A DNA stretch of 64,000 bases from Bifidobacterium asteroides (GTDB lineage: Bacteria; Actinomycetota; Actinomycetes; Actinomycetales; Bifidobacteriaceae): NCBI RefSeq assembly GCF_019469425.1, contig NZ_CP048272.1, positions 1,240,001 through 1,304,000 on the forward strand, written 5' to 3'. Shown piece by piece: positions 1 to 64,000 of the stretch. The notes beneath the pieces were generated by a model that was not told where the DNA came from, did not search any database, and saw only the letters and a list, made by a program, of their open reading frames with translations. The position numbers were made by a program, and so were the translations under genes. The first letter of the stretch is position 1; each line of letters starts with the position of its first letter.

Positions 1-535
1 GGCCGCGATCCACGTAGATCTCGGAGCACGGTCCGCCGGGGCCGGGGCCGCCGGTTGTCCAGAAGTTGTCCTCCATGCCCAGGATTTCCATGTGCTCTGG
101 GTCGAAACCCTCGTTCTTCCACAGTGAACGAGCCTCGTCATCGTCGGTGTAGGTGGTGACCCAGATCGTTTCGGGGTCGAAGCCGTAGCCGCCCTGGTCC
201 TGGGGCTTGGTCAGCAGATCCCAGGCATAGTGGATGGCCTCCTCCTTGAAGTAGTCGCCGAAGGAAAAGTTGCCCAGCATCTGGAAGAAGGTGCCGTGAC
301 GGGTGGTCTTACCCACCTCATCAATGTCCAGGGTACGCACGCACTTCTGATTGCTGGCCATGCGGTTCTTGGGCGGGGTCTGCTCCCCCAGCAGGTAGGG
401 GATGAAGGGAACCATGCCGGCGATGGTGAAGAGCGTGGTGGGATTGGGCGAAATCAAGGAGGCGGAGGGAACCACCAGATGATCCTTGCCCTGGAAATAA
501 TCGAGGAAACGCTTGGCGATTTCCGATGTGCGCAT
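1..535 (-). CDS. alaS: Alanyl-tRNA synthetase, N-terminal part (cut by window start)
   Basis: This charges tRNA-Ala with alanine in the cytoplasm. Only the first 178 codons lie in the window; the gene runs off its left edge. The protein begins [14 protein letters not shown] and continues with the class II synthetase core typical of AlaRS, including [41 protein letters not shown] and the [17 protein letters not shown] segment of the active site. The ATG follows a GGAGCAG ribosome binding site. Upstream on the same strand lie a 79-residue protein and a DUF948 protein, which suggests cotranscription. The identification is certain from the visible part. Confidence 0.97.
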
Positions 536-701
536 GCTGCTTCTGCTCCTTCAGACCCGGCAAACACCGAGGGGATTACGGGTTGTCTAAATGACTCGGT
601 TGTACGGGGTGCGAGCAGGTCGCCCTCACTCCGGACTCTTAGCTGAATATGGTGATTTTATACCGGCCAGGCGTGTCTGCCTTGGCCTGTCCGCCCCGGG
701 C

Positions 702-941
702 TCAGCCCTGGAAACGGTCCAGATAGCGGCGGTCCAGCTCGTCCTGCCGCTGGTGCATTGTCTGGGTGAACTGGCGCACCAGACCGGACAGGGTCCGTGA
801 AGCTACCTGGTCCTGGTCCTCACCCAGCACGAATTCCCTCGCACGCTTCGGGGTATTGGCCCTCACATAGGCCTCTGCCTTGGTCACCAGGACCACGCCT
901 GCCGTGACGCCCAGCCCCATCCAGAAGATCCGTTTGAACAT
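702..941 (-). CDS. Small membrane-anchored hypothetical protein
   Basis: A 79-residue protein of unknown function. Residues 5-21 (IFWMGLGVTAGVVLVTK) form one probable membrane segment, and the rest is a charged, probably helical tail ending DRRYLDRFQG. Its start overlaps the stop of the upstream DUF948 gene in an ATGA arrangement, so the two are translationally coupled and may act together at the membrane. A small protein between a DUF948 gene and alaS fits what I know of bifidobacterial gene order (recalled, not checked). The coupling supports its being real; no function can be assigned. Confidence 0.8.
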   Translation of the reverse strand: MFKRIFWMGLGVTAGVVLVTKAEAYVRANTPKRAREFVLGEDQDQVASRTLSGLVRQFTQTMHQRQDELDRRYLDRFQG

Positions 942-1372
942 CAGCGGGTCCTCCCCTCGTTCCCTTGACCGTCATTGGTCTTTTTTGCTGTGGAGGGATT
1001 GGATTCGGCGTTGCCGCGACCACCTGAAAGGAATGACGAGATCGTCTTGCGCAGGGCATAGAGGAAGGCTGCCACTTTGATGACCGGCTTGCCCAGCATT
1101 GATCCATACAGGTCGGTCAGGGCGCCGACGTTGCCTGCCGTGGTCGAGGCCGCTGCGGAGATGCGATTGATGTCGGTCAGGGTCTGGTTGAGCTGAGTGA
1201 CCGTGCTGGCGGACTCATCCAGGGTGGGCACCACATGGTCGCCCGCCTGCTTGATGGTCTGCGCCAACTGGTCGAAGAGCTTCCCTAGACGAATCAGGGG
1301 ATAGATCAGAAACCCCGCCAGGATAGCGAAAGCAATGGCCGCTATCAGGCCGGCAATCTCTCCTACGCCCAT
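941..1372 (-). CDS. DUF948-type membrane protein
   Basis: A 143-residue protein with one N-terminal membrane segment (residues about 5-27, GEIAGLIAAIAFAILAGFLIY). A predicted helical region follows, rich in Q, T and D at spaced positions (LFDQLAQTIKQAGDHVVPTLDESASTVTQLNQTLTDIN), then a polar tail of about 40 residues. This is the pattern of DUF948 proteins, sometimes likened to methyl-accepting chemotaxis coiled coils. Family function is unknown. The stop codon overlaps the start of the next small gene, indicating an operon that leads into alaS. Confidence 0.85.
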   Translation of the reverse strand: MGVGEIAGLIAAIAFAILAGFLIYPLIRLGKLFDQLAQTIKQAGDHVVPTLDESASTVTQLNQTLTDINRISAAASTTAGNVGALTDLYGSMLGKPVIKVAAFLYALRKTISSFLSGGRGNAESNPSTAKKTNDGQGNEGRTR

Positions 1373-1464
1373 CTGCTACCTCTCTTCCATTGGTACGATA
1401 CTGGGGACAACGCTAGCACGCACCGTCTATCAGACTAGGCCACGACCGGCCGGTTGAAGCCGAT

Positions 1465-2133
1465 TCAGCGGTTGAAGGACTGAACCTGCAGGGCGCGCTC
1501 AAAGGGGGCTTCCGTATCAAAGTCGAATACTGTGACGCTTCCGTTGCTCGGGCGGCAGCTGGTGTCGTAACGACCGCCGCCGAAGCGGTTGACCAGACTG
1601 AGCAGGGTGTTGCCGTGCGAGATCAGCAGGACGCGGTCGCCATCTTTCAGATGCGGATCGGCTGCAATCAAGGCGAATCCGCCGGCAATGCGCGTCCAGT
1701 ACTCGCTGTCGGACTCCGCATCGCCAAAGGGGTCGGCCTCCTTGAGGAAGTCCCTGGTGGCGGCCAGACCGAACTGGTCCACAATCTGCTGGTAGGTTCC
1801 TGCTCCATGTGGCGCGCCTGCAGCCCACCAGGCCAAGGCCATGTCCTGCCCCTCGAAATAGCCATAGAACTGCTCGCGGAAGTGACTGTCGCTGACCGGC
1901 TCAGGCTTGTTCTCCGACTGGTTCTGGTCCAGGATTCTGCGGACTGTCTCCTGGGCGCGTGTAGTGTCCGAACAGTAGGCGGCCGCAAAGCTCACTTTGC
2001 TCAATCTTTGGCCCGCACGATCAGCATCCTCGAGCCCCGATGAGGTCAAGGGCGAGTTGGACCAGCCTTGGAGACGGTTGTAGCGGTTGAAATAAGTCTG
2101 TCCATGGCGGACAGCATACAGATGGAGCAACAT
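1465..2133 (-). CDS. Histidine phosphatase (phosphoglycerate mutase-like) family protein
   Basis: A 222-residue phosphatase of the RHG superfamily. The phospho-accepting histidine lies in LYAVRHGQT (H10 from the chosen start), a second catalytic arginine probably in SDTTRAQET, and the second histidine in LLISHGNTLLSLV. Members dephosphorylate sugar phosphates, nucleotides or cofactor intermediates; the substrate cannot be read from sequence. A longer frame starts at 2160, but the family normally begins one to several residues before the first beta strand, so MLLHLYAVRHGQ is preferred. The gene lies between rpsD and the DUF948 gene on the same strand. Confidence 0.88.
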   Translation of the reverse strand: MLLHLYAVRHGQTYFNRYNRLQGWSNSPLTSSGLEDADRAGQRLSKVSFAAAYCSDTTRAQETVRRILDQNQSENKPEPVSDSHFREQFYGYFEGQDMALAWWAAGAPHGAGTYQQIVDQFGLAATRDFLKEADPFGDAESDSEYWTRIAGGFALIAADPHLKDGDRVLLISHGNTLLSLVNRFGGGRYDTSCRPSNGSVTVFDFDTEAPFERALQVQSFNR

Positions 2134-2183
2134 GACCCCATTATCCCACGCGAATCCCAACAGGGGCGGCAGAACCTGACATG

Positions 2184-2208
2184 CAAAGAGCCCCGGACGA
2201 ACCGGGGC
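2184..2208 (-). terminator. Hairpin terminator after rpsD
   Basis: A GCCCCGG / CCGGGGC stem with a 5-nt loop lies about 18 bases past the rpsD stop on the minus strand and is followed by CTTTG. The stem is strong but the T-tract is short, so it is a probable rather than perfect intrinsic terminator. Confidence 0.6.
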
Positions 2209-2225
2209 CCCGAGATTTTTCGCGG

Positions 2226-2852
2226 TCAGCGAGCGTAGAACTCGACCACATACTGAATGTTGACCTGAACCGGGATCTCCTCCGGTTCAGGCTTGCGGAC
2301 CAGGGTGGCCTTCAGGGAGGCCAGGTCCACGTCCAGGTAGCCGGGGACTGCAGGCAGCACGTCCCTATGGACGCCTTCCGCGGCGATCTGGAAGGGCACC
2401 ATGGTCTGGCTCTTGGGCTTGACCTGAATGGTCTGACCGGGCTTGACCCTGTAGGAAGGACGGTCCACGATGTTGCCGTCGACCAGGATATGGCGGTGGA
2501 CCACGTACTGACGAGCCTGGGCCGTGGTGCGTGCGATGCCGGCGCGCAGGACCAGGTTGTCCAGGCGGCACTCCAGCTCGCGAAGCATGGCTGCACCGGT
2601 CTGGCCGGACTCGTGGGTGCCCCGCTCGTAGGCGGCACGCAGCTGCTTCTCGGAGACGCCGTACTGGGCGCGCAGCCTCTGCTTCTCGCGCAGACGGACA
2701 GCGTAGTCGGACTCGGTGCGACGGCGGCTGCGGCCGTGTTCGCCTGGGCCATAGGGGCGCTTTTCGAACAGGCGCTGGGCCTTGGGGGTCAGGGCGATGC
2801 CCAGAGCGCGGGACAGGCGGACCTGGCGACGCGCACGCTGAATGTTAGTCAT
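2226..2852 (-). CDS. rpsD: 30S ribosomal protein S4
   Basis: A 208-residue primary 16S rRNA-binding protein of the small subunit. It starts MTNIQRARRQVRLSRALG and has the S4 N-terminal region followed by the S4 RNA-binding motif around residues 95-160 (LECRLDNLVLRAGIARTTAQARQYVVHRHILVDG). Length matches the family. It lacks the zinc-binding cysteines seen in some S4 proteins, the C-minus form. The gene is monocistronic or leads the operon toward alaS; a hairpin terminator follows. In many bacteria S4 represses its own translation, but I saw no clear operator in the leader. Confidence 0.97.
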   Translation of the reverse strand: MTNIQRARRQVRLSRALGIALTPKAQRLFEKRPYGPGEHGRSRRRTESDYAVRLREKQRLRAQYGVSEKQLRAAYERGTHESGQTGAAMLRELECRLDNLVLRAGIARTTAQARQYVVHRHILVDGNIVDRPSYRVKPGQTIQVKPKSQTMVPFQIAAEGVHRDVLPAVPGYLDVDLASLKATLVRKPEPEEIPVQVNIQYVVEFYAR

Positions 2853-3074
2853 TGATGCAATCCTTACTTGCTTCTGTCGTTATCTGAACGAAGACGGCCG
2901 AAACCGTCGAGTCAGGCCTCTCCAATGCTTCACCGTGCCAAGCACGAACGACCTTGCGGCCGCCGACCCATTGATGGGCTGAGACTCCAGATAGATTTGT
3001 GCACAAATGCGCAAACCAAGTGTTCATTAAACCACATGTGCCCGACCTGGGGCAAAGAGTATGTTGTGATATAT

Positions 3075-3095
3075 TCATACCAACGGTCGGTATGA
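3075..3095. promoter_or_regulatory. Probable TetR operator upstream of the TetR-MFS pair
   Basis: An inverted repeat with perfect 7-base arms, TCATACC and GGTATGA, separated by 7 bases. The inner bases also pair except for two positions. It lies about 77 bases before the TetR gene and overlaps a TATGAT -10-like hexamer at 3091-3096. The position suits autorepression. The remaining parts of the 2853-3171 gap, which also carries the rpsD promoter region, show nothing else I can support. Confidence 0.65.
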
Positions 3096-3171
3096 TATTG
3101 AGTCATGACAAGCAGACTCCCCCAACCAACCGACGATGACCTATCGTCATCGACCTGAAAGGAAGACGCCT

Positions 3172-3858
3172 ATGGCCCGCAATGCTCACCCTGAACTGAC
3201 GCAAGAGCGAATCATCAAAGCCGCTACCGAGCTCTTCACCCGCCAAGGCTACGACAAAACCAGCATGCAGGACATCATCAATGCAACAGGAGGCTTGAGC
3301 AAGGGAGCTGTTTACCATCACTACCAGTCCAAGGAAGACCTCTTCGACGCTGTGGCCAATAGATTGATGAGCACTGTGAGCGAGACGACCAGCAAGGCCC
3401 ATGCCCGGTCGAAGCAAGACACGGCTTTGAAGCAGCTGCAGTCGCTCTTCTCTCCCGAGCGGGCGCGAAAGAGGCTGGAGGCCGCGGATCTGATGTTCCG
3501 CGAATTCAACCCAAAGGCCAATCCTAAGATGATCGGCATGGAATTCACCGCCTTGGTGGATGAGCGGGACGACTTTGTCGACCTGATCAAGCAGGGCAAC
3601 CAGGAGGGTTCAATGCATGTGGACCACGTCGAACAAACTGCAGAGATCTTCCGCCTGCTGGCTAATATGTGGCTCCTTCCCTTCTTTCGTAGGGGAACAC
3701 AGGCGGAACTGCGCACCAGAGCCGCTTGCTTTTTCTCTATCCTGCAGGGCCTGGGCATCCCCCTGGAGGACCAAGGGTTCTCCGACCTGCTGGCCTCCTT
3801 CGGCACCGATGCCAAAGGGGGCGGCAAAGAAAAGACCGAAGGCGAGGGGAGCATATGA
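3172..3858 (+). CDS. TetR family transcriptional regulator
   Basis: A 228-residue repressor-type regulator. The N-terminal helix-turn-helix is clear: RIIKAATELFTRQGYDKTSM, then IINATGGLSKGAVYHHYQSKEDLF (residues about 12-58). The C-terminal part is a TetR ligand-binding domain of ordinary length. The start at 3172 is chosen because AAAGGAAG precedes this ATG at good spacing; a frame-open ATG at 3136 lacks one. Its stop overlaps the start of the MFS gene (ATGA), so it probably controls that transporter and itself through the palindrome at 3075-3095. The inducer is unknown. Confidence 0.93.
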   Translation: MARNAHPELTQERIIKAATELFTRQGYDKTSMQDIINATGGLSKGAVYHHYQSKEDLFDAVANRLMSTVSETTSKAHARSKQDTALKQLQSLFSPERARKRLEAADLMFREFNPKANPKMIGMEFTALVDERDDFVDLIKQGNQEGSMHVDHVEQTAEIFRLLANMWLLPFFRRGTQAELRTRAACFFSILQGLGIPLEDQGFSDLLASFGTDAKGGGKEKTEGEGSI

Positions 3859-5114
3859 ACCCGCTCGCTCACAACCAAACCTCAGGCAAAGGGTTGCTGG
3901 CACCGCCGTTCATTGCTCTTCTGACGACTGAGATTCTCTCCAATCTAGGGCAGACATGCTTGGTCTTCGCCCTTCCCCTTCATCTGCTCAACATCTCAGG
4001 ATCGGCATCCCTCTATGGCATGGCATCCGCTCTGGCCGTCCTTCCATCCATACTCCTGACCCCCCTGGGCGGAGCTCTGGCTGACCGACTGCACAAGCAG
4101 TCCACCATGGCAGTGCTGGACATTCTGTCGGCATTGACCGCCTTCTTGTACATTCTGATCGGCCACAAAATCGACCCCGTTTTTTTGACCGTGGCCTGCA
4201 TGATGCTGGTCAACGCCTATAGGGCCTGTTACAGCCCAACGGTGCAAGCAGCCCTTCACTGCCTGGTAGACAGAAAAGACCTGACCCGTGCATCAGCCCT
4301 GGTTTCCCAGGCGATCTCCCTCGTAGGAATGATCGGACCAGTGTTGGCCGGCATGGTCATGGGATTCTTCGGAATCATGCAAACGGTCGGGATTGCCGCC
4401 TTGGTCTGTCTTATTTCTGCTGTCTGGATCAGGATCGCCGTCAGGATTCCCGAACCAGCACAGGGCTCCTCCCAAGGCCCAAGAGCACTGGTGAGCCATC
4501 TGGCCGCGGACACCAAAGCGGCTGCACAATTTCTGGTCAGGCATGGCAACCTCAAAGTGGTCATAGGACTCAGCCTGGCGACCAACTTGATCTTTGCCTC
4601 CTACATCAACGTGGCCCTGCCCTATATGGTCACTCGCACGCTGGGCCTGAGCAATGCCATGCAGGGGCTGGCCGAAGGAATACTGGCCTGCGGAAGCCTG
4701 CTTGGAGCCGTCTTGGTGTCCATCCGTCCAGCCTGGTTCAATCTGCAACGAATACCCATGCTGCTCTCGGCCAGCGCCCTGGTTCTCCTGCCCATTGCAG
4801 CAGGACTGCTTCTGCATTCGCCTGCTCATGTCCTCTTCGCACTGGTAACCGGATGCATAGCTCTGGCAGCGGGAATAGTGCAGACGGTCAGCATCACTTC
4901 CCTGTCCTATGAGCAGATTCATACCCCTGCAAGGCTGATAGGCAAGGTGATAGGGCTGACCAATAGTCTATGCATGTGTGCGATTCCGCTGGGACAAGCC
5001 GCCTTCGGCCCGCTGATCGACCACTGCCCCATGACCCAGATCATCACTGGAGTGGTCATGGTGACACTGCTGACATGTCTGATCGCCAGGCTGGCCATGG
5101 AACCGGACGAATGA
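3855..5114 (+). CDS. MFS transporter, drug-efflux (DHA3/MefA-like) type
   Basis: A 419-residue major facilitator with about 12 predicted membrane segments. The loop between helices 2 and 3 reads GGALADRLHKQ, the MFS motif A position. The overall look (FVFALPLHLLNISGSASLYGMASALAVLPSILLTPLGG, split for reading) resembles the MefA/DHA3 branch of macrolide and multidrug efflux proteins. It is translationally coupled to the TetR gene by a 4-base overlap, and this regulator-pump pairing is the usual arrangement for inducible efflux. The substrate is unknown. The ATG at 3855 is chosen over an in-frame ATG at 3726 that lies inside tetR. Confidence 0.9.
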   Translation: MNPLAHNQTSGKGLLAPPFIALLTTEILSNLGQTCLVFALPLHLLNISGSASLYGMASALAVLPSILLTPLGGALADRLHKQSTMAVLDILSALTAFLYILIGHKIDPVFLTVACMMLVNAYRACYSPTVQAALHCLVDRKDLTRASALVSQAISLVGMIGPVLAGMVMGFFGIMQTVGIAALVCLISAVWIRIAVRIPEPAQGSSQGPRALVSHLAADTKAAAQFLVRHGNLKVVIGLSLATNLIFASYINVALPYMVTRTLGLSNAMQGLAEGILACGSLLGAVLVSIRPAWFNLQRIPMLLSASALVLLPIAAGLLLHSPAHVLFALVTGCIALAAGIVQTVSITSLSYEQIHTPARLIGKVIGLTNSLCMCAIPLGQAAFGPLIDHCPMTQIITGVVMVTLLTCLIARLAMEPDE

Positions 5115-5200
5115 CTGGCATGGCGTATGCCCTTTGAATGCCGCGCCAGCGCTTTTCGTCATTGACGGTCAAAGGTCCATCGCTTAAAGGCTGACAGGTC

Positions 5201-5773
5201 TTACTTTGCTGAAGGCACTGTCTTGCAAATCTTCCGAGTGAAGGCCTTGCGGCGTCCAGGCGTATCAACCTTCGAGTCGATGCGGCCCAGAATGCTGGCC
5301 CCAGTAAATTTGATACCGCAGAATTTTAGGATGGAATACTTCCATCGGGTCACGGTGGAACCATGCATCTTGGAGACGAAGGCCGGCCCATGGCTGCTGC
5401 TGATGATTTGCGCCGTCTTGCCCTTGAGCAGTCCCTCCGATTTGAGACTGCTCCCATACCGGTAGGCGAATTGTGGCGTGAGTACCCTATCCAACCAGCC
5501 CTTGAGGATGGCTGGTTCACCTGCCCACCAAATGGGGAAGACAAAGACCAGATGATCGGCTCGGGCAACCATGCTTTGATAACGCTTAGGTGCTGATTCG
5601 TCCTCCATGTGCTTGGCATAGCCGTAACGAAGCACCGGGTCGAAGTCTTCTTGGCTGAGGTCGATCATCTCGACCGTGTGACCCTTACGCCGGGCAGTTA
5701 GCGCGTAAGCCTGGGCGTTGGCATGGCTAAAACTACCTTCATAGGGTGATCCTTGAATAACAAGTATGTTCAT
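5201..5773 (-). CDS. NAD(P)H-dependent oxidoreductase, flavodoxin-fold (NQO/KefF/MdaB type)
   Basis: A 190-residue flavoprotein of the Flavodoxin_2 family. It opens MNILVIQGSPYEGSFSHANAQAY, the FMN/FAD phosphate-binding turn. It then carries the typical DHLVFVFPIWWAGEPAILKGWLDRVL active-site segment (residues about 73-98) and FAYRYG. Family members reduce quinones, azo dyes or nitro compounds, or act as ancillary subunits of potassium efflux systems. The gene stands alone, convergent with the MFS gene and downstream of a perfect AT palindrome (5837-5851) that may be its operator. The physiological substrate is unknown. Confidence 0.9.
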   Translation of the reverse strand: MNILVIQGSPYEGSFSHANAQAYALTARRKGHTVEMIDLSQEDFDPVLRYGYAKHMEDESAPKRYQSMVARADHLVFVFPIWWAGEPAILKGWLDRVLTPQFAYRYGSSLKSEGLLKGKTAQIISSSHGPAFVSKMHGSTVTRWKYSILKFCGIKFTGASILGRIDSKVDTPGRRKAFTRKICKTVPSAK

Positions 5774-5836
5774 GTCATCTACTTCTTCAGTTGTACTGCA
5801 TTTGGCTTTGGCGCTATCTAAAACTTCAGCTGGCTC

Positions 5837-5851
5837 TATTATTCAATAATA
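5837..5851. promoter_or_regulatory. Perfect 15-bp AT palindrome upstream of the flavodoxin-fold reductase
   Basis: TATTATTCAATAATA is a perfect inverted repeat around a central C, located about 64 bases before the reductase start. Such a site in a 60% GC genome is unlikely by chance and looks like an operator, for example for a MarR, HxlR or redox regulator. No regulator gene is adjacent. Confidence 0.5.
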
Positions 5852-5941
5852 ATTTCATATCCGGTAACTTACCGCGAGCAAAACCGTCGACAGATTGGAC
5901 AGCGATGGGTCTGGCCTGAAGATTATATGAATGCAGGTAAG

Positions 5942-7276
5942 CTACCCGATCATACTAGGATCGGAGCCAGCAAGAGCGACCAGGGTGGCCCGGGTGCGTG
6001 TCAGGCGGGAGACCATGAGACCAACGCAGGAATAGGCCAGTGCGAACAAGGCAACCACAGTAAGCGGAAGACCCCAGGAGGCCAGATCTGCCGCACTTGT
6101 ATCCACTATTGATTGGACAGCGGTGTTGTACCACCAGCCCGGAGTCAGTTTACCGATGGTCTGCATGACCGGAGGCAGGCTGCCGCCGGTACTTGACCCG
6201 GAGGTGAACATAACCACCAGGCCGAAGATGACGCCTACAGAGTTTATGAGCGAAGAGGAAGGATTGAACTGAGCAAGCATGAATCCGAAGGATGCCGCCG
6301 ATACCGCGAATATCAGCATGGCGAAAAAGCTCAGCAGCACCCTCCCCCAGCCCAGTGAAGTCAAGGACACCCCAGAAGCCGCCATACTGAAGGCAACGAG
6401 TGCCACATAGTAGGCCCAGGAGATGCCTGCCAGGATGAGGGCTGCCGTGAGCTCCTGTCCATTCAGACTGCTTGATCGCATTGGAGAGGCAAGCAGGCGC
6501 CGACGTCGGTCAGGAGAGCTGAACGCGGCGAAGAGCGTGGCGACGCTGACCGTCAGCGCTGTCATCAAGGGAAAGGCAGCCAGGCCAACTGTCGTAGCGA
6601 AGCCTTCCGACAGTGCTCTATTGTCGCCCTTTGGGCTGGCATGGATGCCCACATGTGGCTGCTTGTCGGCATAGTGGGCCACTGCATAGGCGGCAGCACC
6701 ATTGAACACTGCCGACGAATGCAGCTCCATCGAGCCGTTTTGTCCTCGACCTGCAAGCAAAGCAGAACGAAGAGCATCAAAATAGCTGTCCACCTGCAGT
6801 TGTGCCAGACTGCCGCGGCTGGAATTATAGGAGGCCGCCGTTTCAACTTTCGGGAAACCAAGCGTCTTACCGCCGCTGGGAGCTTGGGCAGCAGTGTCTT
6901 CAAGCGCCTCAAGGAAGCGTTGCCCATATCCGGCTGGGATGATAATGGTCAAATCGCTTTTGCCGGATACATTTGCGTCCTGCAAAGCCTGTGGCCTATC
7001 TTCGACTGTCACCAGCTGGGCCGACTTGCTCAGATACTGCTCCAGACCCCGGCCCAGCTCGCAACCGACCTGGTCACCGCAATCCCTGTTGATGACGGCT
7101 ACCTTCGCACGTGCGGGTTCGAAGCGCCCAACCGAGCTTGAGGCATTGGCACGCACCGCGGCCTGCATATTCGTGGAACCGATGACAATCATGACCAGGC
7201 TCATGCCCACCAGATACAGGAGGAGGTAGAACTTATGCGCCCAGATGACGCGCAGTGCTGTTTTACAAGTATTCAT
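5942..7276 (-). CDS. ABC-2 type transporter permease (second permease)
   Basis: A 444-residue permease with one N-terminal membrane segment (residues about 16-34, FYLLLYLVGMSLVMIVIG). A large predicted extracytoplasmic domain covers about 35-230 and includes a CGDQVGCELG element. Five or six membrane segments fill the C-terminal half (about 232-430). This is the ABC2_membrane_3/YhgE-like architecture. It overlaps the upstream permease by 14 bases, and with that gene and the ATPase at 8498 forms a three-gene exporter. The neighbouring two-component system suggests induction by a membrane-active compound. Substrate unknown. Confidence 0.88.
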   Translation of the reverse strand: MNTCKTALRVIWAHKFYLLLYLVGMSLVMIVIGSTNMQAAVRANASSSVGRFEPARAKVAVINRDCGDQVGCELGRGLEQYLSKSAQLVTVEDRPQALQDANVSGKSDLTIIIPAGYGQRFLEALEDTAAQAPSGGKTLGFPKVETAASYNSSRGSLAQLQVDSYFDALRSALLAGRGQNGSMELHSSAVFNGAAAYAVAHYADKQPHVGIHASPKGDNRALSEGFATTVGLAAFPLMTALTVSVATLFAAFSSPDRRRRLLASPMRSSSLNGQELTAALILAGISWAYYVALVAFSMAASGVSLTSLGWGRVLLSFFAMLIFAVSAASFGFMLAQFNPSSSLINSVGVIFGLVVMFTSGSSTGGSLPPVMQTIGKLTPGWWYNTAVQSIVDTSAADLASWGLPLTVVALFALAYSCVGLMVSRLTRTRATLVALAGSDPSMIG

Positions 7277-8456
7277 ACCGTTGTTTCCTTAGGAGCAGAC
7301 CACAGGCAGCCAGGAAGAAGGCGGCCATAATGACCAGGATGCCGCAGGTGCGGGCGAAAGGTGCCAGGCTGTCGTAGTAGACGATGTCGTAGAAAAGGTT
7401 GGAGACCTGCTTGACGGGGTTGATCAGGTGCAGGACCGGAGCGCGTTCCTGTATGGCATTGTTGAGGTCCATAGCCAAGCTGCCATAGAGGCCGATAAAG
7501 GCACTCAGGGTGCAGTCGATGCCGACGACCAAACCAACCTTCGTTTCGATGGGGAGTTTGGGAATCGCACCCATCATAGAGCCGAAAGCGGTAGCCATAA
7601 AGGTGCCCACGGCGATGGCTATGAGTGCTATCGGGTCACGACCGCCGATTTGCACGCCGCAGACTGTTCGGACGAAGATATAGGCGACTAGGAGGCTGAC
7701 TGCGGAGAAGAGCCAGGAGGCCAGAAAGGCACCCGCTGCCTGCCGCCACTTGGGGCTGGGAGAACTGGCCCGTCGGGCTCCCAAGGCTGAAAGGTTGGGC
7801 TGAGTCCTGGCAATCATCTCAGCTGCGGTGCTGGCACTGATAAGACAGGCCATAGCGAGCACAGCGAAGAAGTAGGGCGCGGTCATCGAAGGGTGGATGT
7901 GCGTCAGGCGGATTTGCTTGGTGTAGGTCTGTCCGCCGGATCGCACCAGAATTTGAGTACTTGGTGAGGATTTGGTAGACCTTGCGGATTTTGCTTGGTT
8001 GAAGCTGCCCAGCGAAGCGGAGAGAATGGAGACCGCTATGCCTTCGGAAGCGGTTGAATCGGATTGGATGCTGGCTGCTTCACGGTCGCACAGGACCATG
8101 TTGACCAGACCGTCAGAGCCCGCGTACAGGTATCCGATGTCTTTCCGGCTATCCAGACGCGTGTCTGCTTCGGCCTTGGTAGCCACCGTCGTCGGGATAA
8201 GCAGCTGAGTGTCGTCGGACCCAGCCTTGGGTTTCTTCGATAGTGAGGAAACCAGCTCGTCAGCACCTGGGCTGGCTTTCCAGTTGCTGTCCGAGACTAT
8301 GGCGAAATGCTGTGCCTCGGCAGTGTAGCCGTCTTGCAGGTTGCCCATGATGCCCAGCATCAGAGCGGCCAGAATGACCGGAAAGGCCAGGACCCAGAAA
8401 AGGGAGGAGGTGTTGCGTATCGAGGTCTTGACGTTGATCAGGAATGAGTTCCACAT
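7263..8456 (-). CDS. ABC-2 type transporter permease (first permease)
   Basis: A 397-residue permease. It has an N-terminal segment at about 17-37 (LFWVLAFPVILAALMLGIMG), an extracellular domain up to about residue 190, then membrane segments from about 192 to 388 ending KQRYEYL. Same fold as its partner. It lies 41 bases downstream of the ATPase gene and overlaps the next permease, so the operon order is ATPase, permease, permease. Two non-identical permeases with one ATPase match the Lnr/Yfi-type exporters of Firmicutes. Confidence 0.88.
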   Translation of the reverse strand: MWNSFLINVKTSIRNTSSLFWVLAFPVILAALMLGIMGNLQDGYTAEAQHFAIVSDSNWKASPGADELVSSLSKKPKAGSDDTQLLIPTTVATKAEADTRLDSRKDIGYLYAGSDGLVNMVLCDREAASIQSDSTASEGIAVSILSASLGSFNQAKSARSTKSSPSTQILVRSGGQTYTKQIRLTHIHPSMTAPYFFAVLAMACLISASTAAEMIARTQPNLSALGARRASSPSPKWRQAAGAFLASWLFSAVSLLVAYIFVRTVCGVQIGGRDPIALIAIAVGTFMATAFGSMMGAIPKLPIETKVGLVVGIDCTLSAFIGLYGSLAMDLNNAIQERAPVLHLINPVKQVSNLFYDIVYYDSLAPFARTCGILVIMAAFFLAACGLLLRKQRYEYL

Positions 8457-8497
8457 AGATATGTGCTCCTTACGGCAATTGAGCCTATGGACCGCGC

Positions 8498-9454
8498 TCA
8501 GTCACGCAGTTCCTTGCCGGTCAGCTCCAGGAAAACGTCGTTGAGGGATGGCGGACGGCTGGTCAGGTGGCCGTAGCTGGTCTGGGTGGATTCCAGGACC
8601 GTCAACACGTCCTGCAGGTTGTGCTCGCCCTGGCGGCAGCGGATGACCAGCTCCTTGCCGTCATAGTCGACAGATTGAGCCAGAGGCAGGGCGCGGATTT
8701 TGGCCAGTGTGGACTCCTGCAGGTCCAGAGTCTCGACGGTGACCTGCTCACCGGCCTGGACCATGCCCTTGAGTTCCTCAGCCGCGCCTAGGGCGATCTG
8801 ACGGCCATGGTCCATAATCATGATCCGCGTACAGATCTGCTCCACCTCCTCCATGTAATGGCTGGTGTAAACCACGGTGGCCCCCTGGTCGTTCAGCCGT
8901 TCGATGCCCTCCAGAATGGCGTTTCGGCTCTGGGGGTCAACGGCGACGGTGGGCTCATCGAAAAAGATGAGGTCGGGCTGGTGGGCGATGCCACAGGCGA
9001 TGTTGAGCCTGCGCAGCAGGCCGCCCGACAGCTTGCCCGGGCGGAACTTGCGGAAATCGCCCAGCCCCACGAAGTCGATGGCCTGCTCGACCAGGTCCTT
9101 GCGGTCGGCCTTCTTGGGCACGTAGAGGGAGCAGAAATAGTCGATGTTCTCCTGGACGCTCAGTTCATTGAAGACGGCCACATTCTGTGGAACCACGCCG
9201 ATATGACTTTTGAGATCGTAGGAGGTCGGGGTCATCTCCTGCCCGAATATGCGAACCGTTCCCGATTCAAAGCTGAGCAAGGCCAGGATGCAGTTGATGG
9301 CAGTTGACTTGCCTGAACCGTTAGGGCCGAGCAGTCCGAATACCTCGCCACGACCGACTTCCATGTCGAAGTGGTCCAAGGCCACCGTGTCACCGTAGCG
9401 CTTCACCAATGCGCTGACCTTCAAGGCCGGCTCTTGCTCATGTGAACTGTTCAT
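8498..9454 (-). CDS. ABC transporter ATP-binding protein, LnrL-like
   Basis: A 318-residue ATPase that powers the two downstream permeases. Walker A is GPNGSGKS (residues 43-50), the signature is LSGGLLRR (142-149), and Walker B runs into DEPTVAVDPQSRN (166-178). The C-terminal 90 residues are an accessory domain. The DEPTVAVDPQSRN form is one I associate with ABC-2 exporters of the linearmycin/drug-resistance kind. The leader between this gene and the divergent histidine kinase (9455-9634) must hold both promoters; I could not place them with confidence. Confidence 0.92.
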   Translation of the reverse strand: MNSSHEQEPALKVSALVKRYGDTVALDHFDMEVGRGEVFGLLGPNGSGKSTAINCILALLSFESGTVRIFGQEMTPTSYDLKSHIGVVPQNVAVFNELSVQENIDYFCSLYVPKKADRKDLVEQAIDFVGLGDFRKFRPGKLSGGLLRRLNIACGIAHQPDLIFFDEPTVAVDPQSRNAILEGIERLNDQGATVVYTSHYMEEVEQICTRIMIMDHGRQIALGAAEELKGMVQAGEQVTVETLDLQESTLAKIRALPLAQSVDYDGKELVIRCRQGEHNLQDVLTVLESTQTSYGHLTSRPPSLNDVFLELTGKELRD

Positions 9455-9634
9455 GATTCCATCATCCCAGCTGCAGCTGGCCCAACACCGTGACAGTTGT
9501 CATCAAAATTGTAAAATGCTCGAATCAGATTAATGACATCTGTCATGGGTGCTCCCGCCTGTGGATCGGCGCAGGAACGGGTAGTCCGCCAATTACTATT
9601 TAGGACAATAGAGCAACAGGGCGAGGAGACATTC

Positions 9635-10882
9635 ATGGGCAGGATAGCTGGCTGGCTGGCCCTGGTTGGTCTGGGGGCCTTATGCGGATCATGGTATGGT
9701 TCAGTGGTTTCAGCAACCCTGATCGCTGGCCTCTTGGCCTCGGTAGCAGTAGGAGCCCTGTGTGAATGGACGTTGCCAGCGCCAGGTTCCATGTTGGGTG
9801 GTGCCCTGGTGTCGCTTTTGGCAACATTCATACCAGTCTGGCTTTTCTTTTTGCCAGCGCTGGCTTTCGAGGCGGGAGTTGGACTCGGAGCCATAGTCCC
9901 GACTGCCGGATCAGTCGGCATGAAAGACTCCCTGGCCAAGGACTCTAGGCTGCTCTTGGACCTGTTGCCGGCATTCTTCTGGCTGATACCTGCCATCACT
10001 GACCTCATACTGTTCAGAGGCCTCACCCAACGCTATGCGCTGCTGACTTTGTTGACATCAGCACTGGCGCAAGGCGGCGGTCTGGCATGTGCGCGCTTAG
10101 CGGAGGCTAAGGAGCGTGTATGGCAGATTGAAGACACCGGGCGCTACCAGATTCGCCAACTGCGCGGCCGCATCAACGACCTGGACGAGGAGAGGGCCCA
10201 GGCGACCCGGATGGCACACTTATCCGAGCGGACCCGAATCGCCCGAGACATTCACGACAATGTGGGACACCAGCTCACCCGTGCCATCGTGCAGATCCAG
10301 GCTGGCCGCGTGGTGGCTCAAAGCAAGGGTGACCAGAGTGCCGAGCAGCTACTGGACAGTGTCGGCAAAACCTTGGACGAGGCCATGACCACAATTCGTC
10401 GTTCCGTGCATGACTTGGAGGATGAGGGCACTGACTTCGCATCCCAGATGCAGGAAGCCAGCTCCGAAGCTTCGACGGGGCGGTTGCAGGTCGATCTGAA
10501 CAATGGCATTGAGGCAGCGCCTGCACCAGTGTGCCGTTGCTTGGCCACCATTGTTCGCGAGGCCCTTACCAATACGGTCCGCCATTCTTCAGCCAAGTCA
10601 GCGCAGGTTATCCTGCGCGACCTCCCAGCCTTCTGGCAGATGGTGGTGCAGGACGACGGCGGGATTCAGCAATCGCAGCCTGACAGCTCGCACTTAAAGA
10701 AGCCAGAGCTCCATCGCGGCATGGGGCTGGCCGATATGGAGGCCAGGGCCAGGGCCTTGGGCGGCACGGCCAACAGCGGCCCCAACCAGCAAGGATGGAA
10801 GGTCTTCGTATCCTTGCCTAAGGAACCTTGGTTCTACCACACCCCAGCCGAGCATGAAGAGGGTAGGAAGGTAATGGCATGA
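9635..10882 (+). CDS. Sensor histidine kinase, NarL-system type (HisKA_3)
   Basis: A 415-residue membrane sensor kinase. The N-terminal half holds four to six membrane segments with hardly any extracellular loop, the layout of intramembrane-sensing kinases. The dimerisation domain carries RIARDIHDNVGHQLT with the phosphorylated histidine at about residue 207. A HATPase_c domain follows, with IVREALTNTVRHS as N box and GMGLADMEARARALGG as G box. The start at 9635 is chosen for GCGAGGAG before the ATG; an in-frame ATG at 9533 would add 34 non-conserved residues. It overlaps the response regulator by 4 bases. Confidence 0.93.
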   Translation: MGRIAGWLALVGLGALCGSWYGSVVSATLIAGLLASVAVGALCEWTLPAPGSMLGGALVSLLATFIPVWLFFLPALAFEAGVGLGAIVPTAGSVGMKDSLAKDSRLLLDLLPAFFWLIPAITDLILFRGLTQRYALLTLLTSALAQGGGLACARLAEAKERVWQIEDTGRYQIRQLRGRINDLDEERAQATRMAHLSERTRIARDIHDNVGHQLTRAIVQIQAGRVVAQSKGDQSAEQLLDSVGKTLDEAMTTIRRSVHDLEDEGTDFASQMQEASSEASTGRLQVDLNNGIEAAPAPVCRCLATIVREALTNTVRHSSAKSAQVILRDLPAFWQMVVQDDGGIQQSQPDSSHLKKPELHRGMGLADMEARARALGGTANSGPNQQGWKVFVSLPKEPWFYHTPAEHEEGRKVMA

Positions 10883-11532
10883 AAGTCGCTATCGCTGATG
10901 ATGATCCGATCGTCTGCTCATCCCTGTCAACGATTTTGACGGCAACCGGTACTGCAGATGTGCTCTGGACTGCCGGTGACGGCCAGTCAGCCCTCGAGAG
11001 TTTTCAGGCAGCTGGAGGAAAGCCAGACGTTCTGTTGCTTGATGTGCAGATGCCTGGCATGGATGGTCTGGAGGCGGCGGAACGCATCATCGCCATGGAT
11101 TCGGCTGCCCGTGTGCTCTTTCTAACCACCTTTGCAGACAAGGAATATATTTCACGCGCCCTGGCCTTGGGCGCCAAGGGGTATGTGATCAAGCAGGACG
11201 TGGCTTCAGTGGTGCCGGCTCTGCAAGCCGTCATGGCGGGACAGACGGTTCTTGGAGCTGAGGCCGTGGCTAATCTGTCACTAGGCAATAAGGACACACA
11301 GTCGCAAAAGAATCCGGCTGAGCCTGTTCCCCGGCGCTTCCAAACACTGACCGACCGCGAACGCGAAATCGTCGCTCTGGTGGCCGGCGGCCTCAACAAC
11401 CAAGCCATCGCCAGGCGGCTCTGCCTCAGCGAGGGCACTGTCCGCAATCACATCTCAGCCATCCTGGCCAAGACCAACCTGGCCAACCGCACTCAGTTAG
11501 CCGTGGAATGGCTGTCCTCGCAAGAGTCATGA
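10879..11532 (+). CDS. NarL/LuxR-family response regulator
   Basis: A 217-residue DNA-binding response regulator. The receiver domain has acidic residues DDD at 7-9, the phosphoryl-accepting aspartate at D55 (LLLDVQMPGMDG), and a conserved lysine in KGYVIK. A LuxR-type helix-turn-helix occupies about 150-210 (LTDREREIVALVAGGLNNQA, then LSEGTVRNHISAIL). It is coupled to the kinase gene and very probably activates the divergent ABC exporter operon, as in LnrJK-LnrLMN; that target is inferred from position. Confidence 0.94.
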   Translation: MKVAIADDDPIVCSSLSTILTATGTADVLWTAGDGQSALESFQAAGGKPDVLLLDVQMPGMDGLEAAERIIAMDSAARVLFLTTFADKEYISRALALGAKGYVIKQDVASVVPALQAVMAGQTVLGAEAVANLSLGNKDTQSQKNPAEPVPRRFQTLTDREREIVALVAGGLNNQAIARRLCLSEGTVRNHISAILAKTNLANRTQLAVEWLSSQES

Positions 11533-11583
11533 GTGCATAGTTCCGGCGGTCTCGTCCCTGGACAGGCTCCGAGTCTCGATCGT

Positions 11584-14118
11584 TCAGAGTTTTTCTATCG
11601 GTGCCAAGCGCAGCATCAGCCTCTTGGTTCCCTCGGAACCGAAGTCCACGGTCAAGACCGAGTTGTGCCCCTTGTCCTGAATATCGACCACCTTGCCCAG
11701 GCCATACTGATCGTGGGCCACCCTGTCGCCCAAGGAGAAGTCCTGAATGGACAGGCCATTCGACTTGGGCTGGCCCGAGGCCCTGCCAGTGTGTGCGGAT
11801 GACGATGAGCTTGCTGTGCTGTGCCTGGTCGTAACTCTTCCGCTTCTGGAAGAGGAGCTACGAGAGCCATATCCGGATGATTCGAACGACCGCTGCGAGG
11901 AGGTCCGCGAGCGCCCATGCACATTATGGGAAGAGCCAAAACCGGAGCCGGAGCCGAACCCGCCGAATGAACGATGACCGAACGCACGGCTATCGCTTTC
12001 ACCCTCGAAGCCGCCGAATTCGTCCTCGTCGTCACCAAGGTCCCAGCCTGCGCGCATCCGCTCATTGCTTGCCTGCCGACGCTTCCAGTCAATCAGCTCG
12101 TCAGGGATGTCGTCCAGGAACTGGCTGGGCAGCATCTCATTGACCTGCCCCCACTGTGAGCGGACGGCCGCCCTCGTCAGGTAAAGACGTCTCTTGGCAC
12201 GGGTCACGCCCACATAGGCCAGCCGACGCTCTTCCTGCATCTCGTCGGCATCCTCGAGGCAGCGGGAGTGAGGGAAGGTTCCCTGCTCCATGCCAGTCAG
12301 AAAGACCACCGGGTACTCCAGGCCCTTGGCCGTGTGCAGGGTCATCAGGGTCACTTTGCCTGAGTCGTCGCCCAAGCCTGGCAGCTGGTCTGAATCGGCC
12401 ACCAGTGCCGTGGTCTCCAGGAAGCCCGCCAGCGTAGCGTCAGGAGTCTTCTGCTCGAACTCGGCAGCCACAGACTGCAGCTGTCCAAGGTTCTCCAGCC
12501 GAGAGGCATCCTGCGGGTCAACGGACTTGCGAAGCTCGTCCAACATGCCGGACTCCTCCAGGACCTTCTCAACAATCTGCGATGGCTTGGCATCGTGCTC
12601 AGAGGCAAAGTCGGTCAGGGAGCTGATCAGATCCCTGAAGGTCTTCATCCGCTTGACCATCAGCGTGGAAGCTCCGGGCACTTCCTCAATATGCTGCACC
12701 CCCTCCCAGAAGGAGACCTGATGCAGATCCGCATAGGAGGTCGCCGCCGCCTCGGCACGTGCGGCCAGGCCCCGCTTGGGCACGTTGAGTATCCGACGCA
12801 TGTTCACGTCGTCCTGGGGATTGGCGATGGCGTGCAGGTAGGCCAGGGCGTCCTTGATCTCCTTGCGCTCGTAGAAGCGGGTCCCGCCCACCAATTGATA
12901 AGGCAGACCGGCGTTGATCAGCCCCTCCTCCAGGGCGCGGGACTGGGCGTTGGCCCGGTACATGATGGCCATGTCGGAGTAGGGAATGCCCTCCTCGCTG
13001 CGCAGTCTGGCGATCTCGGTGGCGATCCAGGCGGCCTCCTGCTGGGCGTTGTCGGCTGCGTAGCCCACGATGGGCTCCCCCTTGCCCAGGGCGGTCCAGA
13101 GCTTCTTGGGCTTGCGGCCTTCATTTTTGACAATGATGGCATTGGCTGCATCCAGAATGGTCTGGGTGGAACGGTAGTTCTGCTCCAGGAGGATGGTCCG
13201 GGCCCCAGGGAAGTCCTTCTCAAAGTCCCTGATGTTGCTGATATCGGCCCCTCGGAAGGCATAGATGGACTGATCCGAATCACCCACCACGGTGATCCAG
13301 GCCTGGTCTTGCTTGCCTGCATCGGCACCGGCAAGCTCGCGCATGAGCACATACTGGGCATGGTTGGTGTCCTGGTACTCGTCCACCAGCACGTAGCGGA
13401 AGCGATGGTGGTAATACTGCGCCACCATCGGGGATTGCTGGAGCAGCTGGACGGTGCGCACAATCAAATCGTCGAAATCGACGGCGTTGGCCTGAGCCAG
13501 CCGATGCTCGTACTCGGCGTAGATCACGGAGTAGAGCTCCTCCTCGTTGCCGAAGCGGGCGGTAATCTGCTGGCCGCGCTGCCCGGGCCGGTAGTCGGGG
13601 GCATACTCCTGCAGCTGCGTGTGCCAATCCTGCAGGTTGTTCTTGTAGTCGGATATGTGGCTCAAAATGTTTCTGGGCGTGTAACGCTTCAGATCGATGT
13701 TGAGGTCCTTGCCAATCAGTTTGATCAGGCGCTCGGAATCGGCCGTGTCGTAGATGGTGAAGCCCGATCGCAGACCGATCTCCTTGCCATCCCTCCTCAG
13801 AATGCGCACGCAGGCCGAGTGGAATGTGGACACCCACATGCGGTCGGCCACGGGTCCGATCAGCCGACGCAGACGCTCGCGCATCTCGGAAGCTGCCTTG
13901 TTGGTGAAGGTGATGGCCAGGATCTGGCTGGGCCAGGCGCCGAACTGGCTGAGAATCCAGGCGATCCTGCGGGTCAGCACTCGGGTCTTGCCAGAGCCTG
14001 CGCCTGCCCCGATCAGCAGGGCCGGCCCCTGGTATTGAACAGCCTCGGCCTGCTGATCGTTGAGCCCCTTGAGCAGCTCCTTGGCGCTGCGCTGGATCAA
14101 GTCCGGTTCCTCGTTCAC
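11584..14118 (-). CDS. pcrA: ATP-dependent DNA helicase UvrD/PcrA
   Basis: An 844-residue superfamily 1 helicase for nucleotide excision repair and removal of proteins from DNA. Walker A is GAGAGSGKT near residue 37, motif II appears as VDEYQDTNH, and motif VI as YVGVTRAKRRLYL. After the helicase core (to about 665) comes a roughly 110-residue low-complexity linker rich in Ser, Gly and Arg. The C-terminal Tudor-like domain follows (LGDRVAHDQYGLGKVVDI), known in UvrD/PcrA to contact RNA polymerase. The gene is convergent with the response regulator. Length is at the upper end for the family because of the linker. Confidence 0.96.
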   Translation of the reverse strand: MNEEPDLIQRSAKELLKGLNDQQAEAVQYQGPALLIGAGAGSGKTRVLTRRIAWILSQFGAWPSQILAITFTNKAASEMRERLRRLIGPVADRMWVSTFHSACVRILRRDGKEIGLRSGFTIYDTADSERLIKLIGKDLNIDLKRYTPRNILSHISDYKNNLQDWHTQLQEYAPDYRPGQRGQQITARFGNEEELYSVIYAEYEHRLAQANAVDFDDLIVRTVQLLQQSPMVAQYYHHRFRYVLVDEYQDTNHAQYVLMRELAGADAGKQDQAWITVVGDSDQSIYAFRGADISNIRDFEKDFPGARTILLEQNYRSTQTILDAANAIIVKNEGRKPKKLWTALGKGEPIVGYAADNAQQEAAWIATEIARLRSEEGIPYSDMAIMYRANAQSRALEEGLINAGLPYQLVGGTRFYERKEIKDALAYLHAIANPQDDVNMRRILNVPKRGLAARAEAAATSYADLHQVSFWEGVQHIEEVPGASTLMVKRMKTFRDLISSLTDFASEHDAKPSQIVEKVLEESGMLDELRKSVDPQDASRLENLGQLQSVAAEFEQKTPDATLAGFLETTALVADSDQLPGLGDDSGKVTLMTLHTAKGLEYPVVFLTGMEQGTFPHSRCLEDADEMQEERRLAYVGVTRAKRRLYLTRAAVRSQWGQVNEMLPSQFLDDIPDELIDWKRRQASNERMRAGWDLGDDEDEFGGFEGESDSRAFGHRSFGGFGSGSGFGSSHNVHGRSRTSSQRSFESSGYGSRSSSSRSGRVTTRHSTASSSSSAHTGRASGQPKSNGLSIQDFSLGDRVAHDQYGLGKVVDIQDKGHNSVLTVDFGSEGTKRLMLRLAPIEKL

Positions 14119-14240
14119 AAGCCACCTCTTGCCATCTGGTCTCGGTCACCGTCACAGGCCGGATGGCGCACACCCGGCAACCAACTATTTCTACCACAAA
14201 GCGGTGTCATCGACCTTGGCTCAGGGGTCAGCCAGCAGAT

Positions 14241-14280
14241 ATAAAAATCCCGTCCGCTTTCGACGGGGAAAGCGAACGGG
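14241..14280 (-). terminator. Intrinsic terminator of the LEA-like gene
   Basis: A stem between 14249-14260 and 14269-14280 (CCCGTCCGCTTT against AAAGCGAACGGG, one mismatch, 8-nt loop). On the minus strand it is followed by ATTTTTAT, a good T-tract. It lies 28 bases past the small repeat-protein gene. Confidence 0.85.
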
Positions 14281-14307
14281 GTAAATCGGGGAAGTCAGAT
14301 GACCCGG

Positions 14308-14601
14308 TCAGTTGCGCATTTGGTCCTTGGCGTTGTTGGCGGCCTCAGTGGCGCCCTGCTCAGCCTTTGCCTTGCCCACCTTGACATCGGCCTTGGCCTG
14401 GTCCATCTTGTCCGAAGCGGCGTCCTTGGCATCGGATGCCTTGTCCTGGGCAGCGTCCTTGGCGTCGCCCATCTTGTCGGCAACGGCATCCTTGGCATCG
14501 GATGCCTTGTCCATAACGGTGTCCTTTACATCGCCTGCGACGTCGGAAATCTTCTCGCCGGCAGACTTCATGGCATCCTTTGCATCATCCAGAATCCCCA
14601 T
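14308..14601 (-). CDS. LEA-like / CsbD-like small hydrophilic repeat protein
   Basis: A 97-residue, very hydrophilic protein with no Cys, Trp, Phe or Tyr. It begins MGILDDAKDAMKSAGEKI and then repeats an 11-residue unit of the form DKASDAKDAVA / DKMGDAKDAAQ / DKASDAKDAAS / DKMDQAKADVK. The spacing predicts a charged amphipathic helix as in group 3 LEA proteins and CsbD-like stress proteins. The start at 14601 has a perfect AAGGAGG site; an open frame to 14721 lacks one. Single gene with its own terminator. A protective role in desiccation or osmotic stress is inferred only from composition. Confidence 0.85.
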   Translation of the reverse strand: MGILDDAKDAMKSAGEKISDVAGDVKDTVMDKASDAKDAVADKMGDAKDAAQDKASDAKDAASDKMDQAKADVKVGKAKAEQGATEAANNAKDQMRN

Positions 14602-14848
14602 ATGGTCCTCCTTAGGTCCTTTAACGCACCGCGACGATGCGCGACCAATGCGGTCAATTTTCACTGTAACAGTCAGGACCTTGAATCCGCGGATTGACGG
14701 GCTGACACGCCAGGAAGACACTCCAATCCGCTGGAGGTGAAACCTGGCGGATCAGGGCGGCCTGACCACAGTCCCAGAACCGGGTTATCTTGGTGTCTAT
14801 CCGCCGGGACCACAGGGGCCCCGCATTCATGACGACAAGGACGATGAC

Positions 14849-15439
14849 ATGCAGGAACTCGAGGAGCGAATCCGCCGCCAAGGCACGGTCAAGCCTGGCA
14901 ATGTACTCAAGGTGGACGCCTTCCTCAACCATCAGTGCGACGTGCGGCTCTTTGACCACATGGGCGCTGAATGGGCCCGCCTATTCGCTGGTCACAGGAT
15001 CGACAAGATTCTGACCATTGAGGCATCCGGCATCGGCATCGCCTGCCTGGCCGCCCGCCACTTCGGCGACGTGCCGGTGGTCTTCGCCAAGAAGACCCAG
15101 TCCATCAACCTTGACGGCGACCAGTACACGGCCCGCATCTACTCCTTCACCAAGCAGCGCGAGTACCCCGTCATTGTGGCCAAGCGCTTCCTTACGGAGG
15201 GCGAGCATGTGCTGATCCTTGATGACTTCCTGGCCAAGGGCAACGCCCTGCACGGTCTGATCGACATCTGCCATGATGCCAAGGTCGTCATTGAAGGCAT
15301 CGGCATCGCCGTGGAGAAGGGCTTCCAGGAGGGCGGCCGTACCCTGCGCAAAGAGGGCTACAACCTCAAGTCCCTGGCCATTGTGGAAAACATGGACCCG
15401 GACCAGGGCACCATCACCTTTGCGCACAATCCCGCCTGA
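14849..15439 (+). CDS. xpt: Xanthine phosphoribosyltransferase
   Basis: A 196-residue purine-salvage enzyme that converts xanthine and PRPP to XMP. It has the Xpt-type N-terminus ([31 protein letters not shown], in two parts), the [11 protein letters not shown] substrate region, and the PRPP-binding motif [13 protein letters not shown] (about residues 128-140). Length matches the Bacillus enzyme (about 194). I looked for a purine riboswitch in the 14722-14848 leader and found none. With guaA further along the window it feeds GMP synthesis, since XMP is the GuaA substrate. Confidence 0.94.
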
Positions 15440-15477
15440 GCAGGCCGGCGCCCGGTCCGGGTCGCGGAAACATAGCG

Positions 15478-16470
15478 TCAGTCCACCTGATGCTCGCTGG
15501 TGCCGCCCTCCAGAATGGTCTTGACGTCATTCAGGGAGATGTTGACCATGGCGTTCACGGCGGCATCGGTGTAGAAGCCGATGTGGGGTGAAACCTCCAC
15601 ATTGGGCATGGCCTTGAGGGTCTCCAAGGCCTGGTTGCCGACCCTGGCTCCACTCAGGTCCTTTTCGAAGATGCCAGCCTCCCCCTCGATGGTATCGATG
15701 GCTGCACCGGCGATGGACTTGGTCTGCAGGGCCTCAATCAGCGCCGGGGTGTCCACAATGGGGCCGCGGGCGGCGTTGACCAGGAAGGCCGAGGGCTTCA
15801 TGGCATCCAGGGCCTGCGCGTTGATCAGATGGTGGGTGGTCTCGTCCAGCGGCGTATGGACGGTGACGATGTCGGCCCGCTTCAAAAGGGTGGGCAGATC
15901 CACATAATCAAGAGTGTCTGCCAGCTCTGGGCGGTGAACCGGGTCGTTGGCGATGACGGTGGAACCCAGGGCCCGGAAAATCCTGGCAACGGCCGATCCG
16001 ATCTTGCCTGCTCCAATGATCCCCACGGTCAGGTTGTGGATCTCGTGGGCCTGAAGCCCAGCCCAAGTATAGTCGTCCTTGGCCTCGCGAGCGCTGGCCT
16101 CCCCCAGATGCCGGACCAGACGCATGACCTGGGCCAGGACCAGTTCGGAGACCGACCGGGGCGAGTAGGCAGGCACGTTGGTGACGACTAGTCCATTCTC
16201 CCGGGCGGCCTGCAGGTTGACGATGTCATAGCCCGTAATCCGCAGGGTCAGCTGCTTGATGCCATAGTCCTTGAGCCGCTGGTAGAGCTCGGGCTCGGGC
16301 AGGGCCGCGTGCTGCTGGATGACGATGCCGTCGTATCCCTTGATCATGTCCACGGTCTTCATCCCCAGATCGTGGTCGGTAGTATCCACCTGAATGTCAT
16401 TGGCTTGCGCCCAGGCCCGAATGGCCTCCTGCTCGTCGGGGCGTACTGAATACATAAGAATGCTGGTCAT
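15478..16470 (-). CDS. D-2-hydroxyacid dehydrogenase (D-lactate dehydrogenase family)
   Basis: A 330-residue NAD-dependent dehydrogenase of the D-LDH/D-hydroxyisocaproate family. The nucleotide-binding turn is GIIGAGKIGSAV (about 152-163), followed by the acidic residue in IANDPVHRPE that selects NAD. The catalytic triad is visible: Arg in NAARGPIVDT, Glu in DTIEGE and His in SPHIGF. NVPAYSPRSVSEL is typical of lactobacillal D-LDHs. It reduces 2-oxo acids to D-2-hydroxy acids. The upstream neighbour on the same strand is an aminotransferase 72 bases away, so the oxo-acid may come from an amino acid. Confidence 0.92.
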   Translation of the reverse strand: MTSILMYSVRPDEQEAIRAWAQANDIQVDTTDHDLGMKTVDMIKGYDGIVIQQHAALPEPELYQRLKDYGIKQLTLRITGYDIVNLQAARENGLVVTNVPAYSPRSVSELVLAQVMRLVRHLGEASAREAKDDYTWAGLQAHEIHNLTVGIIGAGKIGSAVARIFRALGSTVIANDPVHRPELADTLDYVDLPTLLKRADIVTVHTPLDETTHHLINAQALDAMKPSAFLVNAARGPIVDTPALIEALQTKSIAGAAIDTIEGEAGIFEKDLSGARVGNQALETLKAMPNVEVSPHIGFYTDAAVNAMVNISLNDVKTILEGGTSEHQVD

Positions 16471-16542
16471 TGTTCCTGTCCTTGGTAACTGCCTTCGTCG
16501 ATTGTTGCTAGATGATGATTGTCGAATGAATCGCCAGAAGGA

Positions 16543-17712
16543 TCAGCCGCGATTTTGGCGCATATAGTCGCCGATCCGCTCCACTGCGGTATGCAGGTCC
16601 TCCATGGAGGCCGCATAGGAGATGCGGACGTAGCCTTCCCCACCGGGCCCGAAGCTTGCTCCGGGGATTACCGCCACCTTGGCCTTTCGAGCCAGGTCGT
16701 AGACGAAGCTCCAGCTGTCGCGCATGCCCTCGGGAAGCTGGGCGAAGATGTAGAAGGCACCCTTGGGATCGATCACGCCCAGGCCGACCTCGGGCAGGGC
16801 CTTGGCCAGATAGTCCCGCCGCTTGCGGTAGGCCTCGCGCATCGGATCCGTGTCATTCATGCCCTTAGTCAGAGCCTCCTGGGCGGCATACTGGGCGTTG
16901 GTGGTCACCGAAGTGATGGTGAACTCGTTGACCTTGCTGATTTGGTCAATGACGTCGGCTGGGCCAGCGGTGATGCCGACCCGCCATCCTGTCATGGCAT
17001 GGGACTTGGAAACCCCGCCAAGCACGACCGTCTGCTCGGGCAGGATGGCGCCCATGGATACATGGGTGTCCTGGTAGGTCAGCTCGGCGTAGATCTCATC
17101 GCTGAGCACGAAGAAGCCGTGCTTGCGCGCCACCTGGGCCAGAGCCTCCAGATTTTCACGGGCATAGGTCACGCCGGTGGGGTTGGTCGGATAATTGAGC
17201 ACCAGGGCCTTGACCGGACCATCGCTGTTTTCGACGGCGGCCTCCAGCTTGTCCGGCTTGAGAATGAAGCCGTCATCGGATGTGTCGACAAAGACGGTCT
17301 TGGCGCCGCTCAGCTGGGCAATGGGAATGTAGAGAGGAAAGATGGGCGTGGGCAGAATGACCGTGTCGCCCGGGTTGATCATGGCCGTGAGGCCCGAGAA
17401 GATGCCCCCGGTGGCCCCGGCCGTGATCACTATCTGACTGTCAGGGTCGTAGTCCAGCCCGTACTTGGCCTGAAGGTAGTCGGCTGCCGCCTTACGCAGA
17501 CTGGGCATACCGCGACTCTCGGTGTAATGACTGTGATTGTCTTGGATGGCCTGGATGCCCGCCTGCTTCACGTGCTCGGGGGTGAAGAAGTCAGGCTCAC
17601 CCAGGGTCAGCTTCACAATGCCGTCTATTCCGGCGATCTCCTTGTTGAACTCGAGAATGTCGCTCGGTGCCAGAGCTTTGACCCTGGCATTCATATGCTC
17701 CGCCAATGTCAT
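16543..17712 (-). CDS. PLP-dependent class I/II aminotransferase (AraT/PatA-like)
   Basis: A 389-residue fold type I aminotransferase. The PLP-binding lysine is K236 in GGVSKSHAMTGWRVG, and the NPTG motif lies at about 177-180 with the cofactor-contacting aspartate in LSDEIYAEL. SKSHAMTGWR resembles lactic-acid-bacterial aromatic aminotransferases (AraT) and PatA. The start at 17712 is preferred over 17730 because AAAGGAC sits 6 bases before this second ATG. It probably forms an operon with the D-2-hydroxyacid dehydrogenase, pointing to amino-acid to hydroxy-acid conversion; substrate specificity is inference. Confidence 0.92.
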   Translation of the reverse strand: MTLAEHMNARVKALAPSDILEFNKEIAGIDGIVKLTLGEPDFFTPEHVKQAGIQAIQDNHSHYTESRGMPSLRKAAADYLQAKYGLDYDPDSQIVITAGATGGIFSGLTAMINPGDTVILPTPIFPLYIPIAQLSGAKTVFVDTSDDGFILKPDKLEAAVENSDGPVKALVLNYPTNPTGVTYARENLEALAQVARKHGFFVLSDEIYAELTYQDTHVSMGAILPEQTVVLGGVSKSHAMTGWRVGITAGPADVIDQISKVNEFTITSVTTNAQYAAQEALTKGMNDTDPMREAYRKRRDYLAKALPEVGLGVIDPKGAFYIFAQLPEGMRDSWSFVYDLARKAKVAVIPGASFGPGGEGYVRISYAASMEDLHTAVERIGDYMRQNRG

Positions 17713-18052
17713 TGGCTTGTCCTTTCCCATGCGGTTACTACAACCATTGTCGCTGGTGCTGCCCTACCGACTATGCGGTGACGATGCACGGGAAATGCTG
17801 TCGACGACTGCAGGGCCGGTGGGTTCCGATCCGTGCAACCGTTCCTACAAGGCACGCGGCGTCACAGATCGAATCCGTGCCACCAATAGGTAAATCGTGT
17901 GCCCTGCATGCTGAAACCTCCTGCGGAATCTACAATCAGCATTACTACTCAGTATACAGCGAAGCTTAGGCAAGCTTATATACCCGACCATTATTTGACC
18001 AAGCGCTCGTGCGAGAGTGTGCAGCACAATTCCCCCGATTGCCCCGGCTCTC
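17713..18052 (-). other. 340-bp leader upstream of the aminotransferase, no gene found
   Basis: No convincing reading frame lies here. On the minus strand the leader contains two related short stretches (CACGGATTCGATCTGTG and GCACGGATCGGAACC), and its distal part is AT-richer, so a promoter near 17940-17990 is likely. I could not fit it to a known riboswitch or T-box. Confidence 0.4.
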
Positions 18053-18997
18053 TCATTCCTCAAACAGCCGCATGGCAGCCTGCGAATCCGTGATAAGCAC
18101 GTTGGCATAACCGCCTTGAAGAGCCGCCCGCATGGACGCTATCTTGGAAGGCCCTCCCGCCACCAATATGGAGCAGGGCTTCTTGCGCAGCCGATGAAGT
18201 CGTATTCCCACCGTTCTTGCGTCAATATTGTCATCCGCAATGGAGCCATCGGCAGCTATGAATCGTGAAAGCACATCGCCGACGGCCTTATGCTGGAGCA
18301 TGGTGATTTCTTTACGGGAAAGATACCCTAGCTTGAAGAGCATGGCATCGTCCCGAACGGTTCCGCAGGTGAACACGGCGATATCGGTCCGGTCCCCCTG
18401 ACGAACGATCGCGTTTATGAAACGGTCCTTGAGCACAATGTCCCTAGTCAATGCATTGTCGAAGATGACCGGCAAGGGCAGCACTGTTGTTGTGGTGCCG
18501 AAAGCCATGCCGAATTTCAGGGCGATATCCGCGGCATAGTTGTTGAAATCGGATGCGGAGACGCTCCCCTTCAGCTGCACCACCGACACATCCTTGTGCT
18601 CATTCGGCCGCAGATGATCGGCTACGGCCTTGAGGGTCCTTCCCCAGCTGATGCCCAACCGGTCATGGTCTCCGACAATCTCGGCCAAGTAATCTGCTGT
18701 AACCGCGCCCAGTTTACCCCTGATGACATCTTCATCGCCGGTCGAGTCATATGTCAGCCTGACCTCGCGCAGTCCGAATGCCACTTTGAGTCTTCTGGCC
18801 AAGGACTCCAGATCAGTCTGCGGGTCCGCGATGAGCACGCGGACAAGCCCCTCCTGCTTAGCGAATGCCAGGAGACGCGAAACCGTAGGACGGGAAACAT
18901 TCAGTCTGCGGGCGATGGCGCTCTGGCCTAAGCCCTCCTCGTAATACCAGTGGCAGACTGTGACAGCTTGATTTCTATGCTGTTCATCTTTGATCAT
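18053..18997 (-). CDS. deoR: SorC/DeoR-type sugar-binding transcriptional regulator
   Basis: A 314-residue regulator. The N-terminal helix-turn-helix reads LGQSAIARRLNVSRPTVSRLL (residues about 23-43), and the rest is a SorC-type sugar-phosphate-binding domain. It is the family of Bacillus DeoR and CggR rather than the E. coli DeoR family. It is divergent from deoC, the arrangement of a local repressor whose effector in Bacillus is deoxyribose-5-phosphate. The start at 18997 follows AGGAGAGGAGAAGG; the longer frame from 19021 begins inside that site. The gene symbol is assigned by family and context. Confidence 0.85.
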   Translation of the reverse strand: MIKDEQHRNQAVTVCHWYYEEGLGQSAIARRLNVSRPTVSRLLAFAKQEGLVRVLIADPQTDLESLARRLKVAFGLREVRLTYDSTGDEDVIRGKLGAVTADYLAEIVGDHDRLGISWGRTLKAVADHLRPNEHKDVSVVQLKGSVSASDFNNYAADIALKFGMAFGTTTTVLPLPVIFDNALTRDIVLKDRFINAIVRQGDRTDIAVFTCGTVRDDAMLFKLGYLSRKEITMLQHKAVGDVLSRFIAADGSIADDNIDARTVGIRLHRLRKKPCSILVAGGPSKIASMRAALQGGYANVLITDSQAAMRLFEE

Positions 18998-19077
18998 AAA
19001 ACCTTCTCCTCTCCTGCTCATGTGGAACCAAGATGCAAAAGAGCTTCACGGCTTGTCGGCAATTGAGCATTAATTTC

Positions 19078-19091
19078 TGAACATATGTTCA
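19078..19091. promoter_or_regulatory. Palindromic operator between deoR and deoC
   Basis: TGAACATATGTTCA is a perfect 14-base palindrome in the 154-base divergent gap. A second half-site TGTTCATT occurs 23 bases on, at 19109-19116, giving direct repeats of TGTTCATT. The placement fits a SorC/DeoR binding site covering both promoters. AAGGAGG before deoC is its ribosome binding site. Confidence 0.6.
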
Positions 19092-19151
19092 TTTTAGCAT
19101 TTCACTTCTGTTCATTCACTGTTACGGTTAGGCCAACAAGGAGGCAACAAC

Positions 19152-19802
19152 ATGCAGATCAATCGCCTCATCGATCACACCCTGCTCAAACCAGACGCAA
19201 CGCTCGCGCAAATCGACCAGGTCATCGACGAAGCCCTGAACAACCATTTCTATTCAGTCATGGTCAATCCCCACTGGGTTTCCCACGTCCATGAAAGGGT
19301 AAGGGGGTCGGATGTCCTGACTGCCTGCGTCATCGGCTTCCCCCTCGGCGCCAACACCACTGCTATCAAGGTCGCCGAAAGCCGGGAAGCCATCGCGGAC
19401 GGAGCCGATGAACTGGATATGGTGATCAACATCGGTGAAATGGCAGGCGGACGGGAAGACCTGGTTGCCAAGGACATTCGTGCGGTTGTCGAGGCAGTCC
19501 ATCAGGCAGGAAAGGTGATCAAGGTCATCATTGAGACTGCCCTGCTTAGCGATGAACAGATTGCTCGGGCCAGCATGCTGGTGGCTGATGCAGGCGCCGA
19601 TTTCGTCAAAACATCCACCGGATTCGCCAGCCGTGGCGCCAGTGTGCACGACATAGAAGTCATCAAACAAGCAGTCAATGGAAGAATCCACATCAAGGCA
19701 GCCGGCGGCATCCACACCCGGCAAGAGGCTGAAGCCCTGATCGACGCAGGCGCTGAACGGCTGGGCACTAGCTCCAGCATGGCCATCATCGGCAAAGCCT
19801 GA
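19152..19802 (+). CDS. deoC: Deoxyribose-phosphate aldolase
   Basis: A 216-residue class I aldolase that splits 2-deoxyribose-5-phosphate into glyceraldehyde-3-phosphate and acetaldehyde. The Schiff-base lysine is K153 in FVKTSTGF, with proton-relay residues D89 (ELDMV) and K182 (HIKAAGGI). Length is typical for bacterial DeoC. It heads an operon with a FucP-type permease, a DeoX-like protein and a PfkB kinase, so the substrate may come from imported deoxyribose rather than only from nucleosides; no nucleoside phosphorylase gene is present in the window. Confidence 0.97.
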   Translation: MQINRLIDHTLLKPDATLAQIDQVIDEALNNHFYSVMVNPHWVSHVHERVRGSDVLTACVIGFPLGANTTAIKVAESREAIADGADELDMVINIGEMAGGREDLVAKDIRAVVEAVHQAGKVIKVIIETALLSDEQIARASMLVADAGADFVKTSTGFASRGASVHDIEVIKQAVNGRIHIKAAGGIHTRQEAEALIDAGAERLGTSSSMAIIGKA

Positions 19803-19811
19803 CTTCGGCAT

Positions 19812-19829
19812 CCGGGGGCGCGCCCCCGG
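19812..19829. repeat. Perfect 18-bp GC palindrome after deoC
   Basis: CCGGGGGCG/CGCCCCCGG lies 10 bases past the deoC stop and 66 bases before the permease start. There is no T-tract. It could form a stem that attenuates transcription or protects deoC mRNA, letting the aldolase be expressed above the permease. Confidence 0.5.
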
Positions 19830-19894
19830 GCCGACTCTTATATTCTCGGTGAACGCAATGCGGCGTCCCCGAATGCAAACCCAAGGAGGGGTTC

Positions 19895-21241
19895 ATGCAA
19901 TCACCGACCTTTCATCTGTTCAAACTCCACGCGCAGGAATTGGATGACGGTTACCTGGACAGGACGCCTATGCTCCAGTACATCCTGCTCTCCTGCCTGT
20001 TCCCCCTTTGGGGTGCGGCCGCCAGTCTCAATGACATACTCATCACCCAGTTCAAAACCATTTTCACCCTTTCCAATGTCGCCAGCGCCTTTGTGCAGAC
20101 GGCCTTCTATCTTGGCTACTTTCTGATAGCCATACCGGCTTCGCTGATCATCAAGAAGACCTCATACAAGGTCGCCATCATGATCGGCCTTTCGCTGTAC
20201 ACCATCGGATGCTCGTTCTTCTTCCCCGCCTCGCGCATGGCCACCTATGGTTTCTTCCTAATCGCCCTGTTTGCCTTGGCCTGCGGTTTGAGCTTCCTGG
20301 AGACCTCGGCCAACACTTTCAGCTCCCTTATGGGGCCGAAGAAGTACGCCACCCTGCGGCTGAATATTTCTGAGACCTTTTACCCGCTCGGAGCCATAGC
20401 CGGCATACTCCTAGGCAAATACCTGATTTTCGGTGCAGGCCAGAGCCTGGAGAAGCAGATGAAAGGGCTTCACGGACAGGCCCGCATCGCCTTCGGCGAG
20501 CGCGCGCTTCAGCACACGCTGCTACCTTATAAATGCATCATTTTCGTTCTGCTAGTCGCCCTTGTGCTTTTCGCGCTGACACAATTCCCCTCAGGCAAGC
20601 CCAAGGTGGATGCGACTAAACAGCATCCTCAGGCGCGCATCAGTGAAACTTTGGTCTATCTGGCGCATAATCGCCGCTTCCTTTGGGGCATTTTCACCGA
20701 GTTCATGTATGTAGGAATGCAGACGGCCGTCTGGTCCTTCACCATCAGATTGGCCATGGAGCTCAATTCCTCAATCAACGAACGCTTGGCATCGACTTTC
20801 ATGGTCTACAGCTATGCGGCCTTCTTCGTAGGCAAGGTCATTGCCAACTTCATGATGAAGTCCATGCATCCCGCTCGGGTCCTGCAATGGTTCTCGGCAT
20901 TCGGACTGGCTGCCCTGGCCTATATCCTCCTTGTGCGCAACATGAGCGCCGTCTATGCGGCCATTCTCCTCTCAGGTCTGTTCGGACCCTGCTGGGCAAC
21001 CATCTACTCGGAGACCTTGGATACCGTGACCGACAAGCGCCACACGGAAACAGCAGGGGCCATCATCGTCATGTCCATCGTGGGCGGGGCCTTCATCCCT
21101 GTAGCGCAGGGATTCGTCGCGGACATCTCGAACATGTCCCTGTCCTTCCTTGTCGATGTGGTCTGCTTCGCCGTCGTCTGCGCCTATTCCACAGCAAAGA
21201 TGCGCGCCTTCAAAGCTGAAGGCGCTCAGCAAAACCAATGA
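19895..21241 (+). CDS. deoP: FucP-family MFS sugar permease, probable deoxyribose importer
   Basis: A 448-residue MFS protein with about 12 membrane segments. It has FucP-type features: an N-terminal charged leader then LQYILLSCLFPLWGAAASLNDILITQFK, and FLETSANTFSSLMGP in the fifth-helix region, the position where FucP has its ETxxNP-like motif. FucP relatives import deoxy-sugars by proton symport. Placed between deoC and a DeoX-like protein, with a PfkB kinase after it, it matches DeoP of the Salmonella deoQKPX deoxyribose operon. The start follows AAGGAGGGG. The substrate is inferred from context. Confidence 0.85.
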   Translation: MQSPTFHLFKLHAQELDDGYLDRTPMLQYILLSCLFPLWGAAASLNDILITQFKTIFTLSNVASAFVQTAFYLGYFLIAIPASLIIKKTSYKVAIMIGLSLYTIGCSFFFPASRMATYGFFLIALFALACGLSFLETSANTFSSLMGPKKYATLRLNISETFYPLGAIAGILLGKYLIFGAGQSLEKQMKGLHGQARIAFGERALQHTLLPYKCIIFVLLVALVLFALTQFPSGKPKVDATKQHPQARISETLVYLAHNRRFLWGIFTEFMYVGMQTAVWSFTIRLAMELNSSINERLASTFMVYSYAAFFVGKVIANFMMKSMHPARVLQWFSAFGLAALAYILLVRNMSAVYAAILLSGLFGPCWATIYSETLDTVTDKRHTETAGAIIVMSIVGGAFIPVAQGFVADISNMSLSFLVDVVCFAVVCAYSTAKMRAFKAEGAQQNQ

Positions 21242-21255
21242 AAGGAACCCCAATC

Positions 21256-22272
21256 ATGCAACAGCTTCACCTCAATCATGACATGTTCGGCCCGGCCGAA
21301 TTCACCCTCTATCAGGACGATGACTTCAAAGCCGTCACCTTCACTTACCCATCAGGAGTGGAAGCGGTCCGTCTGGAGAATTCTCGCGGCCAGCTCACCA
21401 TCCTGCCTTATATGGGCCTGATCATCTGGGATGCGGTCTTCTGCTCCATCAGCCTAAAGATGAAAGACATGTTCTCGCAGCCCCTGCCCGGCACCGGCAT
21501 CGCTGATACCTATGGCTGCTTCCAGTTCACTTCAGGACTCCTTGGCGGCGGAACGCCGGCCCCGGAGGATGACTACCAACTTCACGGCGAGGCCCCGACC
21601 AGCCGTATGGATAGTGCCTGGCTGGAATTCGGAGATAGGACCATGTCAATACATGGACAATACGAATATGTCAAAGGATTCGGCGACCACTACCTGAGTC
21701 GGCCATCCGTAACATTGCACACGGATTCTGGCCTCTTCGACATCAGCCTGGACGTTACCAACCTCTCCAACTGCCAAACCATGCCCCTGCAATACATGTG
21801 CCATATGAACTACGCCTACGTGCATGACGGGCATATGGAACAAAATGTGCCCGACAAGGCTTTCCGCCTACGCCGGACCGTTCCCGCCCACGTCCATCCC
21901 ACCTCGCAATGGCTGGCCTACAACGAAGATCTCAAGGCCAGCGGCGAGCTGATCAACGACCTGAACGACGAGAGCCACTACGATCCTGAGATCGTCTTCT
22001 TCTCCCAAAACCTGGCCAAATTAACCGATGTGGCCGAGTTCCGACTCCACCTGAATGCCGAGCACAACTTCCTGACACGGTTCAGCACAGAGCAATTCCC
22101 CATCGTCACCCGCTGGATCCTCTACAACGCTGATCAGCAGGTGGCGGCCTTTGCCCTGCCTGGCACCAGCACGCCCGAGGGCCGCGCCGCCGCAGAGAAA
22201 GCAGGCACCCTGATCCACCTCAAGCCCAGGGAAAAGCGTTCATTCCTGGTAACCACCGGCCTGGAAAGGTAA
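21256..22272 (+). CDS. deoX: DUF4432 / aldose-1-epimerase-like protein (DeoX-like)
   Basis: A 338-residue protein of the galactose-mutarotase fold. Visible segments include YPSGVEAVRLENSRGQLTILPYMGL, GCFQFTSGLLGGGTPAPEDDYQLHGEAP with a mutarotase-like HGE, and CHMNYAYV. It resembles the DUF4432 proteins that accompany deoxyribose kinases and permeases, and may interconvert sugar anomers or have another unproven role. The start at 21256 follows AAAGGAACC; the frame also opens at 21238 within that region. It sits 14 bases after the permease and 8 before the kinase, so all are one operon. Confidence 0.8.
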   Translation: MQQLHLNHDMFGPAEFTLYQDDDFKAVTFTYPSGVEAVRLENSRGQLTILPYMGLIIWDAVFCSISLKMKDMFSQPLPGTGIADTYGCFQFTSGLLGGGTPAPEDDYQLHGEAPTSRMDSAWLEFGDRTMSIHGQYEYVKGFGDHYLSRPSVTLHTDSGLFDISLDVTNLSNCQTMPLQYMCHMNYAYVHDGHMEQNVPDKAFRLRRTVPAHVHPTSQWLAYNEDLKASGELINDLNDESHYDPEIVFFSQNLAKLTDVAEFRLHLNAEHNFLTRFSTEQFPIVTRWILYNADQQVAAFALPGTSTPEGRAAAEKAGTLIHLKPREKRSFLVTTGLER

Positions 22273-22280
22273 GGATCAAT

Positions 22281-23207
22281 ATGACCGACATCACTGTCAT
22301 CGGTTCTAACATGTATGAGCTGACCACCTTTGTCAATCGCATGCCGATGGAGGGAGAGACTGTGGAAGCTCCTGAATTCGAGATGGGATTCGGCGGCAAG
22401 GGAGCCAACCAGGCCATAGCCGCCGCCCGTCTGGGTTCGGAGGTCAACTTCATCACCATGGTCGGCAACGATGAATTCGGCAGACAGCAGCTGAAGAACT
22501 ATCGCAGCAACGGCATCAACAGCGATGGAATCGGCATCACCGATGGGAGCAGCGGCGTGGCGCCAATCTTTGTGGACACCAGCGGCGACAATCGGATTCT
22601 GATCATAAAAGGCGCCAACAAGCAGTTGACGCCTGCCGCCTTGGACGGTAAAAAAGACCTCATCAAGGGGCCGAAACTGGTCGTTCTTCAGCAGGAGATC
22701 GCCTTGGAGACCAACTATCATGCGATTGAACTGGCGGAGGACTACGGTGTGCCTGTCTTGCTGGACCCTGCGCCAGCCAATGACGATCTGAACATCGACC
22801 ATGTCTCCAGAGTGACCTTCTTCGTACCGAATGAGACCGAGCTGGCTACGCTCACCGAAATGCCCACAGGGACACTGGACGAGGTCAAAGCCGCAGCGCG
22901 AGACTTGGTAAGGCGTGGGGTACGCAACCTGATTGTCACCATGGGCGGCAAGGGCGCCCTATGGATCAGCGCCGACCAGGAGCTGCTGGTGCCTGCGGTC
23001 ACGGTTGAAGCCGTGGACACTACTGGCGCCGGCGATGCTTTCATCGGCTCGTTTGCCCACTACTACACGCAGGGCGAGGATGTGCCAACAGCTCTGGGCC
23101 ACGCCAACAGATACGCTGCAATCAGCGTCACACGCCGCGGCACCCAAAAGGCTTATCCAACAGCCGCCGAGCTCAGCGACCTACTGCTGGAAAGAGTGCA
23201 GGTGTAA
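22281..23207 (+). CDS. deoK: PfkB/ribokinase-family sugar kinase, probable deoxyribokinase
   Basis: A 308-residue ribokinase-like enzyme. Signature 1 is GFGGKGANQAIAAARLG (about residues 37-53) and signature 2 is DTTGAGDAFIGSFAHYY (about 247-263), whose GAGD aspartate is the catalytic base. Ribokinase and deoxyribokinase are close relatives, so sequence alone cannot decide. The company of deoC, a FucP-type permease and a DeoX-like protein favours 2-deoxyribose, giving deoxyribose-5-phosphate for DeoC. It is the last gene of the operon. Confidence 0.87.
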   Translation: MTDITVIGSNMYELTTFVNRMPMEGETVEAPEFEMGFGGKGANQAIAAARLGSEVNFITMVGNDEFGRQQLKNYRSNGINSDGIGITDGSSGVAPIFVDTSGDNRILIIKGANKQLTPAALDGKKDLIKGPKLVVLQQEIALETNYHAIELAEDYGVPVLLDPAPANDDLNIDHVSRVTFFVPNETELATLTEMPTGTLDEVKAAARDLVRRGVRNLIVTMGGKGALWISADQELLVPAVTVEAVDTTGAGDAFIGSFAHYYTQGEDVPTALGHANRYAAISVTRRGTQKAYPTAAELSDLLLERVQV

Positions 23208-23358
23208 GGTCTTCACCATGGTCGCATTGCCAGACGTGGACGGATAGACCGCCCTCGTCTGCCTTTTATGTCCTTACTTTGAAATGCTGTCATATACTGT
23301 GTCTCAAAGAAAAGCAGGAGCCACGATTCACAGACACCAGCCAGAGAGGGTAATGAAT

Positions 23359-24183
23359 ATGGCCAATCAAGTGGCACTGGTCACTGGAGCCACAAGCGGC
23401 ATAGGATATGAAACCGCGCGAATGCTCGCCGAGCATGGATACAGGGTGTATGCGGCAGGGCGACGAGTCGAACGACTGAAGCCGCTGGGCGACAAGGGGG
23501 TTACAGCCCTGCAGATGGACCTGACCGATTCTGCATCCATTGAGAAGGCCGTCGCACAAATCCTGCAGAAGGAGAGGCGGGTGGATCTGCTGGTCAACAA
23601 CGCCGGCTACGGGTCCTATGGCCCAGTCGAGCAGGTCTCCATCGAAGAGGTGCGTCGACAATTTGAGGTCAACCTCTTCGGCCTTGCCCACTTGACCCAG
23701 CAGGTACTGCCCGCCATGCGCCGAGCCGGACGCGGCCGGATCGTCAACACCTCATCCATGGCAGGCCGAATGGTCACCTATATGGGTGCCTGGTATCATG
23801 CCACCAAGTACGCCCTTGAATCCTTCAGCGACGCCCTGCGCATGGAAATGCGTCCCTTCGGCATAGACGTGGTCCTGATCGAGCCCGGAGCCATTGCCAC
23901 CAACTGGGGTGCAATCGCCGCCGACCATCTCCAGACGGTCACCCGCAAGAGCGCCTATCAACAGTCAGGATTCCGAGCTGCTGCCGAGCTGCGCAAACTG
24001 TACTCCAGCAGGCATTTGACCCAACCATCAACCATCGCCAAGGCCATCGTCCGTGCTTCGATGGTACGCCATCCCCGCCCACGCTACCTTTTGGGCTTCG
24101 GCGCCAAACCTCTGGTTGCCCTTCATGCTTTGCTCCCCACCCGCGCTTGGGACTACCTGATGGTCCATGCCAAGGACCTGTAG
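23359..24183 (+). CDS. Short-chain dehydrogenase/reductase (SDR)
   Basis: A 274-residue classical SDR. The cofactor motif is TGATSGIG (residues 9-16), followed by AGRRVERL, which suggests NADP preference. NNAGYGSYGP is present, and the catalytic triad is Ser in NTSSMAGR with Tyr and Lys in YHATK. The sequence recalls 17-beta-hydroxysteroid-dehydrogenase-like SDRs that act on lipophilic ketones or acyl groups. The start at 23359 is preferred because GAGAGGG is 8 bases before it; ATGs at 23353 and 23284 are also open. It may be a separate unit after the deo operon. Substrate unknown. Confidence 0.9.
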   Translation: MANQVALVTGATSGIGYETARMLAEHGYRVYAAGRRVERLKPLGDKGVTALQMDLTDSASIEKAVAQILQKERRVDLLVNNAGYGSYGPVEQVSIEEVRRQFEVNLFGLAHLTQQVLPAMRRAGRGRIVNTSSMAGRMVTYMGAWYHATKYALESFSDALRMEMRPFGIDVVLIEPGAIATNWGAIAADHLQTVTRKSAYQQSGFRAAAELRKLYSSRHLTQPSTIAKAIVRASMVRHPRPRYLLGFGAKPLVALHALLPTRAWDYLMVHAKDL

Positions 24184-24301
24184 GCGAAAAACAAGCTATC
24201 AGAACAGTACTCCTGAGCAGCCGAATGCTTGGCGAGGAAGCTGTCGGACAGGAGCGGCAGTTACAATGGGATCCCTAGCTAACTGTCAGGATTCTAGATC
24301 C

Positions 24302-25330
24302 TCAAGCCTCTAGAGCGCGCGCTCCCAGGAGCGCCTGCTCAGCATCCATGGGAACGCGGCCCAGGCCGTCAAGGCCTACATTGAGCAAGTAGTTGATGCC
24401 GTACTTGTTCAGATGGGCCTTGTAATCATGAATGGTCTGCGGACTCTTCCAGTTCTGGTCATGATAGGAAAATCCCCAGGAATCGTTGATGGTCCCGGCG
24501 GTCTCATAGAGGCCGAGCTTGGAGGGCTTGAATCCTTCGATCGAGTTGTAGTCGACATCCCCGTCCGAGGTTGCCTTCTCGCTGGCATCCGAATCTTCGG
24601 GAATCTCGTTGTCCCCCAGAGAGACGTAGTCGTAACGACCGTTGCCCAGTCTGGAATTGATCAGGCAGTCGGGCTGCAGGCGCTTGACCGTATCGTAGAT
24701 GGTCTGGCTCTGCTCGTCGCTGAGGGTCATTGGTACGTCAAACCAGGCTACCGATATTTCCCCGTAGTTGCTCATGATCTCTTCGATCTGCGGCATGATC
24801 TTGTGCTCGAATGCCCGGTCGTAGTTCTTCTCCCCCGTGAAGTCCCAGCTGTTGTCCCAGGTGGTGCCTGCGGTCTCAATATCGTTCGAGAGGTATCCGC
24901 CGCCATCCGGTTCATGCCAGTCCAGGTCCTGCGAATAGTAGAGACCAAAACGCAGTCCGGCCTTGCGGCAGGCCAAGGACAGCTCGCCGATCACATCCCG
25001 GTGGAATGGCGTCGCGTCATAGACGTTGTAGGGATCCACCAGCGACCGGTACATGGCGAAGCCGTCATGGTGCTTTGTAGTGACGACCAGATACTGCATG
25101 CCGCAGCGCTTGGCCAGATCCACTATGGCTTCCGCGTCGAAATAGATCGGGTTGAAGGCCTGCGTGAGGCGTTCGTACTCCTTGTTGGGAATTTGGAGCT
25201 TGGATTGGATCCACTCCGCATAGTTGCTTGACGATTTCCCTTGGTACTCCCCTCCCAGGAGGGAATAGAGACCCCAGTGAATCATCATGCCGTACTTGGC
25301 TTGCTTGAACCATTCCACGGTATCGATCAT
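24302..25330 (-). CDS. GH29 alpha-L-fucosidase, AlfC-like
   Basis: A 342-residue intracellular (no signal peptide) alpha-L-fucosidase. HWGLYSLLGGEY, TTKHHDGFAMY and the WFD motif are GH29 hallmarks. The nucleophile is predicted at D198 (SVAWFDVP) and the acid/base at D240 (SLGDNEIP). GH29 enzymes are often 430-480 residues; this short form, with catalytic positions near 200 and 242, matches the alpha-1,6-specific AlfC of Lactobacillus casei as I remember it. It lies 47 bases after an MFS permease on the same strand, so intact small fucosides are probably imported and cleaved inside. Confidence 0.9.
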   Translation of the reverse strand: MIDTVEWFKQAKYGMMIHWGLYSLLGGEYQGKSSSNYAEWIQSKLQIPNKEYERLTQAFNPIYFDAEAIVDLAKRCGMQYLVVTTKHHDGFAMYRSLVDPYNVYDATPFHRDVIGELSLACRKAGLRFGLYYSQDLDWHEPDGGGYLSNDIETAGTTWDNSWDFTGEKNYDRAFEHKIMPQIEEIMSNYGEISVAWFDVPMTLSDEQSQTIYDTVKRLQPDCLINSRLGNGRYDYVSLGDNEIPEDSDASEKATSDGDVDYNSIEGFKPSKLGLYETAGTINDSWGFSYHDQNWKSPQTIHDYKAHLNKYGINYLLNVGLDGLGRVPMDAEQALLGARALEA

Positions 25331-25377
25331 TATTTACCTCTGTCTCTGCTGATTGACACGAACTGCTGTGACAGCCC

Positions 25378-26577
25378 TCAGATGGTCAGCTTGTCTTTCT
25401 TGACGACGAAGGCATCGTAAAGGGCCAGGATCACGTAGCAGACTCCTGCACACATGATCATGAAGCCTGGGTCTTTCTTGCCAAGCACCCCGCCCAGAGC
25501 CTGGAAGAAGTAAGGAGCCACCAGGGAGCCGACGTTGATGCCGATCAGGATGATCGAAGTGGTCAGGTTCATAGAGCCCTTGGGCGAATAGGCAACCATG
25601 CGGGCAGTCAGAGCCGGATTGATGATGCCGTTGCAGAACCCTGCCACCAGGACCAGGACCAGCAAGAGCGGAATGGAGTTGGTGAAAGGCATGGCGATCA
25701 TAACCACTGCCGTCAGCACCTCGAAGATGAAGACAGTGTATCGTCCGCACCACTTGGCAAGTTGTTCGAAGGCGATACCTGAGATGATCGAACAGAGCAC
25801 CAGGAAGCCGAAAATCCTGGTGGCATCGGCGGCAGAACCTATGCCGGACTCAACCATGTGGCTGGCCAGCTTCAGAGAGATGGCCGAATAGAAGAGACAT
25901 ACGAAGAGGAAGAGGATGGCCAGCTGGATAACGCCGCCGTTGGTGGACGGCTTGATAGAGGTGTCTTCTTCAACCTCCTTGCCGTCCTCCACGATGACGC
26001 GGTCAAGCCTCTTGGGGACGAAGAGGGAGACAAGGACAATGGGCACAATCAGGAAGAGGAACACCAGATAAGTGGCGTGCCAGGAGATATTGATCAGGAA
26101 TCCTGCGATGAAGAGCATGATCGAATCGCCGATAGCGCCGACGGAGTTCCTCCAGCCCAGAAGCCTGTTCCTGATTTTCTCGGGGAAGACATCGGTGATG
26201 TAGGAGACGCTCAGGGGGGTGAAAATGCCCATGCCCACGCCGAACATGGCCCTCGACAGGAAAATGGCCGGATAGTTATAGAAGAAGGCGGGGATGATTC
26301 CGAAAACCAAGGAGACAATGAGCCCCAAAAGGACCGTGTACTTCTTGCCCAGCTTGTTGGATATGAGGCCGCTGACCACAGTTCCCAGCAGGACGCCTCC
26401 CGTAGGGATGACAACCAATAGCTCGACGTTGGCCTCTGAAATGTTGGAAAAGTACTGCTTCATCAGCGGGATGGTCCCTGAGACGGCATTGGAAACCGAC
26501 ATCAGAAACGATATGGACAAGATGCCCAACATCAAAATCGGTGAACTGGTGTTCACCTGTTTCTCTTTTGACTCCAC
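25378..26577 (-). CDS. MFS permease, probable fucoside/glycosyl-asparagine importer
   Basis: A 399-residue MFS transporter with about 12 membrane segments. The motif A region reads GLISNKLGKKYTVLLG, and SRAMFGVGMGIFTPLSVSYI suits the fifth helix. A GTG start at 26577 is chosen because GGAAGGGA lies just before it; the open frame continues to an ATG at 26667 but that adds a polar, non-conserved stretch. It heads an operon with the AlfC-like fucosidase and is divergent from an aspartylglucosaminidase-type gene. A role in importing fucosylated GlcNAc or GlcNAc-Asn is inferred from this context. Confidence 0.85.
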   Translation of the reverse strand: MESKEKQVNTSSPILMLGILSISFLMSVSNAVSGTIPLMKQYFSNISEANVELLVVIPTGGVLLGTVVSGLISNKLGKKYTVLLGLIVSLVFGIIPAFFYNYPAIFLSRAMFGVGMGIFTPLSVSYITDVFPEKIRNRLLGWRNSVGAIGDSIMLFIAGFLINISWHATYLVFLFLIVPIVLVSLFVPKRLDRVIVEDGKEVEEDTSIKPSTNGGVIQLAILFLFVCLFYSAISLKLASHMVESGIGSAADATRIFGFLVLCSIISGIAFEQLAKWCGRYTVFIFEVLTAVVMIAMPFTNSIPLLLVLVLVAGFCNGIINPALTARMVAYSPKGSMNLTTSIILIGINVGSLVAPYFFQALGGVLGKKDPGFMIMCAGVCYVILALYDAFVVKKDKLTI

Positions 26578-27110
26578 GAAAGTCCCTTCCTCGGAACTGT
26601 CATCACATCCGCATTCGCGATGGCGAGCACTGATTGACTCATGTACTGCAAAACAACTAGATTCCATGGACCATCTTGATCCCGAACTATTTCAAGAGAA
26701 ATGGTTTGTTAATAGTATATATCAAATTGGAAACTGTACATGCCGAATTGTTGCCTCATCCAGAATTGGTGGGATCTGCTGTCTAGCGATCACTGGGGAA
26801 AATGCAGCAACCCGGCCTTCAAAGTCGACCTTTTGATATGTAGGGACACGCTAATGCCTTTTAAAACGATCAAAAGCACCGACATGACATCCGGAAACAA
26901 GAAGTGCCTTTGGCAATTATCATTACAGAGGAAACAGGACAGAGGACATGATTGCTGTCTGCACGCGAGCAAGGCCGGCCCGCAGCCGATGGCCTGTCCG
27001 CTCAGGGCGCGGCCTGTCAGCTTGATCACCCGTCGATCGGCTGAATCCGGCTGCATCGGCCTTCCGGTCAAGGGCAGTCAACGACCATATCAACAGAAAG
27101 AGCCAAGGAA
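26578..27110. other. 533-bp divergent intergenic region, no gene found
   Basis: This gap separates the permease-fucosidase operon from the amidase gene. An AT-rich block at about 26690-26730 with TATATA-type sequence probably holds the promoter of the leftward operon. An imperfectly spaced inverted pair, CTTTTGAT at 26830-26837 and ATCAAAAG at 26869-26876, could bind a regulator. No regulator gene lies in the cluster. Confidence 0.4.
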
Positions 27111-28064
27111 ATGAATGATTCATCCCCGCAGCAATCCAGCCAAAATCAATCCACCTGGGCATCCATCGCTACCTGGCGGATGGCCTATGAAGGTATGGTC
27201 AAGTCCAGTTCCGGTCTTGAAGAGGGTGGCCAGGCAGGCGACGCTGTCGAGACGTTGATTCAAGAGGTCGAAGCCAACCCCGATTACACTTCCGTCGGTT
27301 ATGGCGCCTTGCCCAACCGGGAAGGCGAGATGGAGATGGATGCCGCTTTCATGGATGGAAACGACATGGCTCTGGGCGCTGTAGCTGGCATCCAGTATGC
27401 ACTGCACCCCATATCAGTGGCCAGACGGTTGAGTCGACGCCATACCAGCAGCTTTCTAGTCGGACAAGGCGCTACTCGCTACGCCCTGATCAGCGGGTTC
27501 GAGATGCGCAACATGCTGACGGACAGGGCCAGAAGACGTTGGGAGTTGGAATCCGCAAAGGCCACAAGACCAGAGTCTGCCGGCCCCTATCGAGGCCACG
27601 ATACGGTCGGGGCCATCTGCTTGGACTTGCAGGGGTCGATGGCTGCTGGCACATCAACATCGGGGCTCTTTATGAAGGAACCAGGCAGAGTAGGCGATTC
27701 ACCCCTGCCCGGCTCGGGCTTCTACGTGGACAGCGCTGTCGGAGGGGCGGCCGCCACCGGACTGGGAGAAGACATCATGAAAGGATGCCTCTCCTATCGG
27801 ATCGTCGCCCTGATGGGAAGAGGATTGACCCCGCAGGAAGCCTGCGACTCTGCAGTCTACGAATTTGACAGCCTCCTGAGGAAACGCTACGGCAAGGTCG
27901 GCGAGATCTCCCTGATCGCTCTCAACACAAGAGGGAAATGGGGGGTCGCCACCAACGTGGAATTCACCTTCTGCACAGCCAGGAAAGGCGAGCAGACACG
28001 CATACTCATGGCTAATCCGGACGGCAAGAGCGGAACACGAATCGAGCCAGTCGCCAAGGACTAG
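27111..28064 (+). CDS. N4-(beta-N-acetylglucosaminyl)-L-asparaginase family amidase
   Basis: A 317-residue Ntn hydrolase of the aspartylglucosaminidase/isoaspartyl peptidase family. The precursor should cut itself before T165 in RGHDTVGAICLD, freeing the catalytic threonine. The downstream GTSTSG (180-185) and GRVGDSPLPGSG motifs are those of aspartylglucosaminidases. HDT and GRVGDSP favour GlcNAc-Asn hydrolysis (to GlcNAc, aspartate and ammonia) over plain asparaginase. There is no signal peptide, so it acts in the cytoplasm. It is divergent from an AlfC-like fucosidase, which would remove the core fucose that blocks this class of enzyme. Confidence 0.9.
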   Translation: MNDSSPQQSSQNQSTWASIATWRMAYEGMVKSSSGLEEGGQAGDAVETLIQEVEANPDYTSVGYGALPNREGEMEMDAAFMDGNDMALGAVAGIQYALHPISVARRLSRRHTSSFLVGQGATRYALISGFEMRNMLTDRARRRWELESAKATRPESAGPYRGHDTVGAICLDLQGSMAAGTSTSGLFMKEPGRVGDSPLPGSGFYVDSAVGGAAATGLGEDIMKGCLSYRIVALMGRGLTPQEACDSAVYEFDSLLRKRYGKVGEISLIALNTRGKWGVATNVEFTFCTARKGEQTRILMANPDGKSGTRIEPVAKD

Positions 28065-28155
28065 TTGCAGTAATATGAGCATCCGCTGAGGATGCCCGTT
28101 AAATGACCGCTTATCATTCTTGACTACTCAGTCAATTAATGGTATCTTGGCGGGC

Positions 28156-28581
28156 ATGGGTCGTAAGAGAAATTTCAATGATGATGAGATCCTTGCCCGT
28201 GCAGGAGAAGTTTTCCTGGAACATGGCTATGAGGGTACGTCGATTGATGCGCTCGTTAAGGAAACGGGTCTGCTACGAGGCAGCCTCTACGGTGCGTTTG
28301 GCAGCAAGCGTGGCATGTTCGTGGCTGCGCTACGTGACGCAACGGATTCGGAGTCGCGCGATTCAGGAGTGCTCGATCTGGTATTGGTAGCACTCATGGA
28401 GTTGTCAGATCATGATCTCGAGGTTCGTGGGCTGGTCAGGGACTACCTTGTGAAGCTGTCCCGTTCGAGATCGTGCCATGCCAATGCTGCGAGCGTTGAT
28501 GTCGCCAAGCTCCTTGGCGAGACGCTGCTGCAGCGTGCACATGTTCGGTTGCAGTCTGATGATGAAAGAGGCAAATCATGA
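28156..28581 (+). CDS. Short TetR family regulator
   Basis: A 141-residue regulator. The TetR helix-turn-helix is intact: DEILARAGEVFLEHGYEGTS then LVKETGLLRGSLYGAFGSKRGMF (residues about 9-56). The ligand-binding part is only about 80 residues, against about 140 in ordinary TetR proteins, so the gene is either a compact form or truncated at the 3' end. Its stop overlaps the next gene start (ATGA), which argues for a stable operon rather than recent decay. The start is placed at MGRKRNF; an in-frame ATG at 28120 adds 12 residues. Confidence 0.8.
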   Translation: MGRKRNFNDDEILARAGEVFLEHGYEGTSIDALVKETGLLRGSLYGAFGSKRGMFVAALRDATDSESRDSGVLDLVLVALMELSDHDLEVRGLVRDYLVKLSRSRSCHANAASVDVAKLLGETLLQRAHVRLQSDDERGKS

Positions 28582-28955
28582 ACAACAAGGTGGCAATTGT
28601 CGGGCGGACCCTGGAGATTGAGCCGCAGGGTTTGGATAAGATGTGGTCGTTCAGGGGGAAACTGGTGGTGCCGCTCGAGCATGTTCTGGGCGCGAGCGAG
28701 GATCCGGGCATTCTTGACGATGCCAAAGGTCTGCGTGCACCCGGCCTGCATGTTCCCGGTAAATGGGCCGGTACATTTATTGAGCAAGGGGAGAAAACAT
28801 TCTGGAATGTCACTAGACCGGAAAGCCCCATCGTCATCCAACTCAAGGGGGAGCACTATGACCGACTGGTGCTAGGGGTAGAGCATCCCCGCGAGCTGGT
28901 CAACCGGATCAACGCGGCCATCACAAAGCAGCAAACAATGAATTCCAACACCTGA
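28578..28955 (+). CDS. Small conserved-looking protein, possible PH-like domain
   Basis: A 125-residue soluble protein coupled to the short TetR gene. The predicted beta-rich pattern (VAIVGRTLEIEPQGLDKMW, KLVVPLEHVLGA, IVIQLKGEHYDRLVLGVE) ends in a helix (PRELVNRINAAI). That layout resembles bacterial PH-like domains. There is no signal peptide or membrane segment. The function is not recognised. Pairing with a TetR regulator suggests inducible expression. A long perfect hairpin at 28996-29042 follows. Confidence 0.7.
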   Translation: MNNKVAIVGRTLEIEPQGLDKMWSFRGKLVVPLEHVLGASEDPGILDDAKGLRAPGLHVPGKWAGTFIEQGEKTFWNVTRPESPIVIQLKGEHYDRLVLGVEHPRELVNRINAAITKQQTMNSNT

Positions 28956-28995
28956 GCTCTTCTATCGGCATCAAGTGGTGAAAGGTCAACCGAAT

Positions 28996-29042
28996 GGGCC
29001 GGACAAGTCATATGACATATCGCCGTATGACTTGTCCGGCCC
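28996..29042. terminator. Long perfect hairpin between the PH-like gene and guaA
   Basis: Two perfect 17-base arms (28996-29012 and 29026-29042) enclose a 13-base loop. It lies 6 bases after the guaA stop and 40 after the opposing gene, so it can serve both strands. Neither side has a T-tract, so it would be a GC-rich terminator of the actinobacterial kind. Confidence 0.65.
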
Positions 29043-29048
29043 AGATAC

Positions 29049-30611
29049 TTACTCCCACTCGATGGTTGCCGGAGGCTTCGAGGTGCAGTCCAGGACCACA
29101 CGATTGATTCCCGGGCACTCGTTGGTAATGCGTGTGGAGATGGTGGCCAGCACGTCGTAGGGCAGACGTGTCCAGTCAGCAGTCATGGCGTCCTCGGAGG
29201 AGACCGGACGCAGCACAATCGGCGAACCATAGGTACGCTCGTCGCCCTGCACCCCTACTGAATGCACATTGGCCAGAAGCACCACCGGGCACTGCCAGAT
29301 CTGTCGATCCAGCCCAGCCTTGGACAGCTCCTCGCGGACGATGGCGTCGGCCTCGCGCAGGGTCTCCAAGCGTTCCTGGGTAATCTCCCCGATGATGCGG
29401 ATGCCTAGACCAGGGCCCGGGAAGGGCTGGCGCCAAACGATCTGATCGGGCAGGCCCAGTTCGGTGCCGATGGCCCGGACCTCGTCCTTGAAGAGGGTGC
29501 GCAGGGGCTCGATCAGCTGGAACTTGACATCTTTGGGCAGACCACCCACGTTGTGATGGGACTTGATATTGGCCGCTCCATCTCCACCGCCAGACTCGAC
29601 AACGTCGGGGTAGAGCGTGCCCTGCACCAGGAACTTGACTTCCTTGCCGGTCTTGCCCGCCTCTTTAATCACCTGCCGCTGGGCCCTTTCAAAGGTGCGG
29701 ATGAACTTCTCCCCGATGATCTTGCGCTTGCGCTCGGGTTCGGAAACGCCCTTGAGGGCGGTCAGGAAGTCCTGTGAAGCATCCACAGCGATTAGCTTGA
29801 TGCCAGTGGCGGCTACGAAATCATGCCTGACCTGCTCGGCCTCCCCCTTGCGCAGCAGACCATGATCCACAAAGACGCAAGTCAGCTGGTCGCCGACGGC
29901 CCTGTGGACCAGAGCGGCCGCCACGGCTGAATCGACTCCGCCTGACAGGCCGCAGATAACCTGGTCGTCACCCACTGTGCGACGAATCTTCTCCACCTGC
30001 TGCTCGATGATGCCCGAAGCGTTCCAGTCCGACGGGAGTCCGGCGCACTGATGCAGGAAGCGGTCGATCAAGTCCTGCCCCAGAGGAGTGTTGGTCACCT
30101 CGGGATGCCACTGGACCCCGTACAGCCCCCGGGATGGATCCTGCATGGCCGCCACAGGAGCACCCTCGGTATGCGCCAGAACCTCAAAGCCTTCAGGCGC
30201 ACGGTTGACGGCGACGCCATGGCTCATCCACACATCCTGCCGTGCGGGTGAATCCTGCAGTATTCCCCTGGCGCTGTCGATGAAGGCCTCGGTCTTGCCG
30301 TACTCCCCCAGGGCCGCCTTGTCCACTTCACCGCCCAGCTCATGTGCCATGACCTGGAAGCCGTAGCAGATGCCCAGCACAGGCACCCCTGCCTCGAAAA
30401 TCCTCTTATTTATGGTAGGCGCCCCGTCCACGTAGACGGAGGCAGGCCCACCGGAGAGGATGACCGCCTTGGGATCCTTGGCCAGCATCTGGTCCAGGCT
30501 CATCGAATGGGGCACCAGCTCGGAGTAGACCCCCGCCTCCCTGACTCGACGAGCGATCAGCTGGGCGTACTGCGCACCAAAATCGACCACCAGGACGGGA
30601 CCCTGTGCCAT
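29049..30611 (-). CDS. guaA: GMP synthase (glutamine-hydrolysing)
   Basis: A 520-residue two-domain enzyme converting XMP, ATP and glutamine to GMP. The class I glutamine amidotransferase domain (about 1-200) has its nucleophile C82 in GICYGFQV, with His and Glu in QWHPEVTNT. The ATP pyrophosphatase loop is [14 protein letters not shown]. The C-terminal dimerisation domain ends KPPATIEWE, as in all GuaA. The start at 30611 is chosen for AAGGAG before ATGGCACAG; the longer frame to 30647 has none. It is divergent from xfp across 337 bases. Confidence 0.97.
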
Positions 30612-30756
30612 AAGACTCCTTATATATATGTATGCTGTATCTGCCATGGATGTCCGGGAGCGACGAGTTAACGCCCGCGGGCAAGTCCAGTATGGTTGCA
30701 GTTTTCGACAATGCTACCGCCATTGAGCCCTGATCGGCACCCCCGGCGAAAACTCC

Positions 30757-30772
30757 TGTCTGCAAGCAGACA
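30757..30772. promoter_or_regulatory. Perfect palindrome in the guaA-xfp divergent region
   Basis: TGTCTGCAAGCAGACA is a perfect 16-base palindrome 177 bases before xfp and 146 bases before guaA. It could be an operator for either gene. The rest of the 337-base gap (30612-30948) holds a second small palindrome, GCACTAAAGTGC, just before the xfp ribosome binding site AGGAG, and a GTTAACG element near 30668. No gene is seen. Confidence 0.45.
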
Positions 30773-30948
30773 ATTCCCTCGCATTTTCTCACAAGAGCGA
30801 ACACACACTGCAAGAAAACGTTCAGAAAAGTCTGCTCGTTCACGTACCATGTAGGCATTGGGTACGAACCCGACGGATGCCTGAAATGACACCGCACGAG
30901 CCCGTAACCGAAGTAAATAAACAATCGCACTAAAGTGCAGGAGTACAC

Positions 30949-33423
30949 ATGACGAATCCTGTTATCGGCACCCCTTGGGCGAAGCTGGAGACCCCAATCG
31001 CCGAGGAGACCCTCGAGGCCGTCGACAAGTATTGGCGAGCGGCCAACTATCTTTCCATCGGACAGATTTATCTTCGCAGCAACCCCCTGATGAAGGAGCC
31101 CTTCACTCGGGAGGACGTCAAGCATCGTCTGGTCGGCCACTGGGGCACCACCCCCGGCCTGAACTTCCTGCTGGGCCATATCAACCGTCTGATCGCCGAC
31201 CATCAGCAGAACACCGTTATCATCATGGGCCCCGGCCACGGCGGCCCTGCCGGCACCTCGCAGTCCTACCTGGATGGCACTTACAGCGAGTACTACCCCA
31301 AGATCACCAACGATGAGGCTGGCCTGCAGAAGTTCTTCCGCCAGTTCTCCTACCCGGGCGGCATCCCCTCCCACTTCGCGCCTGAAACCCCCGGATCCAT
31401 TCACGAGGGTGGCGAGTTGGGCTATGCACTCTCCCACGCCTACGGCGCAATCATGAACAACCCCAGCCTCTTCGTGCCCTGCATCGTGGGCGACGGCGAG
31501 GCCGAGACCGGCCCCCTGGCCACCGGCTGGCAGTCCAACAAGCTGGTCAACCCCCGCACTGACGGCATCGTCCTGCCTATCCTGCACCTGAACGGCTACA
31601 AGATCGCCAACCCGACCATCCTCTCGCGCATCTCCGACGAGGAGCTGCATGAGTACTTCCACGGCTTGGGTTATGAGCCCTTCGAGTTCGTCGCAGGCTT
31701 CGACGACGAGGATCATCTGTCCATCCACCGTCGCTTCGCCGACATGCTGGAGACCGTCTTCGACAAGATCTGCGACATCAAGGCCCGGGCCGAAACCGAC
31801 GACATGACCCGTCCCTTCTACCCCATGATTATCTTCCGCACGCCTAAGGGCTGGACCTGCCCCAAGTTCATCGACGGCAAGAAGACCGAGGGATCCTGGC
31901 GTGCCCACCAGGTGCCGCTGACCTCCGCCCGCGACACCGATGCCCACTTCCAGGTCCTCAAGAACTGGCTGGCTTCCTACAAGCCCAAGGAGCTCTTCGA
32001 CGAGAAGGGTGCCCTGCGCCCCGAGGTCACCAGCTTCATGCCCAAGGGCGACCTGCGCATCGGCGAGAACCCCAACGCCAATGGCGGGCGTCTGCTCAAG
32101 CCGCTGGAGCTGCCTGACATCCACGACTACGAGATCGACGTCAAGAAGCACGGACATGGCTGGGGCGCCACCGAGGCCACCCGTGTCCTGGGCTACTACA
32201 CCCGCGACGTGCTAGCCAAGAACCCCACCGACTTCCGCATCTTCGGGCCCGATGAGACGGCTTCCAACCGTCTGGCTGCCGCTTATGAGGTGACCAATAA
32301 GCAGTGGGATGCCGACTACCTTTCGGAGCTGACCGACGAGCACATGGCCCACACCGGCCAGGTCATCGAGCAGCTCTCCGAGCACCAGATGGAAGGCTTC
32401 CTGGAGGGCTACCTGCTGACCGGACGCCATGGCATCTGGAGCTCCTACGAGTCCTTCGTGCACGTCATCGACTCCATGATCAACCAGCATGCCAAGTGGC
32501 TGGAGGCCACAGTCCGCGAGATTCCGTGGCGCAAGCCCATCGCCGGCCTGAACCTCCTGGTCACTTCGCACGTCTGGCGTCAGGACCACAACGGGTTCTC
32601 ACACCAGGATCCCGGCTTCGTCGACATCCTGCTGAACAAGAACTTCAACAACGATCATGTAGTCAACATCTACTTCCCCGCTGATGCCAACATGCTGCTG
32701 AATGTGGGCGAGCGTTGCTACAAGTCGACCAACTGCATCAACGCCATCTTCGCCGGCAAGCAGCCCGCCGCCACCTACCAGAGCGTGGACGAGGCCGCCG
32801 CCGAGCTGGAGAAGGGGGCCGCCCGCTGGGATTGGGCTTCCAACGCCGAGGATGCCGAGGATGCTGATGTCGTCATCGCCACTGCGGGCGACATCCCCAC
32901 CCAGGAGGCCCTGGCCGCCGACGATATGCTGCAGAAGCTGGGCCTCAAGGTCCAGTTCGTCAACGTGGTCGACCTGCTGAAGATCCAGGATGCCGAAGAG
33001 AACGATCAGGCCCTGTCCGACGAGGAGTTCACCGAGCTCTTCAGCAAGGACAAGCCGGTCCTATTCGCCTTCCACGCCTACCCCGGCTCCATCTACCGCC
33101 TGATCCACGGACGCCCCAACCACGACAACTTCTCCGTGCACGGTTACGAGGAGCAGGGCTCCACCACCACGCCGTTCGACATGGTGCGTGTCAACAACAT
33201 GGACCGCTGGTGCCTGGCCGCCTCCGCCCTAAAGCTGGTGGATGCCGGCAAGTATGCCGACCAGATCGACAAGTGGACCAAGTTCCGCGATGAGGCCTTC
33301 CAGTTCGCCGTGGACAAGGGTTACGACCACCCCGATTACACCGACTGGGTCTGGCCCGATGCCAACCGCGCCGGCCAGGAGACCATCTCCGCCACCGCCG
33401 CGACCGCCGGAGACAACGAGTGA
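30949..33423 (+). CDS. xfp: Fructose-6-phosphate/xylulose-5-phosphate phosphoketolase
   Basis: An 824-residue thiamine-diphosphate enzyme, the hallmark of bifidobacterial sugar catabolism. It cleaves fructose-6-phosphate to acetyl phosphate and erythrose-4-phosphate, and xylulose-5-phosphate to acetyl phosphate and glyceraldehyde-3-phosphate. Seen features: [17 protein letters not shown], the ThDP/metal motif [34 protein letters not shown], and [16 protein letters not shown] near the end. Length is typical. The codons are strongly biased to C/G endings, consistent with high expression. Its acetyl phosphate feeds ackA and pta in this window. A strong terminator follows. Confidence 0.98.
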
Positions 33424-33480
33424 TACTGCCGACCAGTTCTGTGGGCTGATCCTTCGATCCGGCCGTCGACAGGAATTCGA

Positions 33481-33514
33481 AATCCCCACCACTTTCATGT
33501 GGTGGGGATTTTTT
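33481..33514 (+). terminator. Intrinsic terminator of xfp
   Basis: Perfect 12-base arms (AATCCCCACCAC and GTGGTGGGGATT), a 6-base loop and a run of T to 33514. A textbook rho-independent terminator 58 bases past xfp. Confidence 0.93.
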
Positions 33515-33772
33515 CATATGCTGAACCTGTCCACATGGTCAATCGAGAGCAGCGCTCATCATCTGAGTCGATGGACACCCCATGGGAATTGACGGCTTCT
33601 CTGCCTGCGAGCCGGTGAAAACCATTCCATGGAAATCATAAAGCCCCCCTCCTGGAAAATTCTGGCAAGCCCGTCTACCCTGCCCCTCTTCTGCCAAGAA
33701 TAGGAATTGATTGCCGTGGTCGTTCGGCACCAGGCATGCCGCTGGACGGAACGTGATCCTCGGCAATCGACT

Positions 33773-33785
33773 ATCGCGAAGCGAT
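33773..33785. promoter_or_regulatory. Possible LacI-type operator before the GH31 gene
   Basis: ATCGCGAAGCGAT is an inverted repeat with 5-base arms, 30 bases before the GH31 start. A LacI regulator gene lies at the other end of this three-gene module, so an operator here is plausible. The remainder of 33424-33814 contains the xfp terminator and presumably a promoter, with no gene. Confidence 0.4.
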
Positions 33786-33814
33786 TCCAAGCAATGACGC
33801 CAGGGAGGGCATTC

Positions 33815-36313
33815 ATGAAAGCAAGCACCAAACTCATAGGCATGGACAACCATGGTGATTATCTGGATCTGATCACCAACGGGGCCAGATTCAGAATCTA
33901 CCTGCTGGACCAGAACATCATCCGCATACGAAGCACCTTTGACGACGAGTTCAGACCCGAGCTCTCTTATGCCCTGGTCAAGACCGCCTGGGAGGACGGC
34001 ACCGACCAGCTTATGGCCGATGAGCGCCAGCGCGTCGAACCCATCCGAATAAAGGTGATGGACGGGCCGGGCGCAGTCAAGACAATCACCAATGGTCGAT
34101 ACACCCTGACCATCACCGCAGAGCCCTTTGCCTTCACCATCAGAGACTGGAAAGGCAGGGTCCTCCACCAAGACCTGCCAGGCAGGGCCTTCGTCGAAGA
34201 CAGCACAGGCCGCCCGATCCATTATTCCAGCATGGGCGACCATGACCACTTCTACGGGTTCGGCGAAAAATCCGGCGACCTCGACAAGCGCCGCCGCCGA
34301 ATGCGGATGCATAACACGGATTCCCTGGGGTGGGATGCCACCCGGAGCGACCCCCTCTACAAGATGATCCCCTTCTACATCGACTTCAACGAGGATACCG
34401 GCCTGGCCTACGGCCTCTTCTACAACAACAGCGCCGACTCGGTCTTCGACATGGATGCCGAGCATAGCAATTACTGGCTTCGATACAGCTACTTCCAGGC
34501 GGAAGCCGGCGATATCGACCTCTTCTTCATCGGAGGACCCACTATTGCAGATGTCGTTCATCATTACACGGACCTGACTGGGAAGACCGCGATGATGCCC
34601 CTATCTTCCCTGGGATACATGGGATCGACCATGTTCTACACCGAACTCGACAAGGATTGTGACAAGGCCGTCGAAGATTTCATCGACACTTGCCGTCAGA
34701 ACGATATACCCTGCGACGGGTTCTTCCTCTCCTCTGGATATACGAGCGGATCAGAGGGAAAGCGCTACGTCTTCACCTGGAACAAAAACCGCTTCCCCGA
34801 CCCCAAGGGATTCGTAGATCATCTGAAGGAAAAGGGCGCACTCCTGGCACCCAATATCAAGCCCGGCATGCTGACCACACACCCATACACCGAGCGGATG
34901 GAGCAGGAGGAAGCCTTTGTCAAAACGCCTGACGGCGGAGGTTGGCAGGAAGACCGCTTCTGGGGCGGACCGGCCCACTTCGTTGACTTCACCAGCCCTG
35001 CCGGACGCCAAGCCTGGGTCAAGGAGATGCAAGAGCATCTGCTCACCCTGGGAATAACCAGCATCTGGAACGACAACAACGAGTATGAAATCAACGAGGA
35101 CCAGGCCATGGTCGATGCCGAAGGCCAGCACCTTCCCATCAGCATGGTAAAGCCGATCATGTCGACCATGATGGCCAAGACGGCCCAGGAGGCCGTCAAG
35201 AGGTACGCCCCAGGAGCCCGACCCTACGTAATCAACCGAGCCGGTTTCGCAGGCATCCAGCGCTATGCCCAGACTTGGGCGGGAGACAACGGTACATCCT
35301 GGACCAATCTCAAGTACAACGTGCCGACCATCCTGGGCATGGGCCTGTCCGGAGTGGCCAATCAGGGATGCGACATCGGCGGCTTCGATGGCCCGGCCCC
35401 AGATCCCGAACTCTTTGTACGATGGGTTCAGAACGGCATCTTCCAACCCCGCTTCTCGATCCACTCCTGCAACACGGACAACACGGTCACCGAGCCCTGG
35501 ATGTATCCTGCCTACACCAAGTACATCAGCAAGGCCATACAGCTCAGGTACAGCCTCGTCCCATATTTCTATGCCCTCCTTCACCAGGCTTCAGTGGACG
35601 GATCGCCCATCATGAGACCGCTGGTATACGAGTTCCAAAACGATCCCCGAACCTGCCAGGAGAGCTTCGAGTTCATGTTGGGGCCCTCCCTCCTGGTAGC
35701 CAACGTCCTGGACAGGGGCGTGGACCGCATCCAGGTCTATCTGCCCAAGGGTGCCGAATGGTTCGACCTGACTGCCAACCGATACATTCCGGGTGGCAGC
35801 GAAATCACAGTCCCCGTCGACCTAGGCAGCATTCCGCTCTTCCTGCGCGTCGGAAGCATCATACCCACCTGTCAAGGTCTGGCCAACCTCCACCTGGACC
35901 CCATCAACCATCTGGAGATCCTCATCGAACCCAATCGGAAAGCTTGCTTCGACCTCTATGAGGATGACGGGCTTTCCATGGATTACCTCAAGGGTGCCTA
36001 CCGCCAGACCAGGATCAGCGCTCGCCCCGACGAACAGGGCGTGACCCTGGATCTGGAGAGCACCGGCGACTTCACAACCAGGGTCGAACGGATGACCCTG
36101 GCCGTGCTCTCCAGGACCATGGCCCCACTTGAGGTCGAGCTGGATGGCAGACCCCTGGATCGATATCTGAACATGGATCGCTTCCGCCGCGCCGCCAGCG
36201 GCTGGTTCTTTGACGGCCAGACCCGTCGTGCCTTGGTCAGGTTCCCCAACCCTGAAGGCGACCACCACCAGGTCAGGCTGGGTTTCACGGCCAAGGACCT
36301 TATCTCCATCTGA
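33815..36313 (+). CDS. GH31 family alpha-glycosidase (probable alpha-glucosidase)
   Basis: An 832-residue cytoplasmic glycoside hydrolase. The GH31 nucleophile is D420 in SIWNDNNEYEI, and the acid/base is D491 in TWAGDNGTSW. An N-terminal beta-sandwich precedes the barrel (HFYGFGEKSGDLDKR, LFYNNSADSVFDMD), with two C-terminal sandwich domains after it. WNDNNE is closer to alpha-glucosidases than to the DFGE of alpha-xylosidases. The start at 33815 is chosen for GGGAGGG upstream; 36 extra codons to 33707 are not family-like. An MFS permease follows after 29 bases, so an alpha-glucoside is probably imported intact. Confidence 0.92.
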   Translation: MKASTKLIGMDNHGDYLDLITNGARFRIYLLDQNIIRIRSTFDDEFRPELSYALVKTAWEDGTDQLMADERQRVEPIRIKVMDGPGAVKTITNGRYTLTITAEPFAFTIRDWKGRVLHQDLPGRAFVEDSTGRPIHYSSMGDHDHFYGFGEKSGDLDKRRRRMRMHNTDSLGWDATRSDPLYKMIPFYIDFNEDTGLAYGLFYNNSADSVFDMDAEHSNYWLRYSYFQAEAGDIDLFFIGGPTIADVVHHYTDLTGKTAMMPLSSLGYMGSTMFYTELDKDCDKAVEDFIDTCRQNDIPCDGFFLSSGYTSGSEGKRYVFTWNKNRFPDPKGFVDHLKEKGALLAPNIKPGMLTTHPYTERMEQEEAFVKTPDGGGWQEDRFWGGPAHFVDFTSPAGRQAWVKEMQEHLLTLGITSIWNDNNEYEINEDQAMVDAEGQHLPISMVKPIMSTMMAKTAQEAVKRYAPGARPYVINRAGFAGIQRYAQTWAGDNGTSWTNLKYNVPTILGMGLSGVANQGCDIGGFDGPAPDPELFVRWVQNGIFQPRFSIHSCNTDNTVTEPWMYPAYTKYISKAIQLRYSLVPYFYALLHQASVDGSPIMRPLVYEFQNDPRTCQESFEFMLGPSLLVANVLDRGVDRIQVYLPKGAEWFDLTANRYIPGGSEITVPVDLGSIPLFLRVGSIIPTCQGLANLHLDPINHLEILIEPNRKACFDLYEDDGLSMDYLKGAYRQTRISARPDEQGVTLDLESTGDFTTRVERMTLAVLSRTMAPLEVELDGRPLDRYLNMDRFRRAASGWFFDGQTRRALVRFPNPEGDHHQVRLGFTAKDLISI

Positions 36314-36342
36314 GCATGGCAACCGAGATTAGAGGAAAATAT

Positions 36343-37629
36343 ATGGATTCACACAAGACAGAGTCATCGGAGCAGGCCCTTAAAGCCTATGATGGCGAAA
36401 TCAACGTCAAGAGTTTCAACCTGGCCCGCTGGGTCATCGGCTACCTGGCCTTCTGGATCATCATGTCCATTGGCTTCGCCATGGTCAGCCAGGTTCTGCT
36501 CCCGCAGCGCATCAAGGACATGGGAGCCTCAAACCCTACTGCCGTTCTAGGAACGATGACCTCAATCGGCTCCATCGTGGCTCTGGTGGCCAACATCGTC
36601 GTCGGCGCCCTGTCCGACTTGACCAAGTCCAGGTTCGGACGCCGTTCGCCCTGGCTCTTCTGGGGGGCCTGGTTCACCCTGGCCTTCTACCTGCTGATGG
36701 GCAATATCGGCATCATCACCGGCCTGGTGATCACGCTCTGGCTGTCCAAGCTCAGCTTCAACATGATGAACTCCCCCATCTACTCAACCGTTTCCGACAG
36801 GGTCCCCAAACGGTATCGGGGAACGATCTCATCCGCCATCGGCTTCGGCAACACCCTAGGCCTGGCCATCGGCGCCTGGGCAGGAGCCAGATTCATCGAG
36901 AGCGTGCGGCTGGGCTTCACCATCGCCGCCATCTGCATGTTCATCTCAGCCATGCTTTTCCTGATCATCATCCCCAAGGAACCCAGCAACAAGCAGGAAG
37001 AGACCGTTAACACCGGGCAGAGCGCCTGGAAACACATCGTCTACTCCTTCACCCCGCCCATGCACGCTCCTGATTTCTGGAAAGCCTTCTGCTGCCGGAC
37101 CCTGCTCCTCCTGGCTATCCAGATGCTCTCAGGCTACTGGCTCTATATTTGTCAGGACTACATCGGTTTGCCCAAGGCATCAGCCGCTAAGGTCGTTTCC
37201 ACCATCGCCATCTTCCAGATGGTGGCTTCCATCGTAGCCATGTTTGTCGGGCCCTTATCCGACCGCATCCACCGCCGCAAGCCCATGGTGGTTTTGTCGG
37301 CCATGCTGGCAATCATCGGATTCGTGTTCCCCCTGGCCTTGCACAACATCACCGGCATCTACATCGCCTCCGTCTTCGTGGCACTGGGACAGGGGATCTT
37401 CATGGCCATCGACCAGGCCCTGAATGTGGATGTCCTGCCCAGCAAGGAGAACGCCGGAAAGGATCTGGGCTTCATCAACGCGGCGACGACAGCTGGCCAG
37501 TCCGCCGGCATGGCCTTGACGTCCATCATTGTGTCGACGACAGGGACCTATACGTATATCTTCCCGATCGCCATCGTGATGTCCATCCTCTCCGTTCTCT
37601 TCGTACTCTCGATCCGCTCGGTCAAGTGA
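36343..37629 (+). CDS. MFS sugar permease (GPH-like) linked to GH31
   Basis: A 428-residue transporter with 12 predicted membrane segments. The loop 2-3 motif is GALSDLTKSRFGRRSPW, typical of sugar-cation symporters of the GPH-like MFS branch. MMNSPIYSTVSDRVPKRYRG is another feature of that branch. The start at 36343 follows AGAGGAAAA; an in-frame ATG at 36316 is less well placed. It very likely imports the substrate of the GH31 enzyme. The convergent LacI gene ends 22 bases away. Confidence 0.88.
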   Translation: MDSHKTESSEQALKAYDGEINVKSFNLARWVIGYLAFWIIMSIGFAMVSQVLLPQRIKDMGASNPTAVLGTMTSIGSIVALVANIVVGALSDLTKSRFGRRSPWLFWGAWFTLAFYLLMGNIGIITGLVITLWLSKLSFNMMNSPIYSTVSDRVPKRYRGTISSAIGFGNTLGLAIGAWAGARFIESVRLGFTIAAICMFISAMLFLIIIPKEPSNKQEETVNTGQSAWKHIVYSFTPPMHAPDFWKAFCCRTLLLLAIQMLSGYWLYICQDYIGLPKASAAKVVSTIAIFQMVASIVAMFVGPLSDRIHRRKPMVVLSAMLAIIGFVFPLALHNITGIYIASVFVALGQGIFMAIDQALNVDVLPSKENAGKDLGFINAATTAGQSAGMALTSIIVSTTGTYTYIFPIAIVMSILSVLFVLSIRSVK

Positions 37630-37651
37630 GCCAGGAGGCGAGCGGCAGGGT

Positions 37652-38653
37652 CTAGGCCTTGATATGGCTGGGGGCCCTGCTTGTGCTCGCCCGTTCTATC
37701 AATACGGTGGAGACGCTGCTTGCCGTCGAGCAATGATCTGCAAGGTGAAGAATCTCGTTGATGAGCATTTGGGCAGCCTGATAGCCCATTTCGGCATGAG
37801 GGATCTGAATGGTGGTCAGGGATGGTGCCATGAACCGACCGATCGGATTATCGTCAATGCCCACCACCGAAACCTTGCCAGGCACCGCAATTCCGCGTTC
37901 ATGCAGAAACCGTATAAAACTAATGGCGATGTCGTCATTGAAAGCCAGTACGGCATCCGTCGGGCGTGTCATGAACGAATCATAAACTCCGGCTCTGTTT
38001 TCGTCACAGGGGTATGCGCATGGAAGCACTTTAAATTCAAGGCCTTGCCCTCGGGCGGATTTAGCAGCGGCACGCAGCCTGACGACATTCTGCCAGGAGT
38101 TCTCAGGGCCCTGCATATAGGATAAGGAACGGCATCCATTCATTCGCAGGCTTCTTACCGCCTGATCGATGCTGGCCGACTCGTCCACCCAGATCGAAGC
38201 GATCCCCGGCACCACTCTGTTGAGCGCGACAATTGGCTTATAGGCCGCGAAGTGGCGGATCTGGGCATCCGAAAGCCTGGAGGAACCAAGGATGAGTCCA
38301 TCTACATGGCCGAGAGCGCCTCTGATGGTACCGGCTTCCTGCGCTACGCTTTCCTGTGTATCTAGTACAAACAGACCGAACTTGTGCAAATGGCAGGATG
38401 CCTCTATTCCCCTGGCAATCCTGGCCGAGACGATGTTCTCCAGATCAGTCACCACCGCAGCCAAGAACCCCTGGAGGCGGCTGACAGCCGGGGCATCCAC
38501 AATCTGCTGATTGTAGCCCAGCCGTTTTGCTGTTTCCACCACATGGTTTCTGGTCTTCAGCGCAACCCTGCCAGGCCGGGAGAAGACCCTGGATGCGGTT
38601 GACAGGGAAACGCCTGCCGACTGGGCAACCTGTGTCAAGGTCACATCGGTCAA
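37652..38653 (-). CDS. LacI family transcriptional regulator
   Basis: A LacI/GalR regulator of about 333 residues. The helix-turn-helix reads VTLTQVAQSAGVSLSTASRVFSRPGRV, followed by the hinge and a periplasmic-binding-like sugar domain (VDGLILGSSRLSDAQIRHF, VVGIDDNPIGRFMAPSLTTI). The start is uncertain: ATGs at 38731 and 38701 are open. LacI proteins begin close to the VTL segment, and a TTG at 38653 follows GAGGG, so that is my choice; an AUG start would give up to 359 residues. It probably represses the GH31-MFS pair that converges on it. Confidence 0.88.
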   Translation of the reverse strand: MTDVTLTQVAQSAGVSLSTASRVFSRPGRVALKTRNHVVETAKRLGYNQQIVDAPAVSRLQGFLAAVVTDLENIVSARIARGIEASCHLHKFGLFVLDTQESVAQEAGTIRGALGHVDGLILGSSRLSDAQIRHFAAYKPIVALNRVVPGIASIWVDESASIDQAVRSLRMNGCRSLSYMQGPENSWQNVVRLRAAAKSARGQGLEFKVLPCAYPCDENRAGVYDSFMTRPTDAVLAFNDDIAISFIRFLHERGIAVPGKVSVVGIDDNPIGRFMAPSLTTIQIPHAEMGYQAAQMLINEILHLADHCSTASSVSTVLIERASTSRAPSHIKA

Positions 38654-38900
38654 CTCTTCCCTCGTTCCCTCCTTTGGAAGAGTCCCAGTACCGATGCGAC
38701 GCATATACCAAATATAGGAATTCCACCTCATGTCCTCTTGGGCATTTCACTCAGTTGCATCGATCCTTGCAAACGCATGATTGCTGACTTCCAGACCCTG
38801 GTCTGGCTGCGCAGGCATCGCAGGTGTTGCATCAGACACCTATACTGGTAAAGGTTGTGAACGAAGCAGTCACACGAGACATATGAACAGGAGAGGCACA

Positions 38901-40592
38901 GTGAGCCCTGCAAGCATCACCATCATCAGTCCGGAGGCGGCCAAGGGCCGCAATGTCGTGGCCTACGGTCTGACCAAGGCCCTTTCATCCCGAATGAAGA
39001 CAGCCATCCTACGTCCAGTGGCCTGCCGCAAGGAGATGCTGACTGATACCCTTATCGCTGCCAGCAGCTCCCCTGAGCTGAGCGCTGAGATCTGCCGCGG
39101 CACCTGCCCGTGCAAGGCCACCCAGGACGCGAGCCAAACCCGCGCGGATGCCCTGGTCATCCATGATCGAGTTGTCGCCCAGACCAGACCCGATATGCTC
39201 CTGGTCGTGGGCAGCGACCACTCAAAGGTCTTCGACCCGGAAATCATGGGCCTGAACGCTGACATCGCTGCCGATCTGCGCTCCCCCGTCCTCCTTGTAG
39301 TGTGCACCATCGGCCGTGAGCCCAGGCAGGTCATGAAGACCGTCCAGGCCTGCCGCAGGACCGTCGAGGCCAGTGGCACCGCCCTTGCCGGTGTGTTCGT
39401 CTCCGGTTGCGAAGACGGCCAGAAAGGGCCCTTGCAGGAAGCCTTTGGGAATTACGATCGCCCTGTATGGACAGTTTCCAAGATTGACTTCGATGCCGAC
39501 CCCGCTGCCAAGCAGGTTCATGAAGAGGCCTACCGGGCCTTCATCAAGGATGTCGACTTGGACCAGGTGCTCAAGGCTGTAGAGGAGTCGAAGCCCCAAG
39601 TGACCACCCCGGCGGCCTTCCAGAACGACCTTCTGGCACGCGCCAAGAGCAGCAAGAAGACCATCGTTCTGCCCGAAGGCGGCGAGGACCGCATCATCAA
39701 GGCTGCCGACTATCTCTTGGCACGCGACATTGTCGACCTGATCATCGTAGGCGACAAGCAGGCCATCCTGGCACGAGGCCAGGAACTGGGACTGAACAAC
39801 CTCGGCAAGGCCGCCTTCCAAGCCATGGACGATGAGAATGTCCTGAAGCCGATGACCGAACGACTCTGCGAACTTAGAGCCAAGAAAGGCATGACCCACG
39901 CCCAGGCCCGCAAGCAGCTAACTGATGCCTCCTACTTCGGGACCATGCTGGTCGTCTTGGGCAAGGCTGACGGTCTGGTCTCCGGCTCCATCAACTCTAC
40001 GGCCAACACAGTGCGTCCGGCCCTCCAGGTCATCAAGACCAGGCCCGATGCCTCCTTGGTTTCCGGAGCCTTCCTGATGTGTTTCCACGACCATGTGGCA
40101 GTCTTCGCCGACTGCGCCATCAACCTGAACCCCAATGCGGAACAGCTTGCCGACATCGCCATCCAGTCGGCCCAGACGGCAAAGTCCTTCGGAATCGACC
40201 CCAAGGTGGGCATGCTCTCTTATTCCACGCTAGGTTCTGGCAAGGGCCCTGATGTGGACTTGGTCGAGGAGGCCACTCGCCTGGCCAAGAAGAAGGCCCC
40301 TGACCTGCCCATAGTCGGTTCCATCCAGTTTGACGCAGCCTGGTCGCCCACCGTGGCGGCCGCCAAGGCCAAGGACGATCCGGTTGCAGGAAAAGTCAAT
40401 GTTTTCGTCTTCCCCGACCTGAGCGCAGGCAACATTTGTTACAAGGCCGTCCAGCGCACTTCGGGCGCCCTGGCGATCGGGCCGGTACTGCAGGGGCTGA
40501 ACCGGCCCGTCAACGACCTGTCCCGCGGTGCCTTGGTGGCGGACATCATCAACACAGTGGCGCTGACTGCCATCGAAGCTCAGCAGAACTGA
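38901..40592 (+). CDS. pta: Phosphate acetyltransferase
   Basis: A 563-residue enzyme interconverting acetyl phosphate and acetyl-CoA. The C-terminal catalytic domain (about 225-560) is clear: IVLPEGGEDRIIKAADYLL, GKADGLVSGSINSTANTVRP, DCAINLNPNAEQLADIAIQS, MLSYSTLGSGKGPDVDLV. The N-terminal domain is a degenerate P-loop/CobQ-like region without a clean Walker A, as in long Pta proteins. A GTG start at 38901 follows AGGAGAGG; ATGs further upstream (38883, 38781) are poorer. It is followed by ackA, linking acetyl phosphate from Xfp to CoA-dependent metabolism. Confidence 0.96.
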   Translation: MSPASITIISPEAAKGRNVVAYGLTKALSSRMKTAILRPVACRKEMLTDTLIAASSSPELSAEICRGTCPCKATQDASQTRADALVIHDRVVAQTRPDMLLVVGSDHSKVFDPEIMGLNADIAADLRSPVLLVVCTIGREPRQVMKTVQACRRTVEASGTALAGVFVSGCEDGQKGPLQEAFGNYDRPVWTVSKIDFDADPAAKQVHEEAYRAFIKDVDLDQVLKAVEESKPQVTTPAAFQNDLLARAKSSKKTIVLPEGGEDRIIKAADYLLARDIVDLIIVGDKQAILARGQELGLNNLGKAAFQAMDDENVLKPMTERLCELRAKKGMTHAQARKQLTDASYFGTMLVVLGKADGLVSGSINSTANTVRPALQVIKTRPDASLVSGAFLMCFHDHVAVFADCAINLNPNAEQLADIAIQSAQTAKSFGIDPKVGMLSYSTLGSGKGPDVDLVEEATRLAKKKAPDLPIVGSIQFDAAWSPTVAAAKAKDDPVAGKVNVFVFPDLSAGNICYKAVQRTSGALAIGPVLQGLNRPVNDLSRGALVADIINTVALTAIEAQQN

Positions 40593-40628
40593 TCCATAGC
40601 CGATCCGTCACCAAGGTCGTAGGGCCAT

Positions 40629-40671
40629 GCATGAGAGGGCGCAATCCCCTGTGGATTGGGCCCTCTCATGC
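40629..40671 (+). terminator. Hairpin between pta and ackA
   Basis: Arms of 19 bases with one mismatch (40629-40647 and 40653-40671) and a 5-base loop, 36 bases past the pta stop. No T-tract is present, so it may terminate partially or stabilise pta mRNA while ackA uses its own promoter in the 128 bases that follow. Confidence 0.6.
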
Positions 40672-40799
40672 TGCTGCAGACGATCTGGTCCATCCGTAGG
40701 AAAAGCGCGGTTCCAAGCCTTTTGTAAGGGCCGATGAGTAATCTTGAAGACTGATTGAGGAGCGCAGGCTCTATACAAGCACATCAGGAGGATGCCCTA

Positions 40800-42026
40800 A
40801 TGGCGAAAACCGTCCTAGTCATCAATTCGGGTTCAAGCTCGATCAAGTACCAGCTGGTCGATCTGGAGACCAGCCAGAGCCTGGCCTCGGGTCTGGTCGA
40901 GAAGATCGGCGAGCCCACCGACGGCCATTACAAGCACGAGGTCAACGGCGAGAAGCATGAGCTCGAAGAGCCCATCCACGACCATGAGACCGGACTCAAG
41001 CGAGTCCTGGGCTTCTTCAAGGAGTATGGTCCCGATCTGGACAAGGCGGGGATCATCGCCGTCGGCCACAGGGTCGTCCAGGGCGGAGCCATTTTCCCCA
41101 AGCCCGCGCTGCTGACCACGAAGACCCTGAGCCAGGTCAAGGATCTGGCCGTGCTGGCCCCCCTGCACAACGGCCCCGAGGCAGAGGGCGCCGAGGTCAT
41201 GAGCCGACTGATGCCGCAGACCCCGCAGGTCTTCGTCTTCGACTCCTCCTTCTTCTTCGAACTGCCCAAGAAGGCCTCCACCTACGCCCTCAACAAGGAC
41301 ATCGCCAAGCAGTACCACATCCGTCGCTATGGCGCTCACGGAACCAGCCATCATTATGTGGGCCAGCTGGTTCCCGGCCTGCTGGGCAAGCCTGCGGAAG
41401 GCCTGCGCCAGATCGTCCTGCACATCGGCAACGGGGCCTCCGCTTCGGCGCAGGTCTCCGGGCATCCTGTCGAGACCTCCATGGGCCTGACTCCCCTGGA
41501 GGGCCTGGTCATGGGCGGTCGCACTGGCGACATCGACCCCGCCGTTGTCTTCCACCTGATCCGCAATGCCCACATGAGCGTGGACGAACTGGACACTCTC
41601 TTCAATAAGCGCTCCGGCATGACCGGCCTGACCGGTTACGGCGACATGCGCGAGGTCCACCGGCTGATTGCCGAGGGCGACGAGGATGCCAAACTGGCCC
41701 TGGACATCTACATCCACCGCATTGTCGGCTACATCGGCAACTACACGGCCCAGATGGGTGGCCTGGATGCCATCACCTTCACAGCTGGCGTGGGCGAAAA
41801 CGATGAAATCGTGCGCCGCCGGGTTATCGAGCAGCTGGAGCCCTTCGGCGTGAAGCTGGACCAGGAGAAGAACGACCAGCGTTCCAAGGAGGCGCGGATC
41901 ATTTCGACCCCCGACAGCACGGTCGCCGTCTGCGTCATCCCCACCAACGAGGAGCTCTCCATCGCCCGCCAGGCCGAGGTCGTCGCCAGCCAGGGCGATG
42001 CCTACGGCAACAAGTTTCAGGCCTGA
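40800..42026 (+). CDS. ackA: Acetate kinase
   Basis: A 408-residue ASKHA-fold kinase that makes ATP and acetate from acetyl phosphate, the main ATP-yielding step of the bifid shunt. Signature 1 is VLVINSGSSSIKYQL near the N-terminus. The second signature region is GAHGTSHHYV, and ATP-binding elements are HIGNGASASA and TAGVGENDEIVRRRV. The start has a strong AGGAGG site. The order xfp ... pta ackA puts acetyl phosphate production and use within 11 kb. Confidence 0.98.
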   Translation: MAKTVLVINSGSSSIKYQLVDLETSQSLASGLVEKIGEPTDGHYKHEVNGEKHELEEPIHDHETGLKRVLGFFKEYGPDLDKAGIIAVGHRVVQGGAIFPKPALLTTKTLSQVKDLAVLAPLHNGPEAEGAEVMSRLMPQTPQVFVFDSSFFFELPKKASTYALNKDIAKQYHIRRYGAHGTSHHYVGQLVPGLLGKPAEGLRQIVLHIGNGASASAQVSGHPVETSMGLTPLEGLVMGGRTGDIDPAVVFHLIRNAHMSVDELDTLFNKRSGMTGLTGYGDMREVHRLIAEGDEDAKLALDIYIHRIVGYIGNYTAQMGGLDAITFTAGVGENDEIVRRRVIEQLEPFGVKLDQEKNDQRSKEARIISTPDSTVAVCVIPTNEELSIARQAEVVASQGDAYGNKFQA

Positions 42027-42109
42027 CCGCTGACCTGACCTGTCCTCTCAATCTGATTCTTGGTCGGTCAAATGATGGATGATTGAGATCCGGGTTTTGC
42101 CTTAAGAAC

Positions 42110-42159
42110 CAAGAAGGCCGGTGACCACAACAATGTGCATGTGGTCACCGGCCTTCTTG
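42110..42159. terminator. Bidirectional terminator between ackA and the hisN-like gene
   Basis: Perfect 19-base arms (42110-42128 and 42141-42159) with a 12-base loop, located between the convergent genes and 6 bases from the leftward stop. CTTCTT sequences at both ends give modest T-tracts on each strand. Confidence 0.8.
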
Positions 42160-42165
42160 TATATG

Positions 42166-42966
42166 TCAGTCGCCCAGAGCCTCCAGGGCCTCCTTGTGCA
42201 GAAGACCGTTGCTGGCAAGGCCATTGCCACCCCAGGGACCCGGGTTGCCTGCCAAGTCAGTGAAGCTGCCACCTGCTTCGGTCACGATGGGAACCAGCGC
42301 GCCCATGTCATAGAGGTCCAGTTCCGGCTCGGCCGCCAGGTCGATGGCACCCTGGGCCAATAGCATATACTGCCAGAAATCGCCGAATCCACGCAGCCGC
42401 CAAATCCGGTCAGTCAGGTCGAGAAGCCGCTCCTGGCGGCCTATGGCCTTCCAGCCGGTCAGTGATGACAAGGACATGGAGGCGTCTTCCATCCGGTCCA
42501 CTTTTGATACGTGGATGACCTCGGGAGATCCACCCTGACGTGCCATATAGGCTCCCTGCCCCTGTGCGGCGTACCAGCGGGTGCCCAACATGGGGGCCGA
42601 TACTGCACCGACCATCATCTGATGGTCTGCCTCCAAGCCGATCAGGGTCGCCCATACCGGGACCCCGCGCACATAGTTCTTGGTCCCGTCAATCGGATCG
42701 ATGATCCACCGTCTGCCGTTGGATTTCTGCTTTCCCAGCTCCTCGGCATAAATGGTATCGTTCGGCCTGGCCAGGGCTAAAACGCGACGAATCACCGCCT
42801 CCGCCTCTTTGTCAGCCTGAGTGACCGGGGTGTTGTCCGCCTTGCGTTCCACCTGGAGATCCGGCGACTTGAAGTAGCCCATGGTGACCTGATCCGCCTG
42901 GTCGGCCATGGCGATGGCCAGATCCAAATCCTCCTGCCAGGTCTGCCTTTCAGCCTCAGCATTCAT
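42166..42966 (-). CDS. hisN: Inositol monophosphatase-family phosphatase, HisN-like
   Basis: A 266-residue Mg-dependent, Li-sensitive-type phosphatase. The metal site is spread over YAEELG (Glu), WIIDPIDGTKNYVRG (the two Asp of DPIDGT) and the late LYDMGALVPIVTEAGG (Asp). In actinobacteria this branch supplies histidinol-phosphate phosphatase (HisN), but inositol-1-phosphate or other sugar phosphates are also possible. The start at 42966 is chosen for AAAGGAG. It lies 32 bases after aroA on the same strand, an amino-acid biosynthesis pairing that favours HisN. Confidence 0.85.
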   Translation of the reverse strand: MNAEAERQTWQEDLDLAIAMADQADQVTMGYFKSPDLQVERKADNTPVTQADKEAEAVIRRVLALARPNDTIYAEELGKQKSNGRRWIIDPIDGTKNYVRGVPVWATLIGLEADHQMMVGAVSAPMLGTRWYAAQGQGAYMARQGGSPEVIHVSKVDRMEDASMSLSSLTGWKAIGRQERLLDLTDRIWRLRGFGDFWQYMLLAQGAIDLAAEPELDLYDMGALVPIVTEAGGSFTDLAGNPGPWGGNGLASNGLLHKEALEALGD

Positions 42967-42998
42967 AACACGGCTCCTTTCGCTCGAATCGCTGCGGC

Positions 42999-44357
42999 TC
43001 AACCTTGGCCCTCGCCCTCCAGCATCCGCTTCCACATACCCGGGAAGTCGGGCATGGTCTTGGCTGTGGTGCCGATGTCGCGCACTCGGATGCCGGGTAT
43101 CTTGAGCCCAATCATGGCGGCAAACGTGGCCATGCGATGGTCAGCATAGGTCTCCATGACAGCCCCGTGCATACGCTGAACAGGCACGGGCTCAATGGCC
43201 AGGCCATCGACAAGTTCGCTGGCTTGTCCGCCTATTCTGGTGATTTCCGTGGCTAGTGCCTTCAGCCGGTTGGTCTCATGACCGCGCAGGTGACCGATGC
43301 CGTGCAGGCGGCTAGGCCCATCGGCAAAAACCAGGATAGCCGCAAGAGAGGGCACTATCTCGCCCGCCAGGGAAAGGTCGAAGTCACCGAGTCCATGAAT
43401 CGCTTCCTCGCCCATCACCTTGCAGGTGGTACTGTCCTGCCCGCCGGGAGCCATCTCTACCTGCGCGCCCATAGTCTCCAGATATCCGGGAAGCAACCCA
43501 CCTGGCTGGGTGGTATGGTCTGGCCAGTTGGGCACACTGACTTGCCCGCCTCCTATCAGAGCCGCTCCCAGGAAGGGGGCCGCATTCGACAGATCAGGCT
43601 CCACCTGTACCTGATCGGGCAGCTGTGTCCCAGCAGATCCTCTGCCTTCAACGCTCCACCTGCAACTGTCAGGGTTGGCCTGGACCTGGACTCCGGCTTG
43701 ACGCAGGTCCTCAACGGTCATAGCAATGTGTGGAAGACTGGGAAGATGCTGGCCGGAGTGGACGATGGTCATGGTGCCATCAGCCCTGGCAGCCAGAAGC
43801 AGGAGACCGGAAATAAACTGCGAGGACGCCGAAGAGTCTATGGCCACTTCCATGCCCGCCAAGCGATCCGGCGGCGTGAGCACAAAGGGCAGGTAGCCCT
43901 CATGGCCCAGGTACTCGATCCTGGCTCCCAGCTGGGTTAGCCCGTCCAGCAGGGGCCTCATGGGGCGGCGATACGCCTGTTTGTCCCCGTCAAAGCGGGT
44001 GGGACCATCAGCCAGCATGGCCAGGCCCGGCACGAACCTCATGACAGTTCCTGCCAGCCCGCAGTCCACCCGAGCGCCACCGCGGAAACATCCGCCTGCC
44101 GGTGGAACGACCGTCACATTCGTAGGGTCGTCCGAATCAACCCGACAGTCCACACCGAGGGCCTCCAGGGCCCGAATCATCAGGTTCGTATCACGCGACC
44201 TGAGCAGACCGGTCAGTCTGACGGTGCGGCTTCCCAGGGCTGCCAGAATCAGATATCTGTTCGAGAGGGACTTGCTTCCCGGTATGGTCACCGTTGCGTC
44301 CAAGGGGCCACCCGTCTGCGGCGCCGCCCATGTCTCTTCCACTGTCATAGTCACCAT
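42999..44357 (-). CDS. aroA: 3-phosphoshikimate 1-carboxyvinyltransferase (EPSP synthase)
   Basis: A 452-residue enzyme of the shikimate pathway joining PEP to shikimate-3-phosphate. Substrate loops are visible: TIPGSKSLSNRYLILAAL, DCGLAGTVMRFVPGLA, DSSASSQFISGLLLLAA and the late LRGHETNRLKAL. The actinobacterial form is clear. The exact start is uncertain between 44357 and 44348 because no strong ribosome site precedes either. It should be cotranscribed with the hisN-like gene. Confidence 0.95.
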   Translation of the reverse strand: MVTMTVEETWAAPQTGGPLDATVTIPGSKSLSNRYLILAALGSRTVRLTGLLRSRDTNLMIRALEALGVDCRVDSDDPTNVTVVPPAGGCFRGGARVDCGLAGTVMRFVPGLAMLADGPTRFDGDKQAYRRPMRPLLDGLTQLGARIEYLGHEGYLPFVLTPPDRLAGMEVAIDSSASSQFISGLLLLAARADGTMTIVHSGQHLPSLPHIAMTVEDLRQAGVQVQANPDSCRWSVEGRGSAGTQLPDQVQVEPDLSNAAPFLGAALIGGGQVSVPNWPDHTTQPGGLLPGYLETMGAQVEMAPGGQDSTTCKVMGEEAIHGLGDFDLSLAGEIVPSLAAILVFADGPSRLHGIGHLRGHETNRLKALATEITRIGGQASELVDGLAIEPVPVQRMHGAVMETYADHRMATFAAMIGLKIPGIRVRDIGTTAKTMPDFPGMWKRMLEGEGQG

Positions 44358-44472
44358 GGTAACCGCAGGCGCAGAGCTGTTCCCTTCCCCTGCTCACCCC
44401 TGCAGGATCGGCTGGGACCCGACCCTGTGCTATATTGATACATTGTGCCCGTACAGTGATATCTATGGGCGC

Positions 44473-44546
44473 CGGGCTATAGCGCAGCTTGGTAGCGCGC
44501 CTGCTTTGGGTGCAGGATGTCGCCGGTTCAAATCCGGCTAGCCCGA
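44473..44546 (+). tRNA. tRNA-Pro (anticodon TGG)
   Basis: A 74-base cloverleaf. The acceptor stem CGGGCTA pairs with TAGCCCG and the discriminator is A. The anticodon stem CCTGC/GCAGG holds loop TTTGGGT with anticodon TGG, and the T arm is GCCGG TTCAAAT CCGGC. CCA is not encoded. It reads CCA and related proline codons. It lies between divergent aroA and the decayed transporter genes. Confidence 0.96.
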
Positions 44547-44549
44547 CTT

Positions 44550-45060
44550 TGCATTTGTCCATGACGGGAGTAGGGTCCCTGGCGTTCATGCACAGCAATC
44601 CCACAAGGAAAATCACGAGAGCCAGAAAATCTGTCAGACTCGCATAAATGGACATGGTGATGGCGATGCCGACCAGATTGCCCAGCGTCAGAAATATCAT
44701 CTGCCCCAGAGGCGCCCCGATCATCATGAGCACCACTCCCATAGTCGCGACCAGGTGGGCCTCATTCACCGCACTGATGAGCATGGTCATAAACGGCGGG
44801 TTGATTGTGCCGAGGAGATCGTTGATGGCCAGGAGCGGAATAAAGGGCAGGGCAGGAATGCGTAACCAGACTAGGTTGACCCCTACCACGGAAGCTGCGG
44901 CCATGACGCCGGTCAGCAGGTGGGCCAAGGGCAGCCGCCGGGGTTCAAGCGAACCCACAGGGCAGTCGACCAGCAACATGACAGCGAGGGTCATGGCCGC
45001 TCGGCCGCTCGTGCGGCCAATGGCCAGGAACAGGCCTCTCAGCGCCAAAGCTGAGGCCGC
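44550..45060 (-). pseudogene. Remnant of an MFS-type membrane transporter
   Basis: The minus-strand frame here encodes about 165 residues of strongly hydrophobic, transporter-like sequence with five or so membrane segments (TLAVMLLVDCPVG, VVGVNLVWLRIPALPF, VVLMMIGAPLGQMIFLTLGN, LVIFLVGLLCM). It looks like the C-terminal half of an MFS protein. It has no stop of its own before the tRNA-Pro gene and would read straight through that tRNA in antisense, and no proper N-terminal half is present. I take it as a truncated relic. Confidence 0.65.
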
Positions 45061-45087
45061 CTCCGCCAGCCCTCCGAGGATGCAGGG

Positions 45088-45480
45088 TCATAGCCTGCTC
45101 TTTTTTAGTTCCAGTTTCAGCAGCTTCTTCATATAGTCGCTCGGTGGCCTCCTGGCCCTTATTAACGAGCTCGGCACGCTGGCCTGCAGGCTGACCCTGC
45201 CGTCCGCAACGACCATCAAACGGTTAGCAGTGCGCAGCACCTCGTAGAGGAAGCGGCTTGAGCAGCCAGGCTTCACAGGCTGTCTCGCAGCTTTCCGATG
45301 GCTGCAGGGTCCAGTCCGTTGAGAGGTTCGTCCAGCAGGTAAAGGGTCATCATGTATCTGGCCAAGATCAGCCCCTGCCTCATGCCTATGGAATAATTGC
45401 GATGCTCTTCTGGATCCTTCGGCGTGCCCATGCGGTGCTTCTCTCCCCATCGGTGCATCAATGCCTGATAAGAGGCTATC
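45088..45480 (-). pseudogene. Remnant of an ABC transporter ATP-binding protein
   Basis: Two frames together give the C-terminal half of an ABC ATPase. One frame has YSIGMRQGLILAR (signature) and LYLLDEPLNGLDPAAIGKLRD (Walker B and D loop), then hits a stop near 45273. The other continues with RFLYEVLRTANRLMVVADGRVSL, the segment after the H loop, and ends at 45088. Walker A is absent. It is therefore frameshifted and 5'-truncated. The sequence style is that of bacteriocin or drug exporters. It lies just downstream of the Nudix gene. Confidence 0.75.
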
Positions 45481-45500
45481 TTGCCACTGGTATGTTTTGC

Positions 45501-46214
45501 CTATCTGCTCATAGCTCTTGCCGACTTGACCTCAACCTTCTGCAAACGACGGATAGCCTCATGCTGGATGGCCACCACAGCCTTGGCATCGGCGATTCCA
45601 GCCGCACAGAGCTCCTGCCAGGAGACCCAGGCCGACTGGATATGCTCGCCTGGGTCAAAGTCGGTGGATCCCTGATGCCAGCGACGCAGATGTAGGATCA
45701 TGATGTGTCCGAGCTCGTCGCTCATGCCCAAGGATGAGTAGACATCGGGAGCGGCATCGATCCAGCCGTCCTCCGGATCCAAGTGGCTTTCAGAGCCCTG
45801 AGCACCCTCGGACCCGGGCACCAGACCAGTCTCCTCGCGAAGCTCGCGCAGGACGGCCTTGACCGGGCTCTCCCCTGGGTCGATGAAGCCGGCTGGCAGG
45901 CCGAATACGTAGCCCTGGGCGCCCACCCGGTACTCGCGGGTCAACAGATAGGCATCGGCAGCGCAGTCGTGCACCAGCATGACCACGCAGGGGGCGTGGC
46001 GGATGAGCTGTCTGTCGATGGTCTCCTTGGAACCGTCACGCCGGAACATGGCCACCTGCTGCTGGTCAATAACGAATATCGGGCCGCGGAAGACCTCCCT
46101 GTCATCCATCAGCTCGGGGGCGCGGGTCATATCAATGCCCTTGGGCCCCTGTCCATCCCGGTCCGCCAGTCTGGCAGCCAAACGTGCCTGCAGGGCCTGT
46201 GCTTTATCGCTCAT
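45501..46214 (-). CDS. Nudix hydrolase, ADP-ribose pyrophosphatase type
   Basis: A 237-residue Nudix protein. The Nudix box is complete: GFIDPGESPVKAVLRELREETGL, preceded by the GLPA found in ADP-sugar pyrophosphatases. This group splits ADP-ribose or related nucleotide sugars into AMP and a sugar phosphate. The start at 46214 follows AGGAAGAG; a frame-open ATG at 46232 is less well placed. It is 35 bases downstream of the Nif3-like gene on the same strand. Confidence 0.9.
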   Translation of the reverse strand: MSDKAQALQARLAARLADRDGQGPKGIDMTRAPELMDDREVFRGPIFVIDQQQVAMFRRDGSKETIDRQLIRHAPCVVMLVHDCAADAYLLTREYRVGAQGYVFGLPAGFIDPGESPVKAVLRELREETGLVPGSEGAQGSESHLDPEDGWIDAAPDVYSSLGMSDELGHIMILHLRRWHQGSTDFDPGEHIQSAWVSWQELCAAGIADAKAVVAIQHEAIRRLQKVEVKSARAMSR

Positions 46215-46249
46215 GCAATCACTCTTCCTCAACCGTCAACCCTCAGCAG

Positions 46250-47167
46250 TCAGCGCACCACCATGGTCCAGGGATCGGTGACCTTGGATGAGACCTCCAC
46301 CTGCGGACGAACACCGGTAGCCGTCTCCAGGGCCCTGGCAATGTCTCCCCTGGCGTAGCGGAACCAGAGGCTCTCGATGGCCGAGTGCGGGGTGTTGATC
46401 AGCATGGGCCTGGGCTGATTGGGCCGATCGGCCAGCCGAGCCTCATAAAGGGCCTGCTGGTAGGCGTCCGTGGCAGGATGATGGCGCAGATCGCTGGTGA
46501 TATATACATCGGCTCCCGTGGACCGAACCAGGTCGAATTCGGAATCCCCCGAGCCGGGCAGCAAGGCGACCGTTGAGACCACGGCCTCGGACAGACCGAC
46601 CGCCTGAAGACCCAGAGCCGTCCTGGGCAAGACGTCTGCCACTGCATGGACCAAATCCTCAAATGGCGTGGGCCCCGGAAGTCGGCCCCAACGACCCAGG
46701 CCCACCTGGATCCCCAGATCGGCGTGCAGATCACGTTTTGAGACCGGCTGAGGGGCCAGCGGTCTCGCCTCCTGCAGATCCAGGGCATCGGCAGCCGCAT
46801 GTGCCACGCCACGGTAGGCGGCATCGGCATTGGTATGCCCCACCCAAAGCCCGCAACGGCCCTCAATAAGTCTGGTTACCATATCCCCGCGGAAGTCCAG
46901 GCCGGAAACCTGGTGAACCGACCTGAAGAAGAGCGGATGGTGGGTGATCAGCAGGTCGGCTCTGTGGTCCAGAGCCTCCTGTATCACATCGAGCCGAGGG
47001 TCCACAGCGCACCAGATCCGTCTGACTGGCCAGGACGGGTCCCCCGCCACCAAACCTGGATGGTCCCAGTCCTCCGCGTAGTCCAGAGGATAGAGCCTCT
47101 CCAGCAGATCCACCACCTTGCCCAGAGGCACCGAAGGCCTCTGAACCTCATCCTGTTCATCAGGCAT
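46250..47167 (-). CDS. Nif3-like dinuclear metal centre protein (GTP cyclohydrolase I type 2 / DUF34)
   Basis: A 305-residue member of the NIF3 family. Metal-ligand residues are visible in DLLITHHPLFF (two His), VGHTNADAA (His, Asp), and the C-terminal TDAYQ and INTPHSAIESL regions. The protein has the two NIF3 halves flanking a short insert. Annotated activities for this family are doubtful; members are conserved and often near DNA-metabolism genes. The start at 47167 follows CGAGGAGGGATC. It lies 48 bases after polA on the same strand. Confidence 0.9.
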   Translation of the reverse strand: MPDEQDEVQRPSVPLGKVVDLLERLYPLDYAEDWDHPGLVAGDPSWPVRRIWCAVDPRLDVIQEALDHRADLLITHHPLFFRSVHQVSGLDFRGDMVTRLIEGRCGLWVGHTNADAAYRGVAHAAADALDLQEARPLAPQPVSKRDLHADLGIQVGLGRWGRLPGPTPFEDLVHAVADVLPRTALGLQAVGLSEAVVSTVALLPGSGDSEFDLVRSTGADVYITSDLRHHPATDAYQQALYEARLADRPNQPRPMLINTPHSAIESLWFRYARGDIARALETATGVRPQVEVSSKVTDPWTMVVR

Positions 47168-47215
47168 GTCGATCCCTCCTCGGATCCTACCAGGCCCAGG
47201 CCACCCCATATCAGG

Positions 47216-50110
47216 TTAGTGAGCAGCCAGTTCCCAGTCCTGGCCGATGCCCGTGGACACGTCCAGAGGCACGGCCAATTCAACGGCATGTTCCATGGAA
47301 TCCTTGACCAGCTTGGTGGCCTTGCCGGTCTCGCCGGGAGCTATCTCCACCAGCAGCTCATCGTGGATCTGCAGCGAGATGCGGCTCTTGAGCCCCTGGT
47401 CGGACAAAGCACGGCTGGCCTTGATCATGGCAATCTTCATGATGTCGGCGGCCGACCCCTGGATAGGCGCGTTCAGGGCAGCTCTTTCAGCGGCTTCTCG
47501 AATGGGACGCCGCTTGGATCGCAGCCCAGGGAAGTAGCGCCGCCGCCCGAACATGGTCTCGGTATAGCCCTTCTCCCGGGCATCGGCCACCAGGGATTCC
47601 AGGTACTCATGCACCTTGCCGAAAGTGGCGAAGTACTTGGCGCGCAACACGTCGGCAGCGGCCGGGCTGATCTTGAGCTGTTGGGCCAGGCCGTAGGTGC
47701 TCAGTCCATAGGCCAGGCCGTAGCTCATGGCCTTCACATGGGAGCGCTGGTCCCCGGTAACCTCCTCCATGGGGATGTCGTAGACCAGACTGGCCACATA
47801 CCGGTGGAAGTCGGCACCCGACTTGAAAGCGTCAATCAGCGCCTTGTCACCGGAAAGATGGGCCATGATCCGCAGCTCCACCTGGGAGTAGTCCGAGGAG
47901 AGCAGCGCCTCATACCCGCTGCCGGGCACGAAGGCCGAGCGGATCTCGCGGCCCCGGGCATCCCGGTTGGGAATGTTCTGCAGGTTGGGATCGACCGAGC
48001 TCAGCCGGCCAGTGGCAGCCACGGTCTGCTCGTAGGTGGTGTGCAGCCGCCCATCCCGGGGATTGACCGCCTCGCGCAGAGTCTGCACAATCTGCTTGAG
48101 CTTATTGGTCTCTCTGTGCTTGAGCAGCGCACCCAGGAAGTCATTGGCCCGCTCATTGTTGACCGACTTGATGTACAGGTCCTGCAGGACCGAAACATTG
48201 GTCGAATAGGAGCCGGTCTTGGTCCTGTGGGTGGGCACCAGTCCCATGTCGTCAAAAAGCACCTTGCTCAGCTGTTTGGGGCTTTGCAGGTTGACACGGC
48301 TGCCAGCCTTATCCCAGGCGATTTCCTGAGCCTGGCGGGCCTCTGCGGCGAACCGGTCGTGCATCTCCTTCAGACGGGCATCGTCCACCTTAGCGCCCTC
48401 GGTCTCCATCTGCGCAAGGACTGCGGAGGTGGGCAGCTCTATGGTGCGCAGCAGGCCGTACTGATGGCGCTCGTCCATCAGCCCCTGCAGACGCTCGGAG
48501 ACCATCATGACATACTGTGCCTGGCGAAGAATCCGAGTCCCCCGCCTACGCTCATCCTCATCCTCTCGCCCGTCCAGGGCCAGGGCCCCCTGTGTGGCTT
48601 GAGGCTCCTCCTCTACGGGGATGGCCAGGAAATGGGCGACAGCCTGTTCCAGATTGTCGGCATGGAAATCAGGCTCAGCCAGATAGCCTGCCAGCTTAGT
48701 GTCGAACAAGGGCAAGGACATGTGCAGCCCCTGGCTCTCCAAGAAGTGCAGATGCTCCTTGTAACCATGGACCACGCAGGTGCCGATCCGCTGGTCAATC
48801 AGCTCCTGTATAGCGGCACGCATGCCTTCGTCAATGTCTTTCGCCATGAGGACCAGACCGTGGCCGTCCATGGAGAGAATGACCAGCTCTTCCAGGCCGT
48901 AGTCGCCGTGCTTGGCCCAGCCGATGGCGTGAAGAACCCAGTGCTCCTTCATGGCCTCGCTGCAACGCATGGCATCCTGATCGGAGTCGCCGATGTCCTT
49001 GACATTGTCCAAGGAATCAGCCATGGCCTTGACATGGTCCGCCGAGCGTCGGCAAAGGGCCTTATTCGGCAGATGCTTCTCGCACCATTCCCGCAGCTGG
49101 TCGGCGGACTCCGCCTTATCGCGCTTGGGCTGGGAGAACTCCTCCTGCTTGTCGCTGACATCGACCAGTGCCGAGGCCGGAGAGTAATCATAATCAGCAA
49201 CCGTATTGAATCCGCGCAGGATCTTCTTGCGGGTCTGCGGGCCGAACTGCAGCTGCTCGAAGATGGGCAGGACCTGATCCGTATGGATGGTGCCGAAACG
49301 CAGGTCCTCCACTTTCACGCCCAGATCCAAGTCGCGCACCAGGGCGTTGACCTTCCGGTTGAGCCGCACCTGGTCTGCGTTCTCCGCCAGGGCCTGGCCC
49401 TTCTTGCCACCGATTTCGTCAGCGTGGTCCAGAATGGAATCCAGCGATCCGTACTTGTTGATCCACTTGGCGGCATAACCGTCGCCGACGCCCGGTACGC
49501 CGGGGATGTTGTCGGCTCCCTCGCCGCGCATGGCGGCCAAATCCGGGTACTGCTCCGGGGTCACCTTGTAGCGGTCCATGATGGCCTGAGGCGTCATGTG
49601 CTTGAGGTTCTTGAAGTGGTGGCCCGGGTAGAGCACGGTGATGTCGTCGTCCACCAGCTGGAAGGCATCCCTGTCCCCGGACAGGACCAAGGTCTTGAAT
49701 CCGGCCTGCTCCCCCATGGTGGCCAGCGTGCCGATGATGTCGTCGCCCTCATAGCCGGGCTTCTCGATATAGGTGATGCCCAGGCCTTTGAGCAGGTCCT
49801 GGATCAGGGGCAGCTGGCTCAGCAGCTCCTTGGGTGCGGCCTCACGGGTGCCTTTGTACTGGGGCAGCATCGCATTGCGGAAAGTACCCCCCTTGACGTC
49901 AAAGGCAACGCCCATATGAGTGGGCTTCTCCTTGGCCATGACATCCGCCAGCATGGTGGCAAATCCCCACACCGCGTTGGTGGGCTGTCCAGTCGAAGTG
50001 GTGAAACTCTCGACCGGAAGGGCATAGAAGGCCCGGAAGGCCAGCGAATGTCCATCGACGACCAGCAGAGTGCGGCCGTCCTTGTCCTGCTTCTTCGTCT
50101 GGTCTTCCAT
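47216..50110 (-). CDS. polA: DNA polymerase I
   Basis: A 964-residue repair and Okazaki-fragment-processing polymerase. The N-terminal 5' nuclease domain (about 1-310) shows LLVVDGHSLAFRAFYAL, KPGYEGDDIIGTLA and PGVPGVGDGYAAKW. The polymerase domain (about 570-964) has motif A DYSQVELRIMAHLSGD, motif B KAMSYGLAYGLS and motif C LQIHDELLVE. The middle domain lacks the DxE motif of a working 3'-5' exonuclease, as in other actinobacterial PolA. It lies 7 bases downstream of the ANTAR regulator gene and is probably cotranscribed with it. Confidence 0.97.
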   Translation of the reverse strand: MEDQTKKQDKDGRTLLVVDGHSLAFRAFYALPVESFTTSTGQPTNAVWGFATMLADVMAKEKPTHMGVAFDVKGGTFRNAMLPQYKGTREAAPKELLSQLPLIQDLLKGLGITYIEKPGYEGDDIIGTLATMGEQAGFKTLVLSGDRDAFQLVDDDITVLYPGHHFKNLKHMTPQAIMDRYKVTPEQYPDLAAMRGEGADNIPGVPGVGDGYAAKWINKYGSLDSILDHADEIGGKKGQALAENADQVRLNRKVNALVRDLDLGVKVEDLRFGTIHTDQVLPIFEQLQFGPQTRKKILRGFNTVADYDYSPASALVDVSDKQEEFSQPKRDKAESADQLREWCEKHLPNKALCRRSADHVKAMADSLDNVKDIGDSDQDAMRCSEAMKEHWVLHAIGWAKHGDYGLEELVILSMDGHGLVLMAKDIDEGMRAAIQELIDQRIGTCVVHGYKEHLHFLESQGLHMSLPLFDTKLAGYLAEPDFHADNLEQAVAHFLAIPVEEEPQATQGALALDGREDEDERRRGTRILRQAQYVMMVSERLQGLMDERHQYGLLRTIELPTSAVLAQMETEGAKVDDARLKEMHDRFAAEARQAQEIAWDKAGSRVNLQSPKQLSKVLFDDMGLVPTHRTKTGSYSTNVSVLQDLYIKSVNNERANDFLGALLKHRETNKLKQIVQTLREAVNPRDGRLHTTYEQTVAATGRLSSVDPNLQNIPNRDARGREIRSAFVPGSGYEALLSSDYSQVELRIMAHLSGDKALIDAFKSGADFHRYVASLVYDIPMEEVTGDQRSHVKAMSYGLAYGLSTYGLAQQLKISPAAADVLRAKYFATFGKVHEYLESLVADAREKGYTETMFGRRRYFPGLRSKRRPIREAAERAALNAPIQGSAADIMKIAMIKASRALSDQGLKSRISLQIHDELLVEIAPGETGKATKLVKDSMEHAVELAVPLDVSTGIGQDWELAAH

Positions 50111-50117
50111 AAGAGGG

Positions 50118-50738
50118 CTAACGGTCGTTCTGGTTGGCCACGTTGTTGATGACCACGTCGGCCACCTCCTGCATGGTCAGCCTGCGGTCCATGGAGGTCT
50201 TCTGAATCCAGCGGAAGGCTTCAGACTCGGTCATCCCCATGCTCTCCATCAGCAGACCCTTGGCCCGGTCCACCCGCTTGCGGGCCTCAAAGCGGGCCTT
50301 CATGTCGGTGACCTCGTCCTTCAGGGCGTTTATCTGGTCAAAGCGGGAGATGGCCACCTCAAGGGCCGGCAGCAGCTTCTCAGGAGCGAAGGGCTTGACC
50401 ACGTAGGCCATGGCTCCAGCATCAGCCGCCTTTTCGACCAGGCTCTGCTGGGAGAACGCCGTCAGCATAACCACCGGAGCCAGATTCTCCTTGCCGATCT
50501 CAGTGGCGGCGGTAATGCCGTCAGTGCCGGGCATCTTCACATCCATAACCACTACGTCGGGCCTCAGCTCACGGGTCAGATCAATGGCCTCCTGGCCGCT
50601 GGCCGCCTGGCCGACCACGTCATAGCCGGCATCCTCGAGAGCTTCGACGGTATCGAGCCTGATCAAAGCCTCATCCTCCGCCACAACCACGGTCCGCACT
50701 TCGGGGGAATCGCTGCGGTTCTTACTCTCTGAAGCCAC
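50118..50738 (-). CDS. pdtaR: ANTAR-domain response regulator (PdtaR-like antiterminator)
   Basis: A 206-residue response regulator whose output domain binds RNA. The receiver domain holds AEDEALIR and the phospho-acceptor D66 in VVVMDVKMPGTDG. The ANTAR domain fills about 145-200 (RVDRAKGLLMESMGMTESEAF, then IQKTSMDRRLTMQEVADVV). ANTAR proteins bind paired hairpins and prevent termination. A GTG start at 50738 is chosen for GAGG at good spacing; the longer frame runs into the tRNA-Leu gene. The order tRNA-Leu(CAA)-pdtaR-polA resembles Mycobacterium tuberculosis as I remember it. Confidence 0.92.
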   Translation of the reverse strand: MASESKNRSDSPEVRTVVVAEDEALIRLDTVEALEDAGYDVVGQAASGQEAIDLTRELRPDVVVMDVKMPGTDGITAATEIGKENLAPVVMLTAFSQQSLVEKAADAGAMAYVVKPFAPEKLLPALEVAISRFDQINALKDEVTDMKARFEARKRVDRAKGLLMESMGMTESEAFRWIQKTSMDRRLTMQEVADVVINNVANQNDR

Positions 50739-50814
50739 TTTCAACCTCGTTTCCTGAAAGTCCACCCGAACTTCACCGTAAACCGATGAGGGACGGATGG
50801 GGTTCGCTTTATCG

Positions 50815-50888
50815 TGCCCCCGGTGAGACTCGAACTCACACTGCACGGATTTTGAGGCCGTTTCCTCTACCAATTGGGATACGGGGGC
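50815..50888 (-). tRNA. tRNA-Leu (anticodon CAA), short variable arm
   Basis: A 74-base cloverleaf: acceptor GCCCCCG/CGGGGGC with discriminator A, anticodon loop CTCAAAA giving CAA, and T arm GTGAG TTCGAGT CTCAC. CCA is not encoded. It reads TTG codons. Unlike usual class II leucine tRNAs it has only about five bases in the variable region. The last anticodon-stem pair is a C-T mismatch. Its place before the ANTAR regulator and polA matches other actinobacteria. Confidence 0.88.
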
Positions 50889-50905
50889 TTTTCATTACCA
50901 CAGAG

Positions 50906-50933
50906 AATGTACCATACTTTGACGACGACGCAA
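50906..50933 (-). promoter_or_regulatory. Promoter of tRNA-Leu
   Basis: On the minus strand a TTGCGT -35 hexamer and TACATT -10 hexamer are separated by 16 bases, ending about 18 bases before the tRNA. A good match to a housekeeping sigma promoter. Confidence 0.6.
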
Positions 50934-51006
50934 GGCTATTCGTGTTGAATCTGCCTTAGAATGAAGACAGTTATGTACACAGGCACATCAGCAGTCGAAG
51001 GAGAGC

Positions 51007-51603
51007 ATGATGACCACTCAAATCTATCGACGGTTCGATCCTTGGCGCACCTCCCCTGTCCAGGAGAAGGCCCGCAAGCAAATTATGGACAGCCACTATT
51101 TCAGCGTCGACAGGGTCACCTTTGAATCCAGCGACAATCAGATTTTCGATCGCAGCATCGTCAGCGAGAAGCATGGAGACACCATCGCCGTCCTGGCCAT
51201 CACCGACGACGGAAGGATGCCACTGGTTGAGCAGTACCGTCTGCCCATCCACCGCTGGACTCTTGAGCTGCCAGCGGGACATCCGCTCAACGACAAGGAA
51301 GCTCCCATCGATGTAGCCACTAGACGACTGCGTGAGGAGGCCGGGTACAAGGCTGCCTCCCTTAACCAGTTCGCCAGGTTCATCAACACCCCCAGCTTCT
51401 CCACGCAGCACACCACCCTCTTCTATGCCCAGGGCCTGACCCCGGTCCAGCCGACTAGCCTGGCACCGGAGACCCCCCATCAGAATGTGCGACTCTTCAC
51501 TGTTGATGAGGCCTACGACATGGTGATTGCAGGGACCATACTGGACGCCAAGACCACCATCGCCATCCTGCGGGCGAAGATCGGACTGTCCGATTTGCAC
51601 TGA
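51007..51603 (+). CDS. Nudix hydrolase with a slightly altered Nudix box
   Basis: A 198-residue Nudix-fold protein. The box region reads GHPLNDKEAPIDVATRRLREEAGY. The core RxLREEAGY is kept, but the first Glu of REUXEE is Arg and there is one extra residue between Gly and Glu. The metal-binding EE pair is present, so activity is likely. ELPAG before it suits ADP-sugar or nucleoside-diphosphate substrates. AAGGAGAGC precedes two adjacent ATGs (51007, 51010). It is a single gene divergent from tRNA-Leu. Confidence 0.88.
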   Translation: MMTTQIYRRFDPWRTSPVQEKARKQIMDSHYFSVDRVTFESSDNQIFDRSIVSEKHGDTIAVLAITDDGRMPLVEQYRLPIHRWTLELPAGHPLNDKEAPIDVATRRLREEAGYKAASLNQFARFINTPSFSTQHTTLFYAQGLTPVQPTSLAPETPHQNVRLFTVDEAYDMVIAGTILDAKTTIAILRAKIGLSDLH

Positions 51604-51698
51604 GGCAGGAACCACCGCATAGCGAACCGGCGGCCTCTCCCCTACCTGACGAGCGGGGGAAAGATCACCGGTTACTTGTTCTATCAGTGCCGAGTGAA

Positions 51699-51739
51699 CC
51701 TGGCTGCCGCCTGCCTAGCCTGTTCAGTCGGCAGCCAGG
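51699..51739 (-). terminator. Hairpin terminator after pyk
   Basis: Perfect 11-base arms CCTGGCTGCCG and CGGCAGCCAGG enclose a 19-base loop, 15 bases past the pyk stop on the minus strand. No T-tract follows. Confidence 0.6.
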
Positions 51740-51754
51740 CGGCGGGCCGGAGAA

Positions 51755-53197
51755 TCATTCGTTGGCACCTACCGTGTGCACGTAGATGCAGTCGGTGTTT
51801 CCTGGCTCATACTCGCCCTGAGCGCTGCTGAGCACCACCAGGCAATCGCCGTCGGAGACCTTGCCCTCCTTCTTCAGGGTGGCATCCACGAAGGCCATGA
51901 GGCCTGCACGGTTGAAGTCGTGGTAGTCCTGTTCGCACATGAAGGCCTCGGTGCCCCAGCTCAGGGCCAGCCAATGATAGGTGTGCTCATTGGTGGTCAG
52001 CGCGTAGATGGGGGCAGCCGGACGCTCACGGGAGACGCGGTGCACGGTGTTGCCGGTCTGAGTGAAGGCCACGATGGCCTTGGCGTTGATCTTGTCAGCC
52101 AGGTCCACGGCAGCGGAGGAGACTGCACCGGAGTTGGACATATCCAGGTTGTGCATGGCCGGGATGCGGTCGAACCCATGGGTGGTGGCGTACTCGGAGA
52201 TCCGGGCCATGGTGGAGACCGTAGTGTCAGGATAGTCACCCACGGCGGTCTCGTTGGAGGTCATGGTGGCGTCGGCGCCGTCCAGGACGGCGTTGGCGCA
52301 GTCTGAGGCCTCGGCGCGGCTGGGAATGGGCGAATGAACCATGGAGCCCAGGACCTCAGTGGCGACGATGACCGGCTTGGCATACTGACGGGCCAGCTCG
52401 ATGCAACGCTTGGTCACCAGGGGGACCTGCTCGAAAGGCATCTCCACAGCCATATCGCCGCGGGCCACCATGATGCCGTCGAAGGCCTTCACGATCTCCT
52501 CCAGGTTCTCGACTGCCTGGGGCTTCTCGATCTTGGCCACGATGGGGATGCGACGACCCTCCTCATCCATAATTTCGTGAGCGCGGTCGATGTCGGTGGC
52601 GAAGCGGACGAATGACATGGCGATGATGTCGGCACCGGTGCGGATGCCCCAGCGCAGGTCCTCCTCATCCTTGGGGGTCAGTGCCGGCAGGCTCACGGCC
52701 ACGCCGGGCAGATTGATGCCCTTGTGGGAAGAGACCGGACCAGCTACGACCACCTTGGTATGAACCTGGTTGCCCTCAACCTTGGTGACCTCCAGACGGA
52801 CCTTGCCGTCATCGATCAGGATGGGATCGCCGGGATGGCAATCCCCGGGCAGCCCCTTGAAGGTGGTGGAGGTCATGTGCTCGTCACCCTCGACATCGTC
52901 GGTGGTGATGGTGAACTCCTGGCCCTCCTTCAGGATGACCTTGTCTTCACCCTGCTCGTTCTTCTTGAACCAGCCGCAACGAATCTTGGGGCCCTGCAGA
53001 TCGACCAAGGCCGCAACGTTGCGTCCAGTCTCCTTGCTGGCCTGACGCACGTTGTTGTAAACCTTCAGATGATCTTCCGGGGTGCCGTGGGACCGGTTGA
53101 GCCTGGCCACATCCATGCCGGCCTTGACCAGCTTGGTGATGTTTTCCAGCGACTCCGAAGCCGGCCCGATGGTATCGACGATCTTGGCTTTGCGCAT
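51755..53197 (-). CDS. pyk: Pyruvate kinase
   Basis: A 480-residue glycolytic enzyme making ATP and pyruvate from PEP and ADP. It begins MRKAKIVDTIGPASES. The active-site lysine and glutamate are in IPIVAKIEKPQAVENLEEI, with MVARGDMAVEMPFEQVP and VATEVLGSM following. The C-terminal allosteric domain (about 350-475) is complete. In bifidobacteria it serves the lower glycolytic half downstream of the phosphoketolase. A GTTAGCGTTAAC near-palindrome at 53273-53284, 76 bases upstream, may be a LacI-type operator. Confidence 0.97.
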   Translation of the reverse strand: MRKAKIVDTIGPASESLENITKLVKAGMDVARLNRSHGTPEDHLKVYNNVRQASKETGRNVAALVDLQGPKIRCGWFKKNEQGEDKVILKEGQEFTITTDDVEGDEHMTSTTFKGLPGDCHPGDPILIDDGKVRLEVTKVEGNQVHTKVVVAGPVSSHKGINLPGVAVSLPALTPKDEEDLRWGIRTGADIIAMSFVRFATDIDRAHEIMDEEGRRIPIVAKIEKPQAVENLEEIVKAFDGIMVARGDMAVEMPFEQVPLVTKRCIELARQYAKPVIVATEVLGSMVHSPIPSRAEASDCANAVLDGADATMTSNETAVGDYPDTTVSTMARISEYATTHGFDRIPAMHNLDMSNSGAVSSAAVDLADKINAKAIVAFTQTGNTVHRVSRERPAAPIYALTTNEHTYHWLALSWGTEAFMCEQDYHDFNRAGLMAFVDATLKKEGKVSDGDCLVVLSSAQGEYEPGNTDCIYVHTVGANE

Positions 53198-53311
53198 ATG
53201 CTACCTGCCTGTTCTTTTTCTTGTTTACCGTTCTATTGTACAGACTCAGGCTGATAGGGACCAATAATTTCCGTTAGCGTTAACAACCCTTGTGGCTCAA
53301 GGCTTTACTTA

Positions 53312-54310
53312 TTATTTCTCTCCCTGCGAGACTGCTTGAGAAGACTGATGGCGGCTTTTGAGCACTGAAGCCAAGGCCGCGATGCCTACGGCCAGGACGA
53401 TGATCAGCAGGGATACCCAGGTAGGTATGTCCGGTACTGCTTCCAAGGGCTGCCCACCATTGATGAAAGGCAGCGTGTTGCCGTGTAGAGCCTCCATAAT
53501 CAGCTTGACACCGATGAAAGCCAGGACCACAGCCAGCCCCAGGGGCAGATACTCCAGCTTGTCCAGCAGGGATCCCAACAGGAAGTAGAGCTGCTGAAGG
53601 CCCAGCAGGGCGAAGACATTGGAAGTGAAGACGATGAAGGGGTCCTTGGTCAGTCCAAAGATGGCCGGAATGGAGTCAAAGGCGAACATGACATCGGTGG
53701 TGCCGATGGCCAGGAAGACCACCAGCATGGGCGTGAAGCAGCGTTTGCCCTCAAAGGTGGTCCGCAGATGCTCACCGTCGTAATGACTGGTGATGGGAAT
53801 GACCCGACGCAGGACCCTGATCAGCCCGTTCTCGTGGTACTCCTCCTGTTTGCCCCGGCTGGAGACCATGTTCCAGGCGGTATAGAGCAGGAAGAAGCCG
53901 AAGATGAAGAAGACCCAGGTAAAGCGGGTGATCAGCGCTGTCCCGGCCAGGATGAAGACGCCGCGCAGCAGCAGGGCGATGGCGATGCCGACGCTGAGCA
54001 CATAGCGCTGAAGACGTAAAGGCACGGCGAAATTGCTCATAATAATGACGAAGACGAAAAGGTTGTCGATGCTGAGCGAGTACTCGGTCAGCCAGCCCGA
54101 GTAGAACTCGATAGCCGGCTTGGAACCGGCAACCTTCCAAATCAACGCCCCGAAAATCAGGGCCATGACCACGAAGAAGCCGATATGCCGCACGCATTCG
54201 CCAGTCGAAGGCACATGCGGCCGCCGCCCGATCACCAAAAGATCAACCACGAAGAAGATGGCCAGCACAACCAGGCTCACAACCATAAACGGCAGAGGTG
54301 TTTCGGACAT
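53312..54310 (-). CDS. TerC family integral membrane protein
   Basis: A 332-residue protein with about nine membrane segments. Typical TerC motifs are seen: FYSGWLTEYSLSIDNLFVFVII (with the Asp conserved in the family) and VVFLAIGTTDVMFAFDSIPAIFG. TerC/Alx proteins are linked to manganese efflux and to metalation of exported proteins. The start at 54310 (MSETPL) is preferred to 54331, though the ribosome site is weak for both. It lies downstream of uvrB across a 161-base stretch of stem-loops (54311-54471) and probably has its own promoter there. Confidence 0.92.
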   Translation of the reverse strand: MSETPLPFMVVSLVVLAIFFVVDLLVIGRRPHVPSTGECVRHIGFFVVMALIFGALIWKVAGSKPAIEFYSGWLTEYSLSIDNLFVFVIIMSNFAVPLRLQRYVLSVGIAIALLLRGVFILAGTALITRFTWVFFIFGFFLLYTAWNMVSSRGKQEEYHENGLIRVLRRVIPITSHYDGEHLRTTFEGKRCFTPMLVVFLAIGTTDVMFAFDSIPAIFGLTKDPFIVFTSNVFALLGLQQLYFLLGSLLDKLEYLPLGLAVVLAFIGVKLIMEALHGNTLPFINGGQPLEAVPDIPTWVSLLIIVLAVGIAALASVLKSRHQSSQAVSQGEK

Positions 54311-54471
54311 ATCACCAGACTCTAGCGGCAAGATACGACGTGCTCATCTCCCCCGCCCGTATGTCAGAACTCCTCACAGACGGCAGTCTGCAATCAGGGC
54401 TTGTGATGTCTTGTCCCACATCACAGTCCCACGACACAGTCGTGTAGGGACCACTGGCCGAAAGGCCAAAC
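54311..54471 (-). other. Stem-loop-rich leader between uvrB and terC
   Basis: On the minus strand three inverted repeats follow each other: CACGAC/GTCGTG, GTGATGT/ACATCAC (imperfect) and CAGAC/GTCTG, after a GGCC-TTTC-GGCC stem next to the uvrB stop. The first is probably the uvrB terminator. I compared the rest with the yybP-ykoY manganese riboswitch and found no convincing match. Confidence 0.4.
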
Positions 54472-56583
54472 TTACTTTTTCGCCTCGGTCATCTGCCGCA
54501 GCTCTTTCTTCAGATCCTTGATCTCATCGCGCAGACGGGCTGCAAGCTCGAACTGCAGCTGTTGCGCAGCCGTGTGCATCTGGTCGCTCAGCTGACGGAT
54601 CAGGTCGGCAAGGTCCTGAGCCGGCAGACCAGCCTGGAGAATCTCCTGATGCCGCTTGTCGGCCTCCTCCTTGTCGTAGAGGGGCACACCCAAATGGGAG
54701 TTGCCAGCCTTGTTGGCATTCCGGTAGCCACCCGCCAGCAGGGTCTGGGTGTCCACATCCTCCTTCGCCAGCATGTCATTGACGTCGCTGATCTTCTTGA
54801 TCAGCGGCTTGGGGTCCACGCCGTGCTCCTTGTTGTAGGCAATCTGCTTGGCCCGGCGACGGTTGGTCTCGCTGATGGCCTTGTCCATGGAGTCGGTGAC
54901 CTCGTCGGCATACATGATGACCTTGCCGGACACATTCCTGGCCGCACGGCCGATGGTCTGGATCAGTGAACGGTAGGAGCGAAGGAAGCCCTCCTTGTCC
55001 GCATCCAGAATAGCCACCAGGGAGACCTCGGGCAGGTCCAGCCCCTCACGCAGGAGGTTGATGCCCACAATGACGTCGATCTTGCCTTCGCGCAGCTCCC
55101 GCAGGAGCTCCACCCGCCGCAGGGTGTCCACGTCTGAGTGCAGGTACTCCACCTTGATGTCTCGCTCCAGCAGGTAGTCGGTCAGGTCCTCGGCCATCTT
55201 CTTGGTCAGCGTGGTCACCAGGACCCGCTCGTGACGGGCCACTCGGGCCTTGATCTCGTCCAGGAGGTCGTCCACCTGGCCCTTGACAGGCCTCACCTCC
55301 ACCTCGGGATCCAGCAGACCGGTGGGCCGGATGACCTGCTCCACCACCCCGTCGGACAGACCCATCTCATAGTCGCCCGGCGTTGCCGACAAATAGACGG
55401 TCTGGCCAACCTTGTCCAGAAACTCAGGCCACTTCAGCGGACGGTTGTCCATGGCCGAAGGCAGCCGGAAGCCATGCTCGACCAGGGTCCGCTTGCGGCT
55501 GGCATCCCCCTCGTACATGGCTCCGATCTGGGGAACGGTCACATGGGATTCGTCGATGACCAGCAGGAAGTCATCAGGGAAGAAGTCCAGCAGAGTGTGG
55601 GGCGGCGTCCCGGGTTCGCGCCCGTCGAAGTGGCGGGAGTAGTTCTCGACCCCGGAACAGGTGCCGATCTGGGTGAGCATCTCCAGGTCGTAGGTGGTGC
55701 GCATGGTCAACCTCTGGGCCTCCAGCTCCTTGCCCTGCTTGCGCAGCTGGCCCACACGCCAGTCCAGCTCCTCCTTGATGGTCTTCAAGGCGCGCTCCAT
55801 CCGCTCGGGACCTGCCACATAGTGGGAGGCGGGGAAGATATGCACGGAGGTCTCGTGGGCAATCTCGTCGCCGGTCAGCGGGTGCAGGGTGGAGATGCGG
55901 TCGATCTCGTCGCCGAAGAACTCGATGCGGACGGCCAGCTCCTCATAGACGGGGATGATCTCGACCGTGTCGCCGCGCACGCGGAAGGTGCCTCGGGTGA
56001 AGGCGATGTCGTTGCGCTTGTACTGCATGTCCACGAACTTGCGCAACAGGTCGTCCCGGTTGATCCTGTCCCCCTCGTGCAGGAAGAGCATGCGCCCGGC
56101 GTACTCCTCGGGCGTGCCCAAGCCGTAGATGCAGGAGACGGTGGCCACCACCACGCAGTCGCGCCTGGTCAGCAGGTTGGCCGTGGCGGCGTGCCGGAGC
56201 CGCTCCACGTCGTCGTTGATGTTGGAGTCCTTCTCGATATAGGTATCCGTCTGAGGGATGTAGGCCTCAGGCTGGTAGTAGTCGTAGTAGGAGACGAAGT
56301 AGGAGACCGCATTGTCGGGCATCAGCTCGCGGAACTCGGCGCAGAGCTGGGCGGCCAGGGTCTTGTTGGGTTCCAGAATCAGGGTAGGCCGCTGCAGACG
56401 CTCAATCAGCCAGGCCGTGGTCGCGGTCTTGCCGGTGCCGGTGGCGCCCATGAGCACCACGTCGTTCTCGCCGTTCTCGATCCGCGTGGCCAGTTCCTCG
56501 ATGGCCTCTGGCTGGTCGCCGGAGGGCTTATAGGGAGACTTGACCACGAAGGGCTTGTCGGTCCGCTCAATATTGAACCCCAT
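54472..56583 (-). CDS. uvrB: Excinuclease ABC subunit B
   Basis: A 703-residue damage-verifying helicase of nucleotide excision repair. Walker A is [14 protein letters not shown] near residue 45, and the beta-hairpin region [21 protein letters not shown] is intact. Helicase motifs QTIGRAARN and [25 protein letters not shown] are present. The C-terminal UVR domain (about 655-695, [28 protein letters not shown]) binds UvrC. Length is standard. With the UvrD/PcrA gene at 11.6 kb it supplies two parts of the repair pathway. Confidence 0.97.
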
Positions 56584-56622
56584 GAAACTCCCTTCCAGGA
56601 TGCGTCATCCGCCTAAGGCCCC

Positions 56623-57255
56623 TCAGTCGCTGTGCGAGGACTCCTGGGCCAGGACCTGTAGCTCTTTATATATTCTATCAACAAACTCGAACATTTGTTC
56701 GATAGGCTGGGACCCGTCAACAAGCAGATCGGCCTGAGCGCGTCGCGAACTGCTGCTGCTCTGGGAACCGATGCGCTCAACAGCCTGGCTTGGCGTCATA
56801 TGCCGCTGATTCACCATACGCGCAATCCTCACCTGGCTTGGAGCCTCCACCACCAAGACTCTGTCGAAATGAAAGGGAATGGTCGAGCCCACTTCTGTCA
56901 GCAGGGGCACCTCATGGACCACCACCTCGGAGCCGTCCAGCCAGGGCTGCTCGGCCTTGGCGGCCAAGTCATAGACCAGCGGATGGATGATGTCGTCCAA
57001 GTCCCGGCGATCCTGGTCGGCTGTCGGACCGCCGAAGACCCGTGCCGCCAAAGCCGACCTGTCCACTCCACCATGGCCGTCCCCGCATCCTAAACCGAAC
57101 CTCTCCAGCACCGGCCTTACGCCGGGTCCGCCCGGAGCGATGACCTCGTGGGAGAGCCGATCGTAATCGATGACCCTGGCCCCGTCCTGAGCCAGCCGAG
57201 CCGCCACCGTGCTCTTGCCGGCCGCAATCCCGCCAGTCAATCCTACACGTATCAT
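56623..57255 (-). CDS. coaE: Dephospho-CoA kinase
   Basis: A 210-residue P-loop kinase catalysing the last step of coenzyme A synthesis. It begins MIRVGLTGGIAAGKSTVAARL with the Walker A motif. The substrate-binding DYDRLSHEVIAPGGPGV follows, and the lid region contains RMVNQRHMTPSQAVERI. The start at 57255 follows GGGAGG; the longer frame lacks support. The rpsA-coaE-uvrB order on one strand is usual in actinobacteria. A hairpin separates it from rpsA, so it may have its own promoter or depend on read-through. Confidence 0.95.
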   Translation of the reverse strand: MIRVGLTGGIAAGKSTVAARLAQDGARVIDYDRLSHEVIAPGGPGVRPVLERFGLGCGDGHGGVDRSALAARVFGGPTADQDRRDLDDIIHPLVYDLAAKAEQPWLDGSEVVVHEVPLLTEVGSTIPFHFDRVLVVEAPSQVRIARMVNQRHMTPSQAVERIGSQSSSSSRRAQADLLVDGSQPIEQMFEFVDRIYKELQVLAQESSHSD

Positions 57256-57291
57256 CACGACCTCCCGCTTATACCTTATGGCAGCACATAC

Positions 57292-57329
57292 AAATGGAGG
57301 GGCCCGACCGAGGCCGGACCCCTCCATTT
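57292..57329 (-). terminator. Terminator of rpsA
   Basis: Perfect 11-base arms AAATGGAGGGG and CCCCTCCATTT, extendable inward, lie 12 bases past the rpsA stop. On the minus strand the descending arm ends ATTTG. A probable, possibly leaky, terminator. Confidence 0.75.
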
Positions 57330-57341
57330 ACCGCTTAACGC

Positions 57342-58847
57342 TCACTTCTTTTCCTTGAGCAGCTGCTCGCGCAGGGCGGCCAGCTGGTCGTCGGAGGCCA
57401 AAGTGCCCTCGGAGCTGGACTCCGAGCTGTAGTTGGTGGTCTCCTCGGAGTTCTGACGGCGGGAGCGGGAACCGGCGGCAGGCGTCTGGGAGGACCGGCT
57501 GTCCTCAGCAGCCGAAGCCTCGGCGTTCTCCAGCTCCTTGGCCACGAAGGCCTTGTGCTGCTCCCAGAGGTCGTGGGCGGCCGCATACTGGGACTCCCAC
57601 TCCTCCCGCTGCTTCTCGTAGCCGGCGATCCACTCGTTGCTCTCGGGGTCGAAGCCCTCGGGGTACTTGTAGTTGCCGTCCTCGTCGTACTCGGCAGGCA
57701 TGCCATAGATGGCCGGGTCGAAGTCCTCGGAGGTCGGGTCGACAGAGTCGTCGGCCTGCTTGAGGGACAGGGAGATGCGGCGGCGATCCAAGTCGACGTC
57801 GATGACCTTGACGAAGATCTCCTCGCCCTGCTTGACCACGGTCTCGGGGTTCTCCACGTGGCGGTTGGCCAGCTCGGAGATGTGGACCAGGCCCTCAATG
57901 CCGTCCTCGACGGAGACGAAGACACCGAACTGCACGATCTTGGTGACCTTGCCCTTGACGATCTGCCCGGGCACGTGGGTTCGTGCGAAGCGCTGCCAAG
58001 GATCTTCCTGGGTGGCCTTAAGGGACAGCGAGATGCGCTCGCGGTCCATATCGACATCCAGCACCTCGACGGTGACCTTGTCGCCCACCTTGACGACCTC
58101 GCTGGGGTGGTCGATGTGCTTCCAAGAGAGCTCGGAGACGTGGATCAGGCCGTCCACGCCGCCCAGGTCGACGAAGGCGCCGAAGTTGACGATGGAGCTG
58201 ACCGTACCCTCGCGGATCTGGCCCTTCTTGAGCTGGGCCATGAAGGTCTCGCGCACCTCGGACTGAGTCTCCTCCAGGTACTGGCGGCGGGAGAGGACCA
58301 CGTTGTTGCGGTTCTTGTCCAGCTCCAGGATCTTGGCCTTGATCTTCTGCCCGATGTAGGGGGACAGGTCGCGCACGCGGCGCATCTCGACCAGGGATGC
58401 GGGCAGGAAGCCACGCAGGCCGATGTCGACGATGAGCCCGCCCTTGACGGCCTCGATGACGGTGCCCTCAACGACGCCGTCAGCCTCCTTGATCTTCTCG
58501 ATGTCGCCCCAGGCGCGCTCGTACTGGGCACGCTTCTTGGACAGGATCAGGCGGCCTTCCTTGTCCTCCTTGGTGACGACCAAAGCCTCGATGGTGTCAC
58601 CGACCTGGACCACATCGTCGGGATCGACATCCTTCTTGATGGAAAGCTCGCGGGAGGGAATCACGCCCTCGGTCTTGTAACCGATGTCTAGCAGAACCTC
58701 GTCATGGTCGATCTTAACGACCGTCCCCTCGACCAGATCCCCATCGTCGAAGTTCTTGATGGTGGAATCGACTGCCTTGATGAAGTCTTCCTCGGACCCG
58801 ATGTCATTGACCGCGACCTGGGGGACTTCCTTCTTGTTCTCTGCCAT
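57342..58847 (-). CDS. rpsA: 30S ribosomal protein S1
   Basis: A 501-residue RNA-binding protein that helps the 30S subunit load mRNA. Four S1 domains are visible in order: about 34-108 (GDLVEGTVVKIDHDEVLLDIG), 118-190 (GVVEGTVIEAVKGGLIVDIG), 207-278 (IREGTVSSIVNFGAFVDLGG) and 292-365 (GQIVKGKVTKIVQFGVFVS). An acidic, Ser-rich tail follows. Four domains plus a tail is the actinobacterial form, shorter than the six-domain E. coli S1. A promoter is likely in the AT-rich stretch around 58850-58890. Confidence 0.97.
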   Translation of the reverse strand: MAENKKEVPQVAVNDIGSEEDFIKAVDSTIKNFDDGDLVEGTVVKIDHDEVLLDIGYKTEGVIPSRELSIKKDVDPDDVVQVGDTIEALVVTKEDKEGRLILSKKRAQYERAWGDIEKIKEADGVVEGTVIEAVKGGLIVDIGLRGFLPASLVEMRRVRDLSPYIGQKIKAKILELDKNRNNVVLSRRQYLEETQSEVRETFMAQLKKGQIREGTVSSIVNFGAFVDLGGVDGLIHVSELSWKHIDHPSEVVKVGDKVTVEVLDVDMDRERISLSLKATQEDPWQRFARTHVPGQIVKGKVTKIVQFGVFVSVEDGIEGLVHISELANRHVENPETVVKQGEEIFVKVIDVDLDRRRISLSLKQADDSVDPTSEDFDPAIYGMPAEYDEDGNYKYPEGFDPESNEWIAGYEKQREEWESQYAAAHDLWEQHKAFVAKELENAEASAAEDSRSSQTPAAGSRSRRQNSEETTNYSSESSSEGTLASDDQLAALREQLLKEKK

Positions 58848-58949
58848 TAATTAAATTGTTTCTTGTATAGTTGGTGGATATTTTTCCGTATTGAGTTATG
58901 TGTTCCCGCCGGCAGGCGCGAACATTTTCCATGATAGGAGACACCACGG

Positions 58950-59870
58950 TCATTGTCGCCGGGAGACCTCGGGCGTGTCGCAGGCAGGGATCCCGGCGGC
59001 CCGCTCAGCGGATTCGACCACATTGGCCAGAAGCATGGCCCGGGTCATGGGCCCCACCCCGCCGGGATTGGGCGTGTAGGCGGCTGCAGGCAGCCTGGCT
59101 GCCGGATCGATGTCGCCCCTGACCCGCCAGCGCCCCTCCTGCTGATCCCAGATCCGGGAGACGCCTACATCCACCAGGACGGCACCCTGGCGAACCTGGT
59201 CGGGACCAACTAGCCCGGCTTGTCCTACGGCTGCGATGATCACGTCAGCCCTGCGCAGATGGGCGTCAATATCCCCGGTGCGGGTATGGCAGAGGGTCAC
59301 GGTGGCATCAACCCCGCGGTTGGTCAGGAGCAGCCCGATAGTGCGGCCCACGGTCAATCCTCGGCCCAACACGCAGACCTCCTTGCCGGCCATGTCAATC
59401 CCGTAATGGTCCAGCAGATACAGGATCCCCCGCGGGGTGCAGGGCAGGGGGGTCCTCACCCGGCCGTCGGTATGCAGGACCAGCTGGCCCAAGTTGTATG
59501 GATGCATGCCGTCGGCGTCCTTGACTGGATCGATGCGATCGATGATTTCAGCGGGATCCACGCCCTTGGGCAGTGGCAGCTGGACGATGTAGCCGGTGCA
59601 GTCAGGATCCTGGTTGAGCTGATCCACCGCAGCAAGAATCCGCTCCTTGCCGGCCTCAGCGGGCAGATCAATCCTGATCGACCTGATGCCCACCTGATTG
59701 CAGTCCCGGTGCTTGCCCTCCACGTATTTAAGCGAGCCAGGGTCCTCCCCCACCAGGATGGTCCCCAGGCCGGGAGTGCGTCCCATGGCCGTCAACTTCG
59801 CCACGCGAGCGCGCAGGTCCTGCTTGAGTTCCGCAGCCGCCGCCTTTCCGTCCAGTTTCACTGCAGTCAA
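58950..59870 (-). CDS. folD: Methylenetetrahydrofolate dehydrogenase / methenyl-THF cyclohydrolase
   Basis: A 306-residue bifunctional enzyme of one-carbon metabolism. The catalytic lysine lies in [13 protein letters not shown], and [10 protein letters not shown] and the [11 protein letters not shown] region are signatures. The NADP-binding turn is [16 protein letters not shown] (usually GRSxxVGxP), with [16 protein letters not shown] near the end. TTG at 59870 is chosen as start because GGAG lies 5 bases before it and the protein then begins MTAVKLDGK, where other FolD proteins begin; the open frame continues to 60107 with non-homologous sequence. GRGLTVGRT is slightly unusual. Confidence 0.93.
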
Positions 59871-60022
59871 AACATCTCCATCATCCAAGCGGGCGCAAAC
59901 CCTTGTCGAAATCGTATGAGCCAGCCTAGCGCAGATTCTTCCCCGACCGGAACCGCCGTCCAAGAGCCGGTTCGGAAAAACTCGACTACTGAAGTTGCGC
60001 GCTGTCCCCTCCCCAACGATAA

Positions 60023-60037
60023 TGAGAATCATACTCA
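60023..60037. promoter_or_regulatory. Zur/Fur-like palindrome before the metal ABC transporter
   Basis: TGAGAATCATACTCA is a 15-base palindrome with 12 of 15 positions symmetrical, 45 bases before the ATPase gene and overlapping a GATAAT -10-like hexamer. It resembles the TGAaAATnATTtTCA form of actinobacterial Zur sites. Zinc-responsive repression is inferred. Confidence 0.6.
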
Positions 60038-60082
60038 ATAAGAGCAGAACCACTGACTGAAACCACTGCCGAGAGGGATGCC

Positions 60083-60958
60083 ATGGATAAGGACAGGGAT
60101 GGAACATCCACGCAGGCCTGCATCATCTTCGACCATGCTGCCATCCGGCGATCCGGACGGCTGATCTGGTCGGAGGGGACCTTCGCCATACCCTCGGGAA
60201 CAGTGACCGCCATCGTGGGCACCAACGGCACCGGCAAGACCAGTATGATGCAGGCCGAGCTTGGTCTGCTCCCCCTGGATGCAGGCAGTCTGCAAGTCCT
60301 GGGGCAGACAGCCGGACAAGCCAACAACCGCATTGGCTACGTGCCTCAGAGCTACACCTCTGATATCGACTCCAACCTGACGGCCGAGCAGTCCGTCCTG
60401 CTGGGGCTGACCGGCACCCGCTTCGGCATTCACCCCGTTACCCGGCAGGACCGCGAGCGCGCCAGAAAGGCCATGCGCTTCGTCGGCGTGGAGGACCGGG
60501 CCCACCTACGCCTGTCCCAGCTCTCCGGCGGCCTGCGCCAGCGGGTGGCCATCGCCCAGGCCCTGGTCTGCGATCCTGATCTGCTCATGCTGGACGAGCC
60601 CCTGGCCAATCTGGACCTGGCCGGGCAGCGCGCCACCGTCCACCTGCTGGCACAGCTCAACAGCCGTCTGGGCATGACCATCCAGGTGGTGGCCCATGAC
60701 CTGAACATGCTGCTTCCTGTGCTGACCGGGGCGGTCTACCTGCTGGACGGGCACCCCCACTACGCCCGCATGGACGACGTACTGGACTCGGACCTGCTTA
60801 CCCACCTCTACGGCACCAAGGTGGAGGTGGTCACCACTCCCCAGGGGGACATGTTCGTGGCCCCCGATATGGACGAGCCGATCGGACCCGTCCACAATCG
60901 CTATCAACCCAGCCAGGTGGCCCGCCTGCACGGGGCTGACCGGGAAAGGACCTCATGA
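60083..60958 (+). CDS. Zinc/manganese-type ABC transporter ATP-binding protein
   Basis: A 291-residue ATPase of the ZnuC/MntB group. Walker A is GTNGTGKT (46-53), the signature is [15 protein letters not shown], and Walker B is [32 protein letters not shown] contains the H-loop histidine. The C-terminal 40 residues are an extra tail. It overlaps the permease gene by 4 bases. No substrate-binding protein gene is adjacent, so the binding subunit must be elsewhere. Metal identity (zinc favoured) rests on the Zur-like palindrome and the permease family. Confidence 0.9.
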
Positions 60959-61782
60959 CCACACCAGTCTTCGACCCCCATTGGATGGAGATCCTCGCCG
61001 CCCCCTTCATGCGCGACGCCATGGTGGCTGGCCTGTGCATCGCCGTAGCCGCCGGAGCCATGGGTTACTTCACCATCGCCAGACACTCCACCTTCGCCGC
61101 CCATGCCCTGGCCCACATCGGCCTGCCCGGCGCCACGGGGGCCGTCCTGCTGGGGCTGCCGGTCTCTGCCGGAATGGGCCTGTTCGCCCTGGGCGGGGCA
61201 CTGGTCATCGGCGCCCTGGGCAAGCGGGCCTCCCAGCGGGAGATCGCCACGGGCACGGTTTTGGCCTTCGCCACCGGCCTAGGGCTCTTTTTCGCCAGGA
61301 TGTCCAGCTCGGCCTCCCAGCAGATGCAGGCCATCCTCTTCGGATCCATCCTGACCATCACCCGAGGGCAGGTCGTCGGCTTCATAATCTTCGACGCAAT
61401 CCTGCTGATCCTTCTGGCCCTGATCTACCGGCCCTTGCTTTTCAGCTCCCTGGATGAGCAGGTGGCCCAGGCCCGCGGCGTGCCCATCGGGCTGATGAAC
61501 CTGACCTTCATGGCCATCATGGCCGGGGTCATCACCATCGCCGTACCTGCAGTGGGGACCCTGCTCATCTTCGCCCTGGTCGTCACCCCGGCGGCCACGG
61601 CCAACATTCTGGTAGCCTCTCCCCTGCGGGCCATGCTCCTGTCAGGATTGATCTGCCTGGCTTCCATCTGGGGAGGCCTGGTTATTTCGGCCATGGTGCC
61701 TGCTCCACCCAGCTTCATCATCGTGACCCTGTCCACCCTCTTCTGGGCTCTGGCCAAGGGATGGGCGGCCTTGCGCGCCTGA
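60955..61782 (+). CDS. Zinc/manganese-type ABC transporter permease (ABC-3 family)
   Basis: A 275-residue membrane protein of the ZnuB/MntC (ABC-3) family with about eight membrane segments. HSTFAAHALAHIGLPGATGAV carries the family's conserved pattern, and ARGVPIGLMNLTFMAIMAGVI the coupling-helix region. It is translationally coupled to the ATPase and convergent with ispF, which ends 6 bases away. Confidence 0.92.
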   Translation: MTTPVFDPHWMEILAAPFMRDAMVAGLCIAVAAGAMGYFTIARHSTFAAHALAHIGLPGATGAVLLGLPVSAGMGLFALGGALVIGALGKRASQREIATGTVLAFATGLGLFFARMSSSASQQMQAILFGSILTITRGQVVGFIIFDAILLILLALIYRPLLFSSLDEQVAQARGVPIGLMNLTFMAIMAGVITIAVPAVGTLLIFALVVTPAATANILVASPLRAMLLSGLICLASIWGGLVISAMVPAPPSFIIVTLSTLFWALAKGWAALRA

Positions 61783-61788
61783 TGCCGG

Positions 61789-62268
61789 TCAGTCCACCAG
61801 AGCGGTGGCCATGACGGCGATACCCTCGTCGTGACCGGTAAAGCCCATGCCATCAGTGGTGGTGGCGGTCAGCCGAACCGGAGCCCCGACAGCCTGACTC
61901 ATGGCCTGCTGGGCCAGGCGACGACGGGAGGCAATTCTTGGGCGCTGGCCGACTATGACCAGGGAGGCGTTGAGCAGCCTGCGATCGTGTCCATGCAGGC
62001 AGCCCATGGTCTTCTCCAGCATGGCTGCCCCATGCATGCCCACACCAGGGGACTGCGATCCCAGGCCGAACAGGGTGCCGATGTCGCCCAGATCGGCGGC
62101 TGACAAGATGGCATCAATCAGGGCATGGGCGGCCGCATCGCCGTCAGAATCGCCCAGCAGGCCAGGGGTTCCGTCATTCCAGGACAGGCAGGCCAGCCAG
62201 AGGGGACGCCCGCCAGTCGGGTCGAAGCGGTGGGCATCAAAGCCCAGTCCAACGCTTGGATGGCCCAT
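61789..62268 (-). CDS. ispF: 2-C-methyl-D-erythritol 2,4-cyclodiphosphate synthase
   Basis: A 159-residue homotrimeric enzyme of the MEP isoprenoid pathway. Metal ligands are D11 and H13 in GLGFDAHRF, and the third ligand lies in GDSDGDAAAHALIDAIL. The late TTTDGMGFTGHDEGIAVMA motif is the family signature. It lies 14 bases downstream of carD on the same strand, a neighbourhood shared with other actinobacteria. No ispD gene is fused or adjacent. Confidence 0.96.
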   Translation of the reverse strand: MGHPSVGLGFDAHRFDPTGGRPLWLACLSWNDGTPGLLGDSDGDAAAHALIDAILSAADLGDIGTLFGLGSQSPGVGMHGAAMLEKTMGCLHGHDRRLLNASLVIVGQRPRIASRRRLAQQAMSQAVGAPVRLTATTTDGMGFTGHDEGIAVMATALVD

Positions 62269-62282
62269 GACCGGATCCGGCC

Positions 62283-62903
62283 TCAGCGCTTGCCCTTGGT
62301 CTTGGTCTTGCCCTTGGTCTTGGCGGCCTCCTGAGCCACCCGTGCCAGGGTCTTGGAAGCCGGCTCCTTGGGGGACTTGGTATGGTGCTTGTCGTCGCCG
62401 GGCATGGGCTCCGCATAGCCCAGGTTGACATCCAGCAGACGCTGGGCCTCGTCCTCGCCCAGTTTCTCGGACAAGGCGATCTCGGAGGTCAGGATCTTCC
62501 GGGCCTTGATCAGCATCCGCTTCTCGCCCGCCGACAGCCCGTGCTCGTCCACGTCGCGCTGGGAGAGGTCGCGCACCACCTCGGCGATCTTGTTAACCTC
62601 GCCGGTGGCGATCTTCTCCACATTCAGCTTGTAGCGGCGGGACCAGTTCATCTCCTTCTCCTCGACCACTGGAGTGCGCAGGATCTCGAAGACCTTAGCC
62701 ACCGCCTTGGCGTCGACGATGTCCCTGACGCCCACCTTGGCCGCGTTCTCGACGGGGACGTTGATGACCAGCCCGTCAGAGGAGAGCACGGACAACTGCA
62801 GGTACTTGCGGGTGACGCCCTTGACAGTCCGTTCGGTGATGGCATCCACCCTGGCGGCCCCATGACGCGGATAGACGACCATGTCACCGACCTTGTAACC
62901 CAT
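62283..62903 (-). CDS. carD: CarD family RNA polymerase-binding regulator
   Basis: A 206-residue global regulator that stabilises open promoter complexes. The N-terminal RNAP-interaction (Tudor-like) domain begins MGYKVGDMVVYPRHGAARVDAI. The helical DNA-binding part includes WSRRYKLNVEKIATGEVNKIAEVVRDL with the conserved Trp. The C-terminal tail is about 40 residues of basic, Lys/Thr-rich sequence ending KTKGKTKTKGKR, longer than in mycobacterial CarD (about 160 residues). The start at 62903 follows TGGAGG. Confidence 0.95.
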   Translation of the reverse strand: MGYKVGDMVVYPRHGAARVDAITERTVKGVTRKYLQLSVLSSDGLVINVPVENAAKVGVRDIVDAKAVAKVFEILRTPVVEEKEMNWSRRYKLNVEKIATGEVNKIAEVVRDLSQRDVDEHGLSAGEKRMLIKARKILTSEIALSEKLGEDEAQRLLDVNLGYAEPMPGDDKHHTKSPKEPASKTLARVAQEAAKTKGKTKTKGKR

Positions 62904-63126
62904 ATATCCTCCAGAACGAGTCGATAAAATACCATATAATAATGTCATTGCGCATGGACTTGCCGACGGGGCTCAAATACGACGCGGTTCTCTGCGAGCA
63001 CACTTCCCCTGGAGGCTCTGAAGACTATTCTGGAAGAAATGACGGTGGTGGAACGAATGCCGGCAAGGCTCCACCCCGCATGACGAGCATCGTTTTGCGG
63101 ATCAGTGATCGAAGACAGAGGTAGGC

Positions 63127-63864
63127 ATGATCAAAAACAAAAGCCGCTACACTACACCCAGCACCATCCTGGTGGTTGAGGACGAACCCACCCTGGCCAC
63201 CGCCATCGCCCAGCGCATCACCGCCGAAGGGTGGACGGCCCGGGTGGCCTCGGATGGCGCCAGCGCCGTGCAGGCCGCATCCCAGATCAAACCCGACCTG
63301 GTCATCATGGACATCATGTTGCCCGTCATGGACGGACTGGAGGCCACCAAGCGGATCGTGGCCGAGCGGCCGGTGCCGGTGCTGATTCTGACCGCCAGGG
63401 ACGACGAGGCCGACAAGGTGACCGGTCTAGGCGCCGGGGCTGACGACTACATGACCAAGCCCTTCTCCATGCGCGAGCTGATCGCCCGTTGCAAGGCCCT
63501 TCTGCGCCGGGTGGAACGGGCCAAGGTCATCGCCAAGAACTCCGAGAACGAGAAGGTGCTGGACTTCGGATCCCTGGTCATCGACCCAGCCCAGCGCATC
63601 GTGACCCTGCGCGGAGAACAAATCCACCTGACCCCCACCGAATTCGACCTGCTGGCCACGCTGGCCCGTCGACCCAAGTCCGTGCTCACCCGCGAGAAGC
63701 TGCTGGAGGAGGTCTGGGACTGGGTGGATGCCTCGGGCACCAGAACGGTGGACTCCCACGTCAAGGCTCTGCGCCACAAACTGGGTTCGCAGATGATCCG
63801 CACCGTGCACGGTGTGGGCTACGCCTTCGAGCCGCCCGAGGATCAGGAACAGGGACAGCGGTAG
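63127..63864 (+). CDS. OmpR/PhoB-family response regulator
   Basis: A 245-residue response regulator. The receiver domain has VVEDEP (acidic pair at 18-20), phospho-acceptor D62 in VIMDIMLPVMDG, and the lysine in MTKPF. A winged-helix Trans_reg_C domain occupies about 140-238 (LTPTEFDLLATLARRPKSVL, then TRTVDSHVKALRHKLG). It is followed by a histidine kinase gene 9 bases on. Its closest look is PhoP/RegX3/MtrA-type, but the signal cannot be read from sequence. AGAGGTAGGC precedes the start. Confidence 0.94.
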   Translation: MIKNKSRYTTPSTILVVEDEPTLATAIAQRITAEGWTARVASDGASAVQAASQIKPDLVIMDIMLPVMDGLEATKRIVAERPVPVLILTARDDEADKVTGLGAGADDYMTKPFSMRELIARCKALLRRVERAKVIAKNSENEKVLDFGSLVIDPAQRIVTLRGEQIHLTPTEFDLLATLARRPKSVLTREKLLEEVWDWVDASGTRTVDSHVKALRHKLGSQMIRTVHGVGYAFEPPEDQEQGQR

Positions 63865-63873
63865 CGGCCGCGG

Positions 63874-64000
63874 ATGCACGCCATGAGCAAGGACGGCAGA
63901 AGCCGGCGCAAGGGGCCCAGTCTGAGTGCGCGGGTGGACCGCGAACGGCCCATCGGAACCTTCGCCTCACTGAAGGTGGAGCTGAGCGTCCTGATCATCA
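63874..64000 (+). CDS. Sensor histidine kinase, N-terminal fragment (cut by window end)
   Basis: The last 127 bases encode about 42 residues beginning MHAMSKDGRSRRKGP and ending FASLKVELSVLII, a basic cytoplasmic leader entering a membrane segment. SLKVEL just before the first transmembrane helix is common in histidine kinases paired with OmpR-type regulators. The gene begins 9 bases after the response regulator. A second in-frame ATG lies at 63883; I cannot decide between them. Confidence 0.75.
   Translation, partial: MHAMSKDGRSRRKGPSLSARVDRERPIGTFASLKVELSVLII

Follow-up and report, generated by a model that had tools for sequence, protein, structure and literature searches.

The locus described here very probably imports and dismantles, as judged from its sequence, the Fuc-α-1,6-GlcNAc-Asn stub left from glycoproteins, and a core alf-2 cluster for use of this compound is its best explanation (probability about 0.87). 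It lies in a 64,000-nucleotide stretch of Bifidobacterium asteroides DNA (the window) and comprises, as the original prediction had it, genes for a 342-residue GH29 fucosidase, an MFS permease and an Ntn amidase; an ORF check found all three reading frames open and intact. The fucosidase and permease genes share a strand and are separated by 47 bp, and the amidase gene is transcribed divergently. Homology supports well the predicted import of core remnants and release of fucose, GlcNAc and aspartate, which stays the best functional reading; the prediction did not hold with respect to novelty in bifidobacteria, a block of the amidase by core fucose and the term 'counterpart'.

Features of the locus, in coordinates of the window.
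Feature	Coordinates	Strand	Basis
GH29 α-L-fucosidase, AlfC / BaGH29-26A type, 342 aa	24302-25330	-	PDB and AlfC matches
MFS permease, AlfH type, 399 aa	25378-26577	-	Pfam MFS_1; homologues beside GH29
Divergent promoter region	26578-27110		Contains partly conserved 24 bases, 26705-26728
Ntn-hydrolase amidase, AsnA2 type, predicted glycosylasparaginase, 317 aa	27111-28064	+	Asparaginase_2; 1p4k match

The fucosidase carries an Alpha_L_fucos Pfam domain (2.1e-62) and is ~97% identical to the B. asteroides enzyme BaGH29-26A (PDB 8p1s; 788 bits), the two aligned sequences differing by nine substitutions on visual count. Aligned to the AlfC structure 6o18 it scored 616 bits, which places it in the AlfC type. 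D198 corresponds to the residue that reads Asn in the catalytic mutant 8p1r, and BaGH29-26A (8p1s/8p1r) has the same catalytic residues. In the numbering of the published work, Asp218 is the nucleophile and Asp260 the proposed, unvalidated acid/base (PMC11189522); by an inferred 20-residue offset these become D198 and D240, the pair named in the original prediction, which we assign as the putative nucleophile and proposed acid/base, respectively. The structure of the B. asteroides GH29 has been solved and its α-1,6-specific activity shown; the enzyme freed fucose from FA2G2 and released none from the IgG glycan or glycoprotein or the PLA2 N-glycan or glycoprotein (PMC11189522), so larger substrates look unlikely. 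The AlfC-type α-1,6 GH29 that characterizes an alf-2 cluster is thus present by sequence, its specificity being taken from the 97% identical enzyme (PMC11189522). Inspection by eye revealed no signal peptide in the fucosidase or the amidase, as predicted.

The permease contains an MFS_1 Pfam domain (5.2e-35) and is 72, 68 and 62% identical to proteins of Lacticaseibacillus chiayiensis, Enterococcus sp. CSURQ0835 and Companilactobacillus nantensis, respectively, each of which adjoins a GH29 gene; the 72% match to the L. chiayiensis permease identifies it as the AlfH-type permease that adjoins alfC in alf-2 clusters. Its likely start is GTG 26577, yielding 399 rather than 429 residues. A Shine-Dalgarno-like AGGAAGGGAC lies upstream of this codon, the matching codon is ATG in three survey genomes (G004, G008, G020), and in G004 and G008 an upstream stop is followed by no start codon before that ATG. 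Here the frame is open up to 26667, and because it is also open further upstream in G000, G025 and G020, the 429-residue form is only disfavoured.

The same permease, fucosidase and amidase families occur in alf-2 of Lactobacillus casei BL23 (alfHC / asdA-alfR2-pepV-asnA2-sugK; PMC6960285), and both loci have the MFS-GH29 pair on one side and the divergent amidase on the other, so the locus is not a parallel 'actinobacterial counterpart'. The two differ in accessory genes: none of the nine Pfam-scanned proteins encoded between 19895 and 28955 is a GntR regulator (AlfR2), PepV, AsdA or a SugK / ROK kinase, and a ROK kinase is found in a separate nag cluster. PepV is dispensable in L. casei and asdA is absent from L. 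rhamnosus; in bifidobacteria, PepV homologues are described as absent and asdA as confined to B. magnum and B. gallicum. Nor is the cluster new to the genus, since Fig. 7 of Becerra et al. 2020 includes such clusters from two bifidobacteria, B. asteroides Bin2 and B. actinocoloniiforme DSM 22766, which by the authors' text have the same genes (PMC6960285). Pathway, occurrence in B. asteroides and fucosidase specificity are already published.

In the proposed pathway, the permease would import Fuc-α-1,6-GlcNAc-Asn, the cytoplasmic GH29 would take off L-fucose, and the self-processed amidase would convert GlcNAc-Asn into aspartate and 1-amino-GlcNAc, which would decay to GlcNAc and ammonium. The GlcNAc would pass to a ROK kinase, NagA and NagB, encoded by nag genes ~1.1 Mb away on the chromosome; the nagB match there exceeds its cut-off, and the genes around it read as nagA, a ROK kinase, an AGE-like enzyme and a ROK regulator. 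Permease, fucosidase, amidase and kinase are all required in L. casei; our literature search found no biochemistry on bifidobacterial AsnA2 or AlfH, and for this genome we infer the functions of permease and amidase and the link to nag. The genome has no GH85 or GH18 match, so that the host or other microbes are the probable source of the stub; an L-fucose isomerase domain (PF07881) was not found.

A primary role in the use of 6'-fucosyl-GlcNAc, other 6'-fucosyl sugars or core-fucosylated glycopeptides, instead of the free glycoamino acid, is unlikely. L. casei without AlfR2 also degrades 6'FN, 6'FucGal, 6'FucGlc and N2F via AlfH and AlfC, and with no GntR repressor beside the cluster such sugars might be used directly here. 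However, the L. casei mutant grows very poorly on them, no PepV, the enzyme proposed in L. casei to deal with peptides, was found in the cluster, and the co-conservation of the amidase described below points to the Asn-linked form.

The amidase contains an Asparaginase_2 Pfam domain (1e-65), and in alignment its residue 165 falls on the first residue of the mature β chains 1ayy_B and 1apy_B, in line with the predicted catalytic T165; self-cleavage is predicted immediately before this residue. T21-W22 and D164-T165 are present in 41 of 41 AsnA2-like rows of the alignment, whereas W22 and D164 are replaced in all three isoaspartyl-type rows. W22 equals W11 of the Elizabethkingia meningoseptica structure 1p4k, the one structure used for this comparison; W11 marks the glycosylasparaginase family, and its replacement in the three isoaspartyl-type rows supports this. 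The sequence hence combines the catalytic Thr, the D-T autoproteolysis site and the W11-equivalent Trp of glycosylasparaginases. The Ntn family and the catalytic Thr are common to the E. meningoseptica enzyme (1p4k etc.), human AGA and the amidase, which differs from both in having no signal peptide by eye. With 64% identity to the alf-2-type amidase of L. chiayiensis and its divergent position relative to the alfHC pair, it fits the AsnA2 type and, by analogy with L. casei AsnA2, would be expected to cleave GlcNAc-Asn (EC 3.5.1.26). The assumption that core fucose blocks aspartylglucosaminidases holds for human AGA, which is intolerant, and fails for the partly tolerant L. casei AsnA2, which is slowed ~80-fold (0.26 for 6'FN-Asn vs 20.91 µmol/mg/min for GlcNAc-Asn). 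Since AsnA2 cleaves 6'FN-Asn, prior action of the fucosidase is a preference and not the obligation originally claimed, although alfC is still needed for growth of L. casei on 6'FN-Asn.

These data also make it very improbable that the amidase is an isoaspartyl peptidase or asparaginase, and that permease and fucosidase alone form an α-1,6-fucosyl sugar pathway. Ntn core residues are common to the isoaspartyl and glycosylasparaginase types, and the sole NCBIfam match of the amidase is the beta-aspartyl-peptidase PRK10226, but its 123.9 bits fall far short of the equivalog cut-off of 567. In the PDB, glycosylasparaginase 1p4k ranks first (2.7e-54 vs 4.4e-40 for the best isoaspartyl entry). Both W22 and D164 are of the glycosylasparaginase kind, and L. 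casei AsnA2 was measured to be active on GlcNAc-Asn.

Within a sample of 27 genomes of the genus, the linked triad occurs in six (this one and five more, with 79-99% identity for GH29 and 81-99% for the permease). One genome has the amidase apart from permease and fucosidase, one (G022) retains GH29 and amidase with the permease mostly deleted, one (G010) has GH29 and fragments of the permease but lacks the amidase, six hold amidase remnants only and 12 none of the set. Either the enzymes persist without the full set in G022 and G010, or decay there is recent. All set genes occupy one chromosomal site except the permease-fucosidase pair of G001. The predicted co-conservation was borne out: a close GH29 is present in 8/8 genomes with a full-length amidase, and both enzymes in 7/7 with a close permease (Fisher tests uncorrected for relatedness, 4e-6 for GH29 with amidase and 4e-5 for GH29 with permease). 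That the genes are a relic in decay and serve no function in this genome today is very improbable: remnants and partial losses occur elsewhere in the genus, but all three frames are intact here and in the five other triad genomes.

Outside the genus, the amidase (E up to 1e-50) is also present in 12 of 13 Lactobacillaceae with a GH29 match (E up to 1e-100), vs 80 of all 397 genomes surveyed (Fisher 2e-8); the two genes lie within ~7 kb in six of the 12 and far apart or on different contigs in the other six. Flanks were fetched for 80 of 588 GH29 loci, and the amidase is absent from the fetched flank in 75, in some of them because the contig ends early. Among these 80, close triads were found in three non-bifidobacterial bacteria: L. 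chiayiensis, where genes read as ROK kinase - asnA2 - pepV - GntR diverge from alfH - alfC, and C. nantensis and Enterococcus, where the amidase lies on the GH29 strand. Outside loci L001-L005, the sole permease match is one of 31% (L009); the L009 genome has an amidase elsewhere, and those of L006 and L007 have none. Viral contigs gave no amidase-pattern match. An amidase tree of 44 rows (31 drawn from the 80 Lactobacillaceae matches, one each from a bee Lactobacillus and an Enterococcus, eight bifidobacterial and three isoaspartyl-type) shows two bifidobacterial groups of six and two rows arising from an unresolved fork, so one transfer is indistinguishable from two. The tree program reported 'one change' for the eight bifidobacterial rows, counted against the three outgroup rows only and with a long-branch warning. 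The tree settles neither direction nor number of transfers; Becerra et al. suggest lactobacilli as the source (PMC6960285).

The 24 bases in the divergent region occur once in the window and are identical in five of eight genomes checked, our own included; G022 has three mismatches, and the element is unrecognizable in G026 (10 mismatches) and G001 (nine). They are possibly an operator or promoter element. An operator shared with the nag cluster was discarded, as no motif common to the divergent region and the nag promoter was seen. The TetR gene (28120-28581) is not favoured as regulator and looks like flanking backbone, because it and a 125-aa ORF are kept where the set is broken (G003, G007, G009, G010, G018), and in G025 a stretch of ~7.4 kb, whose genes look by eye like those of an ABC transporter and a two-component system, separates both from the amidase; it may have a remote regulatory role. 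A FucP-like permease (19895-21241) was rejected as fucose importer. Its neighbours are SorC/DeoR-like regulator and DeoC-like aldolase ORFs, both named by reading translations and not by family search, a DUF4432 gene and a ribokinase-family gene; these surroundings fit a deoxyribose operon, to which it probably belongs and which we take to be of the deoP/deoX/deoK type; a literature lookup on such operons yielded a single paper, on a metabolic model of Klebsiella. A literature lookup for 'TT1819' returned no paper.

Bifidobacteria of the B. asteroides group have been isolated from bees. At roughly even odds, the group carries at one ancestral site a reduced alf-2 set that lacks a repressor, peptidase and kinase of its own, feeds GlcNAc into general nag genes and is being lost gene by gene across species (the permease in one; in others the fucosidase and permease, with a broken amidase left behind); closely related symbionts would then differ in access to core-fucosylated glycoprotein stubs. 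If functional, the set would let these bifidobacteria draw carbon and nitrogen from N-glycoproteins whose glycans have already been trimmed by others. The remaining gain is evolutionary: uneven loss among sister species makes niche differences testable.

The three-gene locus of the window is real: its genes lie where the original prediction placed them and belong to the expected Pfam families (table). On the minus strand, the MFS permease gene is followed 47 bp on by the GH29 fucosidase gene, and the Ntn amidase gene is divergent from this pair on the plus strand. The functional reading, use of fucosyl-GlcNAc-Asn, appears correct, as judged from the similarity of the GH29 to AlfC, of the amidase to glycosylasparaginase, and from the cluster identities; the pathway itself is already known. 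The permease ORF in the window is likely over-long, with the start at GTG 26577, because the equivalent codon is ATG in three relatives and is preceded in G004 and G008 by a stop without a start codon in between. The window's own genome (G000; G001-G026 are the other genomes of the genus comparison), G020 and G025 have a frame that runs on further upstream of this codon.

Coordinates of the features (window positions unless another locus is named)
Feature	Position	Strand	Family or content
GH29 fucosidase gene	24302-25330	-	Alpha_L_fucos
MFS permease gene	25378-26577	-	MFS_1
Ntn amidase gene	27111-28064	+	Asparaginase_2
Segment missing in G022	25533-26515		Most of the permease gene
Conserved 24-mer	26705-26728
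TetR gene and 125-aa ORF	28120-28955		ORF without Pfam family
Probable 2-deoxyribose operon	18053-23207		SorC/DeoR-like regulator, DeoC-like aldolase, FucP-family permease, DUF4432, ribokinase-family genes
Amidase-TetR interval in G025	L136:900-8400		ABC-transporter and two-component-like genes (by eye)
Site of the set in G007	L148:5856-7176		335-aa ORF and small zinc-ribbon-like ORF (by eye)
nagB	G000:C1:139650

The GH29 is 98% identical to a B. apousia protein. Among solved structures in the PDB it matches best the B. asteroides fucosidase TT1819 (8p1s; 788 bits, ∼97% identity, with 9 differences counted by eye over 342 residues); the mutant structure 8p1r departs from the window's GH29 at D198. 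These two identities suggest that the organism belongs to the B. asteroides group. The second solved match is AlfC (6o18, 616 bits), to which the original prediction proposed to align the GH29. PMC11189522 describes BaGH29-26A of B. asteroides as alpha-1,6-specific, active on 6FN and FA2G2 and inactive on PLA2 and on IgG, both as glycan and as glycoprotein, with Asp218 as nucleophile and Asp260 as proposed acid/base. From organism, mutant and residue offset, we infer that TT1819 is BaGH29-26A.

In the PDB, the amidase matched glycosylasparaginase at 2.7e-54 versus 4.4e-40 for isoaspartyl peptidases, and it scored far under the cut-off of the beta-aspartyl-peptidase model. We aligned 41 AsnA2-like rows with three isoaspartyl-type rows from other bifidobacteria. 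T165, R193, D196 and T216-G217 were common to all 44, whereas T21, W22, M24 and D164 were invariant in 41/41 AsnA2-like rows and differed in 3/3 isoaspartyl-type rows; W22 occupies the position of residue 11 in 1p4k.

Among the 27 genus genomes, a close GH29 (at least 79%, full length) was found in nine, a full-length amidase in eight and a close permease (at least 81%) in seven; these counts leave out six genomes with only a weak or broken GH29, six with amidase remnants and eight with only distant MFS matches. GH29 was present in 8/8 genomes with a full-length amidase, which bears out the expected co-conservation. The triad is linked in six (G000, G004, G008, G020, G025 and G026); in G001, the permease-GH29 pair lies ∼235 kb from the amidase, which is near SDR and guaA. 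Across 189 genomes of the family, 50 had an amidase match; the 36 from other genera of the family reached only 31-40% identity and look like isoaspartyl-type relatives, judged on three of them.

In many of 16 fetched regions, the set is flanked by an SDR gene upstream and by TetR, a 125-aa ORF and guaA downstream; TetR was not seen in those of G001, G011, G019 and G026. G022 retains GH29 and amidase intact and lacks most of the permease; G010 retains GH29 plus permease scraps. Amidase remnants occur in G003, G007, G009, G011, G018 and G019, with neither GH29 nor permease DNA detected in the fetched 15 kb (6/6) and no close copy of either elsewhere in these genomes. The other 12 genomes have none of the set, save distant MFS matches and two poor GH29 matches (G017, broken, 50%; G023, weak, 31%). 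This pattern of intact and decayed sets at one site suggests that the set is ancestral there and was lost repeatedly; several separate arrivals at the same site are conceivable, being compatible with the amidase tree.

The TetR-125-aa ORF pair is kept in relatives with or without an intact fucosidase set. The amidase and TetR genes of G025 are separated by ∼7.4 kb, and other ORFs occupy the site of the set in G007 (table).

Outside the genus, identities between the window and Lacticaseibacillus chiayiensis are 77% (GH29), 72% (permease) and 64% (amidase). The order there is ROK kinase, asnA2, pepV (M20-like), GntR, then divergent alfH-alfC, with names read from translations. In C. nantensis and Enterococcus sp. 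CSURQ0835 all three genes are close together, and amidase and GH29 share a strand. These three species, B. apousia and B. polysaccharolyticum (permease broken) account for the 5/80 GH29 loci with a flanking amidase, 80 loci having been kept of 588 matched. Among 397 Lactobacillaceae genomes, the amidase occurs in 12/13 with GH29 versus 80/397 overall; the two genes lie within ∼7 kb in six of the 12. Fisher values for co-occurrence, here and in the genus, take no account of how closely the genomes are related. In three Lactobacillaceae genomes (G300, G270, G440; loci L156, L165, L166), the amidase match lies inside a 755-770 aa open frame, possibly a fusion with a neighbour such as pepV.

The set, for which the original prediction named no bifidobacterial description, is already in print (PMC6960285). 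Growth of L. casei BL23 on 6'FN-Asn needs AlfH, AlfC, AsnA2 and SugK; an asdA mutant grows less, PepV is dispensable, and fucose is excreted (PMC6960285). AsnA2 rates are 20.91 umol/mg/min on GlcNAc-Asn versus 0.26 on 6'FN-Asn (PMC6960285). The legend of Fig. 7 names alf-2 clusters in B. asteroides Bin2 and B. actinocoloniiforme DSM 22766, and the Discussion confines AsnA2 among bifidobacteria to B. actinocoloniiforme, B. asteroides and B. xylocopae, whose AsnA2, AlfC and AlfH resemble those of Lactobacillus most; transfer from lactobacilli was proposed (PMC6960285).

The 24-mer is identical in five genomes, has three mismatches in G022 and was not found in G026 or G001; it may be the operator of some regulator, or merely mark a young promoter. 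Elsewhere in the window, the FucP-family permease of what is probably a 2-deoxyribose operon scores above the TIGR00885 cut-off and might wrongly be annotated as importing fucose. An L-fucose isomerase domain was not found (control 3/14). In the window's own genome, nagB is above the curated cut-off, with nagA, two ROK proteins (a kinase and a regulator) and an AGE-like enzyme as neighbours by eye. GH20 gave one match, GH85 none in 29 genomes (control 1/14) and GH18 none in the own genome (control 6/14); the organism therefore probably takes up stubs that others release.
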